This document shows, piece after piece, positions 1 to 64,000 of a stretch of 64,000 nt of DNA. The translations under genes were made by a program, and so were the position numbers. The notes beneath the pieces are model-generated. The model saw only the letters and a program-made list of their open reading frames with translations, did not search any database and had not been told where the DNA came from. This stretch comes from Chlorobium sp. (GTDB lineage Bacteria > Bacteroidota > Chlorobiia > Chlorobiales > Chlorobiaceae), in contig SZXX01000048.1 of assembly GCA_005843825.1 (NCBI GenBank), positions 1-64,000 of the forward strand, written 5' to 3'. How positions within the stretch are numbered: the first letter of the stretch is position 1; every line of letters starts with the position of its first letter.

Positions 1-1010
1 AAACATCAATCACGCACAAATCTAATTCCTAAAAAACACTAAAATCCTACAAAAAGAGGTGCAAAATCCTGCGTAACTAAATACAAGGATATCAAATACA
101 GCACCCGTAATAAGTGCATCATAGCATTGATTAAGCAACGACCAGATGACATGTCGCCAAACTGGCAGGAATGAATGACAAAACGTAGTGTATGAGGAGA
201 CGTGAAATGAAAGACATTAAAACGTTTTCATCCACAAAACTCGCCACGGAAAACCGATAACAACCACGAAGAAATTTGCACAACGTATAAACAAAATAAC
301 ACCAACGCTTAACAACAAATCTGTATGTATCGATCAAGGCTAACATGGATATGTTGTGCTTTTTCAAAAAAAAGCCGATCACCCACGTTTCAGGAAAAAA
401 AGCTCAAAAGTACCAGCCCCTCTTAATCCGTAGGTCAGTATAATAATTATTAAATAATTATTAAAATTTTATTTAAAAACCGCCACCCTCTCCAGCAGAC
501 CTTTTTTCCTTTGCTTATAGACTGAACAAGCTCATTGAGCAAAATGAACATCCATTAACGCTTCATCCTGACTGATCAACCTGTCAATGCATATGCTTCA
601 TATCCTTTTAATAAATAACAACATAGACCTCAGTGTATGCAGTATACACCTGGATTAATAAAAAGGATTGTCGGTTTTTTGTTTAACTCCTTTTCCGCTG
701 TTATATTTGTACACTTCATTAAAAGAATCTTAAGGGCAATCTTAAGCAACTCACTGGATCTGAAGGCAACTGATGGATGTTATTTGAAACAATTGCCTTT
801 TATATTCATTGTGCACGTAAATAATGAGGCAGGAATCAACTAATAGCCACGATTTCAGGTTCACTAATGACGGTTGCAGTAACCCGTTGTTTTGTGTCAA
901 CTGCTTCTTGTTTGTTTAAAGATTTCTGTTTGGGTTAATGAAGCTCAGTCATGCGAAGAGCATGTCTCCCCCATTCTCAGTTTATTATTATAATAAGTCA
1001 GATTTTTATT

Positions 1011-2249
1011 ATGGTGGTTGTCCGTCGTCGATGGTTTCAGGCTCCCTGGGAATTCAGGGAATCTGCTGTTTTTACAGCCATTGCTGTCATTGCAGGTTTT
1101 TTCATTCAAGTTGCAGCTTCAGGGCGAGGTATTGCAATGCCGCACTTACCTTTCAACGCAATAGCACTCTCATTTTTAGGCATTGTGGTATTGAGCACCG
1201 GCCTTGCTTTCAGAAACACTCCTGCCGTTAAATGGTTTGGAAGCATCCCGCTTGGTCTTTGCCTTATTCTTGCGTTAGCTGTTCTCTCGCTGATAGGCGG
1301 CATAATACCTCAGCAACCGGTTGCTCAAGAATCACTGCAGGTATTACTGGGATTGAACCAGATTTTTTCAAGTTGGCCTTTTGCCGTCACTGTTCTCATC
1401 TTCCTGGCCAACCTCGGCATTTCTCTTTCATGGAAGCTTATACCGTTTAAACTGCAGAATCTCCAGTTTATCCTTTTTCATGCCGGCTTCTGGATTGCTC
1501 TTTCATGCGCCATTGTTGGCAGTTCCGATCTTCAACGACTTGTTGTACCTATTAATATTGGAAAAGCAAACAACCTTGGTTATACCATGGAAAGCGATAC
1601 TCCGCAGCATCTTCCGTTATCTATTTTTCTTCATGACTTTTCTCTTGAAGAGTATCCTCCGCAATTACTGCTCTATGACCCGCATAACGACAAGCTCCTG
1701 ATGAACAAGGCGCAGGCAATTTTAGAGGTTCGAAAGGGAACTACTGCAACATGGCAGGGAATTGAGGTTCTTGTGCTCGACTATCTGCCCTATGCACTTC
1801 CCGGGAAAGATGGAGTGCCTCAATCCGCAGACCGCAAAACCGGAATACCCTTTGCGAAAGTTAGAATCATCACAGCCTCAACACAGCGCGAGGCATGGAT
1901 CAGTACAGGAAGCCCCTTACTTAAACCTGATGCGGCTCAACTGGACGGACTCTATCTTATCATGATGCCAGGTACACCAAAATCCTTCCGTTCGGCAGTT
2001 ACGGTTCAGGATGAAAAGGGGCATGAAACAATGGCAAACCTTGAAGTTAACCATCCTGTCAGCTTTATGGGCTGGAAGCTCTACCAGATGGGCTATGATG
2101 AAAAAGCCGGACGCTGGTCTAAGTTAAGCCTGATTGAAGTGATTCATGATCCATGGCTGCCAGCTGTTTATCTTGGATTTTTTATGATTATGGCAGGAAA
2201 CATTCTGTTTTTCTGGAATGGCATTAAACGAACAGAGGTTGTAAAATGA
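1011..2249 (+). CDS. Cytochrome c biogenesis protein, ResB/Ccs1-like
   Basis: ORF 951..2249; likely start at ATG 1011 (MVVVRRRWFQAPWEF). Hydrophobic N-terminal half, ResB-like C-terminal region (NHPVSFMGWKLYQMGYD). Overlaps ccsA by 4 nt. Confidence 0.8.
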   Translation: MVVVRRRWFQAPWEFRESAVFTAIAVIAGFFIQVAASGRGIAMPHLPFNAIALSFLGIVVLSTGLAFRNTPAVKWFGSIPLGLCLILALAVLSLIGGIIPQQPVAQESLQVLLGLNQIFSSWPFAVTVLIFLANLGISLSWKLIPFKLQNLQFILFHAGFWIALSCAIVGSSDLQRLVVPINIGKANNLGYTMESDTPQHLPLSIFLHDFSLEEYPPQLLLYDPHNDKLLMNKAQAILEVRKGTTATWQGIEVLVLDYLPYALPGKDGVPQSADRKTGIPFAKVRIITASTQREAWISTGSPLLKPDAAQLDGLYLIMMPGTPKSFRSAVTVQDEKGHETMANLEVNHPVSFMGWKLYQMGYDEKAGRWSKLSLIEVIHDPWLPAVYLGFFMIMAGNILFFWNGIKRTEVVK

Positions 2250-3043
2250 TTATTAATTTTAATACTGCGGCAGAACTGGCTATCGTGTGTTGGGCAATTG
2301 GCTCCTTGTTGAGTCTTTTGGCAAGTCGAACTCCGGCACTTAAGCTTCCTGCTTTTCTTCTCTCCGTTGCTGGTTCTTTGGTCATGATCGGATTTATTGC
2401 TTTTTACTGGTCAGCTCTCGACCGTCCACCTCTAAGAACACTTGGAGAGACCCGACTGTGGTATGCTGCGCTCATTCCTCTCGTAGGATTTCTAGTTGAG
2501 TACCGCTGGAAAATCGGATGGTTAAAATACTACTGTATGGCGCTTGCTACATTTTTTCTCAGCATAAACATACTTCATCCCGAGGTCTTCGATAAAACGC
2601 TTATGCCTGCCCTGCAAAGTCCATGGTTTGTTCCGCATGTCGTTGTCTATCTTGTCGGTTATGTTTTGCTGGCTGCATCTTCTGTTACAGCTCTGCACAA
2701 TGTCTATCTCCAGGTGAGAAAAAAAGGAAATAATACAGGGGAATCAGTCTCACACTTTCTTGCACTGCTTGGTTTTGTTTTTTTAAGCTTCGGCCTGATA
2801 TTTGGCGCTCTTTGGGCAAAGGAAGCGTGGGGACATTACTGGACATGGGATCCCAAGGAAACATGGGCATTTCTATCCTGGCTGGCTTATCTAGGCTACC
2901 TTCATGCGTTCCGCTACAAAATTAGCCAGAGTAAACTGCAGTGGTACCTGGCCCTTGCTTTTGTTGTGCTTCTTGTCTGCTGGTTCGGAGTTAACTACCT
3001 TCCATCAGCACAGAACAGCGTCCACACTTATACGCAAAGCTGA
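2246..3043 (+). CDS. ccsA: Cytochrome c assembly protein CcsA/ResC
   Basis: Multi-TM protein with the WWD-type heme-handling motif (WGHYWTWDPKETWAFLSWLAYLGYLH). Confidence 0.88.
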   Translation: MIINFNTAAELAIVCWAIGSLLSLLASRTPALKLPAFLLSVAGSLVMIGFIAFYWSALDRPPLRTLGETRLWYAALIPLVGFLVEYRWKIGWLKYYCMALATFFLSINILHPEVFDKTLMPALQSPWFVPHVVVYLVGYVLLAASSVTALHNVYLQVRKKGNNTGESVSHFLALLGFVFLSFGLIFGALWAKEAWGHYWTWDPKETWAFLSWLAYLGYLHAFRYKISQSKLQWYLALAFVVLLVCWFGVNYLPSAQNSVHTYTQS

Positions 3044-3237
3044 GAACCCCTTGTGTTCAGCACGGCTTCTGATCCTTAGGCCGTGCTACCGACCCAAGAA
3101 GATTTTTCACACCTTTAATAATAAGTTATATTAGATTTCAGGATGTAAACACGAAAACAACAGCCCAGCTTAACCTATTGACCAGAAAATCATACTGTTA
3201 GTTTTCCGGCTGTTCATACTTCACTGAACAACTTTAT

Positions 3238-4161
3238 ATGTTTCAAACATCCCTAAAAGCAGCAATGACTGCTTGGGCATTATCAAATTCCATATACTCC
3301 TCGTCCGGGATCGTCTTGCGCAGTAAAAATACACTGCGATGGGCCCTTATTGCGGCCTTCAGCCCAATCGAATCATTAGACTGGTTTAGCCGGTTAAATA
3401 TTGACGATATGCGCTCTTTTTCTGAGTCTGTACCATATTTGACATTTCAGCCTATGCGGGTCTTTATGTCAACTAAATGGAACATTGTTCAAAGAAAAAA
3501 AGTCCTTGACGACACCTATAGCTTTATTGAAACATACAGAGGTGCCCTGCAGGATGCCATTCTTAAACCTGAGGGCTCAACTCTTGCTCGCTTCACCCTT
3601 GAGGAATATGGCGAAGTAAAAATCGCCCTCTATTATGACAATAGTCTTCGAAAGGAAGGGGCATTGATGGTGTCACTGAAATGTGCATCCTTGAAGGAGC
3701 CAATTATTCTAATCGCCTTTTCGCTTGAACAGAGCTCAAAAAATCGCAACGTTTGTTATATCGGCTGCATACAAGGCAGATCCAATAAAGATGAGATTAA
3801 AGCAATAACTAAAGAAATGTTCGGCATGAGACCGCATTCCGTCATGTTATTCATAGTTCAGGAGATTATTAGGTCCTTAAATATTACGCATCTATTTGGC
3901 GTTGGCAATACTATTCACCCTCATCATCAAAAATACCTGATTCACTTGCCGTTTGTGCACAACACAACCTTCGATTATGATTCGTTATGGATTGATTTTG
4001 GTGGTGTATTGGAACCTGATGGCTGGTTTAAACTACCCCTTACTACCGAGCGAAGAATGGATAAAGAGATGAAACCGAACAAGAGGGCCATGTATCGTAG
4101 ACGTTATGCCCTTATGGATAATATCTCCATGCAGATACAAACAGCAATAGCAAGGAAATGA
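3238..4161 (+). CDS. DUF535 / VirK-YbjX family protein
   Basis: C-terminal LWIDFGGVLEPDGWFKLPLTTERRMDKEMKPNKRAMYRRRYALMD resembles the VirK/YbjX family. Confidence 0.7.
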   Translation: MFQTSLKAAMTAWALSNSIYSSSGIVLRSKNTLRWALIAAFSPIESLDWFSRLNIDDMRSFSESVPYLTFQPMRVFMSTKWNIVQRKKVLDDTYSFIETYRGALQDAILKPEGSTLARFTLEEYGEVKIALYYDNSLRKEGALMVSLKCASLKEPIILIAFSLEQSSKNRNVCYIGCIQGRSNKDEIKAITKEMFGMRPHSVMLFIVQEIIRSLNITHLFGVGNTIHPHHQKYLIHLPFVHNTTFDYDSLWIDFGGVLEPDGWFKLPLTTERRMDKEMKPNKRAMYRRRYALMDNISMQIQTAIARK

Positions 4162-4261
4162 CGTGTAGCTCTTTAAACTCGATCGCCAAAAGCAATAGCA
4201 CTCTCCCGTATTTCTAACTTCTGACTGGTTTCTCACCGAAAAAAATACTTCTGGAACACCA

Positions 4262-4756
4262 ATGGTCTTTGGACATTTACCTGCCGGCTATATTGCGTCT
4301 AAGTTATTAGTCAAAAAATTTGAACACCGCACCCCTTTTTATAAAGCATTCATGTTTTGGGGAATGCTTGGGTCTATAGCTCCTGATCTGGATTTGTTTT
4401 ATTACTACACGATTGATAATCATCAAAACCCTCACCACTCCTATCTTAGCCACTTTCCATTATTTTGGCTGACTCTTTTGTTCCTTTCATTTTTCTGGCT
4501 ATGGTTAAGTAATAATCATAACCAGAATCCGACATATGCCTTTATTTTTGCTATAAACGGCTTAATTCATATGTCTTTAGATACATTTACCGGTGAAATA
4601 TTTTGGTTAGCACCATTTTTGAGCACACCATTTTCTTTTATTTCTACGGATTTGGAGTATAACTCCTGGGGACTGAATTATTTCACACATTGGGCATTCC
4701 TCCTTGAACTGTTCATTATTTGGTGGGCGGGTTTCTTACGCTTTAGAAAATCCTGA
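4262..4756 (+). CDS. Membrane-bound metal-dependent hydrolase-like protein (YdjM/DUF457 type)
   Basis: MVFGHLPAGYIASKLL..., GSIAPDLDLFYYY, HHSYLSHFPLFWL and IHMSLDTFTGEIFWLAPF His/Asp motifs in TM segments. Confidence 0.65.
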   Translation: MVFGHLPAGYIASKLLVKKFEHRTPFYKAFMFWGMLGSIAPDLDLFYYYTIDNHQNPHHSYLSHFPLFWLTLLFLSFFWLWLSNNHNQNPTYAFIFAINGLIHMSLDTFTGEIFWLAPFLSTPFSFISTDLEYNSWGLNYFTHWAFLLELFIIWWAGFLRFRKS

Positions 4757-4825
4757 CGTCTATCATATACAACTCTTTTTCTACTGGTTATATAATTCTT
4801 TATCAAACCCCTGAGGAACTGTCCG

Positions 4826-5683
4826 ATGAACTTTTTCTCCATTCTTGTACTCGCAATTGTTCAGGGAGTCTGTGAGCTCCTTCCAGTATCGAGCTCTGCA
4901 CATGTCATTATGGCGGAAAAACTTATGGGGCTTGATCCGACCTCACCCGAAATGACATTATTGCTTGTCATGCTCCACACGGGGACAATGTTTGCTGTCA
5001 TTGTCTACTTCTGGAAGTCGTGGAAAGAGCGTTACTTTGTCTCTGGTAAAATCTTTTGGCAGTTCGCCAAACTGGTGAGCGTGGCAACGGTATGTACCGG
5101 GGTTATAGGGTTCACACTGATGACGCTCATTGAAAAAGTTATTTTTCATTGCTCAGCTCATGCCGAAATTGAACATCTGTTCGGAAACGCTTATGTGATT
5201 GCAACCGGCCTTGCACTTGTCGGTGTGATGATCATAATTTCAGCAAAACATCAGAGTATCGATACATCAAAGAATCTCGGTGTGCGTGAATCGGCATGGA
5301 TTGGAATTGTACAGGGAATTTGTCTCCCGTTCAGGGGGTTTTCACGTTCCGGCTCTACGATTTCAACAGGGCTGTTTCTGGGCCTGGACAAGATCCGTGC
5401 TGAAGAATTCAGCTTCGCATTGGCCGTCGTATTGACTCCTGCTGTCATCGTGAAAGAGCTTTTGCGATTGATCAAGTCGCAGGAAAGTTCTCTGTCGGTT
5501 GCAAACAACTTTCTCAGCATTGCCTGGCCAAGCCTGGTAGGAATGCTTTTCAGCTTTGTGGCAGGTCTGTTGGCTCTCAGATGGCTTTCTCAATGGCTCG
5601 AGCATGGCCGGTGGCACTTTTTTGGCTACTACTGTCTATGCGCGTCAGTGACCGTGCTCATCATAAATCACTTTCTCCACTGA
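4826..5683 (+). CDS. uppP: Undecaprenyl-diphosphatase
   Basis: VQGVCELLPVSSSAHVIMAEKL and GIVQGICLPFRGFSRSGSTISTGLFLGLDK motifs of UppP/BacA. Confidence 0.93.
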   Translation: MNFFSILVLAIVQGVCELLPVSSSAHVIMAEKLMGLDPTSPEMTLLLVMLHTGTMFAVIVYFWKSWKERYFVSGKIFWQFAKLVSVATVCTGVIGFTLMTLIEKVIFHCSAHAEIEHLFGNAYVIATGLALVGVMIIISAKHQSIDTSKNLGVRESAWIGIVQGICLPFRGFSRSGSTISTGLFLGLDKIRAEEFSFALAVVLTPAVIVKELLRLIKSQESSLSVANNFLSIAWPSLVGMLFSFVAGLLALRWLSQWLEHGRWHFFGYYCLCASVTVLIINHFLH

Positions 5684-5712
5684 AATCAAAATATTCCCTG
5701 GACTCATTAACG

Positions 5713-7134
5713 TCACTTGCCGATACAGAACCGGTCAAAAACAACATGTAATATCTCTTCATTAACCACCTTGCCGGTGATTTCTCCTACATACTCAAGG
5801 GAGGAGCGAAGTTCAAATGCTATAAGCTCGGTAGCGGAACTGCTTTCAATCAGCTCACGGGCATTTTCAAGGGCATCCGAGGCATTGCGAAGTGCTTCAT
5901 AGTGACGCAGGCTGGTTACAAGCACACTTGCTTCATGCAGCTTGTCAAGTCCCTCAACCATACTGCTCATAAGGTGCTTCAGTTCATCTAATCCAATACC
6001 ATTTGCCGCCGATATACCGCAGATATCACAACCAGTTAGTTCTCGAATTCGATGCATTCTTTCGCGACTTTCTGTAATAAGATCAATTTTATTGGCGACC
6101 ACAATCATACGGGCATTGCTGTATCGCTCCAAAAATTCAAGGATCTGTGGGACTTCATCGAGATACTCCTCCTGGCTTATATCAAGGAGATAAAGAATCA
6201 GATCAGCTTCGGAAATTTTCTTGTAGCTGCGGCGTATTCCTTCGTGCTCGATATCCTCACTCCCTTCACGCAGCCCCGCCGTATCGGTCAGACGGAACAT
6301 TGTTTTTTCATAGAGAAAACACTCCTCGATATAATCACGCGTCGTCCCCGGCATATGGCTGACAATGGAGCGCTCTTCGTCAAGCAGTACATTCAGCAGT
6401 GTCGACTTGCCGGCATTCGGCTTTCCTGCGATCACCGTAGCAACTCCTTCCTTGAGAAGTCGACCATGCTGATAGGAATCCACAAGACGACGAAGTTCCA
6501 CCTGTAATGCAGCAAGCTCTTGACGGAGTTGGCCGCGACTTAGAAACTCAACATCCTCTTCACTGAAATCAAGCTCAAGCTCCAAAAGGGCACAGGAACG
6601 TAATAGCTGCTCCCTCATGGAATCAAGTCGCTGGGAAAGAGTGCCCTGCATCTGATGCACTGCAGTCCGAAACGCCGATTCAGTGCGAGCATGAATCATC
6701 TCGCCGATAGCCTCAGCCTGCAGCAGATCAATACGCCCGTTAAGAAACGCCCTTCGGGTAAACTCTCCTGGTTCGGCCAGCCGGCATCCTTCGTCAAGCA
6801 GCACCTGCAGAATATGTTTGACCACAACCGGCCCTCCATGACAGCTGAGTTCAACCATATCCTCCATTGTAAACGAATTCGGCGAGCGAAACGTTAAAGC
6901 AACCACTTCGTCAATCAGACCTTCAGAATCATAAACAGTACCATAATGAGCCCTGAAGCCCTTCGATGTCGAAAAAAGGAACTCCGGCTTGTTCTTTTTA
7001 CGAAACACCCGCTGGGCGATATCGAAAACGCCTTTGCCACTCATTCGAATAACCGCCAGGGCACCGACACCCAAAGGTGTTGCGAGGGCAGCAATTGGTT
7101 CAGACTGTTCGGGTTGTGTAGATGGAGTGCTCAT
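5713..7134 (-). CDS. mnmE: tRNA modification GTPase MnmE
   Basis: GKPNAGKSTLLN, DTAGLR, NKID and C-terminal FCIGK motif. Likely start ATG 7134 (MSTPSTQPEQSEPIAALATP) inside ORF 5713..7218. Confidence 0.95.
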   Translation of the reverse strand: MSTPSTQPEQSEPIAALATPLGVGALAVIRMSGKGVFDIAQRVFRKKNKPEFLFSTSKGFRAHYGTVYDSEGLIDEVVALTFRSPNSFTMEDMVELSCHGGPVVVKHILQVLLDEGCRLAEPGEFTRRAFLNGRIDLLQAEAIGEMIHARTESAFRTAVHQMQGTLSQRLDSMREQLLRSCALLELELDFSEEDVEFLSRGQLRQELAALQVELRRLVDSYQHGRLLKEGVATVIAGKPNAGKSTLLNVLLDEERSIVSHMPGTTRDYIEECFLYEKTMFRLTDTAGLREGSEDIEHEGIRRSYKKISEADLILYLLDISQEEYLDEVPQILEFLERYSNARMIVVANKIDLITESRERMHRIRELTGCDICGISAANGIGLDELKHLMSSMVEGLDKLHEASVLVTSLRHYEALRNASDALENARELIESSSATELIAFELRSSLEYVGEITGKVVNEEILHVVFDRFCIGK

Positions 7135-7268
7135 AGAGAGATGCTTATTACTGAATTCGACCGCATCAAGTGCTGAAGGGTTGACGATACATTCAGCAAT
7201 TATAAGGAATACCATCAAGAAATAGTAACTTCATCCAGAGTGGAGAGGGGAACGTAAAAAAATATTCA

Positions 7269-8078
7269 ATGCCTGAAATAACAGCAATAGAAAAGTTAAA
7301 AGCCGATATAGTCACAAAAAAAGAGAGGACCCTTCAGGAGCAATTTGAACGGGTATTGAACCTTGTAAACATCCTGAGAGAGCAGTGCCCCTGGGACCGC
7401 AAACAGACTCCTCAGTCGCTGGCCCACCTGCTGCTCGAAGAGAGCTATGAACTCGTTCACGCCATCGACCAGATGGACGAAACAGAACTGAAAAAAGAGA
7501 TTGGAGATCTTTTTCTGCATCTCTGTTTTCAAGTACTGCTTAGCGAAGAGAGAGGATCATTCTCCTTTGCCGATGTTTTCGAAGCCCTCTGTCACAAGCT
7601 TATCAGCCGTCACCCGCATGTCTTCAGCGATACAATTGCTGAAACTGAACAGGATGTGCTTAATAATTGGGAAACCTTGAAGCTTAAGGAAGGTCGCCAG
7701 AGTATCCTCGATGGAGTACCGAACTCCATGTCTGAACTTCTTCGTGCTTACCGTGTCCAGAAAAAAGTTGCCGGTGTCGGTTTCGACTGGCCGAGCGATG
7801 AAGACGTCCTTGATAAACTTGCTGAAGAAATCGAAGAGTTGAAAAGCGCAACAAGCAAAGAAGAAAAGGAAGAAGAGTTTGGCGACCTTCTCTTCACCAT
7901 CGTCAACTACAGCCGCTTTCTCGGGGCTAACCCTGAAGACTCCCTCAGAAAAGCAACCAACAAGTTTATAGAACGGTTTACAAAGATTGAAGTGACAGTT
8001 CAGGGCTCAGGCCGCAACTGGCAGGAGTACACTGCTGAAGAGCTCGACGGGCTTTGGAAACTGGCCAAAGAACAATAG
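7269..8078 (+). CDS. mazG: Nucleoside triphosphate pyrophosphohydrolase MazG
   Basis: LREQCPWDRKQTPQSLAHLLLEESYELVHAID and duplicated MazG fold (EEFGDLLFTIVNYSRFLGANPEDSLR). Confidence 0.93.
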   Translation: MPEITAIEKLKADIVTKKERTLQEQFERVLNLVNILREQCPWDRKQTPQSLAHLLLEESYELVHAIDQMDETELKKEIGDLFLHLCFQVLLSEERGSFSFADVFEALCHKLISRHPHVFSDTIAETEQDVLNNWETLKLKEGRQSILDGVPNSMSELLRAYRVQKKVAGVGFDWPSDEDVLDKLAEEIEELKSATSKEEKEEEFGDLLFTIVNYSRFLGANPEDSLRKATNKFIERFTKIEVTVQGSGRNWQEYTAEELDGLWKLAKEQ

Positions 8079-8083
8079 TGGCG

Positions 8084-8782
8084 CTACACTATGTATACCG
8101 TCGCCAGAAACTCTCTGGCAGCATTACAGTACTCTTCATTAGCCCTATGCTCACCACTGAACAGGGTTGCCGTAAATGGCAGTCCCGCGACTCTCGTGCG
8201 CGCACAATCGTGCTCAAACTTCTCCTGACTGTAGAACCTGTCTTTATTGCCGCGAGCGAGATGAATACTGCCGGCTCGTTCATTCACTGTTAGTTCAGGC
8301 GGTATATCCCCTCCGAGTAGCATAAGGCCGCTTGCTCGATAACTGCCAAGCAGGGCTGCTCGACAGGCCATTCCGCTCCCCTGCGAAAACCCATGAAAAC
8401 AGAGCGTATCACCCACAGAACCTGACTCCCGGACGCGCTTGATAACCGCAACGACATAGTGCAGATTTTCGGTAATTCGCTGCTCTCTATGGCTACTGGT
8501 CATCCAGTTTGCTCCAGATTCCCCTCTCGGAGTATAAAACGGGTGAAGAGCCTCAATGGAACAACAGAGCCATTGCTCCGAATCAGAGATGGCGCAAAGC
8601 AGGGAAAGCTCATCTTCCGATGTCTGGCCGTAACCATGAAACCCTACCAAAAGGGGTGCCGGACCTGAGTGTGATGGCCGCTGAAGAAGATACCTGCCGC
8701 TCACCGAAGTCTGAATGGAATATTCCTGAGTACTCGGCATATCATTGTTTGCGGATGCATAGAAACATGCAAAGCCTGCCAT
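8084..8782 (-). CDS. Alpha/beta hydrolase, phospholipase/carboxylesterase-like
   Basis: LLVGFHGYGQTSEDE and nucleophile elbow CFHGFSQGSGMACRAALL; C-terminal GEHRANEE. Confidence 0.75.
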   Translation of the reverse strand: MAGFACFYASANNDMPSTQEYSIQTSVSGRYLLQRPSHSGPAPLLVGFHGYGQTSEDELSLLCAISDSEQWLCCSIEALHPFYTPRGESGANWMTSSHREQRITENLHYVVAVIKRVRESGSVGDTLCFHGFSQGSGMACRAALLGSYRASGLMLLGGDIPPELTVNERAGSIHLARGNKDRFYSQEKFEHDCARTRVAGLPFTATLFSGEHRANEEYCNAAREFLATVYIV

Positions 8783-8812
8783 GCTGAAGCAGGCCCTGCC
8801 ATCAACGACAAA

Positions 8813-11800
8813 TTACATTTCCAGGAGTTTTAATATTCCCCTGAGCGGAATCCCTGCCCATTCTGGTCGGTTATTGAGCTCGTAATTCAGCTCATAAACC
8901 GCCTTGTTCATAAGATACGCCCGCATCAGATGCTCTCGCTGTTTAGGTTCTTGAGGTACAATGTTGCTGCCTCTGGTTTTTTCGAAATAGGTATCGAGAA
9001 AATGCTGACCTACAAAAAAGCTCCAGAGATCGCCCCATGGTTCAAGGGCAAGGCACTCTTCAGGACGGAACACCGACCGATTTTGCTGAAGAACATTGAA
9101 CGCCGCGTAGTTGAATGAACGGAGCATGCCTGAAATATCTCGAAAAACCGAGCGTTTTATTTTGCGCTCAGAAATCGGCCGGGCCGGTTCTCCCTCAAAA
9201 TCGATGATCACAAAGTCTTTGCCGGTAAAAAGTACTTGGCCAAGATGATAATCCCCGTGAATCCTGATTTTCAACGTATCAATTTTCTCCATCCTGATTG
9301 GAGTGAACTGCTGGAGAATTGCTTTCTGATTCTGCAGGAAAAGCGCACAAAGCTTCTGCTGCTCGGCCTGCAGCGTCGGCATGACTTCCCGTATAAGAAT
9401 AACAGTGCGTTTAACCTGTTCGCACATCGCCTGATAAATAGAGCGCTGGTAGAGCGTGGTAAATTGCTCCGGTGCAAACGCTGGATCGTTACCGAGAGAG
9501 GCCAGAGCAAGATGCATGTCAGCAGTTCGTTCGGCCAGCTTTTCAATCATGCCGAGATAGGCTCCCCCAAGAAGTTCGTGCATGAAAGAAGGAATCTGAA
9601 CGGGGTCACCGCTTAGAACCGGGAGCTGAGGCAATACGATGCCAGTGTTGATTTTAGAAAGAACCTCGTCATAATAACGCTTTACCTGCCCGAGTGAAAG
9701 CTGCCATGCATCCCCTTCATTCGGCACATAATTCTGTAAAATACCTATAGAGTATGTCTTGGATCTGTTCTGCTCATAATTCAGGGAGCCGAGAAAGGCT
9801 GGCAGATTGTTAAATCCAGTCCGTTCACTGAGCGCGCTGCACATTTCAACCTCGGGAGAAACCCCGTTTTCTATACGGCGATAGAGCTTCAGGAGAAGGT
9901 TGTCATGAAACCTGATTGAGGTATTCGTCTGATCAACAGCCATCAGAGCAGGTTCCGGTGCAACATTGCCGATTTTTTTACCGAAATCATCAATTTGCCT
10001 GCCTTTCAAGCCTGACACCAGACCAGCCTTTCCCTGCCAACCCTCTCTACCCGTCACCAGGTAAAAAAGCTGGTTCAGAAAGCGATTATCAAAGGTTGCA
10101 TCACACAGATACCCCTCTTCATCGCCCACAATAACTCTTGCAATAACCTTTTTATAAAAATTATCGTCAGCCCTGTTCACTGCTGAAAGTGGCTCAAAGC
10201 ATACCGGCAGCTGATAGAGATCGTTTTCACCACTCGAATAGCGCACCTCGGTCATCAGCAGTTTTGCCATATCCATCCCCACAACAGGAATGGTATCGAC
10301 AATGGTGATACGCATGATGTTTCGGGCCTTGCCGCCAAACCATCGACTTGCTTTATAATAATCAGGCAGAATCTCCGTTTCCAGAAGCTGACGACTCTTG
10401 CTGGAAAAAAGGCTTGGCCAGCTATAAACGTTAGCAAAAGGCTTCTCCAGATAAGACCGACCATCAACATCCTCACTATCTTTGACAAGGTTCAACCAGA
10501 AATAGCCAAAAGAGCCGAGGGCAACCATGTAAGGAGCTTTCCTGATTTTCGGAAAGCGGTTCATGCTGAACACCTCTTCAGGAATAAACCCTTCAAAACG
10601 TGAAAGATCGATCATCACCGCCTGGGCATTTCTGGAAAGATTGATTACCGAAAGCATGGTTTCATCCTCAAACCTTCGGATAAAGATCAGTACCTTGGGG
10701 TTGCTCACCTGCAGGAACTCGATACTCCCGCGGCTGAGAGACCTGTATCGGCGAGCCGTTGCAATAGTATGGCGAGTCCACCAGAGCAGTGAGTTGACAT
10801 TGCTTTCCTGCACCTCGACGTTAACCGCCTCATAATGATATTCCGGATCGATAATAACCGGCAAGAGCAACTGCTGGGGATTAGCGCGCGAAAAACCGGC
10901 ATTACGGTCGGAGTTCCACTGCATCGGGGTGCGCACGCCATCCCGATCACCAAGGTAGTAGTTATCACCCATGCCAATCTCATCGCCGTAGTAGAGCACA
11001 GGTGTTCCCGGCAATGAGAGCAGCATGATATTCATCAGTTCAATCTTTCGGCGATCGTTGGTCATCAGTGGCGCCAGCCTGCGTCTGATACCGAGGTTAA
11101 TGCGGGCCTTGGGATCGTTGGCATACACCCTGCGCATGTAGTCTCGCTCCTCATCAGTCACCATCTCAAGCGTCAACTCATCATGATTTCGCAGAAAGGA
11201 TGCCCACTGGCAACCTTCAGGGATTTCAGGTGTCTGATCGAGAATATCAATGATGGGAAAGCGATCCTCTGTGGCAAGAGCCATGTACATTCTCGGCATC
11301 AACGGAAAATGGAAGTTCATGTGGCACAGGTCGCCTTTGCCAAAATAGGCCGCGGAATCTTCCGGCCACTGATTGGCCTCAGCAAGCAGCATGCGATTGG
11401 GGTAGTTCGCGTCTACGTGAGAGCGCAGCTTCCTCAGGTACTCGTAGGTCTGGGGAAGGTTTTCGCAATTGGTTCCTTCAGCCTCATAGAGGTAAGGAAC
11501 AGCATCAAGCCTGAGCCCGTCAACACCCATGCCAAGCCAGAAATCCAGTACATCGAAAAGTGCCTTGTGAACTTCAGGATTTTCGAAATTGAGATCGGGC
11601 TGGTGATGGAAAAACCGATGCCAGAAATACTGACCGGCAACGGGATCCCAAGTCCAGTTTGATGCCTCGAAGTCCTGAAAAATAATGCGGGTTTCAGAGT
11701 ATTTGTTCGGGTCGTCGTTCCAGACATAGAAATTCCGCTCAGGCGACCCGGCAGGGGCTTTTCTCGCGCGTTGAAACCATGCGTGCTGATCAGAAGTATG

Positions 11801-12115
11801 GTTCACTACCAGCTCGGTAATAACTTTCAGACCGCGGCTGTGAGCTTCATCAAGAAACTCTTTAAAATCTTCGAGAGTCCCGTAATCGGGATTAACGGTC
11901 ATATAGTCAGCTATATCGTAGCCATCGTCACGCAGCGGTGAAGGATAAAAGGGAAGCAGCCAGATAGCGGTAATGCCAAGGCTCTCCAGATAACCCAGCT
12001 TCTGGCGCAATCCTTGAAAATCTCCAATACCGTCATTGTTGCTGTCAAAAAACGTCTTGACATGCGCTTCGTAAATAATTGCGTCCTTGTACCAGAGCTT
12101 TTCGGGTTGATACAT
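8813..12115 (-). CDS. treS: Trehalose synthase / maltokinase fusion (TreS-Mak)
   Basis: N-terminal GH13 ([50 protein letters not shown]). C-terminal maltokinase ([44 protein letters not shown]). Confidence 0.93.
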   Translation of the reverse strand: [1100 protein letters not shown]

Positions 12116-12169
12116 GATATATAGTCAGTTAGGGATAGAGTGATTAATATGATTCGATAAAAAAATCCG

Positions 12170-14182
12170 TCAGGGAAAAGTTACCCTGAATACATGCGCG
12201 GGCATGATCCATGGATTTACTGCCACATAGTTCCATTCACCATTCCAGTCATAGTGAATACCGCTCAGCAGATCCTCCACCTTGAACTGAGAATCGTGTG
12301 GCATATTGAAGAGCTCGAGAGGGAATCGCAGCCACCCCCCTTGGGTATTCGAAGAATCGAGGCTGACCACAGTAAGAATAATATTACCTCCATCATCGGA
12401 ACGCTTCAGATAACCCATTACTTGGTCATTTTCCTGACCCGGTGAAGCGTCAATGCGGACAAAGGTAATGTCATTAGTCTGCTGAAGGGCACTATTCTCT
12501 TTTCTTATTCTGTTAATGCGCGTTATCTCTGCCCGGATATTGCCGGGCCGGTCAATATCCCACTGCTTGATTTCATACTTTTCGGAATTGAGATAGTCCT
12601 CCTTGCTTCCCCGAACAGGGAGATATTCGCACAGCTCGTAAGCAGGGCCATACATGCCGTAATTAGATGATAGAGTTGACGCAAGCACCATGCGGATAAT
12701 AAAACGGTTGCGATCGCCGGTCTGAAACTCTTCATGGAGGATATCAGGAGTATTCGGCCAGAAGTTAGGCCGCATGAAATGTTTGAGGGGTGATGATGTC
12801 AGTTCGAGCAGGTACTCCTGCAATTCATGCTTGTTATTGCGCCAGGTAAAGTAGCTGTAAGACTGACTGTACCCCACAACAGCAAGTCTGGCCATTAATT
12901 TCGGCCGGGTGAAAGCCTCGGCAAGAAAAACCGTATCCGGATGCTCCTCCCTGATCGAGGCAATAGCCCACTCCCAGAAAGGAAACGCCTTGGTATGAGG
13001 ATTGTCAACGCGAAAAATCTTCACCCCTTTGTCAATCCAGAACAGAAAAATGCTTTTCAGCTCAATCCAGAGATTCTGCCAGTCAGCCGACTCAAAATCA
13101 ATTGGAAGGATATCCTCATATCGTTTAGGCGGATTTTCCGCAAACTGCACCGTCCCGTCCGGACGCCACTTGAACCACTGCGGATGCTCCTCTACATAAG
13201 GGTGATCAGGTGAACACTGAAACGCAATATCGAGAGCAACAGAAATCCCCAATTCCTCCGCTGCTGTAACAAATGCTGTAAAATCCTTGATCGTACCAAG
13301 TTCAGGATGAACTGCCTTATGCCCTCCATCCTTGTTGCCAATCGCCCAGCAGCTTCCCGGATCATCCGGCGCAGCCACAAGGGCATTGTTCTTTCCTTTG
13401 CGCTTCGTGTAACCTATAGGATGAATAGGCGGCAAATAGACGACATCGAATCCCATCCCGGCAATAAAAGGCAGCAGCCTGTTACAATCGTTGAACGTCC
13501 CATGTTTACCAGGAAGGGTACTCCATGAGCGGGGGAAAAATTCATACCACGCACTACATCCGGCCCTCTTCTGTTCTACCGTCAATCCAAGCACTTTTTC
13601 ATAAACAGTGGCGCGTGCCTTATCGGGATTACTACCCATAAGCTGTTCAAGACTCCCTTCAAGAGCAGCTGCTTCGGCCTTATCCTTCTCCTCTGAACGG
13701 AGGCGAGAGACGAATGCTCCGAGCTTTCCTGCATCAGCTTTTACTGCCCTTGCAACTCCCTCTTTGACCAGAAGCGCCCCGATCTCCAGATCGAGTGAAA
13801 CATCCTGACCAGCCTCCATCTTTTTGGTCAGTCCCTTTTTCCATGTCTGAAAATGGTCAACCCAGGCCTCAATCGTATACTCATAGAGGCCAGGGAAACC
13901 AACGGTAAAAGAACCTTGCCATTGGTCGTTGCCTAGAGAAACCATCGGCGAACGCTCCCACTCAGCTCGACCGGAAGGCCGGAAACAGAGCTCAGCAGAA
14001 ACTGTATCAGCACCGTCAACAAAAATATCAGCTTCAACTATCAGGCGCTCACCCTCAACTGCTTTTGCAGGGTACTTGCCTCCATAGAGTTCAGGAGATA
14101 CATTTTCTATAACAACGCGTTGACGGCCATCAAACTTTTGATCACTATAATGGGGAAAAGTCCGTCTGAATGTAGGATTCAT
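12170..14182 (-). CDS. glgE: Alpha-1,4-glucan:maltose-1-phosphate maltosyltransferase GlgE
   Basis: RVVIENVSPELYGGKYPAKAVEGE N-domain; YEFFPRSW, DVVYLPPIHPIGYTKRKGKNN, FRVDNPHTKAFPFWEW, FLAEAFTRPK typical of GlgE (GH13_3). Confidence 0.93.
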   Translation of the reverse strand: MNPTFRRTFPHYSDQKFDGRQRVVIENVSPELYGGKYPAKAVEGERLIVEADIFVDGADTVSAELCFRPSGRAEWERSPMVSLGNDQWQGSFTVGFPGLYEYTIEAWVDHFQTWKKGLTKKMEAGQDVSLDLEIGALLVKEGVARAVKADAGKLGAFVSRLRSEEKDKAEAAALEGSLEQLMGSNPDKARATVYEKVLGLTVEQKRAGCSAWYEFFPRSWSTLPGKHGTFNDCNRLLPFIAGMGFDVVYLPPIHPIGYTKRKGKNNALVAAPDDPGSCWAIGNKDGGHKAVHPELGTIKDFTAFVTAAEELGISVALDIAFQCSPDHPYVEEHPQWFKWRPDGTVQFAENPPKRYEDILPIDFESADWQNLWIELKSIFLFWIDKGVKIFRVDNPHTKAFPFWEWAIASIREEHPDTVFLAEAFTRPKLMARLAVVGYSQSYSYFTWRNNKHELQEYLLELTSSPLKHFMRPNFWPNTPDILHEEFQTGDRNRFIIRMVLASTLSSNYGMYGPAYELCEYLPVRGSKEDYLNSEKYEIKQWDIDRPGNIRAEITRINRIRKENSALQQTNDITFVRIDASPGQENDQVMGYLKRSDDGGNIILTVVSLDSSNTQGGWLRFPLELFNMPHDSQFKVEDLLSGIHYDWNGEWNYVAVNPWIMPAHVFRVTFP

Positions 14183-14298
14183 GTTCAGGATCTCTCTGAT
14201 TGGTGCCGGGGAAATCCCCGGTCATAGTTCTGCCAGCATAAAATAATGCGGAAACAGTTCCGGTAGGGCTCCCTGTTTTTTTTAACAGAAAGGAAAAT

Positions 14299-14370
14299 AT
14301 GAAAACTCCATTACTTTTTCACTCAGATACCCTTATAATTTCAAAGGTCCCATTAAATCATAAACCTTGA
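14299..14370 (+). other. Possible short leader ORF upstream of prfB (MKTPLLFHSDTLIISKVPLNHKP)
   Basis: ATG at 14299 preceded by AGAAAGGAAAAT, stop TGA at 14368. Too short to support by coding statistics. Confidence 0.15.
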
Positions 14371-14452
14371 TACCCCTTTTGATTTCTCCTGAAAAAAATT
14401 GTTCTTTGAAGGTGCAATACCGTTTTATTGTCAACAATCAGTAAAGAAAACC

Positions 14453-15548
14453 ATGTTTGAACCACAAAAAGAAAGACTGCAGGAGATTCATCGTCGCCTC
14501 GAACAGTTACGGGGGTATCTTTGACGTTGATCAGCGCAAAGAAAAAATCTATGACCTTGAAAAAATTTCAACCGATCCTACGTTCTGGAACGACCAGAAA
14601 GAGGCCTACAAAGTTTTAAAAGAGCTGAACGAACATAAATCATGGACTGATGGGTACGAAAAAATTGCAACGAAGGCAACTATCTGTCAGGATGAACTCG
14701 ACATTGCAGCAGAACTCGAAGACGAATCCTTCACCGATGAGCTCAACACCGCAATAGCGTCAATCGAGCACGACATCGCCGCCATTGAGTTTAAAAACAT
14801 GCTCTCAGGCAAAGATGATGCCGGCAATGCACTCATCACCATTCATGCAGGAGCAGGAGGCACCGAGGCACAGGACTGGGCTGAAATGCTTTATCGCATG
14901 TACATGCGATGGGCGGAACGAAAAGGGTTTAAAATCTATACCGACGACTACCAGGAAGGTGATGGAGCCGGCATAAAAACCGCAACTCTCGAAATAGAAG
15001 GTCCTTATGCATACGGCTACCTGAAAGCTGAAAACGGCGTTCACCGGCTTGTAAGGGTATCACCCTTCGACTCGAACGCCAGGCGTCACACCTCTTTTGC
15101 CAGTGTCTTCACCTACCCCGAAGCTCCTCCCGATGTTGAAATCGACGTCCGCAAGGAGGATCTCGAACTCTCAACGTTCCGCAGCGGAGGCAAGGGCGGA
15201 CAGAATGTCAACAAAGTGGAGACAGCCGTCCGCATAAAGCATATCCCGACGGGGATTGTGGTTGGCTGCCAGGAAGAGCGCTCACAGTTCCAGAACAGGG
15301 AGCGCGCCATGAAAATGCTGATGGCTCAGCTCTACCAGCGTCAGAGGGACGATGAGGAGGCTAAAAAGCGGGAGATAGAAGGCAAAAAGAAAAAAATCGA
15401 ATGGGGAAGCCAGATCCGCAGTTATGTGCTTGATGACCGTCGAATCAAGGATCACCGCACCAATTACGAACGCTTTGATGTGGAAACCGTACTTGACGGA
15501 GACTTGGATGAGTTCATGGAAAAATATCTTTCTGAATTCGGCGACTGA
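14453..15548 (+). CDS. prfB: Peptide chain release factor 2, with programmed +1 frameshift
   Basis: ATG at 14453 encodes [23 protein letters not shown] then in-frame TGA at 14522-14524 in context CGG GGG TAT CTT TGA C. The +1 frame continues [15 protein letters not shown]... with the [13 protein letters not shown] motif. Confidence 0.96.
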
Positions 15549-16390
15549 TGTCCAGCACTCTCAACACCTCCACCCTCAAGTTTGGCATAATAACCGACAT
15601 TCACTTCTCGACAACATCAGAACCTGCGGCAGCCATCACAACTGCCGCAGACCTTCTGGGCTGGCTCGAACACTGCAAAAAACAAAACGTTGATTTTCTG
15701 TTCCAGCTCGGCGACCTGATCAAAGGAAGCGAGGAACATAGCCAGGAAGAACTCCGGCAGGCAACCTCTATACTCAAAGAATTTCCTGGAACCATCCACC
15801 ATGTCATCGGCAACCACTGCCTTGCCCTGACAAAAAAGACACTGCTGAATGCTCTTGGCCTGCCGGCCCCATACTATTCATTTACAGCAAAAGGGTTCCA
15901 CTTTATCGTGCTTGACGGCATGGATGTATCAATACATAACGAGCCCGAAACAGCTGAAGAGCGCCAAACCCTTGAATACTTCCTCGCCCGGCCTGAAAAA
16001 CACGACTACTGCGGCGCAGTGGGCGTTCGGCAAAAAGTATGGCTGAAAAAGGAACTTGACACGGCAGAGCGCGCTGGAGAAAAGGTAATCGTCATCTGCC
16101 ACTTTCCGCTGCTTCCCGAAACAACAGACCCCAAACACGGCCTGCTCTGGAACCATCAGGAGATAGTCGATATACTTGCATCCTCAAACGCTGTAACTGC
16201 TTGCATAAGCGGCCATTATCATTATGGGGGTTATGCCTTGAAGAACAAGATTCACTTTGTGGTGCTGCCCGCATTTGTAACCCGACACGAACATCCCTGC
16301 TTCACTCATGGAATAGTTGAACTGGAAAGCGATGGAATAGTAATCCGCAATCAACAAAATACTGTTGTTTCCAATCTCTCCTTTTTATAG
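15548..16390 (+). CDS. Calcineurin-like metallophosphoesterase
   Basis: GIITDIHFS, LGDLIKGSEE, HHVIGNHCL, VICHFPLLPE, CISGHYHYGGY motifs. TGATG overlap with the prfB stop. Confidence 0.88.
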   Translation: MSSTLNTSTLKFGIITDIHFSTTSEPAAAITTAADLLGWLEHCKKQNVDFLFQLGDLIKGSEEHSQEELRQATSILKEFPGTIHHVIGNHCLALTKKTLLNALGLPAPYYSFTAKGFHFIVLDGMDVSIHNEPETAEERQTLEYFLARPEKHDYCGAVGVRQKVWLKKELDTAERAGEKVIVICHFPLLPETTDPKHGLLWNHQEIVDILASSNAVTACISGHYHYGGYALKNKIHFVVLPAFVTRHEHPCFTHGIVELESDGIVIRNQQNTVVSNLSFL

Positions 16391-16521
16391 CAAGGAGAGT
16401 CTTCTTCATGAATACGAAATTATTCCGGTTCGCTATATTACCCAAAAGAGTTATTCTGAAACACATATGAGCCTCAAACTAGACAGTAATCATATCACTT
16501 AACACGAAATCAAGCAGAAAA

Positions 16522-17094
16522 ATGAAAACAAGGATTTCAATAATGTTATTAGTAGCTGGTATGTGGGCAGCGCCTCTCTCAGCCTCAGAGCCCTATGTCA
16601 GTGCTTTTGTAGGAAGATCCGATATGAATCATGTTGGGCTGGGTCATGAGAACTCCGGCCTCACCATGCTCGGGGCTATCGGAAGAGAATTTGAGAATAA
16701 CTGGCGGCTGGAAGCAGAGATTGGTTATCAGACAGTGGGAAATGATGGAGAGTATGGCTCAAATTTAGACCAGAATATGTCCGTGCTGTCGGTCTTGGCA
16801 AACGCCTGCTATGATATGCCTATTTACGATTTCGCCACGCCCTATATAACCGCAGGTGCAGGGAGAGCCATCATTAATCCAATGGGAATCAACTCGCCAG
16901 GATCCTTAAGTACATCTAAATCTTGTTTTGCTTTCCAGCTCGGGGCCGGTATCAGCGTTCCAATCGGTGACAACGTAAAGCTTGATGCACGTTACCGCTT
17001 CTTTTTAACACCAAAGATTATTTTGGATCCAGCAGTTGATAACAAGAGCTTATCAAGCGACAACTTCCTGCTTGGTTTGAGATTTAATTTCTGA
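16522..17094 (+). CDS. Outer-membrane beta-barrel protein (opacity/OmpA-like barrel)
   Basis: Signal peptide MKTRISIMLLVAGMWAAPLSA, alternating amphipathic strands, C-terminal FLLGLRFNF ending in Phe. Confidence 0.75.
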   Translation: MKTRISIMLLVAGMWAAPLSASEPYVSAFVGRSDMNHVGLGHENSGLTMLGAIGREFENNWRLEAEIGYQTVGNDGEYGSNLDQNMSVLSVLANACYDMPIYDFATPYITAGAGRAIINPMGINSPGSLSTSKSCFAFQLGAGISVPIGDNVKLDARYRFFLTPKIILDPAVDNKSLSSDNFLLGLRFNF

Positions 17095-17114
17095 AATTCA
17101 GGTTTTTTTTCATG

Positions 17115-18203
17115 TTAAAGTATCCTGTCAAGCACTTCGACAATGCGGGCTGCAGCAGCGCCGTCCCATTTTTCAGGGATTTTTGAGCGGGACGATTCCT
17201 GCTTGTGTTTTCCGGGCTGAAGAATATCATTAACGCGGCTCATGATATCTTCCTCATCGAGGCCGACAAGAACATTAGTGCCGATTTCTATAGTTACGGG
17301 ACGTGAAGCCGACTCCATCATTGTCAGACAGGGCACATTCATTACCGTAGCTTCCGGTTGCAGCTCTTCAATATCAGTAAGAAGCATCAGAGAATCTCTG
17401 AGCAGCATCAGCAGGCCTGCATGCGAAAGCGATTCGATCACTTTCACGTTCTCAATATCGCAGAATGCGGCGTCCATACCATTAAACTTTGGAAGAAGAA
17501 CGGTGGTCTTGCCTGAAATCTCCTTCAGAAGCCTGAGCATCATTTCAAGCGGTTCTTTCCTGGAAAAATGACCTTCAAGATTCAGAAGCACTAACGCATA
17601 AGTTTTCGGACGGAAACCATGAGATCTGGATACGGGCAGTTGATTTGCCTGCTCCATCAATTTGACAAGGCTGTCTATTGAAAGGTTGCCGGAAAAAAAG
17701 ACCTTTTCATCGGCGACCCCTTCATTGATCAGGTTGTACTCTCCGCTGTGTTCGCTCACAAAGTGATATTCAGCCATTGCATCAATGGCAATTCGATTGA
17801 TCTCCTCGGCATCCGACCGATCATAACTCCGAAGTCCCGCATCGACTGCCGAAACCGCAACTCCTAGCTTAGCTGCTGTCAGTGCAGCTCCAAGGGCGGC
17901 ATTATCGCTGCCGCACACCATAACGAGATCAGGTTTTTCGCTCTCCAGAACTTTTTCAATCCCGGTCATAACAGTTGCGAGATGCTCAACCGGAGAACCT
18001 TGCGGGAGAGCAATGACCAGAGAACTCCCTGCTTCGCCAAAACCGAAGCATTCAGCAAGATCACCGCTGATCGGCTCGCCCCCTTCAGGAGCAACAAAAA
18101 GCGCAACAGGGTGGTAGGCCCTGTTTTTTTTCAATGCGTCATATAAAGGTGCAAGCAAAAGATTGCCCGGCCTGCCGCCGCCAACGAGAAGTAATTTTTT
18201 CAC
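17115..18203 (-). CDS. UDP-GlcNAc 2-epimerase (WecB)-fold protein, divergent
   Basis: AGLRSYDRSDAEEINRIAIDAMAEYHFVSE and the later EELQPEATVMNVPCLTMMESASRPVTIEIGTNVLVG match the WecB fold; catalytic motifs altered (see findings). Confidence 0.7.
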   Translation of the reverse strand: MKKLLLVGGGRPGNLLLAPLYDALKKNRAYHPVALFVAPEGGEPISGDLAECFGFGEAGSSLVIALPQGSPVEHLATVMTGIEKVLESEKPDLVMVCGSDNAALGAALTAAKLGVAVSAVDAGLRSYDRSDAEEINRIAIDAMAEYHFVSEHSGEYNLINEGVADEKVFFSGNLSIDSLVKLMEQANQLPVSRSHGFRPKTYALVLLNLEGHFSRKEPLEMMLRLLKEISGKTTVLLPKFNGMDAAFCDIENVKVIESLSHAGLLMLLRDSLMLLTDIEELQPEATVMNVPCLTMMESASRPVTIEIGTNVLVGLDEEDIMSRVNDILQPGKHKQESSRSKIPEKWDGAAAARIVEVLDRIL

Positions 18204-18233
18204 AGTAAAAACAAAGCTTTGTTACATTAGAAC

Positions 18234-19211
18234 TTGACAATAAACACTTTCCGGGATGACATCAATCAATTATCCGCAATGCGAAGAGCCATTTCAATTA
18301 CACTATTGACCGCCACTATTCTGTCGCTTCAGATTATCATGCTAACGGCCCTGAACCATAATACACTCCGCGCCGAAAAAAAGAAAATTATTCTCCAGCA
18401 TGCAGATGTCATCGAAGGCAGCGAGAGTGAATCAGGATCATACCGCTCTGTCATCGGCAATGTGGTTATTTTCCACGACAACTTGACACTGAAATGTGAC
18501 CGCGCCACAAGTTATGAGCAGGAGAATAAAATCGTGCTCACTGGCAACGTCTTCATGACCGATAATACCGTTGAAATTTATGGCGAAAATGGAGTCTATT
18601 ACTCGGATCGGCAGCTCGGGGAATTAAACGGTAACGTAAGGGGAAGGATGCTTGACAACTCTCTTGTCGCAAAATCGAAAAGAGCTATTGTCAATAAAAC
18701 AACCAGTCAGATCTGGCTCAACGATGAAGCCATTGCATGGCATGACCGTCAACAGATCAGTGGTGACAGTATCCTTCTGCATATCAAAGAGATCCCGTCG
18801 CGCCTAAAGCGCAAGAGCATCGATGAAATACAGATTCATGGCAATGCTTTTTTTGCCGCTCAGGACACTCTCTCCCTTTCGCCGGTTGTTTACGACCAGT
18901 TCAGCGCAAAAAAAATGATAATACTGCTCAACGACAACTCAAAGATAACCGGTATTACCCTTACCACTCAGGCGGAAAGCCTCTATCACCTCTATAACAG
19001 TGAGCAGAAACCTACAGGAATAAACTATTCAAGTGGAGACATGATGCGGATGTTTTTCACTGCCGGGATACTTAAACGTGTGAAAGTGACCGGAAATGTC
19101 GAAGGAAAGCAGTACCCGGAGAGCTTCCGTGGTGACAAAAAGATTAATCTTTCAGCATTTGCCTGGAGAGAAAATGAAAATCCTTTTAAACAGCCGAAAA
19201 GCCTTCCATGA
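18234..19211 (+). CDS. LptA/OstA-like LPS transport periplasmic protein
   Basis: N-terminal TM; HADVIEGSESESGSYRSVIGNVVIFHDNLTLKCDRATSYEQENKIVLTGNVFMTDN OstA-like repeats. True start may be ATG 18279. Confidence 0.75.
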   Translation: MTINTFRDDINQLSAMRRAISITLLTATILSLQIIMLTALNHNTLRAEKKKIILQHADVIEGSESESGSYRSVIGNVVIFHDNLTLKCDRATSYEQENKIVLTGNVFMTDNTVEIYGENGVYYSDRQLGELNGNVRGRMLDNSLVAKSKRAIVNKTTSQIWLNDEAIAWHDRQQISGDSILLHIKEIPSRLKRKSIDEIQIHGNAFFAAQDTLSLSPVVYDQFSAKKMIILLNDNSKITGITLTTQAESLYHLYNSEQKPTGINYSSGDMMRMFFTAGILKRVKVTGNVEGKQYPESFRGDKKINLSAFAWRENENPFKQPKSLP

Positions 19212-19225
19212 TACGGAAGGCCTTT
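19201..19225 (+). terminator. Candidate terminator at the 3' end of the lptA-like gene
   Basis: GCCTTCC-ATGATAC-GGAAGGC followed by CTTTC; the stop codon TGA (19209-19211) lies in the loop. Confidence 0.5.
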
Positions 19226-19264
19226 CTAGTGTGCCGCATAAAGGCAAAAAAGCTGGAGAGAGAT

Positions 19265-19531
19265 CTACTTTGCCAAAGGGCACGCACCGCTTGAGCAAGC
19301 GCCAGTAGAACAAGGGGATGGGGCGGCGGGACTTGACTCTTTTTTGCTTGGATTATAGTCTGTTTTATAAAACCCGGATCCCTTTAGAACAAATCCCCCT
19401 TCAGCACTGATAACACGCTCGAAAGTCTCCTTTTCACATTGCGGGCATATTGTCAGAGAATCATCCGACATTTTCTGAACAATTTCAAGTTCATTACCGC
19501 AGTTCTTACAACGATACTGATAGGTCGGCAT
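19265..19531 (-). CDS. FmdB-family zinc ribbon protein
   Basis: [59 protein letters not shown]. Confidence 0.93.
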
Positions 19532-19668
19532 ATCTATTTTTCTCCTTGATTAATCTCTTTCTGACTGTTATTGTTCATCGTCAGTACATTGTTTAAAAAG
19601 TCCATAAACCTTATGCATGAAGCGTTACCGTATATAATTATATTTCCTAAAATAAAAAAGATGAAGCC

Positions 19669-20454
19669 GTGATCGTCAAAACCCGGGCTGTCATATTGCG
19701 GGAAACAAAATACCGCGACCAGTCAAAGATCTGCTCGGTCTACACCCGCGAATTCGGCAAAATTTCAGTGATCATTAAAGGTGCCCGTAATCCAAAAAAC
19801 AAACTCTCCGGACTTTTCAGTGCGGGTAATGTGGTCGATCTGGTGCTCTATAAAAAAAACAGCCGCGATATTCAACTCGTCAGTGATGGTAACCTTATTT
19901 TAAGCCCTATGGTTCCCGCTCCTGACCTTGATCGATTCGCTATCCTTTACCGGATCATTGATCTTGTGAAGCATACTGCGGAACGCGATGAAAAAAACCT
20001 CTCTCTCTTCACCCTGCTTGCTGGAACCCTCGAAGAGCTCTATCATGACGGCATCAATTTTCAAGAGCTCTATGCATGGTTCCTTTTGCGATTTATTTCA
20101 CTGCTTGGCTTTCAGCCCTCACTTCGTTTCTGTGTCTTCAGTGGTAAAGAACTCCTGCCTGCAATTGATTCCATGAAACTGACAGAACTTTATTTTGTCA
20201 TGAACCCTGGAGGACTCGCACTTCCGGGAGCAGCAGGAGAGAACCTTGCAAAAAAACACCTCATTCCCTTGCGTCTCGCCATGCTCTTAAGCGCCCTTGC
20301 GGCAAAAAGAACTCCTTCAGGAGACTCTATCAAAGCCGATCCCGATGACATTGACATACTCTGGAATATCCTTCAGGAGTATTGCGCTCTGCATCTGGAA
20401 CATGCCCGGCCCGGCAAAAACCTTGCAATCGTCTCGCAAATCCTCTTGAAATAG
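19669..20454 (+). CDS. recO: DNA repair protein RecO
   Basis: MIVKTRAVILRETKYRDQSKICSVYTREFGKISVIIKGARNPKN; OB-fold start and LLGFQPSLRFCVFSGKE. Confidence 0.9.
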   Translation: MIVKTRAVILRETKYRDQSKICSVYTREFGKISVIIKGARNPKNKLSGLFSAGNVVDLVLYKKNSRDIQLVSDGNLILSPMVPAPDLDRFAILYRIIDLVKHTAERDEKNLSLFTLLAGTLEELYHDGINFQELYAWFLLRFISLLGFQPSLRFCVFSGKELLPAIDSMKLTELYFVMNPGGLALPGAAGENLAKKHLIPLRLAMLLSALAAKRTPSGDSIKADPDDIDILWNILQEYCALHLEHARPGKNLAIVSQILLK

Positions 20455-20555
20455 ACTCGGCATCAGGTTTTTGGGGTTTTATATCTTCAGGAGTATTTCT
20501 ATCTTGACCAATCATTTTATTACTCTTATAACGTCTTGTTCAATCCTAAACAGAA

Positions 20556-21860
20556 TTGTCCGACATGCCTCAACTAACCAGATCAGCAGAACTCTTTGAA
20601 AAAGCAAAGAAGTTTATTCCCGGTGGTGTGAACTCTCCAGTCCGGGCATTTAAATCCGTTGGTGGAAATCCAATTTACATGGCTAAAGGGTCAGGCGCAT
20701 ACATGACCGATGTTGACGGCAACACTTATCTTGACTATGTCGGCTCATGGGGACCGTTCATTCTCGGCAGCATGCACCCAAGAATCACAGCTGCGCTTGA
20801 ATATACCCTGAAAAATATCGGCACCAGCTTCGGCACCCCGATCGAAATGGAAATTGAGATTGCCGAACTTCTCTGTAAAATCGTTCCATCTCTCGAAATG
20901 GTCCGCATGGTTAACAGCGGAACAGAAGCAACCATGTCGGCAGTGAGACTCGCAAGAGGCTACACCGGTCGCGATAAAATAATTAAATTTGAAGGTTGCT
21001 ATCACGGCCACGGCGACAGCTTCCTTATCAAGGCTGGTTCAGGTGCATTGACACTCGGCGCTCCAGACAGCCCCGGCGTCACCAAAGGCACCGCAATGGA
21101 TACGCTCAATGCAAAATACAACGATATCGAATCAGTAAAACTCCTTGTCAATGAAAACAAGGATAAGGTTGCTGCCATCATCATCGAACCCGTCGCAGGC
21201 AATACCGGCGTTATCCCTCCGCAACCAGGGTTCCTTGCTGCGCTCCGCGGGCTATGCGACCAGGAAGGCATTGTCCTGATTTTTGATGAAGTTATGTGCG
21301 GATTCCGTGTCGCTCTCGGCGGTGCCCAGAGCCTGTATGGCGTCACTCCTGACTTGACCACCATGGGGAAGATTATCGGCGGCGGGCTTCCTGTCGGAGC
21401 CTTCGGAGGTAAACGCAAAATCATGGAAAGAGTTGCCCCGCTAGGAGATGTCTACCAGGCAGGAACCCTTTCAGGCAATCCTCTTGCGCTCACCGCAGGC
21501 CTTGAAACCCTTAAAATCCTTATTGAAGAGAATCCGTATCCGGAACTCGAAAGAAAATCTGCAATTCTTGAAGCGGGCTTCAGTGACAACTTGAAAAAAC
21601 TCGGTCTGAACTACGTGCAGAACCGCGTTGGCTCAATGTCCTGCCTCTTCTTTACCGAAACACCGGTCATCAACTTCGATACTGCCATCACTGCCGATGT
21701 TAAAAAACACGGAAAATACTTCCATTCAATGCTTGATCAGGGAATCTATCTTGCTCCATCACAGTTTGAAGCAATGTTCACCAGTTTCGTGCACACTGAT
21801 GCTGATCTGGAAAAAACCATCAAGGCCAACTATAACGCCCTTGTTGCCTCCGGCAAGTAA
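20556..21860 (+). CDS. hemL: Glutamate-1-semialdehyde 2,1-aminomutase
   Basis: FIPGGVNSPVRAFKSVGGNP; VNSGTEATMSAVRLARG; TTMGKIIGGGLPVGAFGGK. Confidence 0.97.
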   Translation: MSDMPQLTRSAELFEKAKKFIPGGVNSPVRAFKSVGGNPIYMAKGSGAYMTDVDGNTYLDYVGSWGPFILGSMHPRITAALEYTLKNIGTSFGTPIEMEIEIAELLCKIVPSLEMVRMVNSGTEATMSAVRLARGYTGRDKIIKFEGCYHGHGDSFLIKAGSGALTLGAPDSPGVTKGTAMDTLNAKYNDIESVKLLVNENKDKVAAIIIEPVAGNTGVIPPQPGFLAALRGLCDQEGIVLIFDEVMCGFRVALGGAQSLYGVTPDLTTMGKIIGGGLPVGAFGGKRKIMERVAPLGDVYQAGTLSGNPLALTAGLETLKILIEENPYPELERKSAILEAGFSDNLKKLGLNYVQNRVGSMSCLFFTETPVINFDTAITADVKKHGKYFHSMLDQGIYLAPSQFEAMFTSFVHTDADLEKTIKANYNALVASGK

Positions 21861-21882
21861 CGTTCTTGTGCCACTGCATCTT

Positions 21883-21912
21883 AAAAGGGAAGCCGTAAGG
21901 CTTCCCTTTTTG
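21883..21912 (+). terminator. Intrinsic terminator after hemL
   Basis: AAAAGGGAAGCC-GTAA-GGCTTCCCTTTTTG, perfect 12-bp stem with T run. Confidence 0.85.
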
Positions 21913-21936
21913 TTTCATCTTATGCGCAATTCCGCG

Positions 21937-22272
21937 TCATTCAATAATAGCTGCACGAACATTTTCCCTCGTAATCATAACCCGTTCTGACGAATCCCTC
22001 ACCATCCGCTCAAGCATCGGCAGAAAGCTGTCAATATTCTCCGTAGTGTCCACAAGCTCAACAATCATGGGAAGGTTAAGTCCGAACTCCACGATTTTAG
22101 CTGTATTGATATGCAGGTCATGACCGTAGGAAAGCACCCCCTTCATTACTGTTGCACCCGCCATCCCAAGCTGCCGGGCTTCACGGACTATCTCCTCATA
22201 GAGGGGGCGATGCCCGAAGCGTACATGTTCACCGACAAAAATCCGCAGCGATTCCAAATTTTTCAGTTCCAT
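21937..22272 (-). CDS. DUF190 / PII-like protein
   Basis: Start ATG 22272 (MELKNLESLRIFVGEHVRFGHRPLYEEIVREARQLGMAGATVMKGVLSYG), preceded by AAAGGGGGG; COG1993-like. Confidence 0.88.
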   Translation of the reverse strand: MELKNLESLRIFVGEHVRFGHRPLYEEIVREARQLGMAGATVMKGVLSYGHDLHINTAKIVEFGLNLPMIVELVDTTENIDSFLPMLERMVRDSSERVMITRENVRAAIIE

Positions 22273-22496
22273 AATCCCCCCTTTCATTGAGTTCCTTATG
22301 AATAAAGGCTTTCCATCCATCTTGTTACAATACCGTTAAAAAAACTAGAAAATTGATCTTTATCAAGGGTAAATCCAAACTGAAATATACACCACCTACC
22401 CGCTAAACTCGAACAGTAAAAGAATCCTTGTTGGTTCATCCTATTCTGTATGATCTGTCCAGTATTGACCTGTTGGCGGGTGAAGGTGGAACACAA

Positions 22497-22519
22497 AACC
22501 CCGGTGGAGTGCCGGGGTT
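22497..22519 (-). terminator. Terminator of the TAC-like operon
   Basis: AACCCCGG-TGGAGTG-CCGGGGTT perfect 8-bp stem about 20 bp past the secB-like stop; no strong U run. Confidence 0.6.
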
Positions 22520-22539
22520 ATAAAGTGATAATCAGTGTG

Positions 22540-22980
22540 CTAAGATTTCTTATCTCCAATATGGTCATCCACCTTTGGGACAAAATCCTTTGGATCAATA
22601 ATCGGTAAAGGAATATTTTCTAAGAATGTTCCGGCACCTTTGGTTAAAATAGCCCCTCTGGTTGTTGAAATCGCCAAGGAAACCGGAGTAACAAGAAGAG
22701 AATTTGGATAGGTAATAGCCCCGTCTTCTGACACATGAGGCTCTGTATTATAAACAGAAAACAATGTTGCAGTCTGTGCTTTTGCGACTTCCTCCTCATT
22801 ACTTTGTCTGATAACTCTAACTAATACATACACAACGATTCGAGATTTATCTGTCTCAATATTAGCTGCGATTTCAAAATTAAAGACTTCATCCGCAGCA
22901 ATATTTTCTTGCTGCACAAAATTAAATGAAACAAACTTAAATGCCTCAAACTTTATCCCTATTGTATTTTTATTGCTCAT
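22540..22980 (-). CDS. SecB-like protein (putative TAC chaperone)
   Basis: MSNKNTIGIKFEAFKFVSFNFVQQENIAADEVFNFEIAANI... (146 aa). NSLLVTPVSLAISTTRGAILTKGAGTFLENIPLPIIDPKDFVP aligns by eye to the SecB C-terminal pattern ([34 protein letters not shown]). Confidence 0.72.
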   Translation of the reverse strand: MSNKNTIGIKFEAFKFVSFNFVQQENIAADEVFNFEIAANIETDKSRIVVYVLVRVIRQSNEEEVAKAQTATLFSVYNTEPHVSEDGAITYPNSLLVTPVSLAISTTRGAILTKGAGTFLENIPLPIIDPKDFVPKVDDHIGDKKS

Positions 22981-22986
22981 GATCAA

Positions 22987-23388
22987 TTAAGCTGCTTCAT
23001 CCCACTCGTTTGATCCTTTTCCAGAACTAACAGTATGAGTCTGAGTGGGTGTCTCGGAAATCTTTTCAGCTATTTTTTCCCAGGAATTCTCAAAATATGG
23101 TACACCTATATATTTATATGCTTTGGGTTTCAAAGGGATATCAATAACGTCTTTACCTAAAGCAACTTCGAGCTCCACAATAGTTTTAAGTGTTGGGTTT
23201 GCCCATCCTGATAAAACTCTACTGATATAGGATTCTTGTTTTCCCAACGTTTCGGCAAGCTCTCTCTGAGTCATCCCAGTCTCTTCCAGTAACTCATTTA
23301 TTTTTATAGCAAACTCTCCCTGACGTTTAACAAACTGTTTAGTATAAGGGGATATCTTTGCTAAAGTTTGTTTCAGCAGTGATGTCAT
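22987..23388 (-). CDS. XRE/HTH antitoxin-like protein with C-terminal extension
   Basis: Start ATG 23388 (MTSLLKQTLAKISPYTKQ...). HTH_3 motif GMTQRELAETLGKQESYISRVLSGWANPTLKTIVELEVALG, then a tail containing YKYIGVPYFENSW. Confidence 0.85.
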   Translation of the reverse strand: MTSLLKQTLAKISPYTKQFVKRQGEFAIKINELLEETGMTQRELAETLGKQESYISRVLSGWANPTLKTIVELEVALGKDVIDIPLKPKAYKYIGVPYFENSWEKIAEKISETPTQTHTVSSGKGSNEWDEAA

Positions 23389-23395
23389 GATCGTA

Positions 23396-23875
23396 TTAGT
23401 TTGATGTAAAGTTAAGATTTCCGCTAATAATACCAGTCCTCGAATCAATAACGATCTCACCGGATTTTTGACGAGCCTCAATTAATCCATCAATTATTTG
23501 AAGCTTATCAGCAATATCTTTAAGGGTTGAGTCCTCCTGATATGTGCGTGTTGTCTTGATACCACCAAAACCGGCAATCAACAAAACACTTGACCAGCGC
23601 AAACAAAACAGTCTAAGGGGCCCATTATCATAATGAAACGCACTCAATGCATCTTTGATGGATCCTTCAGGTTTAAAAAACCACTCCTTGAAACCCTGAT
23701 GCTCAACCATATCTCCGAGTCGTGAAACCAAGGGTTCGAAGTCATGAGATTCTTTGATTTCCTTTTTTGAAAGAAACTTATCCAACTCAGTATTCTCGGC
23801 ACCCTCAAAGCGAACCGTGTAGAGCGAACCTCCGAGGCCATGAGCGTAATACTCTATCTCAAAACTAAGTTTCAC
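23396..23875 (-). CDS. Putative toxin of the TAC-like module (unassigned; distant HigB/RelE-like C-terminal half suspected)
   Basis: 159 aa, GTG start at 23875. LRLFCLRWSSVLLIAGFGGIKTTRTYQEDSTLKDIADKLQIIDGLIEAR resembles the strand-strand-helix end of HigB/Gp49 toxins. Stop 7 nt before the antitoxin start. Confidence 0.5.
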   Translation of the reverse strand: MKLSFEIEYYAHGLGGSLYTVRFEGAENTELDKFLSKKEIKESHDFEPLVSRLGDMVEHQGFKEWFFKPEGSIKDALSAFHYDNGPLRLFCLRWSSVLLIAGFGGIKTTRTYQEDSTLKDIADKLQIIDGLIEARQKSGEIVIDSRTGIISGNLNFTSN

Positions 23876-24115
23876 TTATAAGTTAAGCTGCGAGATTAAA
23901 AAAACAAAGAATTTCTAATAATTATGAAAAGAATATAAAAACAATGTGATTGACAAGTAACTTCACAAGTAAAAAACATGAAAAGTTTTATTTCACCAGC
24001 CTCAGTTTCGGGGATACCGCAATACTCTCCCGCAAAGCTCATCAACTCCTCATTGACCTTGGCAAACACGCTGCCCGAATCACCCAAGCTTTGCTGCCGA
24101 TATGGACAACAAAAA

Positions 24116-24135
24116 AGCAGGCTGTTAGACCTGCT
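24116..24135 (-). terminator. Terminator downstream of crcB
   Basis: On the minus strand AGCAGG-TCTAACAG-CCTGCT followed by TTTTTG. Confidence 0.65.
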
Positions 24136-24194
24136 CTGGTATCATGGCTATAAAAGCCCTTTTTGAGCTATCAACCCCGCGCAATTTTCCCCCC

Positions 24195-24578
24195 TTATGT
24201 CCAGAGTTTTGCAATGATAGTTCCTGAATAGAGAGCAATCAGCCCCCCCGCGATACTGCCGGCAAGATATAAGCTGGTATAGAAGATCTGGCCATCTTTG
24301 ATGAGTGCCGTAGACTCAAACATATAAGCTGAAAACGTGGTAAATCCCCCGCAAATACCAGTCACAAGAAAAAGTCTTGCTTCAGGAGAGACAAGGGTAG
24401 TCGATACGGCCAGCTCGCTCAGAAGACCAATCAGAAAACTGCCGAAAATATTTACTGCAAATGTTGCAAAAGGAAAGCCCGGAACTAGCGGAGAGAAGAG
24501 AAGAGTAACCAGATAGCGCGCAATGGAGCCAAGAAACCCCCCTGTACCTACCAGCAGCAGCGCTCCCGAATGTTTCAT
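24195..24578 (-). CDS. crcB: Fluoride ion channel CrcB/Fluc
   Basis: GGFLGSIARYLVTLLF, FPFATFAVNIFGSFLIGLLSELA, TGICGGFTTFSAYMFESTALI. Confidence 0.95.
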   Translation of the reverse strand: MKHSGALLLVGTGGFLGSIARYLVTLLFSPLVPGFPFATFAVNIFGSFLIGLLSELAVSTTLVSPEARLFLVTGICGGFTTFSAYMFESTALIKDGQIFYTSLYLAGSIAGGLIALYSGTIIAKLWT

Positions 24579-24617
24579 AAACAGTACCTCCCTGGCACTG
24601 CATAAGTGGGCAGAGAT

Positions 24618-24881
24618 CTATCGATCATGACCACCTTGCCCTTCTTCTATCCGCTTGTGAGCGCAGCACATCTCGTCGAGAATACCGAGCAGGGTATTGA
24701 AAATACCCACACAGACGATTGTCGGAGCCCATAACCCTATAAAAATGGCAATCAGCTCATGGTTTACCCCTGTACCAAAAATAAAGACGTAAATGGAAAG
24801 CAGTATCGAAAGTGATGCTCCAATAAAATAATAATGCGGCTTCATACCCTGAATTTGATTTAGTGAGCCATACCTTTTCAA
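24618..24881 (-). CDS. Small two-TM membrane protein of unknown function
   Basis: MKRYGSLNQIQGMKPHYYFIGASLSILLSIYVFIFGTGVNHELIAIFIGLWAPTIVCVGIFNTLLG; 39 nt upstream of crcB on the same strand. Confidence 0.65.
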   Translation of the reverse strand: MKRYGSLNQIQGMKPHYYFIGASLSILLSIYVFIFGTGVNHELIAIFIGLWAPTIVCVGIFNTLLGILDEMCCAHKRIEEGQGGHDR

Positions 24882-24904
24882 AATGTAATCATAAGGCCAT
24901 AAAA

Positions 24905-24937
24905 AACCCAGCTCAACAAAGCTTTATCTGTTGGGCA
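24905..24937 (-). terminator. Candidate terminator of the SOUL gene
   Basis: Minus strand GCCCAACAGATAAAGCTTTGTTGAGCTGGGTTTTTT; bulged stem plus T run. Confidence 0.45.
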
Positions 24938-24945
24938 TAACCGGT

Positions 24946-25581
24946 CTACTCAATATCGATATGCACCTCGTTCCGTCGCAAAAAAGGAATGGTCCAGGGT
25001 GGGTCATAGCTTGCCGCTCGTGGTCCGGAGAGTATCCTGACTCCTTTCTTCTCAAGCCACAGGGTAAGCGTCTGGGCATAATTCCGGAGATTATTTTCAG
25101 AATGCAGGCCCGTATAACGGATCACACCAACCTTCTTTCCCTGAACCATCCGCAGTTTCACTGCCGGATCAAGCGGGGTGGGAAGCGCTTCAAGTGTCGA
25201 CCCTTCAGGCATCACAAACGACATCACCCATGCATTGCCTTTTTTTTCCTGTATCACCGGTGCGGTCATTGATATTTTTTCACTGGCAGGCTCCTGAAGC
25301 ACCGGAGCTGTCATTGCAATTTTCTGTTTTGCCCGGTTTTTGCCGAAAATATATCCGGCAAGGCGGCTGAAAGCCGCACCGCTTGTTTGCCCGTATGACC
25401 CTTCCACAACAGTTTCGGCAACTATCATCTCCCCATATTGCCTGATTTCAATCCCCCCCTCCTCTGAAAGAACCTTGTAAGGGGGCTCATTTGCCGTACG
25501 CTTTCCCAGCACCGAACAGCCTGCAAGCATCAGGCTTGTCATCAGTAACACAGACCATGCACCCATAATCTCCTCCATCAA
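24946..25581 (-). CDS. SOUL-family heme-binding protein (lipoprotein)
   Basis: [10 protein letters not shown] lipobox; [61 protein letters not shown]. Confidence 0.9.
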
Positions 25582-25765
25582 TCATCATGATTATAAAAAA
25601 CACTCATAAAAGGGGAACAATCATTTCAGAGAAAAGGTTTTTCATGACTCATGACCAGCTCAAAAATTGAATTTGTCATAAATCGGCTTTAATTTATAGA
25701 CTTAAACCATTGACCTGACAGCATCAGTACTGTTCACAACCATTGAATCCACGAGGGAGAGTGCC

Positions 25766-26194
25766 ATAAGCCTGACTCTAAAAAAACGAATCCTTGCGAT
25801 CGACTACGGAACAAAACGCATAGGATTGGCTCAAAGCGATCCTCTCGGACTCTTTGCCCAGCCGGTAGGCACCTTTGACCGGGCAGGATTGTTCAAGATT
25901 CTTGAGGCAATACTTCGAAACGATGATGTTGAAAAAATTATTGTCGGCTACCCGCTCAGCAATACAGGCGAAAAAAATGCCATGACCGGCGTGCTTGACC
26001 GCTTTATTGAGGAGCTTTGTGAGGCCTACCCCCTGATAACGGTTGAAACCGTCAATGAACACCACTCATCGAGGGATGCACAACGAATCCTGGTTGCATC
26101 GGGCACATCCAGAAAGGTGCGGCAGCAAAAAGGGCGGCTCGACAGGGCGGCTGCATGCGTCATCCTTAGCGATTACCTTGAAACCCGTCAATAG
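25766..26194 (+). CDS. ruvX: Holliday junction resolvase-like YqgF/RuvX
   Basis: Frame gives (ATA)SLTLKKRILAIDYGTKRIGLAQSDPLG...; VGYPLSNTGEKNAM; DRAAACVILSDYLE. Start uncertain (see findings); the tracked ORF start at 25826 cuts off the catalytic motif. Confidence 0.88.
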   Translation: MSLTLKKRILAIDYGTKRIGLAQSDPLGLFAQPVGTFDRAGLFKILEAILRNDDVEKIIVGYPLSNTGEKNAMTGVLDRFIEELCEAYPLITVETVNEHHSSRDAQRILVASGTSRKVRQQKGRLDRAAACVILSDYLETRQ

Positions 26195-26329
26195 GAAGGG
26201 AGAGAAAAGCTCATTGGACCCCGCTGGTCCATGCTTGACTTTTTCCTTTAGCTTTTCGGAACTGCTTCTTTATCTTTAGGTTCATTGATCTGTAACATCC
26301 TCGCTTAAAATTTTCAGCCCATATTTTTC

Positions 26330-26911
26330 ATGAGTACTTCCGCAATGCTTGACGTTTTTAAAACAACAGGAGCTCTGCTCGAGGGTCATTTCAAGCTGAC
26401 ATCCGGACGCCACAGCAACACCTATTTTCAGTGCGCAAAAGTGCTCCAGTATCCGGAACACCTCACAGCGGTATGCGGCGAAATTGCCAGGCATTTTGCC
26501 GACAAGAATGTTGAAACTGTCATCTCTCCGGCTATCGGCGGGATAGTGGTCGGAACGGAAGTAGGACGCCAGCTCGGAGTAAAAACAATTTTTGCTGAAC
26601 GCAAAGATGGAGTCATGACGATCCGCAGGGGATTCAGCCTTGAACCCGATGAACGGGTGCTTGTAATCGAGGATGTCATAACTACCGGTGGTTCGGTTGC
26701 AGAGGTTATTGAACTCATCAAACGTTCCGGCGCTTCGCTCGTCGGTGTCGGTTCGGTTGTTGACCGCAGTAACGGACGCGTCAGGCTTGCTGATGACCAT
26801 TTTTCAGTACTTTCAATGGAAGTGATAAGCTTCACTCCCGAAGAGTGCCCTCTCTGTAAGAAAGGTGTGACTATTGATGCTCCCGGAAGCCGGGCGAACA
26901 AGCAAAATTGA
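26330..26911 (+). CDS. pyrE: Orotate phosphoribosyltransferase
   Basis: [42 protein letters not shown]. Confidence 0.95.
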
Positions 26912-26916
26912 ACTGC

Positions 26917-27786
26917 ATGACTGAGCATCCACCTATCAGAAGCATTTCGTTTATTGGCCTCGGGTTGATCGGAATGTCACTTTTGAGAGCAATAAAACGC
27001 TCTCCGCTTGCCGTAAAGAGCAATATTCTGTTGCAGGGGTTCGACCCTAACTTTACCGAAAGCGATCGGCAGCGCGTCACTGAGCTTGGTCTTGAACGGT
27101 TTGTTGATGACAAAAAAAAGCTCTACAGCGCTGATCTGATTATTCTTTCAGCTCCGGTTGAAGCTAATATTGCCCTGCTCGAAGAGATAAAACAGCTTGC
27201 ACCACCAACAACGCTTGTCAGCGATGTATCAAGCACAAAGTCCCTTATCGCCCGAAAAGCCTTTGAGCTCGACATTCCCTTTATTGGAATGCACCCTATG
27301 GCAGGTAAGGAGCAGCAAGGGTACCGTGAAAGCCATGAGGAACTGCTGCAGGGACGTCGCATTATCCTCTGCGACGACAAAAGCCTGCTTTCCGGCAAAA
27401 AAGGAATATTTCTCATCGAACTCCTTCGCTCTGCTGGTTGCTCAACACTGTCTATGACCCCTGATGAACATGACCGCATCATAGCAAAAGTCAGTCATCT
27501 GCCCCAGTTGCTTTCGACACTTCTGATGGCTTACTGTGGAGACTCCATCAATAAATCAGGACCGGGGTTCGCCACCATTACCAGACTTGCAGGAAGTTCA
27601 TGGCAGATATGGCGGGATATCATTGCAACCAACAGTGATAACATTGCAGATGAACTCAAGCATTTTTCCGGAGAGCTTGCCCGACTCTCACAAGAGGTAC
27701 GGGAAGGTAACCTTGAACGGCTTGAATCGCGCTTCAGTGATGCCAACCGGCTTTATCAAACCCTCAAAGAGATGGACCAGCAATGA
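26917..27786 (+). CDS. tyrA: Prephenate dehydrogenase
   Basis: [67 protein letters not shown]. Confidence 0.93.
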
Positions 27787-28640
27787 AATTTGCAATTATT
27801 GTCAATGTTTCAAGGGAAACAGCGCTGGATCTTGCCCGGAAGCTTGCTTTGTGGTTTAATGAGCGGGACATAGAGTATATCTTTGAAACACAATCAGCAG
27901 AAAAACTGGATACAGAAAACTCTCTTCCTGTTGAGGAGCTCAGCAGGCACTGTGACGCATTCATATCTCTTGGCGGAGATGGCACGCTGCTGTTTACGTC
28001 ACATTACGCCATAACAAAGCCAGTTATAGGAGTCAATGTCGGCTACCTCGGTTTTTTAACGGAGTTTACCCAGGCTGAAATGTTCGGGGCTATCGAAAAA
28101 GTACTTAACGGCACTTACTCAATTCATAATCGATTGCAGCTTGAAGCTTCACTGCCCGTTAACAACGACAGGCAGCGGTTTAAAGCCCTGAATGATGTCG
28201 TCATTGAAAAAGGCACCTATCCACGTATTCCGACATTTGTCATAAAGCTTGATGGTGAACTGCTAAGCTCTTACAGGGCTGACGGTATCATTATTGCTAC
28301 GTCAACAGGCTCAACGGCCTACTCCATGTCTGCCGGCGGTCCGATCATAGCTCCAAAATCAAGCGTTTTCGTCATCACCCCGATATGCCCGCACATGCTG
28401 ACCGTCCGGCCGATCGTTATAAGCGATGACAAAGTTATAGAAATCTCTGTCGATGCCCCTGATGGAGAGTTTCCACTTAACTGTGACGGACATTTCAGAA
28501 AATTTCTTGCCCCACATGAGATCGTCACTGTTAAAAAATCTGCCGAAGTCATCAACCTTGTCGCAAATGAAAGCCGCAATTACTGCGAAGTCCTGCGAAC
28601 AAAACTCTTATGGGGTCGCGAGCATAATTTCGGCATCTAA
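27783..28640 (+). CDS. nadK: NAD kinase
   Basis: [65 protein letters not shown] overlap with tyrA. Confidence 0.96.
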
Positions 28641-28685
28641 AACCAGCCGATTATTTTTTCCCAACGAATCAGGCTGAACATCTTC

Positions 28686-30167
28686 ATGAGTAACCGTATC
28701 TCTTCCGACGCACTCCACAAAGTGCTGGGCATTCCTCTTGATACTCCTCTGTGCATCGATGAAATGTGCAAACGTCTCAAACCGGTCATCTACCCGCCCC
28801 CCGTTCTATCGGATCGACTGGAGCGGTTTTGCCATGCCCTTGTCAATGCCATGGAATCACTTGGCATAAAAGTTCTTTCAGAAAATGAGGCCTCCGGAAA
28901 CGACAGACGATTTGCTCAGGGAACTGTTATCTTTGCTCCGGGTTATTTCCCTGATAACCTGCTTGCCATCAACCGGGTCGCAACGCTCTACAACAATATC
29001 ATTGTCGGTATTTACGACGAACCCTCGCCGATAAACACCAACGCTCTGCCTCAAGAACGCCTTGATGCCATTGTCGGCAGACTCGCCCGCGACATGGTCC
29101 ATATCCTGATATTTGTTACTGACCATTCATGGACAATCTGCACCATGAATGGTGGCGTCGTGACCTTCAACTCGCTTTATCCTTGTAAAGAGGACGTTTT
29201 TTCCACACTGGTGCCAAAGCTCACGGCACAGGTTGTCCCGCCCAGACCTGAAGACCTTGACATAGAACATGGAACACTGAAGACCGGGACTCCGGAGTTT
29301 GAAGCTGTTGCCGAAGATTTTCTGCAGTGCAGCGCCCTATGGAGCAATAATGCATCCCTTGTAACCCATACATCGACAGCAGGACTTCAGTACCGGAGCG
29401 ATTTTTACAAACGGATTGTGGCACGATATCTCGATCAGCGAAGCGGCATGAGCTACGGATTCTTCGCCCGCCAGCTTCCTGTTGCCGTGAAGCCCGCGGT
29501 CTATTCCGGCAGTAATAACCCGATAGCGTATAACCATGAAGAGATAGAGAGAAGAGTGGCGATCAGGGTTCAGGGAACAACTCTCCTCGTTCACGTGCCG
29601 GACATCAGTGTCATCACAACAAGATCAGGGTGCAGAAAAAACAGTCTTGATCCGAAAAAAGATCTTGTGGAAATAGGGCTTATCCAAGGGCAGGATCGAG
29701 GGAGAATCTACCTTAAGACCCCTGAAGGATGTTCCGCCGCTGATATCGCCAAGCCATCCTTCGATACCTTGACAATTCTGGCACATGCACTTGGTAATGC
29801 CTTGACCGCAAGTATACTGATGACAATGAGACCTGAAGCCGGCTTCCCTTTGCATCTTGCCGGGAATGGAGCCTCCATCACCCACTGGCATGACTATCCG
29901 CAAAGCGAACTGCTTCCCGAAGGCTATTTTCTGCACGGTGAAGAGAATCCTCCTGTATCCTGTTCAACACCGCAATCAGCAGTATACAGCCTTCGCGGCA
30001 AAATTGAGGCACTTGAAAAAGCGCTTGAGCGTGGTGCTGAGTACAGGGGGGATGTACATGTTGAGCCGAATCACGGTACAAATATTGTCGGCATGCTTTC
30101 ACTTGCAGAAACAGCGGAACTCCTGAACCCTCTTCTTCTCCCTGAGTTTATTCCGGAAGAACAGTAA
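28686..30167 (+). CDS. Uncharacterised 493-aa protein
   Basis: Long ORF in line with pyrE-tyrA-nadK, ATG 28686; no family recognised. Confidence 0.85.
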   Translation: MSNRISSDALHKVLGIPLDTPLCIDEMCKRLKPVIYPPPVLSDRLERFCHALVNAMESLGIKVLSENEASGNDRRFAQGTVIFAPGYFPDNLLAINRVATLYNNIIVGIYDEPSPINTNALPQERLDAIVGRLARDMVHILIFVTDHSWTICTMNGGVVTFNSLYPCKEDVFSTLVPKLTAQVVPPRPEDLDIEHGTLKTGTPEFEAVAEDFLQCSALWSNNASLVTHTSTAGLQYRSDFYKRIVARYLDQRSGMSYGFFARQLPVAVKPAVYSGSNNPIAYNHEEIERRVAIRVQGTTLLVHVPDISVITTRSGCRKNSLDPKKDLVEIGLIQGQDRGRIYLKTPEGCSAADIAKPSFDTLTILAHALGNALTASILMTMRPEAGFPLHLAGNGASITHWHDYPQSELLPEGYFLHGEENPPVSCSTPQSAVYSLRGKIEALEKALERGAEYRGDVHVEPNHGTNIVGMLSLAETAELLNPLLLPEFIPEEQ

Positions 30168-30190
30168 AATCCTGCGGGAACTCCCCGTGT

Positions 30191-30766
30191 TTATTCCTCA
30201 GGGTCTGGACGCTCTATGTATGGCCATTTATCCTGATGAGTAAGAATAATCTCGACAATCTCCCTCACACAACCCTTTCCGCCTTCATACCCTGCGATAT
30301 AACCGACCCGGTTTCTGAGATAATCAGCCCCGTCAATAGGGGTAACCGGCAAGCCTGCTTTTGCAAGCACTTCAATATCGCCGATATCGTCGCCGATATA
30401 GGCACACTCGTTGTCAGAAAGATCATGAAGATGCCGAAAAGCCTCATAGGCATCAAGCAGATTACCACCACTGAGGTAGAGATCCTGAACACCAAGCTCT
30501 TCAAGCAGGGGACGATAAGCTTCCGTATCTCTCTCTGAAACAACAGCGATATGCAACCCCTGTTTACGCGCCTCCCTTATGGCCACGGCATCCCTGACAG
30601 AGAGTGAACAAATTTCCGACCCGGTGCTGTCAAACGTAATCCTGCCGCCATTGAGCACGCCATCAACCGGAAAAATAAGCGCCCTGACCTCTTTAAGCGC
30701 CTGTTCTATCCTCGAAGAGGGATCTGCCTGTGAAGGCTGCATTCCAAAATATTGAAAACCGGACAA
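30191..30766 (-). CDS. kdsC: HAD phosphatase, KdsC-like (KDO 8-P phosphatase)
   Basis: RALIFPVDGVLNGGRITFDSTGSEICSLSVRDAVAIREARKQGLHIAVVSER; CAYIGDDIGDIEVLAKAGLPV. Confidence 0.85.
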   Translation of the reverse strand: MSGFQYFGMQPSQADPSSRIEQALKEVRALIFPVDGVLNGGRITFDSTGSEICSLSVRDAVAIREARKQGLHIAVVSERDTEAYRPLLEELGVQDLYLSGGNLLDAYEAFRHLHDLSDNECAYIGDDIGDIEVLAKAGLPVTPIDGADYLRNRVGYIAGYEGGKGCVREIVEIILTHQDKWPYIERPDPEE

Positions 30767-30778
30767 TAGAGTACATGT

Positions 30779-31609
30779 TTATAGTGAATGAAGAGTGTGC
30801 ACGCACCGGTAGAGGTGGAGCAGCTGTTTGACAATCAACCCGAAATCAGCGAGAGCTATCTGAGTGGCCGCATCCGAGAGTGCTTTAGATGGATCAGGAT
30901 GGATCTCAAAAAACAAACCATTCACACCTACAGCAACCGCTGCCCTGGCCAGAGGCATTACATAGTGTCGCTCACCTCCGGAAACGCCCTGGCCGGCTGA
31001 AGGAAGCTGAAGACTGTGAGTGGCATCATAAAGCACCGGATATCCTGAATCCGCCATTTTGGCAAGCCCCCTGAAATCAACAACAAGATTGTGGTAGCCG
31101 AAGCTTGACCCCCTTTCTGTGAGCATAACCCGCTTGTTTCCTGTCGTTGCAACCTTGGCCGCCGCAAGCGCCATATCTTCAGGAGCCATAAACTGACCTT
31201 TCTTGATGTTGACGGCAAGGCCGCTCTCTCCGGCAGCAACCAGAAGCTCCGTCTGACGACAGAGAAATGCCGGTATCTGCAGCACATCAACATAACGGCG
31301 AGCAAGAGTAACATCCTTTGTTTCATGCACATCGGTAATAACCGGCATTCCATAGCTCTGGCGAATCTCGGCAAGTACTTCAAGTGCCTCAATGTCTCCG
31401 ATACCGGTAAATGAAGATGCTGAAGAACGGTTGGCTTTGCGGTAGGACCCCTTGAAAATAAATCGAATTCCTTCACTCCGGCTTATGCGCTGCAACTCTT
31501 CCGCCGTCTCTATAGCCATAGCCCGGCTTTCAATCACACATGGCCCGGCAATAAAAAGCGGGCTGTTGTCATCAGGAACTGACAGTGAACCGATTGAGAA
31601 CTTTTGCAC
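30779..31609 (-). CDS. kdsA: 3-deoxy-8-phosphooctulonate synthase
   Basis: [68 protein letters not shown]. Confidence 0.96.
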
Positions 31610-31729
31610 GTTGGTATCTGTTACTCTTTTATAAGGTAAAGTATTTGCCGATGATGACTTTTAAGTCGATAAGCGTTAAATTTACAACAATATTTCTTAT
31701 TCACACTCCGAATCAAACCCAAAATAAGC

Positions 31730-33061
31730 ATGAGCACCGCTGACACGAAACATCGGTTGGATGAGATAGAAAAACAGCTTGCAAATCTTGTCGAAGAACA
31801 GACTGTAATCAAAGCAAAATGGGACAGCGAAAAACAGCTGATTCAATCTTCACGAAGCCTCAAATCACAGATTGAAGAACTTCGGGTTCAAGCTGAAGAG
31901 TTTGAACGCCAAGGCGACTATGGCAAGGTAGCTGAAATCCGTTATGGAAAAACTGTTGCAATTGAACGTGAACTGGAAGAAAACCGCCTGAAAATTGAGG
32001 AGAAAAAAGCTTCGGGCGATTTAATCATGAAAGAAGAGATTGACGCCGAGGACATTGCTGATATCGTCTCTAAATGGACCGGCATACCACTCAGCAAGAT
32101 GCTTCAGTCAGAACGTCAGAAGCTTCTGCTTATAGAGGATGAACTGCATAAACGGGTAATAGGGCAGGAAGAGGCTGTCAGCGCAGTCAGTGAAGCTGTC
32201 AAGCGATCACGGGCAGGTATGGGCGACGACAAACGCCCGATAGGATCTTTTATTTTTCTTGGCCCGACCGGCGTTGGGAAAACCGAGCTGGCCCGCACTC
32301 TGGCTGACTATCTTTTTGATGACGAAGACGCCATGATCCGCATCGACATGAGCGAATACATGGAAGCGCACACTGTCAGTCGTCTGGTTGGTGCGCCTCC
32401 AGGCTATGTCGGCTATGAAGAGGGTGGACAGCTTACCGAAGCAGTAAGGCGTAAACCTTTTTCTGTTGTACTGCTCGATGAAATCGAAAAAGCTCACCCT
32501 GATGTCTTCAATATTCTCCTTCAGATACTTGATGACGGCCGCCTGACCGACAGCAAAGGCCGTACGGTGAACTTCAAAAACACCATCATCATCATGACCA
32601 GCAACATCGGAGCCCAGCTCATTCAGTCTGAAATGGAAAAAATGGGAAAACTGGATGGAATGACACGTGACAACGTACTTTCCGGTCTTCAGGAAAAACT
32701 TTTCCAGCTTCTGAAGCAGCAGGTTCGACCCGAGTTCCTTAACAGGATTGATGAAGTGATTCTCTTTACACCGCTTACAAGAGAAGACCTTAAAAAAATT
32801 GTACTTATTCAGTTCGACCATATCAAGGCAACAGCAATGCGCCAGCGTATCAGCCTTATCATTTCTGACGCTGCCATTGCATGGCTCTCCGATGCCGGTT
32901 TTGATCCTGCCTTCGGAGCACGTCCACTTAAGCGGGTAATGCAGCGTAAAATCACAAACAGGATTTCGGAGCTCATTCTTTCCGGAGCGGTCAAGGAAGG
33001 GGAGTCAGTTACCATCGATATGGCTGGTGGCGAAATCACTGTCGTCAAGAGTGCTGCATAA
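31730..33061 (+). CDS. clpB: ClpB-like AAA+ protein containing only C-terminal M-domain coiled coil and NBD2
   Basis: Starts in the ClpB coiled coil ([29 protein letters not shown]); one Walker A (GPTGVGKTE), [33 protein letters not shown]. No NBD1 sequence upstream (kdsA begins divergently at 31609). Confidence 0.93.
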
Positions 33062-33079
33062 GCTCTTTCTTTTAAGTAT

Positions 33080-33123
33080 ATTCAATACAGGCTCCTGACC
33101 CAGAGGCAACGCCTGTATTGAAT
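33080..33123. repeat. 13-bp perfect inverted repeat / hairpin
   Basis: ATTCAATACAGGC-(18 nt)-GCCTGTATTGAAT between clpB-like and GH3 genes. Confidence 0.85.
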
Positions 33124-33162
33124 TGATAATCTTTACCCCGGAGCAGCGCAACGTTTTCGACC

Positions 33163-34287
33163 ATGATCAATAATTCACTGATAGCAGCCTGCCTGTTCTT
33201 ATTCTTGTCTTTTCCCCTCCCCGCTTTTGCAGCACAACCGCCTGACAGCCTCTCCATTAAAATCGGCCAGATGCTGATGATCGGCTTCAGGGGAATAAGC
33301 GTTGAGAGTTCTCCGGACATTGCTGCCGATATCACTCAGCGTCGGATTGGAGGAGTTGTTCTGTTTGACTATGACGTGCCGGCCCGCTCCCCTTCAAGAA
33401 ACATCACTTCTCCTGAGCAGCTTTCCAGTCTTACACTTGAATTACAGAAGCTTTCTAAGATCCCCCTTTTTATCGCCATAGACCAGGAAGGAGGGAAGGT
33501 TAACCGGCTCAAACAATCCAGAGGATTTCCCGCAACTGTTTCCGCAGAATATCTTGGCCGGCTCAATAATCCCGACAGCACAACTGCTGCTGCCCTGCAG
33601 ACGGCCCGGACACTGAAAGCCATGCATATAACTATGAATCTTGCTCCGGTAGCCGATCTGAATGCCAACCCTGACAATCCCGTTATCGGTAAACTCGGAA
33701 GAAGCTTTTCGTCCAATCCGGCAAAGGTGACGAGCAACCTTGAACTGACTGTCAGCGCGTACCATAACGAAGGCATTATTGCCACTCTGAAACATTTCCC
33801 CGGACACGGCAGCTCAACGACCGATACCCACCGTGATTTCACAGACATAACGGCAAGCTGGTCGGAGCAGGAGCTGGAGCCTTACCGCCTTCTTATTGGT
33901 TCGGGGTACAACGATGCCATAATGACCGCCCATGTCTTCAATGGAAAACTCGACCCGCTCTACCCGGCAACACTCTCAAAAACGACACTCACTGATCTGC
34001 TGCGCAGCAAACTCGGCTTTAAGGGTATCATCGTAAGCGATGACATGCAGATGAAAGCCATAGCAGAGCATTACGGTCTCGAAACCGCTATCCGTCTTGC
34101 AATTGAGGCAGGAGTCGATATACTGCTCTTTGGAAATAACACCTCCTATGACCCGGCCATTGCATTAACAGCAACGGATATTATCAACTCGCTGATTCAA
34201 CAGAAAATCATTACTCCAGAGCGCATCGACCAGTCATATCGAAGAATCCTGACACTCAAAAACCGTTATCACTCAGAGAACCGATGA
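33163..34287 (+). CDS. Glycoside hydrolase family 3, beta-N-acetylhexosaminidase (NagZ-like)
   Basis: Signal peptide; FIAIDQEGGKVNRLKQSRGFPATVSAEYLG; LKHFPGHGSSTTDTHRDFTDI; GIIVSDDMQMKAI. Confidence 0.92.
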   Translation: MINNSLIAACLFLFLSFPLPAFAAQPPDSLSIKIGQMLMIGFRGISVESSPDIAADITQRRIGGVVLFDYDVPARSPSRNITSPEQLSSLTLELQKLSKIPLFIAIDQEGGKVNRLKQSRGFPATVSAEYLGRLNNPDSTTAAALQTARTLKAMHITMNLAPVADLNANPDNPVIGKLGRSFSSNPAKVTSNLELTVSAYHNEGIIATLKHFPGHGSSTTDTHRDFTDITASWSEQELEPYRLLIGSGYNDAIMTAHVFNGKLDPLYPATLSKTTLTDLLRSKLGFKGIIVSDDMQMKAIAEHYGLETAIRLAIEAGVDILLFGNNTSYDPAIALTATDIINSLIQQKIITPERIDQSYRRILTLKNRYHSENR

Positions 34288-34778
34288 AAACCCTCTACCT
34301 TGTCCGTCATGCCAAATCAGACTGGGGAAATGCCCATACGGGGGATTTCCAGAGGACGCTGAACCATCGAGGCCTGAAAGCAGCCCCATACATGGCTGCC
34401 CTGCTGAAAGAAAAGAAGGTAATCCCGGAGCTGGTTATTTCAAGTCCGGCAAACAGGGCTCTCACCACAGCAGAGTTTTTTTGCGAAATCCTTGGCTACC
34501 CGAAAGAGCTGATTCAGCAGCGGATGGAAATATACGAGGGAGGAGCCGGCCAGCTTCTGAAGATCGTTCAACAGATCAACGACAACTGCAAAACTGCACT
34601 GCTCTTTGGTCACAACCCGACAATGACAGATTTTTCAAACCTGCTTGCCGGACACCACATCGACAGCCTTGTCACATGCGGCGTTGTCCGTATTGATATG
34701 GAGATTAAGTCATGGAAGGATGCAGCGCCCGGTTCAGGAAACTTCATCTGGTACGAATTCCCAAAAAAACACCAGTAA
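34284..34778 (+). CDS. Histidine phosphatase family, SixA-like
   Basis: MKTLYLVRHAKSDWGNAHTGDFQRTLNHRG; ISSPANRALTTAEF; LLFGHNPTMTDF. ATGA overlap with the upstream gene. Confidence 0.9.
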   Translation: MKTLYLVRHAKSDWGNAHTGDFQRTLNHRGLKAAPYMAALLKEKKVIPELVISSPANRALTTAEFFCEILGYPKELIQQRMEIYEGGAGQLLKIVQQINDNCKTALLFGHNPTMTDFSNLLAGHHIDSLVTCGVVRIDMEIKSWKDAAPGSGNFIWYEFPKKHQ

Positions 34779-34782
34779 GCGG

Positions 34783-35784
34783 TTAGTCACGCTCCTGTTT
34801 CGGATCGCGTGTCATCAGATCTAAAATCGCCTGCTGAACAGGCTTGCCTTCAAAAAGCATCTCATAGACCGCCTGTGTAATCGGCATTTCCACCCCGACA
34901 CTCCTGCTCAACTCAAAAACCGCCTTGGAAGTGTGAACACCTTCAGCCACCATGTTCATCTGGCTGATGACATCGTCAAGTGAACGACCCCTGCCGATCT
35001 CCTCACCGACATAACGATTTCTGCTGTGACGGCTTAAACAGGTAACAACAAGGTCACCGATACCTGAAAGGCCGGAAATAGTCAGAGGATCACCGCCAAG
35101 CTTTATACAGAGCCTTGATATTTCTGCCATTCCCCGGGTGATGATGGCAGCCTTGGCATTGTCACCAAATCCTATGCCATCGGATATCCCCGCAGCAATG
35201 GCGATGATGTTCTTTACCGAACCGGCTATTTCAACACCAATGATATCAGTATTGACATAGACGCGAAACATATTGGTATGGAAAGCTTCCTGAACTTTTT
35301 CGGCAGTCTGGAGCAATTGCGAGGAAGCGACAACGGTTGTCGGCTGCTCTTTAGAGACCTCTTCAGCATGACTTGGTCCATACAAGGCAGCAATCTGTGA
35401 TACCTGCAGACCGGGAAGCACTTCAAGCAGCACCTCCGACATGCGTTTTCCAGTGCCGATCTCAATACCCTTGGCAACATTGACCAGAATTTTCCCATCC
35501 AGAGAAATATCACTGAACCCTAGAGCGGTCTCGCGCAGGGCCTGCGAAGGCACCGCAGTAACTATAATCTGCGACCAGGCAGCAAGAGCCCTTAAATCCA
35601 GAGCAACCTGAAGATTTTCAGGGAATCGGGTACCCTTGAGATAACGGGTGTTTTCGCGTTCTGCGTCCAGAATTGCGGCAAATTCGGGACGGTGAGCCCA
35701 TAACCGCACCTGATGACCCTTTTTGGCAAGAAGAACAGCAAGCGTGGTTCCCCAGCTTCCTGCACCAAGTACAGCAATATTCAT
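34783..35784 (-). CDS. gpsA: Glycerol-3-phosphate dehydrogenase [NAD(P)+]
   Basis: [66 protein letters not shown]. Confidence 0.96.
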
Positions 35785-35798
35785 CAACTGTCAGGAGA

Positions 35799-36506
35799 TC
35801 AAGAATGCTTTCCAAACGTCACACGGCTTTCCGTTCCGGAAAGAAGTCTTCTGATATTGGCCCTGTGAGTGTAGAAAATGGCAAGCGCCACTATAAGCCC
35901 GAAAATCATGAGATGATAGTCGAGGCTGTCATGAAAGAAAACCGGCGAACCGAAAAGTCCGATATAGTAATCAAGGCCGCCGCCAAGTTCGAAAATATAT
36001 TTGCGGATAGCAATAATCAGCGGAAACGCAATTGCGGCAAGCATGGATGCTACCGAAACATGCCGCGACATATAAACCGTCAGAAGAAAAATACCGACAA
36101 CCATCAGCATACTGACTGGAGCAATCCCGATCAGCATCCCGGCAGCGGTACTGACTCCCTTCCCACCCTTGAAGCCGGCAAAAAGAGTAAAGACATGACC
36201 GATGACAGCGCTCATTCCCGCCAGAAGTCGCACGGCAACCTCATTCATATCAGGAAACGCGCCGATCGGGTGATTTTTAAAAAAGGCTACAACGGCTACT
36301 GCTGCAATAACCCCCTTGAAAATATCAATAAGCGTGACAATAAGCCCCGGCTTCCAGCCAAGCACCCTGAACGCATTGGTTCCTCCGGCATTCCCGCTGC
36401 CGAAATTACGGATATCAATTCCTTTAAGCATTTTCCCCGCCACGAGGCTGGTAGGAATCGATCCGATGATGTAACTCACCGCTAAAATGGCCAGTAAAGT
36501 CAGCAT
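35799..36506 (-). CDS. plsY: Glycerol-3-phosphate acyltransferase PlsY
   Basis: [65 protein letters not shown]. Confidence 0.95.
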
Positions 36507-36554
36507 AAACCTTTCTGATTATTACTTTATTTCAACAAAAAAGAGAAATGAGTA

Positions 36555-37544
36555 TCAAACCTCGTTTACCTGCCCTATAATGTAAGCATTTTCCTGCTTT
36601 GATTTCAAATCCGACAATACTCGGTTAACTGCATTTTTTTCAACGATCATAACCAGTCCAATGCCGAGATTGAATGTCCGGCGCATATCCTCCTCAGGCA
36701 CCTGACCTTCACGGCGGATAATATCGAAAATCACCGGCTCCGGCCATGCGCTCCAGTCAACATCAAGTTTCAGCCCTTCGGGTATGATGCGCATGGTATT
36801 GCCCATCAGGCCGCCGCCGGTAATGTGCGACAAGCCTCTGATATCGGCCGATCCAAAAAACGGCTCAATCAGAGAAAGATAAGAACGGTGAACTTTCAGA
36901 AGTTCCTCGCCGACAGATCCATCAAGTCCTGAAAAAGTCTGGTGCATCCTGCCCTCAAATACTTTCCTTGCAAGCGAATACCCGTTAGTGTGAAGACCGC
37001 TCGAAGGAAGTCCGATAAGCACATCATCCGGCTTGATTGAAGAGCCGTTGATAATTTTTTCATGATCGACAACCCCGACAATCGAGCCTGCAAGATCAAA
37101 ATCTTTCTCATGATAGAGCCCCGGCATCTCTGCCGTTTCGCCGCCGATAAGTGCGCACCCGTTTTCGCGGCAGGCATTCACCATCCCGGTAACCACAGCT
37201 GCAGCATTGGCTGGCGACAGCTTTCCACAGGCATAGTAATCAAGAAAGAAAAGCGGTTTTGCCCCGCAGACAAGAATATCATTCGTGCAGTGATTGACAA
37301 GGCATGAGCCTACGGTGTCATAGATCCCGAGTTCAATGGCAATCTTGAGTTTTGTCCCGACACCGTCAATACTGCTGACAAGAACCGGCTTTTTATACTG
37401 TAAAAAGTCAGGCTGAAAAAAGCCGCCGAAAGCCCCGATATCAGTTATGACACCTGGCGTAAAAGTCTTGCGGACCTGGGGTTTGATCATACGGACAAAC
37501 TCTTCACCCGCACCGATATCAACTCCGGCTTTTTTATAATCCAT
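36555..37544 (-). CDS. purM: Phosphoribosylformylglycinamidine cyclo-ligase
   Basis: [63 protein letters not shown]. Confidence 0.96.
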
Positions 37545-37588
37545 GTGTCCGTTACCTCTTGTTGTTAATATTTTAAACTGGTATGCCT

Positions 37589-39004
37589 TTACCGGCTCCC
37601 TGCCGGTATTTCGAAAATCCCCTTGTTCTGCGGACCGGAAAAAAACTCCCTGTGCAGATTATTGACCGCTGTAACAACCTCAGGCTCTTCAACAACAAAC
37701 CCGACATTTATTTCTGATGCACCCTGAGAGATCATCCTGAGATTAACATCCTTCAATGCGCTGAAAATTCTTCCGGCTACTCCTCTCGACATGCGAAGAT
37801 TATCACCTACAACGCTTATGGTCGCGACACCATGCTCAATTTCAACCTCGCCAAAGCTCTTCAGACCCTGAATCAGTTCATCGCTGAAACTTTTTTCATC
37901 AACGGTCAGCGACACAGAAACCTCACTGGTCGAAATCATCTCGACTGACACACTGTACCGGGCAAAAATATCGAACAATTCATTCATAAATCCATGCCGG
38001 CCAAACATGCGGTTTGAACGGACATTGATAAGACACTGTCCCTTCTTGACAGCTATCGACTTGACAAGACCATCATAACTCATTCCCGAAAGCCTCTCGG
38101 GATCATTGGTAATAATGGTGCCTTTGGCATCAGGATGCACTGAGTTCAGAACATAGACAGGAATATTTTTCTGGACTGCAGGAGCAATGGTATCGGGATG
38201 CAGCACCTTGGCTCCGAGATAGGCAAGTTCCGCGGCCTCCGAAAAGGTCATCACCCTGATACTCCTCGCTTCAGGCACCAGCCGTGGGTCGCAGGTCATA
38301 ACCCCATCAACGTCAGTCCATATCTGGATCGCATTATCGTTGAGCCATGCCCCGAGCAGAGCAGCCGAAAAGTCTGATCCGCCTCTGCCAAGGGTTGTCG
38401 TCCGTCCGTCTCCGGTTGCCCCGATATACCCCTGGGTCACAACAACAGTTCCCTGTTGTAGCAGGGGGCTGATAATCCTCTTGACATTCTCTTCGCACTG
38501 GTCGTTAAGCGGACGGGCAAACCCGAAATTATCATCGGTAATCATGACCGTTCGTACATCAATCCACTCGACCTTATACCCCTGATCCTTCATGGCAGCT
38601 GCAAACACTGTTGTGGACAGCAGCTCGCCAAACGAGCAGAACATATCCCTTGAGCGTTCGGTCAACTCTCCGACAATATCAACACCTTTTATCAGCATTT
38701 CAAGACGTCCGCAGAGAAGCTCAATCCTGGCAGACACTTCCTTTTTCAATGCATCACTTTTGATCAGCTCATCAACCAGCTGGACGTGATGCCTTCTCAC
38801 TTCCACGGCAAGAGCCGTAGCTTCATCAAGATTGCTGCGCCCTGCGGCATCGGCAATACGAATCAGTTTATTGGTAATTCCACTGCATGCACTAAGCACC
38901 ACAAGCGGCACTGCATTCTCCTTTTCCCTTGCCACAATAGAAATAGCCTGCTGCATGGCTTTGGCTGTTCCTACTGAGGTCCCTCCGAATTTCATCACCG
39001 CCAT
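37589..39004 (-). CDS. lysC: Aspartate kinase
   Basis: [40 protein letters not shown]; tandem ACT domains. Confidence 0.94.
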
Positions 39005-39118
39005 ATCGTAAACCGAATGTGTTAACTATTACCAGAACTCTTGAGTTTTCCTCTATATTATTACTCCGGAAAGAGAGTATCAGCCTCAACGCATCTAACC
39101 AGATTACCCTGGACTCTT

Positions 39119-39736
39119 GTGAAACAAAGAGCTCGTATTATAGCGCTCCCCGTATGGGTTACCTCCTGCAGAACCCTGCTGCTCTTCACTGCTGCCGTCT
39201 GGATTCTGTTCAGTAGTACAGGCTGCCAGACTCTCCGAAGAGGGTCAGGATACGATCAGGAGAGCAAATATAGTTTAAAAAAAAGAAAATCGTATATCTC
39301 CTGTATACCGGATGCTGGAGGCTTACCAGTCACAAGATCCCTGCCCTTAAAGGTTTCGGAGCGCTCGCTTAAACACCTCTTTTCATCCATTGAGGATCAC
39401 CTTGGTGTCCGATATCGGCCGGGCGGAACAACTCCTGACGGATTCGACTGCTCAGGCTTCGTTCAGTATCTCTATAAAAATAATTTCCGGATGCTCCTGC
39501 CGCGTACTTCAGGAGAACTTGCCGTCCTCGGCACTATGGTAAAAAAACCCCAACTGCAGCCTGGCGACCTTGTTTTTTTCAGTATTGATGGAAACAAAAT
39601 CGACCATGTAGGCATTTATATCGGTGAAAAGAGCTTCGCTCATGCAGCAACCGGAGGCGTCAAGGTGAACAATATTGACGAGCACTATTTTTTCAGCCGG
39701 TACGCCTGTGCCGCGCGGTTGATAACAACAGACTGA
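39119..39736 (+). CDS. NlpC/P60 cysteine peptidase, lipoprotein
   Basis: FSSTGCQTL lipobox; YRPGGTTPDGFDCSGFVQYLYKNN; QPGDLVFFSIDGNKIDHVGIYIGEKSFAHA. Start uncertain (GTG near 39119 within ORF 39041). Confidence 0.88.
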   Translation: MKQRARIIALPVWVTSCRTLLLFTAAVWILFSSTGCQTLRRGSGYDQESKYSLKKRKSYISCIPDAGGLPVTRSLPLKVSERSLKHLFSSIEDHLGVRYRPGGTTPDGFDCSGFVQYLYKNNFRMLLPRTSGELAVLGTMVKKPQLQPGDLVFFSIDGNKIDHVGIYIGEKSFAHAATGGVKVNNIDEHYFFSRYACAARLITTD

Positions 39737-39839
39737 ACTGCTTCAACCATCTGTGTTACTGCAGGTGAACCTTCTTTAGCACTGGAAATGTTTATATTCA
39801 CACCCGACATATCTCCATTTAATCTGCCGAACTGTTTTT

Positions 39840-40706
39840 ATGCCCATATCCGGAACACACCATCATATCGAACTGGCCTTTGAAGCGAGCGCATCCCTTC
39901 ATGAACTCTATATTGCCCTGCTTATAGGAGAGGGTATCGAATACTTTCAGGAAGAGGACAACAGGCTTCTGGCTTATCTGCCTGAAACCGAATGGACAGA
40001 AGAGAGAGAACAATCCATACGAACCCTTTTGAAGGAAAGGCTTGGTACCATCCCCCCTTACAAAGCAAACTTCATGGCCGACAGAAACTGGAATGCCGAA
40101 TGGGAAGCGCATCTCCAGCCTATCGAGATATCCGATCGGCTTCTGATTGTCCAGAAAAACAAGGAGATCACTGCTAAACCAGGTCAGATCGTCATTGAAA
40201 TCAACCCGAAAATGTCTTTCGGCACCGGGTATCACGCAACAACGCGCCTGATGCTGAAACAAATGGAAGCCCTTGACCTGAAAGACAAAAAAATAATTGA
40301 CATCGGCACAGGTACAGGCGTACTTGCCATTGCAGCCCGAAAACTCGGCAACAACAATCCCATTTTCGCTTTTGACAATAACGCATGGTCGGTTGAAAAC
40401 GCCGTTGAAAACATTAAGGAAAACAATGCTCAGGATATTACCATCGAACTCCTCGATGCAGAAGAAGAGCTTATTGCCAATCTGCAGCAAGGCTACGATC
40501 TGATCCTTGCCAACATCAATAAAAACGTTATCGACCGGATTCTCCCTGTCATCCGCAAATACACCCCGCAGGCAACTGTGCTGCTTTCCGGCATCCTTGT
40601 TTACGACGAACCCTGGCTGAAAAAGCTGCTGAAACGGCTCAGCTACGAGATTGTACAAACCATCTATGAGGAAGAATGGCTGTCAAGTCTTATCAGGCCA
40701 AAATGA
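39840..40706 (+). CDS. prmA: Ribosomal protein L11 methyltransferase
   Basis: PKMSFGTGYHATTRLMLKQME; IIDIGTGTGVLAIAARKLG; DLILANINKNVI. Confidence 0.93.
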   Translation: MPISGTHHHIELAFEASASLHELYIALLIGEGIEYFQEEDNRLLAYLPETEWTEEREQSIRTLLKERLGTIPPYKANFMADRNWNAEWEAHLQPIEISDRLLIVQKNKEITAKPGQIVIEINPKMSFGTGYHATTRLMLKQMEALDLKDKKIIDIGTGTGVLAIAARKLGNNNPIFAFDNNAWSVENAVENIKENNAQDITIELLDAEEELIANLQQGYDLILANINKNVIDRILPVIRKYTPQATVLLSGILVYDEPWLKKLLKRLSYEIVQTIYEEEWLSSLIRPK

Positions 40707-41638
40707 AAAGAGTTTCATGCATAGATATCGGCACAAACACAGCCCTGCTGCTGATTGCCGACCTTGATCCGGAAAATGGCACCATCAACCCTGTTTTCCA
40801 CAAACAGACCATTGTAAGGCTTGGTAAAAATGTTGATGCCGAAAAGGTTATTGATCGTAAAGCACTGCAGCGCCTCATTGACAGCCTCTCCGATTACCGC
40901 CGACTGAGCGATGATCATGATACGGAAACAATTATTGCCGTAGGAACAAGCGCCCTGAGGGATGCAAAAAATCATCAGGAGGTAATCAGTGAGGTGGCCC
41001 GTACATCCGGAATCACCATCCAGTGCATTTCCGGCCAGGAAGAGGCAGAACTCACTTTTTCCGGCGCGGTTGCCGGCATGAGCAGCATTCCCGACCTTTT
41101 CGCCGTCATCGATATTGGAGGCGGCAGCACCGAGATATCGATGGGCTCAGTACGAGCCGTCACTGAAAGTGTGAGTATGGATATCGGATCGGTAAGACTG
41201 ACAGAACGGTTTTTCTCAACTCTGCCTCCTCCTCCAGAAGAGTTTGAAGCGGCAAAAGCCGGCATTAACAGCCAACTGAGCGCAAGCATTCTGCCCTTTT
41301 TCTCCGCCAGAGAGCATGTTTACGGGGTTGCCGGAACCCTGACCACAATTGCGCAGGTCTCTCAGGGACTGAAGCATTTCGATGCCCTGAAAGTTCACAA
41401 CTTCCCGCTCCTGTACACCGACGTTCACGCCTTCCTCGAAAAACTCAAAGAGAGCAGTCTTGAGGATATCATCAGCCTTGGCATCCCGGAAGGGCGGGCT
41501 GACGTCATCACCATGGGCACACTCATCCTGCACCAGTTCATGCGCCTGCTTGGAATTGAGAAAATCAATGTCAGCATTCAGGGCCTGCGCTTCGGTCTTG
41601 CGCAGCAGGAACTTCTCCGCATGCAGGAAAGCACCTGA
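40703..41638 (+). CDS. Ppx/GppA exopolyphosphatase family
   Basis: CIDIGTNTALLLIAD; VGTSALRDAKNHQEV; ISGQEEAELTFSGAVAG; VIDIGGGSTEISMG. ATGA overlap with prmA. Confidence 0.92.
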   Translation: MKRVSCIDIGTNTALLLIADLDPENGTINPVFHKQTIVRLGKNVDAEKVIDRKALQRLIDSLSDYRRLSDDHDTETIIAVGTSALRDAKNHQEVISEVARTSGITIQCISGQEEAELTFSGAVAGMSSIPDLFAVIDIGGGSTEISMGSVRAVTESVSMDIGSVRLTERFFSTLPPPPEEFEAAKAGINSQLSASILPFFSAREHVYGVAGTLTTIAQVSQGLKHFDALKVHNFPLLYTDVHAFLEKLKESSLEDIISLGIPEGRADVITMGTLILHQFMRLLGIEKINVSIQGLRFGLAQQELLRMQEST

Positions 41639-42827
41639 GAGCGTAGATTGCGACTGGCCGGCCGGCATTGTCTCTGGTAAAAAAAAGAAATGCCTTGTCG
41701 CTCTCAAGAAGCCTGTATTTTTTTCTCAGCTCTTCAGCTGAAAGAGGAAAGTCACGCCGCTGGATACTCGCCCCCCGAATATCATGGCGTTCAAGAAAAG
41801 CCTTGAAGGTTTTCGGTTTGTACAAAACGCACTCTATCAGGCGAAAAGTCCTGCCCGGAAAATCTTCAATCAAACTATTGGAGGTCAAATAGTCAACCGA
41901 ACTGTTCACAAACTCAATACCGGCATCCCGGGCAAGCGTGCCTGAAAGTTTTGCCTTGATAATCGCGGGATCAGGTTCATAAACGTACTCTTTTACCGAA
42001 TCGGCTATTCTTCTCTCTACAACACCATCCCCGAAAACTTCTGTCACCGCATCTGAAGCTGACAGCATACAGACCGCCTTGACAGTAACCGGCTTCTGTA
42101 CAGCACTTTTCTCAAGCAGCAGCAATACCTCCTTGCATTCACGATCAACCGACACAACAATAATTGAACACAGTGATGGCAACAGCTTGTTCAGCCCGCT
42201 GAGTTCCAGAGCCGGAGATGCCTTGATGCACACCCGATCTGCCTTCCGCAATAAAATCTCATGAGAGGCGACAACATCCGGACTCGAAGCCTCAAGTCCG
42301 ATCGACCGCCGACCCCGCTCCCGACGTGCCGGATCGACAAATATCCAGTCGAAACAATCATCCGGAGAGGCTGAAAGCAATTCGATGCTGTCGCCATTGT
42401 GAACCTGAACATTGGAAATTCCGCATTGTTTCAGGTTATGCCGAAACAATGCACAAAGCAATGGATCACGCTCGCAGTATACCACCTCCTGAAACACCCT
42501 TGAGAGGAACATCGAGTCAACCCCAAGCCCGCCGCTTAAATCGATCACCCTCTTCCCCGATAATAAAGAGGCCTTGTATTTTGCCGTAAGCTCTCCCGAA
42601 GCCTGCTCAAGCGCCAGTGAAGTATACAAGAGGTTGTACTGCGAAAGATGAGATAATTTTTTTGCGGCTTTCTTCCGGCAGGCAAGCTGTTCAGCTATAG
42701 CCCTCACCGGCAGCTCATTATGGCCATGAAAGCGCATGGCAAACAGCGCCGGATCGTCAAAGCTGTGCAGTTCAATCAGCGATTGAACCTCCGGGTCACT
42801 GAGTCTCTGCAGTTCTTCGAAAGTCAT
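41571..42827 (-). CDS. Class I SAM-dependent methyltransferase with THUMP-like C-terminal domain
   Basis: GKRVIDLSGGLGVDSMFLSRVF; WIFVDPARRERGRRS; KASPALELSGLNKLLP; C-terminal DIRGASIQRRDFPLSAEELRKKY. Confidence 0.82.
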   Translation of the reverse strand: MTFEELQRLSDPEVQSLIELHSFDDPALFAMRFHGHNELPVRAIAEQLACRKKAAKKLSHLSQYNLLYTSLALEQASGELTAKYKASLLSGKRVIDLSGGLGVDSMFLSRVFQEVVYCERDPLLCALFRHNLKQCGISNVQVHNGDSIELLSASPDDCFDWIFVDPARRERGRRSIGLEASSPDVVASHEILLRKADRVCIKASPALELSGLNKLLPSLCSIIVVSVDRECKEVLLLLEKSAVQKPVTVKAVCMLSASDAVTEVFGDGVVERRIADSVKEYVYEPDPAIIKAKLSGTLARDAGIEFVNSSVDYLTSNSLIEDFPGRTFRLIECVLYKPKTFKAFLERHDIRGASIQRRDFPLSAEELRKKYRLLESDKAFLFFTRDNAGRPVAIYALRCFPACGEVPAAQDRSAGPEC

Positions 42828-42864
42828 GGAACAGTAGTGGCGCCTGAATATCCCTGAAAGTTAT

Positions 42865-44568
42865 TTACCCCAAGGCTTCGCAATGCGCTTCGACAAGTTT
42901 GCGGCGAAGCACCTTACCTATGGTTGATTTTGGAAGTGCAGCTGTGAATTCTACATGTTTCGGAATTTTGTAGGCCGCAAGATCTTTGCGGCAGTGCTCC
43001 CGAAGCTCTTCAACAGAGAGCTGATGGCCTTCGCGCAAAACGACCCACGCCTTTACAGCTTCGCCCTGATAGTCATCAGGCACGCCCGCAACGCCAACTT
43101 CAAACACGGCAGGATGATAAGCTATAACCTCTTCCACATCACGAGGCCAGACCTGAAACCCACCGGGTTTGATAACATCCTTTTTACGATCAACAATAAA
43201 GAGATACCCGTCCTCATCAAGATAGCCAAGATCGCCGGTATAGAGCCAGCCTTCACGAAGAACAAGAGCTGTTTCCATCGGGTTCTGCCAGTACTCTTTC
43301 ATCATCTGGGGGGCTCGCATAATGATCTCTCCTACTTCAAGGACCGCAAGAATCTCAAAACCATCCTCCTGCTCAACAATCCGGACCTCAACATCCGGAA
43401 CAGGAATACCTACCGATCCATGCTTATAGGTGCCTAAAATCGGGGTAAATACCGATGCAAGAGCTGACTCGGTCAGACTGTAGGCATCAATAATCCTTCC
43501 TCCGGTAAGTTCTTCAAAACGTCTTTTATTTTCAAGCATGAGGGGAGCTGCACCCGATACACTGAGCTTCAGCGACTTGAGTATTGAGCTGTTCCGCTTA
43601 ACTTTCGGATGATTGATCAATGCAGTAAAGAGGGTCGGAACACCAGGCAATACCGATGGCTTGAGGGTTTTGATAGTGTGGAGCAGATCATCAATATCCC
43701 GGGGGTTCGGAACCAGGGCAAGAGGGTATCGCTCAATCAGGGCCGCAGTCATAATGCCAACCTGTGCATAGACATGAAAAAGCGGCATGTTAAGGAGAAT
43801 AACATCTTTTCCTTTTTCGAGAATGACACTGAACCAGCTGGCAATCTGCATTCCAGTAATGACAAGCCCCTGATGCGTGATAACAACACATTTAGGGTTA
43901 CCGGTCGTACCTCCTGAAAAAAGAAAAATCGCCGGGTCGTCATGTTTGATGATCACCGGCGAAAATGTAACCCCGGAATGTGCCCTGATAAGATCCTGAA
44001 ACCAGTGATCTCCATGCTTCAATGTTACCCGGTGCCCATCCTTTTTTTCTTTAAAAACTGTAAAAAGAAGGGTGTCGAGCGACGAAAGATACTCTTTGAT
44101 ATTGGTGGCAATCACCCGTTTCAAGCGTGAATCAGGCTGAACATTCTTGATTTTCTCATAAAAGGGAGTCAGGACAATCGCTGTTTCGGCACCGCACTCG
44201 TTGAGGGCGTGCTCAAACTCATTGAGGGTATAGAGCGGATTCAAGGGAACTGCAATGGCTCCGGCTTTCCATATGGCAATCTCACTGATCACCATCTGTG
44301 GAGAGTTGGGCATAATCAAGGCTACGCGGTCGCCTTTGCCGATACCGATTGCAACAAGCGCCGCTGCGAGAGCATTGCTTTGCTGTTCAAATTCACCATA
44401 TGAGAGCGATGCGCCCTTGAAAAACATCATGGTCTGTTTCGGGCACTCTTCTACACTCTTTCGGACGACATCGACCAATGTCTTCTCCGGGTATGGCTGA
44501 AGCGAATGGGGAACCCCTTTGTCATAATGGCTGATCCAGGGCTTGGCTCTCATTGCAGTGTTTGACAT
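42865..44568 (-). CDS. Long-chain acyl-CoA synthetase (AMP-forming)
   Basis: FLFSGGTTGNPKCVVITHQG; YSLTESALASVFTP; LYTGDLGYLDEDGYLFIVDRKKDVIKPGGFQVWPRDVEEV; KSTIGKVLRRKL. Confidence 0.93.
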   Translation of the reverse strand: MSNTAMRAKPWISHYDKGVPHSLQPYPEKTLVDVVRKSVEECPKQTMMFFKGASLSYGEFEQQSNALAAALVAIGIGKGDRVALIMPNSPQMVISEIAIWKAGAIAVPLNPLYTLNEFEHALNECGAETAIVLTPFYEKIKNVQPDSRLKRVIATNIKEYLSSLDTLLFTVFKEKKDGHRVTLKHGDHWFQDLIRAHSGVTFSPVIIKHDDPAIFLFSGGTTGNPKCVVITHQGLVITGMQIASWFSVILEKGKDVILLNMPLFHVYAQVGIMTAALIERYPLALVPNPRDIDDLLHTIKTLKPSVLPGVPTLFTALINHPKVKRNSSILKSLKLSVSGAAPLMLENKRRFEELTGGRIIDAYSLTESALASVFTPILGTYKHGSVGIPVPDVEVRIVEQEDGFEILAVLEVGEIIMRAPQMMKEYWQNPMETALVLREGWLYTGDLGYLDEDGYLFIVDRKKDVIKPGGFQVWPRDVEEVIAYHPAVFEVGVAGVPDDYQGEAVKAWVVLREGHQLSVEELREHCRKDLAAYKIPKHVEFTAALPKSTIGKVLRRKLVEAHCEALG

Positions 44569-44630
44569 TTGAACTGATAAATCTGATATAACGTGATATA
44601 ATGACCTCTAATATACTCCGAAACAAAAAA

Positions 44631-45923
44631 CTAACACATCGTTTTAATAACATCGCACACCGCTGCAGTCAATATCCCGAGCTCTTCATCGTGCATTATA
44701 AAAGGAGGCATAAGATAGACCAGACTTCCGAATGGACGTACCCAGACCCCTTTATCAACCAGTTGTTTCTGAATCACAGCCATATCAACCGGCCTGTGAA
44801 GCTCAACAACCCCTATCGCACCAAGGACCCGAACATCCTTCACACACCTCAATTCCCTGCAAGGCTCAAGCCCGCCAAGCAGTCCTGCTTCAAGACGAAG
44901 TACCGATGCCTTCCAGTCATAGCTCTTGAGCAGGGTAATGCTTGCAGATGCTACGGCGCAGGCAAGAGGGTTTGCCATAAAGGTTGGGCCATGCATGAAA
45001 AGTCCAGGATTCCCCGAACAGATTATTTCTGCAACCCTCTCTGTTGCCAGGGTGGCTGCAAGAGTCATGTAGCCGCCGGTCAACGCTTTTCCCACACACA
45101 TAATGTCAGGTGCAACAGCGGCATGCTCAAGCGCAAACATTCTCCCGGTCCGTCCAAAACCGGTAGCGATTTCATCGAAAATCAGGAGCACGCCAAAGCT
45201 GTCGCAAAGCTCTCTAAGCAGGACAAGATAGTGGGGAGCATAAAAGCGCATTCCTCCTGCACCCTGCACAACAGGCTCAATAATCACTGCGGCAATCTCC
45301 ATCTGGTGCCGTTCAAGCATCGCGAGAATATCATCAAGATCACTATCGGTACACGGTTCATCAAACCGGCACGCCGGAGCTTCAGCAAAAAAATGCTCCT
45401 GAATAGCGCCTTTGAACAGTGAGTGCATACCGGTTACCGGATCACAGACAGACATTGCACCAAAAGTATCGCCGTGATACCCGGAGCGTACAGTCAGTAA
45501 CCTGTTTTTTGAGGTTATGCCCAGAGCGGCCCAGTACTGAATGGCCATCTTGATGGCAACCTCAACCGACACAGACCCTGAATCACTGAAAAAAACTTTC
45601 TGAAGCGACTGAGGGGTTAATGCAACCAGCTGTTTTGCAAGCTCCACTGCCGGTTCATGGGTCAGGCCTCCGAACATGACATGGCTCATCCGCTGCATCT
45701 GTGCAACCATAGCCTCATTGAGCACGGGATGGTTGTATCCGTGAATGGCCGCCCACCAGGAGGACATCCCGTCAATAAGCTTGCGGCCATCCTCAAGCTC
45801 AAGAAAAACATCATACGCTTTCGAAACCGGGTAAACCGGCAATGGATTGGTCACCGAAGTATAGGGATGCCAGAGATGAGAGCGATCAAAATCGAGATCA
45901 ATGGCATGGAAGAGTCCTGGCAT
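44631..45923 (-). CDS. bioA: Adenosylmethionine-8-amino-7-oxononanoate aminotransferase
   Basis: [85 protein letters not shown]. Confidence 0.96.
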
Positions 45924-45963
45924 AGCTTTTGGCTGCGTAAATACGTGACGACAACTTCTTTAT

Positions 45964-46638
45964 TTATAAACAGAGACGGGCGAGAGCATCTTCTTCCAGC
46001 AAACCATCCCGAAGGTCTATTACGGGAGCCGATGATCCCGCTTTATTCAGATAATGCATGATAATCTCACGCGTATCATCAGCTATCACCTTCTCTGTGC
46101 TCTGAAACCGGTTGTACATAACACCCCTGATAACGATTCCCCGTTTCACGCAGGCTTCAATCGAGAGAAGGGTATGGCTGATACTGCCAAGTCTCGTCCC
46201 GGTTACAAGCAGAAGCTCGTATCCCGCATTGCTGATATAGTCGGCAAAAAGCAGATCATGGGTCAGCGGCACCATCAAACCTCCAACTCCTTCAAGAAGC
46301 ACCAGCTCGTAGCGTTTCTGCAGTGCAAAAGTCGCCCGACGGATGTGCAGCACATCAATCTCAACCCCTTCCATACGAGCCGAAAGATGAGGTGAAGCGG
46401 GATAGCGGAAAACGTAAGGCGAGGTGAACCCCTCCCTGTCAACATCCTGCAGGCCAATTCCCATTATACGCCTGTGTTCCACTACATCCTCCGCAACACC
46501 TTCACAGCCGGTCTGGACGATTTTCTGGGTAATGACATTTCTTCCATTCTGAAGCAGTGCCTTGGCAAGCAGACCTGTCGCATATGTTTTTCCGATTCCG
46601 GTATCAATGCCGGAGACAGCAACAACGGATCCTTTCAT
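45964..46638 (-). CDS. bioD: Dethiobiotin synthetase
   Basis: Start ATG 46638 (MKGSVVAVSGIDTGIGKTYATGLLAKAL); LEGVGGLMVPLTHDLLFADYI. ATGA overlap with bioC. Confidence 0.94.
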   Translation of the reverse strand: MKGSVVAVSGIDTGIGKTYATGLLAKALLQNGRNVITQKIVQTGCEGVAEDVVEHRRIMGIGLQDVDREGFTSPYVFRYPASPHLSARMEGVEIDVLHIRRATFALQKRYELVLLEGVGGLMVPLTHDLLFADYISNAGYELLLVTGTRLGSISHTLLSIEACVKRGIVIRGVMYNRFQSTEKVIADDTREIIMHYLNKAGSSAPVIDLRDGLLEEDALARLCL

Positions 46639-47423
46639 GAGAGCTTCATTTTCAGACAGCAATACACAGGATGATAGGTAAGACAGACTCCGTTTTCGCA
46701 TGAAAACAACCGGCTGTACTCAGAAACAAAATGCCTGTATCGGCTTTTTGTCCATGAACGGCGCTGAAGGCCGTTGACGCCTGTCTGTCGTATATGATGC
46801 AGCACTGCCTCAGGCGAACTGAACTCAATTCGTTGCTCCTCTTCCCGGCAGACGGTAATATCAAAATACCGTCCTGCCAGAATTTCAAGCTCACCAAGAG
46901 AAAGATAGGTAAGCCCGACATCCTCGATACTCGCGATTTCCTGCATATTTGAGGGGCCGAAGGTACTGAATGCCAGAATACCGCCTGGCCGGAGATGAGC
47001 GGACATCGTTCTGAAAAATTCATCAAGATCATCAAGCCATTGCAAGGTGGCATTTGAAACCACGAGATCCAGCCCTGAAGGCAGCTCGGCCTTGGACTCT
47101 ATATCCCCGGCAATAAAGTGAAACTCTTCAACCGCAAAGCGATCAAGCACATCCTGAAGGCAGTGGATGCTCTCTTCAACCAGATCATTGGCATAATAGC
47201 TCCTGACGGTGCATCGCCTCAGCAGCTCAGCCATAAGCAGACCTGACCCGGACCCTACCTCAAGCACCCTGTCAAATGTGCAGGCCGGCTCCTCCCTGCA
47301 GAGCATTTCAGCAAGCACGGCAGCCATCACTTTCTGGACTGCAGCATTGCGGCCGTAACTTCCAAGTGTCCTGCAGAACCTTTCCCGGACAAGCTCCTTG
47401 TCTGTTTTTAACTGCTGCAGCAT
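46635..47423 (-). CDS. bioC: Malonyl-ACP O-methyltransferase BioC
   Basis: Start ATG 47423 (MLQQLKTDKELVRERFCRTLGSYGRNAAVQKVMA); VLEVGSGSGLLMAELLRR; DLVVSNATLQWLDDLDEFF. Confidence 0.9.
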   Translation of the reverse strand: MLQQLKTDKELVRERFCRTLGSYGRNAAVQKVMAAVLAEMLCREEPACTFDRVLEVGSGSGLLMAELLRRCTVRSYYANDLVEESIHCLQDVLDRFAVEEFHFIAGDIESKAELPSGLDLVVSNATLQWLDDLDEFFRTMSAHLRPGGILAFSTFGPSNMQEIASIEDVGLTYLSLGELEILAGRYFDITVCREEEQRIEFSSPEAVLHHIRQTGVNGLQRRSWTKSRYRHFVSEYSRLFSCENGVCLTYHPVYCCLKMKLS

Positions 47424-48100
47424 TCGAGAACCTCCTGCAGATTTCTGAAATAAAAAAAAGGGAAATGAGGCATATCGGCAACAACAGTTTGAGGAACACC
47501 TTTCCATGCATTGTACTGATGCTGTGGTGGAAACACACAATCTTTTCCTCCGATAACAGCATGATTGTAGTGCCACGCAGCACCTCTTTGTAGCGTTCTG
47601 TTCATCATATGCTCCTGCAGCCGCTCAAGCTCTGTCAGCTGATCCAAGGTTTCGCGTTCCGGCGCCATGCAGGAAAACAGCTCAAGAGCTTCACGGGTGC
47701 CGCACATCCTGCGGTTGAAACGGTGGCGATTTTCGTCGGAGTAGGTTGAAAGCGTTGCCTGAAAGAGCTCTGGCGGAATCCCCACCCGGGCGTCTACCGG
47801 ATGCAGGGTCCCGTTGATGGCAATAGCCCGCCCTATAGGGGGCAGTTCAGTATGCTGCGCCGCCCAGACACCGAAAGACCATGCAACAACCGTGATGCGG
47901 GAGTAGCGGTGTATTGCGTTCATAAACCCCTCTTCTGTCCCAAGCGTATGGTAATCGTAACAGGCCAGCATATCCAGGGAAAAACCTGCGGAAAGCGATT
48001 CACGCAAAAGCCAGGCGGCAATCCGGTGGTCCATTCCCCAGCCGTTGAAGAAAACGAGAAGCTCTTCGGCTCCCTCTTTTCTAAGCCATGCGGTTTTCAT
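47408..48100 (-). CDS. bioG: BioG-like (DUF452) pimeloyl-ACP methyl ester esterase
   Basis: LVFFNGWGMDHRIAAWL; VVAWSFGVWAAQ nucleophile region; IGRAIAINGTLHPVDARVGIPPELF typical of DUF452/BioG. Confidence 0.88.
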   Translation of the reverse strand: MKTAWLRKEGAEELLVFFNGWGMDHRIAAWLLRESLSAGFSLDMLACYDYHTLGTEEGFMNAIHRYSRITVVAWSFGVWAAQHTELPPIGRAIAINGTLHPVDARVGIPPELFQATLSTYSDENRHRFNRRMCGTREALELFSCMAPERETLDQLTELERLQEHMMNRTLQRGAAWHYNHAVIGGKDCVFPPQHQYNAWKGVPQTVVADMPHFPFFYFRNLQEVLECCSS

Positions 48101-48107
48101 GATATCG

Positions 48108-49265
48108 TTATCCTCCGATAATTTCAGGTATTCGCGCAATATCTTCCCAGCTCAGGGTTGAGCGGAGAGAGATGCGGATACGGGCACCTTTTTCCGGAAC
48201 AGTAGGAGGACGAACCGGCATACAGAGAAATCCTGCATCTTTCAACCGGGCGGCAAGGGCTACGGCAAGGTCATTTCCACCAGTAACAACCGGCACAATA
48301 TGACTTTCGCCCGGCACATCAAATCCGCGCCCGATCAGTTCATTTCGAAGTCTGGCTGCTAGCCTGAGAAGCGCTGCTCTCTCTGAAACCATCGAAGCCT
48401 GCCGCTCAAGAGTGAGCAGGCTCCAGCCGAGAATAACCGGCGGCAGGGCCGTAGTAAAAATAAATGAGCGCATGGTATTCAGCAGATACTCTCTTACAAG
48501 AGAACTCATCACGGCATAAGCTCCTGTAGAAGCCAGAGCCTTGCCGAATGTTCCGGTAATGATATCGATCTGCGGCACCATCCCCGCTGTTTCCGAGAGC
48601 CCGAGTCCGCGCTCTCCAAACACCCCGACACCGTGCGCCTCATCAACAATAAGGAATGCCCCGTATTTCTCTTTCAAGGCAACAAGCCTGGCAAGGTCAG
48701 CCAGATCACCGTCCATGCTGAACACCGATTCAGTAACAATAAAAATCTGACGATACCTGCCTCGAGCTCCCTCAAGCAGCTCTTCAAGATGATCATAGTC
48801 ACAGTGACGGAAACGCTGATAGGGAGCTTCAGCAATCTTCATCCCGTCAATAATGCTGGCATGGTTCAACCTGTCGCTCAGCACAAGATCATGACGGTTG
48901 CAAAGCGCTGGAAGAATCCCGATGTTGGCATGATAACCGCTGTTGAAAACCATGGCGGACTGCCGCCCGTAAAGTGCAGCCAAAGCTTTTTCCAGCTGAT
49001 CATAGAGAGGATGATTGCCTGTCAGAAGACGCGACGAAGAGCTGGTCATTGCATGCGAACTCTTGCGGAACCGACGGCCATACCCTTCAAGCAACTCGTT
49101 GTCATCGCCAAGACCGAGATAATCATTCGATGAGAGGTTCAAAAGCCTCTCGCCGTTCACTTCAATATCCTTGCCGTCACGGGCGGTAATATCAGGAAGC
49201 ACCCTGTAGCGGTCAAGGCTCTTAAGCTCATCAAGCTCCGTCCTGATACGATCATAAAACTGCAT
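48108..49265 (-). CDS. bioF: 8-amino-7-oxononanoate synthase
   Basis: NLSSNDYLGLGDDNELLEGY; GSSRLLTGNHPLYDQLE-type region; VDEAHGVGVFGERGLG; GTFGKALASTGAYA. Confidence 0.94.
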   Translation of the reverse strand: MQFYDRIRTELDELKSLDRYRVLPDITARDGKDIEVNGERLLNLSSNDYLGLGDDNELLEGYGRRFRKSSHAMTSSSSRLLTGNHPLYDQLEKALAALYGRQSAMVFNSGYHANIGILPALCNRHDLVLSDRLNHASIIDGMKIAEAPYQRFRHCDYDHLEELLEGARGRYRQIFIVTESVFSMDGDLADLARLVALKEKYGAFLIVDEAHGVGVFGERGLGLSETAGMVPQIDIITGTFGKALASTGAYAVMSSLVREYLLNTMRSFIFTTALPPVILGWSLLTLERQASMVSERAALLRLAARLRNELIGRGFDVPGESHIVPVVTGGNDLAVALAARLKDAGFLCMPVRPPTVPEKGARIRISLRSTLSWEDIARIPEIIGG

Positions 49266-49278
49266 TGATCGGGCTCCG

Positions 49279-50283
49279 TCAGTTAAAACTCGCAATCTGG
49301 GCAGCAAACATCCGGTCTTCAGCGACCTCCCTGCCTCGTGTCGTCAGGTAACCTCCGGTAAGATATCCGTTAGCTCCCGACAGCATCAAAAGTCCCTGAA
49401 AATCTTTCATGATCGTTTCGCGACCGGCAGCAAACTTGATGATTTTATCCGGATGCGCAAGACGGCAGATTGCAAATGCTTTCACAATATCAGCAACGGA
49501 AACCGGTTCACTTCCCTCAAGAGGGGTCCCGTCTATAGGAACAAGAACATTGAGAGGAATAACAGAAACATCAAGCTCCTGCAACGCAAAAATCATAGCT
49601 ATACGATCCTGCATCGACTCTCCCACACCCATAATCCCTCCGCAACAGACTGAGATATTGTTCTTTCTCAACAGCTTGATCGTCTCGATACGCTCTTCAA
49701 CCGTATGGGTATCAGCAATGAGGTCATGGTAGCGGTCCGGTGCAACCTGAATATTGATGTTGTAATGCGCTATCCCCTCTGCACCAAGAGCTGCAGCAGG
49801 CTCTTCACCAAGAACACCGAGTGAGGCACAGACGTGCAGATCAGGTAACTCCTTATGCAGCCGTTTGATCATGGCAAGCACTCTCTGAAATTCCGGAGTT
49901 ATTTTTTTATACCCGTACCCGCTGGTGACAATCCCGAAATGGGAAACACCATCCGCCATACAGTTACGTGCTTCAGTAAGCACTGACTCTTCATCGACAA
50001 GATCATAGACCTCAATATCAGCCCGATTGTGCCGTGACTGTGCGCAAAACTTGCAGTTTTCGCCGCAAACTCCTGATTTTGCATTCATGATAGAGCATGC
50101 GTGAAGGGATTCCGTCCCGGTTGAGTAGCGGTTTTTCACCTTGTTTGCCAGAGCGGCAAGATCAAGCGCAAGCTCACCCGGAAGATCCGCCAGGAGAAGC
50201 GCTTCCTCACGGCTGATCGGCTCGCCTGTTTCAAGCACACGATATGCTGCTGCAATGTGAGGATGGAGCGTCATGGTATCCAT
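49279..50283 (-). CDS. bioB: Biotin synthase
   Basis: [21 protein letters not shown] radical-SAM cluster motif; [11 protein letters not shown]. Confidence 0.97.
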
Positions 50284-50305
50284 AAGAGTAGAATATTGTT
50301 ATTAA

Positions 50306-51292
50306 TTATAATGTTCTTTTTTGCAGATGGGCCTCTCCCGATGAAATAAGGGTCGTCTGCCCGTCTGCAGCGTCAAGCATAAGCTCTCCGCCGCGTGCAA
50401 TCCCGGAAACTGTTCCGCTGACTGTTCGCTTCAGCTGATCAATAGTGACCTGTTTCGACTGAAGCAGGGAATACCTTTCGAGATAGGGAAGTATAAAACC
50501 GAGATCCTCCTCTAAAAGCCACGCATCATAGAGTGGTTCGAAATGGTTCAGAAAAGAGGCGAGAAGCTCAGGCCTCGAAACTAAACGTCCTGTCTCCAAA
50601 AAAAGCGACGTTGCACTGTCCTGCAATTCAGACGGCATCTCTGACTGGTTGACATTGATACCGACCCCAACCACAACAAAGTGCGTAAAATCAGGCTCTG
50701 ACTGCATTTCGCACAGCACCCCGCACACCTTTCTGCCCTTGATAAGAATATCATTCGGCCACTTGACCATCGGTGCAATACCGGGAACAACAGTGCCCAA
50801 TGCCTGATGGATGGCGGCTGCCACAAGCAGTGTGAGCTGAGGGACACGGATCGAAGGAACCTCCGGGCGAAGAATCAGTGAAAAGTAGAGATTGACCCCC
50901 GCAGGCGAAACCCAGGTTCGGCCCATTCTGCCACGCCCCCCGGTCTGAGCGTCAGCAACAACAACACAGCCTTCTGGTAAACCATCACTGGCCAGGGACT
51001 TTGCAAGTATATTGGTTGATGGAGTAACCTCGTGATAGAGAATGCTTCTGCCGAACCGGCGAACGGTCAAAAACGGCGCAACTTCGGCCTCTACCGGACG
51101 CCCTGTAAGGCTCGTCAATCGATACCCGATGCCTGTCACGGCATCAACATGATACCCTTCAGCACGCAACAGCTTAATATGCTTCCAGACAGCACTTCTG
51201 GTAATACAAAATTCACGGCAGAGCTCTTCACCCGACAAAAAATCACCGGCTTTCGACAACCGAAGCAATATCCTGGCAGCAACATCGTTCAT
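50306..51292 (-). CDS. birA: Bifunctional biotin-[acetyl-CoA-carboxylase] ligase / biotin operon repressor
   Basis: N-terminal winged HTH (LLRLSKAGDFLSGEELCREFCITRSAVWKHIKLLRAEGYHVDAVTGIGYRL); ligase motifs TQTGGRGRMGRTWVSPAGVNLYFSLILRP and VKWPNDILIKGRKVCGVL. Confidence 0.95.
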   Translation of the reverse strand: MNDVAARILLRLSKAGDFLSGEELCREFCITRSAVWKHIKLLRAEGYHVDAVTGIGYRLTSLTGRPVEAEVAPFLTVRRFGRSILYHEVTPSTNILAKSLASDGLPEGCVVVADAQTGGRGRMGRTWVSPAGVNLYFSLILRPEVPSIRVPQLTLLVAAAIHQALGTVVPGIAPMVKWPNDILIKGRKVCGVLCEMQSEPDFTHFVVVGVGINVNQSEMPSELQDSATSLFLETGRLVSRPELLASFLNHFEPLYDAWLLEEDLGFILPYLERYSLLQSKQVTIDQLKRTVSGTVSGIARGGELMLDAADGQTTLISSGEAHLQKRTL

Positions 51293-51322
51293 AACAGGAG
51301 AGTAATCAACAAAAAAACGAAA

Positions 51323-51352
51323 TGTCAACCCATACAAGAGCGCTGGTTGACA
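51323..51352. promoter_or_regulatory. Candidate BirA operator
   Basis: TGTCAACC-CATACAAGAGCGCT(14)-GGTTGACA, perfect 8-bp arms, 31 bp upstream of birA ATG. Confidence 0.72.
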
Positions 51353-51364
51353 ACTTCGTAATAT

Positions 51365-51395
51365 AAAAAAAAGGCGCACATCCGCGCGCCCCTTT
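51365..51395 (-). terminator. Terminator of the amidase gene
   Basis: Minus strand GGCGCGC-GGAT-GTGCGCC-TTTTTTTT (one internal mismatch) downstream of stop 51411. Confidence 0.75.
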
Positions 51396-51410
51396 TAGAG
51401 GTAACCGTTG

Positions 51411-53138
51411 TTACTCCGCAAGGGCAGCCATACTGGTCGTTTCGTAATTTTTACGATACGCCTGCACTCCCTTGAAAATTCCATAGGCAACTTTAGTCTG
51501 CACCTGACGATCCCGGAGCATTCGCTCCTCATCCGGATGGGACAGGTATCCCACTTCAACAAGAATGCTTGGCATTGATGGCGTCCATAACACCATAAAG
51601 CCCGCCTGACGAACGCCGCGGGCATTATTGACAGATTCTCGGTCGACTGGTTTGACAATATATTGGGCGAGGGAGGTCGACTGCTTGGCAAATGCATTCT
51701 GGGCCATGCTGCTCATTATAAGATGCTCCTCAGAAAACCCTTTGTACTGTTCCTGAAAGTCCTCTTCCTGACGGATTACCGAGTTTTCAAACATTGCCAC
51801 ATCAAGAGCCGCCTGATTTTTATGCGGTCCAAGAACGTAGACCTCCGACCCGCGGGCAGTCCGGTTCGGACTTGAATTGCAGTGGATGCTGATAAAGAGT
51901 TTTCCTCCGCTCTGGTTTGCTATTCTCCCCCGCTCGTGCAGAGGAATGAACCGATCATCCTTTCTTGTATAAATCACATTCACGTCCGGCCATTTCTGAG
52001 TAATAAAAGTCCCGAGATCGCGGACAATATTCAACGCCACATCTTTTTCACGAGTCCCGCTGAAGCCGATAGTCCCGGGGTCCTTGCCTCCATGACCGGC
52101 ATCAAGCACGATGGTATTGAGCTTCCACTTTTCAACATCACGACTGAGGACCCGGGCAATCTGCAGCTCCTTTTCTTTTTTGCGGATCTCCTGCACATCA
52201 GCTTTACTGCGAACGTAGAGAACATAACGGTTCTTTTTTTTATCGCGATGAAACTCCACAGAATTAATGACATACGACTTATTGTCCAGCGCCACTGTAA
52301 ATTGCAGACTTCCTTCAGTAAACTGTTTCGGAGTGATCGCCTTGACTACGCCTCCACTGAAAATTTTTGACAAGGTATTGACATCACAAGAGGCTTTTTC
52401 AAGAGTAAAATAAACATACCCTTCTTCATCAGGCTTCAGCAGCGAAGACTCCGTAGGATTGCCGGAAGCACAAAAGCTTATGATCGCTCCATTTGCCCGT
52501 TTTTCAATCTCGATACTGCTGATCACCGCAGAACCGTCTTCGGCAGGCTTGCTGACAGCCTGAATTAAAGGGGGCTCCTCACTCTTTACAAGCCCGATAA
52601 TCCCGACAGATTCACCAAAACGTTTCCCGCCGAGCCATGCATTGATCATTCCGGATGAATAATTATAGCCTACCTCCCTGTCCAGCCAAACGGTAAAAAG
52701 TCTGCACGCCTGATTGACCGGCAGATATATCCGTGACTGCAGTGAAGAGGGCGCAGACTGCAGCTGGATAATTCTTTTTGCATGGTCATGATTCTTTGAG
52801 ATAACCTTCGCAAAATTATTATTGATCATAACCGTGCAGGAACTGCCGGGAACCCCGAGAGCTTCCTCAATGACAAGCGCACCCACCTCATGATGAAAGC
52901 TCAATCGCAAAGCCCTCGCCATTGATTCAAGATCAATCAGAAGAGTCCCGCCGTCTCTCCTTGCAAGAACCTTGATTGTATAACCCTGATCTTTTCCTGT
53001 GGTAACATGGAACGGCACTGTAGTCTGTCCCGGCTGGGCAGAGGGGGCCGCATCAAGAGTCCTGAATGAAAGCATCAAAAGAAAAACTGATATCAGAACG
53101 GAAGAACGATAATAAAGACGGAGCAAAGATTGATGCAT
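51411..53138 (-). CDS. N-acetylmuramoyl-L-alanine amidase (Amidase_3)
   Basis: Signal sequence; TIVLDAGHGGKDPGTIGFSGTREKDVALNI; FISIHCNSSPNRTARGSEVYVLGPHK; PSILVEVGYLSHPDEERML. Confidence 0.92.
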   Translation of the reverse strand: MHQSLLRLYYRSSVLISVFLLMLSFRTLDAAPSAQPGQTTVPFHVTTGKDQGYTIKVLARRDGGTLLIDLESMARALRLSFHHEVGALVIEEALGVPGSSCTVMINNNFAKVISKNHDHAKRIIQLQSAPSSLQSRIYLPVNQACRLFTVWLDREVGYNYSSGMINAWLGGKRFGESVGIIGLVKSEEPPLIQAVSKPAEDGSAVISSIEIEKRANGAIISFCASGNPTESSLLKPDEEGYVYFTLEKASCDVNTLSKIFSGGVVKAITPKQFTEGSLQFTVALDNKSYVINSVEFHRDKKKNRYVLYVRSKADVQEIRKKEKELQIARVLSRDVEKWKLNTIVLDAGHGGKDPGTIGFSGTREKDVALNIVRDLGTFITQKWPDVNVIYTRKDDRFIPLHERGRIANQSGGKLFISIHCNSSPNRTARGSEVYVLGPHKNQAALDVAMFENSVIRQEEDFQEQYKGFSEEHLIMSSMAQNAFAKQSTSLAQYIVKPVDRESVNNARGVRQAGFMVLWTPSMPSILVEVGYLSHPDEERMLRDRQVQTKVAYGIFKGVQAYRKNYETTSMAALAE

Positions 53139-53364
53139 AAGTTCAAAAGCATTTTATTTCCTGTAATAGAAAGGCCGCCATCAATAATAATAAAATATAT
53201 TTTTCCGCACCGCAGAAGCTGGTTTTATAATAGAAAAGGAACTATTTCTGCCCATAGTCTCAGGTTTTGTATACTCCGTGCAATTGGTAAAGTTTGTTTT
53301 TTGCTCTTCAAAACCTATCTTTTTCAAAATTTAATTGTAACGCTCTTACTACCGGAACTGATCT

Positions 53365-55761
53365 ATGGCTTTCAAAACACCAACACTATCTGCCAGGAAC
53401 AGGACCCTGATTGTTGTCGAATCCCCCTCAAAGGCTAAAACTATTAATAAATACCTTGGGGATAAATATACAGTTTTCGCCTCCGTAGGGCATATCAAGG
53501 ATCTGCCGAAAAAAGAGATCGGCCTTGATTTTGACCATCATTACGAACCCCGTTATGAAATCATTCCCGGAAAGGAAAAAGTTGTCAGGCAATTAAAAAA
53601 ACTTGCTGCAGAAGCCAGCGAAATTCTCATAGCCACTGACCCTGACCGGGAAGGGGAAGCCATAGCCTGGCATATCTCCAACGAAATTGGAGAGACAAAG
53701 AAACCGGTATTCCGTGTTCTTTTCAACGAAATCACCAAAACCGCCATCATCGCGGCCATTCAGGAGCCGCGACAGATCGATTACCGCCTGGTGCGCTCCC
53801 AGCAGACCCGTCAGGGCCTCGATAAGATCGTCGGCTACAAGATCAGTCCGTTTTTATGGAAAGTAGTGCTGCGTGGACTTTCAGCCGGACGGGTACAATC
53901 CGTCGCACTCCGCCTGATCTGCGAGCGTGAAGCCGAGATCACCCGCTTCCAGATAGAGGAGTACTGGACCATTGCCGCAGATTTTGTAACTCCCGGAAAA
54001 GAGTCCTTCAGGGCAAGACTGGTCCGCTTCGAAGGCGAAAAGCCCGAGATAACCAATCAGGACAGGGCTGAAGCGATTGCTGCTCTCATCAGGAAAGGTA
54101 ATTTTTCTGTCACCGAGATCGCTCCCCGCACTCAGCAACGCAAGCCGCCGCTGCCGTTTACAACTTCGCTGCTCCAGCAGGCTGCATCAAACCAGCTCGG
54201 CTTTGGATCGCAGAGAACCATGCGTGTTGCGCAACAGCTGTATGAGGGAATTGATCTCGGTGCCGAAGGCGCTGCAGGCCTCATCACCTATATGAGAACC
54301 GATTCCACGCGAATTGGCGCCGAAGCAATAGTCCAGGCCCGGGAGTATATCGACAGGCAGTTTGGAAAGGCTTATATCGGGTTCGGCGGAGCTGCAAAAG
54401 CAGGAAAAAATGCCCAGGATGCCCACGAAGCGATACGCCCGACCTCGATATCAAAAAGACCTGAACAACTGAAACAGTACCTTTCAACCGATCAGTATAA
54501 ATTATATGAATTGATCTGGAAGCGCTTTCTTGCCGCCATGATGGCTCCTGCCAAAATTGAGCAGACAAGAGTTGATGTTGAGGACTCCCTGCAGAAATTC
54601 CAGTTCAGGGCAACCGGCAGCAAAGTTGTTTTTCCCGGCTTCATGCGTGTCTTTGACGATCAGAAGGAACTTGATTACGAGGCGCAGGTCTCCACAAAAG
54701 AAGATATAGAAAAAGAGCCTGCGGTAAAGCTCCCCGAACACCTCTCGGTGGCCGATCCGCTTGCCATCGCAGACCTCGACCAGAAACAGAGCTTTACCCG
54801 CCCTCCTGCGCGCTACAGCGAAGCTACGCTGGTAAAGGATCTCGACCATTTCGGCATAGGACGCCCATCAACCTATGCCTCTATTTTTTCAACGCTTCAG
54901 GACCGCCGCTATGTTGAGCTTGAAAAGAAAAAAATCAGTCCTACAGAACTAGGCAAGGATGTCTCACTGATCCTGGTTGCCAATTTTCCCGAGCTATTCA
55001 ATGTGGGCTTTACCGCTTTCATGGAGGATGAACTCGATAAAGTTGCCAGTGGAGATGACGAATACGAAAAAGTGCTCGACAGCTTCTACAAGCCACTTGA
55101 AATCGCACTCAGCCTGCGCAAAGACGACCCGATTATTCCGCAGAACAGCGAAACCACAACCTGTGATAAATGCGGTGTCGGGCAGATGACGATCAAGTGG
55201 ACCGCCAGCGGGAAGTTTCTGGGCTGTTCCTGCTACCCTAAGTGCAAAAATATCAAAGCAATAAGCACAAACAGGGAAAAACCGAAAGACACGGGCATTA
55301 TATGCCCTTCCTGCAAAGAAGGACACATGCTTCTGAGAAAAGGACGGCTTGGAGCTTTTCTTGCCTGTTCCAACTACCCGAAGTGCAATACGCTGCTTAA
55401 TCTCAACAAACAGCGCCACATCGAACCACTGAAAACCCCTCCGGTACTCACCAGCCTCGTCTGTCCGAAATGCGGCTCCCCGCTCTACCTCAGAAGCGGA
55501 AAAAGGGGGCTCTGGCTCGGCTGCTCAAAATTTCCAAAGTGCAGAGGACGGCTTGCATGGAGCACGCTCGACGAAACTGCCCACAATCACTGGGAAGCGA
55601 TCATGGCCGACCACATGAAAGCGCATCCGGCAGTGGTGCTCACCATGATTGATGGAAACCCTGTACCCATGACCACCCCGGTAGACGATATCATCCTCAA
55701 GGCAGAAGAGTCCGGCCTGATTGCTCCGGCTGTTGAAGAGCCCACGGAAGTCACTGCATAA
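53365..55761 (+). CDS. topA: DNA topoisomerase I
   Basis: VVESPSKAKTINKYLGDKYTVFASVGHIKDLPK; DPDREGEAIAWHI; TYMRTDSTRIG; HEAIRPT; three C-terminal C4 zinc ribbons. Confidence 0.97.
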   Translation: MAFKTPTLSARNRTLIVVESPSKAKTINKYLGDKYTVFASVGHIKDLPKKEIGLDFDHHYEPRYEIIPGKEKVVRQLKKLAAEASEILIATDPDREGEAIAWHISNEIGETKKPVFRVLFNEITKTAIIAAIQEPRQIDYRLVRSQQTRQGLDKIVGYKISPFLWKVVLRGLSAGRVQSVALRLICEREAEITRFQIEEYWTIAADFVTPGKESFRARLVRFEGEKPEITNQDRAEAIAALIRKGNFSVTEIAPRTQQRKPPLPFTTSLLQQAASNQLGFGSQRTMRVAQQLYEGIDLGAEGAAGLITYMRTDSTRIGAEAIVQAREYIDRQFGKAYIGFGGAAKAGKNAQDAHEAIRPTSISKRPEQLKQYLSTDQYKLYELIWKRFLAAMMAPAKIEQTRVDVEDSLQKFQFRATGSKVVFPGFMRVFDDQKELDYEAQVSTKEDIEKEPAVKLPEHLSVADPLAIADLDQKQSFTRPPARYSEATLVKDLDHFGIGRPSTYASIFSTLQDRRYVELEKKKISPTELGKDVSLILVANFPELFNVGFTAFMEDELDKVASGDDEYEKVLDSFYKPLEIALSLRKDDPIIPQNSETTTCDKCGVGQMTIKWTASGKFLGCSCYPKCKNIKAISTNREKPKDTGIICPSCKEGHMLLRKGRLGAFLACSNYPKCNTLLNLNKQRHIEPLKTPPVLTSLVCPKCGSPLYLRSGKRGLWLGCSKFPKCRGRLAWSTLDETAHNHWEAIMADHMKAHPAVVLTMIDGNPVPMTTPVDDIILKAEESGLIAPAVEEPTEVTA

Positions 55762-57889
55762 AAAGAGCAATACGGTAGACTGCGAAAGAAAGTACCCAGG
55801 CTACCGAGAGAGAATACACTGAATAAAGGAGAACAGGGCGCCAGCGCCCTACCTCTTTTTTCATCACGCCGATTGCCGCCACACAGGGAATATAGAGCAG
55901 AACAAACACCATGAGACTCAAAGCCGTGGCCCGGCTGAACGATGGATCGCTCCTGAGAATTGATTTAAGCTCCCTGGGCGCGCCACTGCTCTGTCCGATA
56001 GAGTAGATCGTTCCCATGGTGGAAACAACAACCTCTTTTGCCGCCAGCCCCGTTACAAGGGCAATACCGATGCGCCAGTCGAACCCAAGCGGCCTGATCA
56101 AAGGCTCAAGCACTTTACCTGCTCTTCCTGCCAGTGAGTACTCAAGCTGTTCACTCTTGATACCGGCATCAAGCACCTTTTTCCTTGCATCTTTTTCCGC
56201 CGCACTCAAACTGCTGCCGGCAATACGCGCAGTTTCCAGAGCAAGCGTTGCATCAAGAGCCGGCTGGTGAGGATAATTGCTTGCAGCCCAGATAATGATA
56301 ACAGCACTTAAAATAAGCGTTCCGGCCTTTTTGATATACATAAGGGCCTTCATCTTTGCCTGAAAAAGCACAGAGGAGAGTGTCGGCCAGCGATAAGGAG
56401 GCAGCTCCATCACAAACGGTTCAGAATCGACTTTAAGGATGGTGGATTTCAGAAGCCATGCGGTCCAGAGGCCTACAGCAATACCAAGAAAATAAATACC
56501 GAACATGACGTTGCCTGCCACTGCAGGAGCGAAAAAAGCAGCAGAAAGCATCACATACACCGGAAGTTTTGCTCCGCAGCTCATAAAGGGAATAATCATG
56601 ATGGTCACAAGCCTGTCTGTCTGACTTTTCAATGTCCTTGTCGCCATGATGGCAGGAATGGAACAGCCGAACCCCGTTATCAGGGGGATAAAAGATTTTC
56701 CATGCAGACCGAAACGATGCATCACCCTGTCAATCACAAATGCCGCACGGGCCATGTAGCCTGAAGCCTCAAGAAAGGAGAGGCCGATAAAAAGAAGAAC
56801 AATATTCGGCAGAAAAATCAGGACGCCTCCAACCCCTGCAATAATACCGTCCACAACGATGGATCGAAGAGTATCATTCTGGAGAAAAGGTCCGATGGCG
56901 GAAGCAATTGAACTGAAAAACAGTGCAAGCCAGCCTGTAAACAGAGCGCCTACAGTAAAAGTCATCTGAAAAATCCCCCAGACAACCAGTAAAAAAACAG
57001 GAAGCCCCAGCACCCTGTTGAGCACAACCATGTCGATATAATCGGTTACCGTAGCCCGTCCTTCCTCCGGCTGCCGGACACACTCCTTTACTGCTCCATG
57101 AATAAAAGAGTGACGGTCTTCGGTAATGAGAATCTCAGGTTCTGAATCGTGCAGATGCTCAGCCTCTCTTATTGCATCCTGCAGGGCAAGCTCCACCTTC
57201 ACCCACACAGGATACTGCTGAACCAGGGTGTAAACCTCCCTGTCATTCTCCAAGAGCTTGATGGCCAGCCATCTGGCATTATAAAGACCAAGCTCCTTCT
57301 GATGAGAAAGAAGCGAGGTGATTTTATCTACCGAAGCCTCAAGTTCAGGGCGAAAGAAAAGCTTGTTTTTACGAATCCGGATATCATGCAGGAACACCCT
57401 GATAACATGATCCAGCAGTGAATCTAGTCCAGTCTTCTTTTTAGCCGAAGTAGGAATAATATGGCAGCCGAGAAGCGCCTGTAACTGCTTCATTTCAATG
57501 GTGATACCCTTCTCCTGCACCTCATCGATCATGTTCAGCGCCACAATAAAGTCAACCTCCAGCTCCATAAGCTGCGTAGTCAGAAGCAGATTCCTTTCAA
57601 GATTCGGTCCCTCGACAACATTGACCACAACATCGGGACGTTCCTTGATCAGGTACTCTCTTGTGACTATCTCCTCAGGGGAGTAGGGGGTAAGCGAATA
57701 GGTCCCGGGAAGATCGACCACACGGATCCGGTATCCCTTGTAGTCGAGATACCCTTCATGCTTTTCAACGGTAACGCCGGGGAAATTCCCGACTTTCTGA
57801 TGAGCGCCTGTCAGGGCATTGAACAGGGAGGATTTTCCGCAATTCGGATTGCCGGCAAGCGCTATGCTGATCTCTCTGATCTCACTCAT
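55751..57889 (-). CDS. feoB: Ferrous iron transport protein B
   Basis: ALAGNPNCGKSSLFNALTGAHQKVGNFPGVTVEKHEG; DLPGTYSLTPYSPEE; LITGFGCSIPAIMATRTL; MSCGAKLPVYV. ATGA overlap with feoA. Confidence 0.96.
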   Translation of the reverse strand: MSEIREISIALAGNPNCGKSSLFNALTGAHQKVGNFPGVTVEKHEGYLDYKGYRIRVVDLPGTYSLTPYSPEEIVTREYLIKERPDVVVNVVEGPNLERNLLLTTQLMELEVDFIVALNMIDEVQEKGITIEMKQLQALLGCHIIPTSAKKKTGLDSLLDHVIRVFLHDIRIRKNKLFFRPELEASVDKITSLLSHQKELGLYNARWLAIKLLENDREVYTLVQQYPVWVKVELALQDAIREAEHLHDSEPEILITEDRHSFIHGAVKECVRQPEEGRATVTDYIDMVVLNRVLGLPVFLLVVWGIFQMTFTVGALFTGWLALFFSSIASAIGPFLQNDTLRSIVVDGIIAGVGGVLIFLPNIVLLFIGLSFLEASGYMARAAFVIDRVMHRFGLHGKSFIPLITGFGCSIPAIMATRTLKSQTDRLVTIMIIPFMSCGAKLPVYVMLSAAFFAPAVAGNVMFGIYFLGIAVGLWTAWLLKSTILKVDSEPFVMELPPYRWPTLSSVLFQAKMKALMYIKKAGTLILSAVIIIWAASNYPHQPALDATLALETARIAGSSLSAAEKDARKKVLDAGIKSEQLEYSLAGRAGKVLEPLIRPLGFDWRIGIALVTGLAAKEVVVSTMGTIYSIGQSSGAPRELKSILRSDPSFSRATALSLMVFVLLYIPCVAAIGVMKKEVGRWRPVLLYSVYSLSVAWVLSFAVYRIALFMQ

Positions 57890-58173
57890 ACCTTGCCTCC
57901 CAGGCGCCAGAACTGCTTTGCTGCCGGGCATGCTGCACCATCAACCAGCATACGCACCATGACCCCGTCCGCCTCATTTTTTCTCAGGGCAAGATAGAGT
58001 CCCTTGAACACGATCTCCATGGGATCACCGAACGGAGCAACTCTAAGCACCTTGAATCTGGTTCCTTTTATCAGCCCTAAATCCATAATTCGCCGCCTTA
58101 TGGCACTCTCTGCCTTTACCGCCGTAACCTCTGCTTTATCACCGACTTTCAATTCCGATAACCGCATACACAA
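57886..58173 (-). CDS. feoA: Ferrous iron transport protein A
   Basis: MRLSELKVGDKAEVTAVKAESAIRRRIMDLGLIKGTRFKVLRVAPFGDPMEIVFKGLYLALRKNEAD. Confidence 0.93.
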   Translation of the reverse strand: MCMRLSELKVGDKAEVTAVKAESAIRRRIMDLGLIKGTRFKVLRVAPFGDPMEIVFKGLYLALRKNEADGVMVRMLVDGAACPAAKQFWRLGGKV

Positions 58174-58335
58174 ATCTCCTGCAAAACAGTAAAAAGATAA
58201 ACAGGATTAATTATAACCTAAATAACAATATACGCACATGAAAAATTGCACGCATTTTGTAAAGCGGACGGATAAAATAGTCCGTTCAACAGGAGAGGCT
58301 CTTTGATAAGGGGTGGAGATGCTGAAGAAGAACGG

Positions 58336-58716
58336 CTAACCGTGTGCCGAAGGTAACCCCGGGAATGGAGGCCAACCCATCGCGCTTCCTCCGATCAGAT
58401 GCCCGTGAATATGAAAGACGCTCTGCATGGCATCCTTGCCGCTGTTAAATACCAGCCTGTACCCGGACTCTTTTATGCCGATTATTTCAGCCACGGTTCC
58501 GGCTGCAAGAAGGATTTGACCTGCTATCGCTTCATCTTCGGGAGTCAATTCACTCAGTGATGAAATGTGTTTCAGAGGAATGATCAGCACATGCTGCCCG
58601 GTAACAGGAGTTATATCCCTGAAAGCCAGAACATGATCGTTACGATAGACAATCTTCGCGGGTATCTCACCGCGCACAATACGGCAAAACAAACAGTCGG
58701 AATTCTGGTGTGTCAT
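58336..58716 (-). CDS. HIT family protein (HinT-like)
   Basis: MTHQNSDCLFCRIVRGEIPAKIVYRNDHVLAFRDITPVTGQHVLIIPLKH; HIHGHLIGGSAMGWPPFPG. Confidence 0.93.
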   Translation of the reverse strand: MTHQNSDCLFCRIVRGEIPAKIVYRNDHVLAFRDITPVTGQHVLIIPLKHISSLSELTPEDEAIAGQILLAAGTVAEIIGIKESGYRLVFNSGKDAMQSVFHIHGHLIGGSAMGWPPFPGLPSAHG

Positions 58717-58783
58717 ACAGCTTGTTTTTCTTGAACCTTGGAAAAGCTTCATTCACAAAAAAACTCAGGGCAAAGGGGAAAAA

Positions 58784-60157
58784 TCACTCCGCAGCAGATG
58801 GTTCTTCAGAGCCACCGTCCTCCGGCTTGGGATTTTCGGATAACTTTGTAGCCAGCACCTTGTCAATCCTCTGGCCATCCAGGTCAACAATTTCAAGATT
58901 CCACTCTTCCCATGTCATAATGTCGCCGGTTCTCGGCATACGACCAAGCAGCCACATCATGAGGCCGCTGAGGGTATGATAGAGTCCTTTATCCTCCTCC
59001 GGAACGCCTTTCAACTCAAGGGTATCTTTAAGCTCAGGAACAGGAATAAGTCCATCGAGCAGCCAGGAACCATCCTGACGCTGAATAGCCCACGAATCCT
59101 CAAGATTGTGAGGAACAAACTCTCCGGTTACCGCTTCAAGCATATCCTGAAGGGTTACAAGTCCCTGAATTTCACCATACTCATCAACCACAAAGACCAT
59201 CTGGGTGCCTGAAGTCCTGAAATGATCAAGAAGTTCCATCCCTGTAAGGGTTTCCGGCACATAGACGCATGGCTGCAGTTGCGATGTAAATTCAGTCAGG
59301 CGGCCTTTCAACGTCTTCGATAAGAGCTGTTTGGCATTGACAACGCCAAGCAGAGATTGAAGTCCACCGTTGCAGACCGGAAAACGTGAATGTTCCGATT
59401 CTGTCACCCTGCTGATATTTTCTTCAAGAGGACGGGAAACATCCAGAAAAATAATATCCGCTCTTGGAACCATAAGCGTACCGAGCTGACGGTCATCAAG
59501 ACGGAACACATTACGGACCATCTCATGTTCATGCTGCTCAATCACCCCGGCTTCAGACCCCTCCTCAAGCATGGCATGAATCTCCTCCTCCGTAACACTC
59601 GGCATAGCCTGCGGGTACTTCCCCATCAAGCTCAGAATGGCATCTGTCGATGCTGTAAGCAACCTGCCGAAAGGACGGGTTATACTCACAAGCGTACGCA
59701 TGGGGCGTGCAACCAGACATGCAATTCCTTCCGGATTGAGAAGACCAAGCCGCTTGGGAACAAGCTCCCCTATAACGATGGTGATATAGGTAATGGCAAG
59801 GACAACAACAACAGTAGAAATAACTCTGCTTATTTCCGGATCCATACCGAGAGACTGAAGCTTGACAGCGAAAGGGCTGGCAAGAGCACCTTCCCCGACA
59901 ATACCGTTAAGAATCCCGATAGAGGTAAGGCCAATCTGGATGGTCGAAAGAAAACCTGAAGGCTCCTGACCAAGCTTCATGGCAACAGAAGCAGATTTTT
60001 CACCATCTTCGGCAAGCTTGGAAAGACGGGAGCGCTTTGAAGTTACAAGCGCAAATTCCGACATCACAAAAAGGCCGTTAACAACAATCATAAACAAAAG
60101 CAACAATACTTCCATACATTCGGGTTTGAACCTTTCGGGATTAGATACCACCCACAC
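58784..60157 (-). CDS. CNNM/HlyC/CorC family transporter with CBS pair
   Basis: DUF21 TM region (VNGLFVMSEFALVTSKRSRL), CBS domains (LMVPRADIIFLDV; FVVDEYGEIQGLVTLQDMLEAVTGEF), CorC_HlyC C-terminal domain. Confidence 0.93.
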   Translation of the reverse strand: MWVVSNPERFKPECMEVLLLLFMIVVNGLFVMSEFALVTSKRSRLSKLAEDGEKSASVAMKLGQEPSGFLSTIQIGLTSIGILNGIVGEGALASPFAVKLQSLGMDPEISRVISTVVVVLAITYITIVIGELVPKRLGLLNPEGIACLVARPMRTLVSITRPFGRLLTASTDAILSLMGKYPQAMPSVTEEEIHAMLEEGSEAGVIEQHEHEMVRNVFRLDDRQLGTLMVPRADIIFLDVSRPLEENISRVTESEHSRFPVCNGGLQSLLGVVNAKQLLSKTLKGRLTEFTSQLQPCVYVPETLTGMELLDHFRTSGTQMVFVVDEYGEIQGLVTLQDMLEAVTGEFVPHNLEDSWAIQRQDGSWLLDGLIPVPELKDTLELKGVPEEDKGLYHTLSGLMMWLLGRMPRTGDIMTWEEWNLEIVDLDGQRIDKVLATKLSENPKPEDGGSEEPSAAE

Positions 60158-60280
60158 ACTTCCTGCAGGATTTATACGCTGCAGGTGTCCCTTAAAGTTC
60201 TGTTCTTACGCCATTAATCATTTTCACTATGCTACCAACTACACTTTTATTCTGCTAAATCCAAACAGTTAACAATCTGT

Positions 60281-60703
60281 TCACTTCGGAGCAGAAAAAA
60301 ATGTCTTGACTTTCGCAATAAACTGATTTTCCGTCAACCGGTCACAGGCCTCAACCGAAACATCTTGTTTGTGCAGCTCACCTGCCTTCGCGATCTCTTT
60401 GGCAAGCTCAACTTTTGCCTCTCCAGGCCCGAAAACAGCAATCCTGTCAGAATCTCCCAAGAGCCCGATCACCTCCTGATAATAGGCATGATACTGGTGT
60501 TTCCGACGCTCTTCATCAACATGTTCATTAGCGACACTCTGCGCCACACTAGTTCCTCCTGATTTCCAGCCACCTGAGGGTTTATGATGACTTTCGGCAC
60601 CTGACTCAACATGCTGAACTACAGCCTCTCCCCCTGTAATTGAAACCAGAATGGCATCCTTGTGATCAATCCAGAGTCCTGTGTTTTTTTTCATAGCTGT
60701 CAT
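60281..60703 (-). CDS. Small eRF1/Pelota-like 'translational machinery' family protein
   Basis: TGLWIDHKDAILVSITGGEAVVQHVESGAESHHK ... YYQEVIGLLGDSDRIAVFGPGEAKVELAKEIAK; resembles short bacterial eRF1-like proteins. Confidence 0.55.
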   Translation of the reverse strand: MTAMKKNTGLWIDHKDAILVSITGGEAVVQHVESGAESHHKPSGGWKSGGTSVAQSVANEHVDEERRKHQYHAYYQEVIGLLGDSDRIAVFGPGEAKVELAKEIAKAGELHKQDVSVEACDRLTENQFIAKVKTFFSAPK

Positions 60704-60956
60704 CCTCCTTATGTTTGTTTTCCCATAAATAGAGTAACAGATTTTCTATCAAAAGAATTCACTCCTCTCGTAAAGATAAGCAATAGTTGGCTTTTCTTTC
60801 TTGTTCCCGAAAGCTCATGCTCTTGAAACAACGCATGGGAGTGCAGCTTTAACGCGAAAGACTTCTGTATGCCGGGCGAAGAAAACGGGCAGCGCGGTTT
60901 GAATCGGCATGATCAGGATCATTGCTTTTTCAAAAAAAAGCGGGCAATGCAATATG

Positions 60957-60998
60957 GAACCGGCCTGCACTCCATGAAGAGAAGCAACGGGCCGGTTC
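60957..60998 (-). repeat. 9-bp inverted repeat just downstream of sdhB
   Basis: GAACCGGCC-(24 nt)-GGCCGGTTC; further downstream on the minus strand is CATTGCCCGCTTTTTTTT. Confidence 0.6.
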
Positions 60999-61004
60999 TC
61001 TCTT

Positions 61005-61778
61005 TTACAGGGAGTCCTGGATTATCTTTTCCTTTTCTGCAAAAAGTTTTGAGCTGAGAAACTCCCTGTTCATGCGGGCAATATTGGATACCGAAATACC
61101 TTTGGGACATTCAGCTTCGCAGGCATAGGTATTGCTGCAGTTCCCAAAGCCAAGATCATCCATTCGAGCAACCATCTTCTGCACCCGCTTTGCCGCCTCA
61201 ACCTGACCCTGTGGAAGGAGAGCAAGATGCGATACCTTTGCCCCGATAAAGAGCATGGCTGCCGCATTTGAACAGGCAGCCACGCATGCACCGCAGCCGA
61301 TGCAGGTTGCGGCATCAAACGCTTCATCCGACTTCTCTTTCGGCACCGGAATGGTATTGGCATCCGGCACACCGCCGGTATTGACCGAGACAAAGCCTCC
61401 TGCCTGAATGATTTTATCAAACGCACTCCGGTCAACAATCAGATCACTGATGACGGGAAAAGCTTTTGCCCTCCATGGTTCGATATGGATGGTATCACCA
61501 TCCTTGAACGAACGCATGTGCAGCTGGCAGGTAGTAACCCCTTTTTCAGGCCCGTGAGGACGTCCGTTGATGTAAAGGCTGCAAGTGCCGCAGATACCCT
61601 CACGGCAGTCATGGTCAAAGGATACAGGATCACCGCCGCTCATGATGAGCTTCTGGTTCAGGGTATCAAGCATTTCAAAAAAAGAGCTGTCAGGAGAGAT
61701 TCCGGTCACATCGTATGAAACCATCTGCCCTTTGGCTCCAGCATTTTTCTGTCGCCAGATCTTCAGCGTAAAATTCAT
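61005..61778 (-). CDS. sdhB: Succinate dehydrogenase/fumarate reductase iron-sulfur subunit
   Basis: [70 protein letters not shown]. Confidence 0.95.
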
Positions 61779-61787
61779 AATAACCTC

Positions 61788-63728
61788 TTATTTATAACTC
61801 CGCTGGGAGAGCTTGATCTCGTTGAATTGAAGTTCCTCACGGTGCAGCTCAGCAGCAGCATCACGCCCCTTGTACTGCCATGCACCGACAAATGCGAATT
61901 CATCATCGTTCCGAAGAGCTTCACCTTCGCTGGTCTGGTACTCTTCCCTGAAGTGTCCTCCGCACGACTCGCGACGCTGCAGGGCATCACGCACCATGAG
62001 TTCACCCAGATCGATAAAATCAGCGACCCTGCAGGCCTTCTCAAGCTCGGGATTATACTCGTCCAGTCCGCCGGGAATTTTAACCCCCTGGGCAAACTCT
62101 TTGCGCAGCTCGGCAATAAGATAAATCGCTTCGTTCAGTCCCGCTTCGTTTCGTGCCATTCCGCAATACTCCCACATGATCCTGCCAAGACGGCGATGGA
62201 AATGATCGACGGATTCCTTTGCTCCGCTGTTTTTTATGGCCTTCAGGCGATCAGTGACTCCCTGGGCTGCAATGTTGAATTCAGAAGATGCAGTATCAAA
62301 ACGGGGTGTATGAATTTCAGCTGCCAGATAGTTACCAATGGTATAAGGAAGCACAAAATAACCGTCGGCAAGACCCTGCATAAGTGCTGATGCGCCAAGA
62401 CGATTGGCCCCGTGATCGGAAAAGTTGCATTCACCGATAGCAAAGAGACCGGGAATGGTGGTCATCAGTTCATAATCAACCCAGAGACCGCCCATGGTAT
62501 AATGAACTGCCGGATAGATCATCATCGGCGTTTCATAGGGGCTCTCCGCAACGATCTGCTGATACATCTGGAAAAGGTTTCCATAGAGAGAGTCAATGGT
62601 ATCATGGCCCTTGCGCTTTATGGCATCTGCAAAATCAAGATAGACCGCAAACCCTGTATTGCCCACTCCGAAACCTGCGTCGCACCTCTCCTTTGCAGCC
62701 CTTGATGCCACATCCCTCGGGACAAGATTACCGAAAGCAGGATAGCGACGCTCAAGATAATAATCACGGTCAGCCTCCGGAATATCGGAGGGCTTTACCT
62801 CTTTGTTCCTGAGCCTTTCAACATCCTTTAATTTGGCCGGAACCCATATCCTTCCATCATTACGCAGGCTTTCGCTCATCAGGGTCAGCTTCGACTGCGC
62901 ATCGCCATGAACCGGAATGCAGGTAGGATGAATCTGGGTAAATGCAGGGTTGGCAAACATCGCCCCTTTTCTATAGGCACTCCATGCCGGAGTCACGTTG
63001 GAACCCATTGCGTTGGTGGAAAGGAAAAAAACATTACCATAACCGCCATTAGCCAGAACAACGGCATGGGCCGCATGGCGCTCTATTTCACCGGTTACCA
63101 GGTTTCGGGTAATGATCCCTCGTGCTTTTCCATCGACAAGCACCATATCGAGAACATCCCGGCGATTGAACAGCGTCACATTACCTGCAGCAATCTGGCG
63201 GCTTAATGCTCCATAGGCGCCAAGCAGCAGCTGCTGTCCGGTCTGACCTCGTGCATAAAAGGTTCTTGAAACCTGTGCTCCCCCGAACGAACGGTTGGTC
63301 AACAGACCGCTGTATTCGCGGGCGAAAGGCACACCCTGCGCCACGCAAAGGTCAATAATCTGGTTGCTGACCTCGGCAAGACGGTAGACATTGGCTTCAC
63401 GCGCACGGTAATCACCGCCTTTGATGGTGTCGTAAAAGAGCCGGTAAGCGCTGTCTCCGTCATTCTGATAGTTTTTTGCGGCATTGATTCCCCCCTGCGC
63501 GGCAATACTGTGAGCACGGCGGGGAGTATCCTGGTAGCAGAACACCTTGACATTGTACCCGAGCTCTCCGAGCGATGCGGCGGCGGAAGCCCCGGCAAGG
63601 CCTGTACCGACCACGATGATGTCAAGTTTGCGTTTATTGTTGGGATTTACCAGCTTGCAGCCCGATTTGTAGGCAGTCCATTTTCCAGCCACCGGCCCTT
63701 CAGGGATTCTGGCGTTGAGGCGTGTCAT
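61788..63728 (-). CDS. sdhA: Succinate dehydrogenase/fumarate reductase flavoprotein subunit
   Basis: [92 protein letters not shown]. Confidence 0.96.
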
Positions 63729-63786
63729 TGAGGAGTGTTGTGAGTGTTGTTTTCAATGAATAACACAGTCGTCGATACTTGTTATA

Positions 63787-64000
63787 TTATTTAAAAAGAA
63801 GGAGATAAACAGGAATAACACTGAAGCCAAGAGTAATAAGAACCGAATAGGCGGAACCGATAAACTTTACCGCATCCATATATTTGCTATGGTTCCAGCC
63901 AAGTGTCTGAAATCCTGACTGAATGGCATGATTCAGGTGAATACCAAGAAATATAAAGCTGATAATATAGAGCAGTGAATACCAGGGAGTTGAAAACAGG
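63787..64000 (-). CDS. sdhC: Succinate dehydrogenase/fumarate reductase cytochrome b subunit, partial (5' end outside window)
   Basis: Manual translation of the reverse complement: LFSTPWYSLLYIISFIFLGIHLNHAIQSGFQTLGWNHSKYMDAVKFIGSAYSVLITLGFSVIPVYLLLFK-stop. Confidence 0.88.
   Translation of the reverse strand, partial: LFSTPWYSLLYIISFIFLGIHLNHAIQSGFQTLGWNHSKYMDAVKFIGSAYSVLITLGFSVIPVYLLLFK

Follow-up and report, generated by a model that had tools for sequence, protein, structure and literature searches.

A probable toxin-antitoxin-chaperone operon with a divergent toxin, recently inserted between crcB and a DUF190 gene in a green sulfur bacterium

Three short genes packed on the minus strand of a Chlorobium sp. 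contig (SZXX01000048.1, assembly GCA_005843825.1) raised the question of whether they form a toxin-antitoxin-chaperone (TAC) module and, if so, what that module would do. We analyzed the 64,000-nucleotide stretch that contains them, referred to here as the window, and designated the genes T, A, and C in their order of transcription. Our answer is that the three very probably constitute a TAC module. The features of the locus are as follows.

24195-24578, minus: crcB (fluoride channel family), flanking gene, assigned by family match
24188-24196, minus: AAGGGGGGA, one of two 9-bp repeats bounding the insertion, on the crcB side
22284-24187: inserted segment of 1.9 kb that separates crcB from the DUF190 gene
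23871-23886, minus: 16-bp near-palindrome TTAACTTATAAGTGAA, proposed operator, recognized by its conservation over the GTG start of T
23875-23396, minus: T, putative toxin, open reading frame of 159 aa with a GTG start
23388-22987, minus: A, putative antitoxin, open reading frame of 133 aa with an ATG start, 7 nt past the T stop
residues ~31-81 of A, minus: XRE/HTH_3 domain
22990-23145, minus: C-terminal tail of A, 52 aa, candidate chaperone-addiction (ChAD) region, containing ENSWEK and a Tyr
22980-22540, minus: C, SecB-like chaperone, open reading frame of 146 aa with an ATG start, 6 nt past the A stop
22519-22497, minus: intrinsic-terminator-like hairpin 3' of C
22275-22283, minus: AAGGGGGGA, the other 9-bp repeat, on the DUF190 side of the insertion
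21937-22272, minus: DUF190 gene, flanking gene, assigned by family match; adjoins crcB in relatives

The T, A, and C genes are adjacent and point in one direction. An earlier note on this DNA had described a packed minus-strand trio with an XRE/HTH protein in the middle, a GC-rich hairpin, and a block richer in AT than its neighbors. All of these observations held: the open reading frame coordinates and the 7-nt gap agree, a gap of 6 nt separates A from C, HTH_3 matched A (E 9.5e-11), an 8-pair stem with 6 G-C pairs lies at the hairpin position, and GC content is 0.35-0.41 over 22.5-24.2 kb versus 0.44-0.55 in most adjacent bins. The likening of the order and spacing to TAC systems, with the M. 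tuberculosis HigBA1-Rv1957 module as example, was also upheld, as the trio is conserved in relatives and both the predicted folds and the linkage between the A tail and C agree with it. The proposed operator, the insertion, and the PDC-M64 match are additions to that note. Because the same T-A-C order and spacing recur in relatives, the arrangement is more than chance. All three proteins match PADLOC models of the system PDC-M64 at E values of 5.8e-12 or lower: T as PDC-M64B (2.9e-31), A as PDC-M64C (2.3e-21), and C as PDC-M64C (5.8e-12). An Rfam search of the operon region retrieved no convincing RNA.

The operon is a recent insertion between crcB and the DUF190 gene. The inserted segment is missing from 29 of 29 relatives, and in all 29 the spacing between the two flanking genes is -1 to 20 nt. 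The AAGGGGGGA pair at the edges may be a target duplication, or it may reflect chance on a G-run. The ends of the insert (window positions 22293-22447 and 24094-24172) are similar to the termini of a non-coding repeat of 1.2-1.4 kb that is dispersed in related genomes, some of which hold several copies (copies at L147:2340-3800 and L150:1130-2520, and in L153, L154, L155, L146, and L148). This repeat, which has no long open reading frame and no convincing Rfam match, is possibly a non-autonomous mobile element.

The AlphaFold model of C (pLDDT 84.3) consists of four strands and a long helix. When this model was searched with Foldseek against 350,542 PDB chains, the best match was 5mtw, the structure of the M. 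tuberculosis TAC chaperone Rv1957 with a ChAD peptide (E 6.3e-5, probability 1.00), and SecB chains came next. A structure check had been set beforehand for the earlier claim of a SecB fold at 22540-22980, and this ranking bears the claim out; the C-terminal pattern that had been quoted for it proved to be the conserved core of the C family, in which S101, R108, and P126 are invariant. The Pfam SecB model (PF02556) gives no match to the C protein of the window and matches 4 of 19 C homologs (best 1.6e-9). Weak matches to the C family were also seen in genus genomes that lack T (G010:C11, G028:C11, G185:C86, G201:C90, and others), and these may represent TAC modules built around other toxins.

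Tail lengths of A, counted from where the HTH core stops, were compared at 77 non-redundant loci, 28 with C and 49 without it. The extension tracks C and is absent from most chaperone-less relatives: tails span 31-87 aa (median 53) at loci with C, while the median is 5 aa at loci without it, where 45 of 49 tails are shorter than 30 aa (Mann-Whitney p 4.7e-12, a statistic that ignores the relatedness of the loci). Long tails (35-116 aa) occur at four C-less loci, namely L013, L014, L024 (41 aa), and L054 (35 aa); those of L013 and L014 (L014:1971-2564) are long, low-complexity replacements rich in Pro, Ser, and Thr. Because the loci are related, we counted gains and losses of C on the toxin tree, which requires at least 10 changes in C presence. 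Tail and C agree in 4-5 of 6 independent pairs and are opposite in none, a result that is suggestive on its own (p ~0.06).

Residue content follows the same division. Trp is present in the A tail at 18 of 28 loci with C and at 0 of 49 without it, and Trp or Tyr at 28 of 28 versus 13 of 49, although these counts are not independent of length, since a longer tail can accommodate more of these residues. In the ChAD of M. tuberculosis HigA1, W108 and Y114 are key for the chaperone (PMC5105189). A tblastn search for remnants of C in the C-less loci found none, and the sole remnant, at L009/L041, came from DNA comparison. There the last residues of A, ILAKGAGS, come from C, and the DNA matches the corresponding stretch of the C gene at 84% identity over 43 nt. 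Because the tail has been replaced by a fragment of C with matching DNA, tail and chaperone appear to have been lost together by one deletion. These patterns suggest that A would depend on the chaperone through its tail, as in other TAC modules.

T belongs to no family in Pfam or NCBIfam, has no sequence match in the PDB, and does not match PF05973 (Gp49) or a related family model. Weak matches to Glyco_hydro_85, INTS15, and AIPR_N were judged to be chance. The AlphaFold model of T (pLDDT 91.9) ranks S. pneumoniae HigB, ribosome-bound M. tuberculosis HigB1 (7nbu), and ribosome-bound RelE first in Foldseek. The top ten matches are all HigB/RelE-type toxins or one small unnamed protein, at marginal scores (E 0.04-0.4; TM 0.32-0.47); the matches behind the HigB/RelE reading score E 0.04-0.2 and TM 0.37-0.47 by query. 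A comparison of the T profile with 14 Gp49/HigB proteins gave P 0.0022, versus 0.05-0.4 for unrelated control profiles, at an hhalign probability of 13%. Its register places LRLFCLR on the core strand and the invariant K107 on the conserved Lys that follows the last core strand; by this register K107 of T would correspond to K95 of HigB1, a residue required for toxicity (PMC9098466). R88 and Q113 are likewise invariant in the T family alignment. From its modeled fold we take T to be a putative, divergent HigB/RelE-like toxin.

The near-palindrome TTAACTTATAAGTGAA reaches from 11 nt upstream of the T start as far as codon 2. Nearly every green sulfur member has it unchanged, though their toxins are as low as 39-46% identical, and it is also found in some members outside this group (L028, L054, and L094). 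In several Bacteroidota members the DNA ~50-70 nt upstream of T holds TTCACTTATAAGTGAA, which is a perfect palindrome, or a sequence close to it, and a Bacteroides plasmid has TTAACTTATAAGTTAA immediately upstream of T. In 61 genus genomes we found 26 exact copies of TTAACTTATAAGTGAA, all at toxin starts (20 before a recognized T, 2 at contig ends that cut T, and 4 before an apparent decayed T), and a reversed control gave 0. The possibility that the palindrome is kept merely as coding sequence for the first residues of T was rejected, because at L226 a gap of 41 nt separates it from the T start, and in several Bacteroidota members it lies farther upstream still. We infer from this conservation that the palindrome is an operator for A, a function that would also account for the conserved GTG start; a role as core promoter (TATAAG) is conceivable as well. 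At L213, L215, L216, and L220 (from position 1501 on), the palindrome is followed by apparent decayed toxins whose first codons are conserved, and these look like loci where the operator has outlived the toxin gene.

Of 297 genomes in a sample of the phylum, 29 contained T, which was also found at 73 loci of a genome collection that partly overlaps this sample and in one plasmid. The first, wide alignment of T was too variable for scanning the collection, and a closer alignment was used instead. T was absent from the phage records and viral contigs searched. Many loci have T-A-C and many have T-A only; in L019, L031, and L093 the toxin frame is split in two while the antitoxin frame is intact. 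Defence-type neighbors at other loci include type I restriction-modification, Cas1/reverse transcriptase, a type II methylase, and PD-T4-6. The Bacteroides plasmid (L231:1160-5337, NZ_CP103284.1), which encodes a phage-type antirepressor, has T and A followed by a third gene whose similarity to C is weak, and there the PDC-M64 module adjoins a PD-Lambda-1 homolog. At the locus studied here, we noticed no defence genes adjoining the operon.

By its anatomy the operon is a real TAC-type module, while toxicity, RNase activity, chaperone dependence, repression, and a phage trigger are inferred. During normal growth, the SecB-like C would bind the extended C-terminal tail of A, and the bound A would fold, escape proteolysis, and inhibit T. 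A would also occupy the palindrome that overlies the T start and thereby keep the operon repressed. Activation would come when C is diverted from A, most likely to a freshly synthesized phage protein. The precedents are CmdTAC (PMC11618068), which has a SecB-like sensor and has been studied in more depth than any other TAC in phage defence, and HigBAC of E. coli C496, a phage-triggered system with a RelE-superfamily toxin and the SecB-like HigC (PMC11980606). With C titrated, A would be lost and T released. As its HigB/RelE fold relatives do, free T would most likely cut mRNA on the ribosome, so that growth and phage production would stop. Because of the CmdTAC and HigBAC precedents, abortive phage defence would be the likeliest role, and plain addiction is possible.

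The same TAC biochemistry could belong to a selfish addiction module that is retained because its loss harms the cell and not for defence, a reading we regard as tentative at best. The recent insertion that splits crcB from the DUF190 gene, the resemblance of the insert edges to a dispersed repeat, the patchy presence of the family, and the four decayed toxin copies would all suit such an element, whereas the PADLOC defence call and the defence-type neighbors at other loci, PD-Lambda-1 among them, argue for a role in defence. It is also conceivable, but improbable, that T works as in CmdTAC, needing A to fold and modifying RNA or protein (for example by ADP-ribosylation) with no cutting of mRNA. 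The prominence of CmdTAC among phage-defence TACs and the lack of a family for T leave room for this. However, the model of T is HigB/RelE-like, no ADP-ribosyltransferase is named among its best 50 fold matches, and PADLOC assigns the operon to PDC-M64, with PD-T4-9 models absent from its matches.

Two further readings, both of which we consider very improbable, would dissolve the module itself. T and A might be an ordinary two-gene toxin-antitoxin pair, with C a stray SecB export chaperone that is cotranscribed by chance. C is missing at the 49 related loci, TAC chaperones can stand in for SecB in E. coli (PMC5105189), and Pfam detects no housekeeping SecB in the genus, although the same model also misses C. 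Against a stray chaperone, C is adjacent at 28 loci and varies in step with the tail of A. Alternatively, T might not be a toxin but bind DNA or protein as a partner of the HTH regulator, as the lack of a family would allow; its HigB/RelE-like fold matches, the invariant R88, K107, and Q113, and a toxin-first order as in higBA speak for a toxin. A TAC module with a putative HigB/RelE-like toxin is the reading we prefer.

TAC modules are already known, and the novelty here lies in the proposed operator, in a divergent toxin family, and in the members of that family that lack a chaperone. The analysis extends TAC modules to green sulfur bacteria. Chaperone addiction has been demonstrated by laboratory tail grafting. 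The present family offers natural relatives that share the same toxin and DNA-binding domain and occur with and without the chaperone, so the chaperone as the source of phage sensing by toxin-antitoxin systems becomes directly testable. On a broader reading, which we consider evenly poised between right and wrong, one toxin-antitoxin family has repeatedly gained and lost chaperone addiction, with the tail and the SecB-like gene exchanged together while the toxin and operator stay constant, converting plain toxin-antitoxin systems into phage-sensing TACs and back, and T is a new, unnamed branch of RelE/HigB.

Among named systems, PDC-M64 is a PADLOC label for a candidate defence system only, and no mechanism for it was found in the searchable literature; the scheme above suggests one. 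Like CmdTAC (PD-T4-9, E. coli), which acts in phage defence, the operon has three genes with a SecB-like third, but CmdT is an mRNA ADP-ribosyltransferase, while T is HigB/RelE-like by predicted fold. The E. coli C496 system HigBAC shares the SecB-like third component, and its RelE-type toxin is resembled, at marginal scores, by the predicted fold of T, although the HigBAC toxin falls in the recognized HigB/Gp49 family and T has no PF05973 match. The operon differs from the M. tuberculosis HigB1-HigA1-Rv1957 (SecB-TA) module in sharing very little sequence with it (13-15% identity for C), in its 159-aa toxin without a Pfam family, and in a proposed operator that overlaps the toxin start codon. 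Nevertheless, it resembles that module in its order of toxin, antitoxin, and SecB-like chaperone, in an antitoxin C-terminal extension that holds a Trp and a Tyr, in Rv1957 as the best structural match of C, and, at marginal E-values, in the likeness of the T fold to HigB1.
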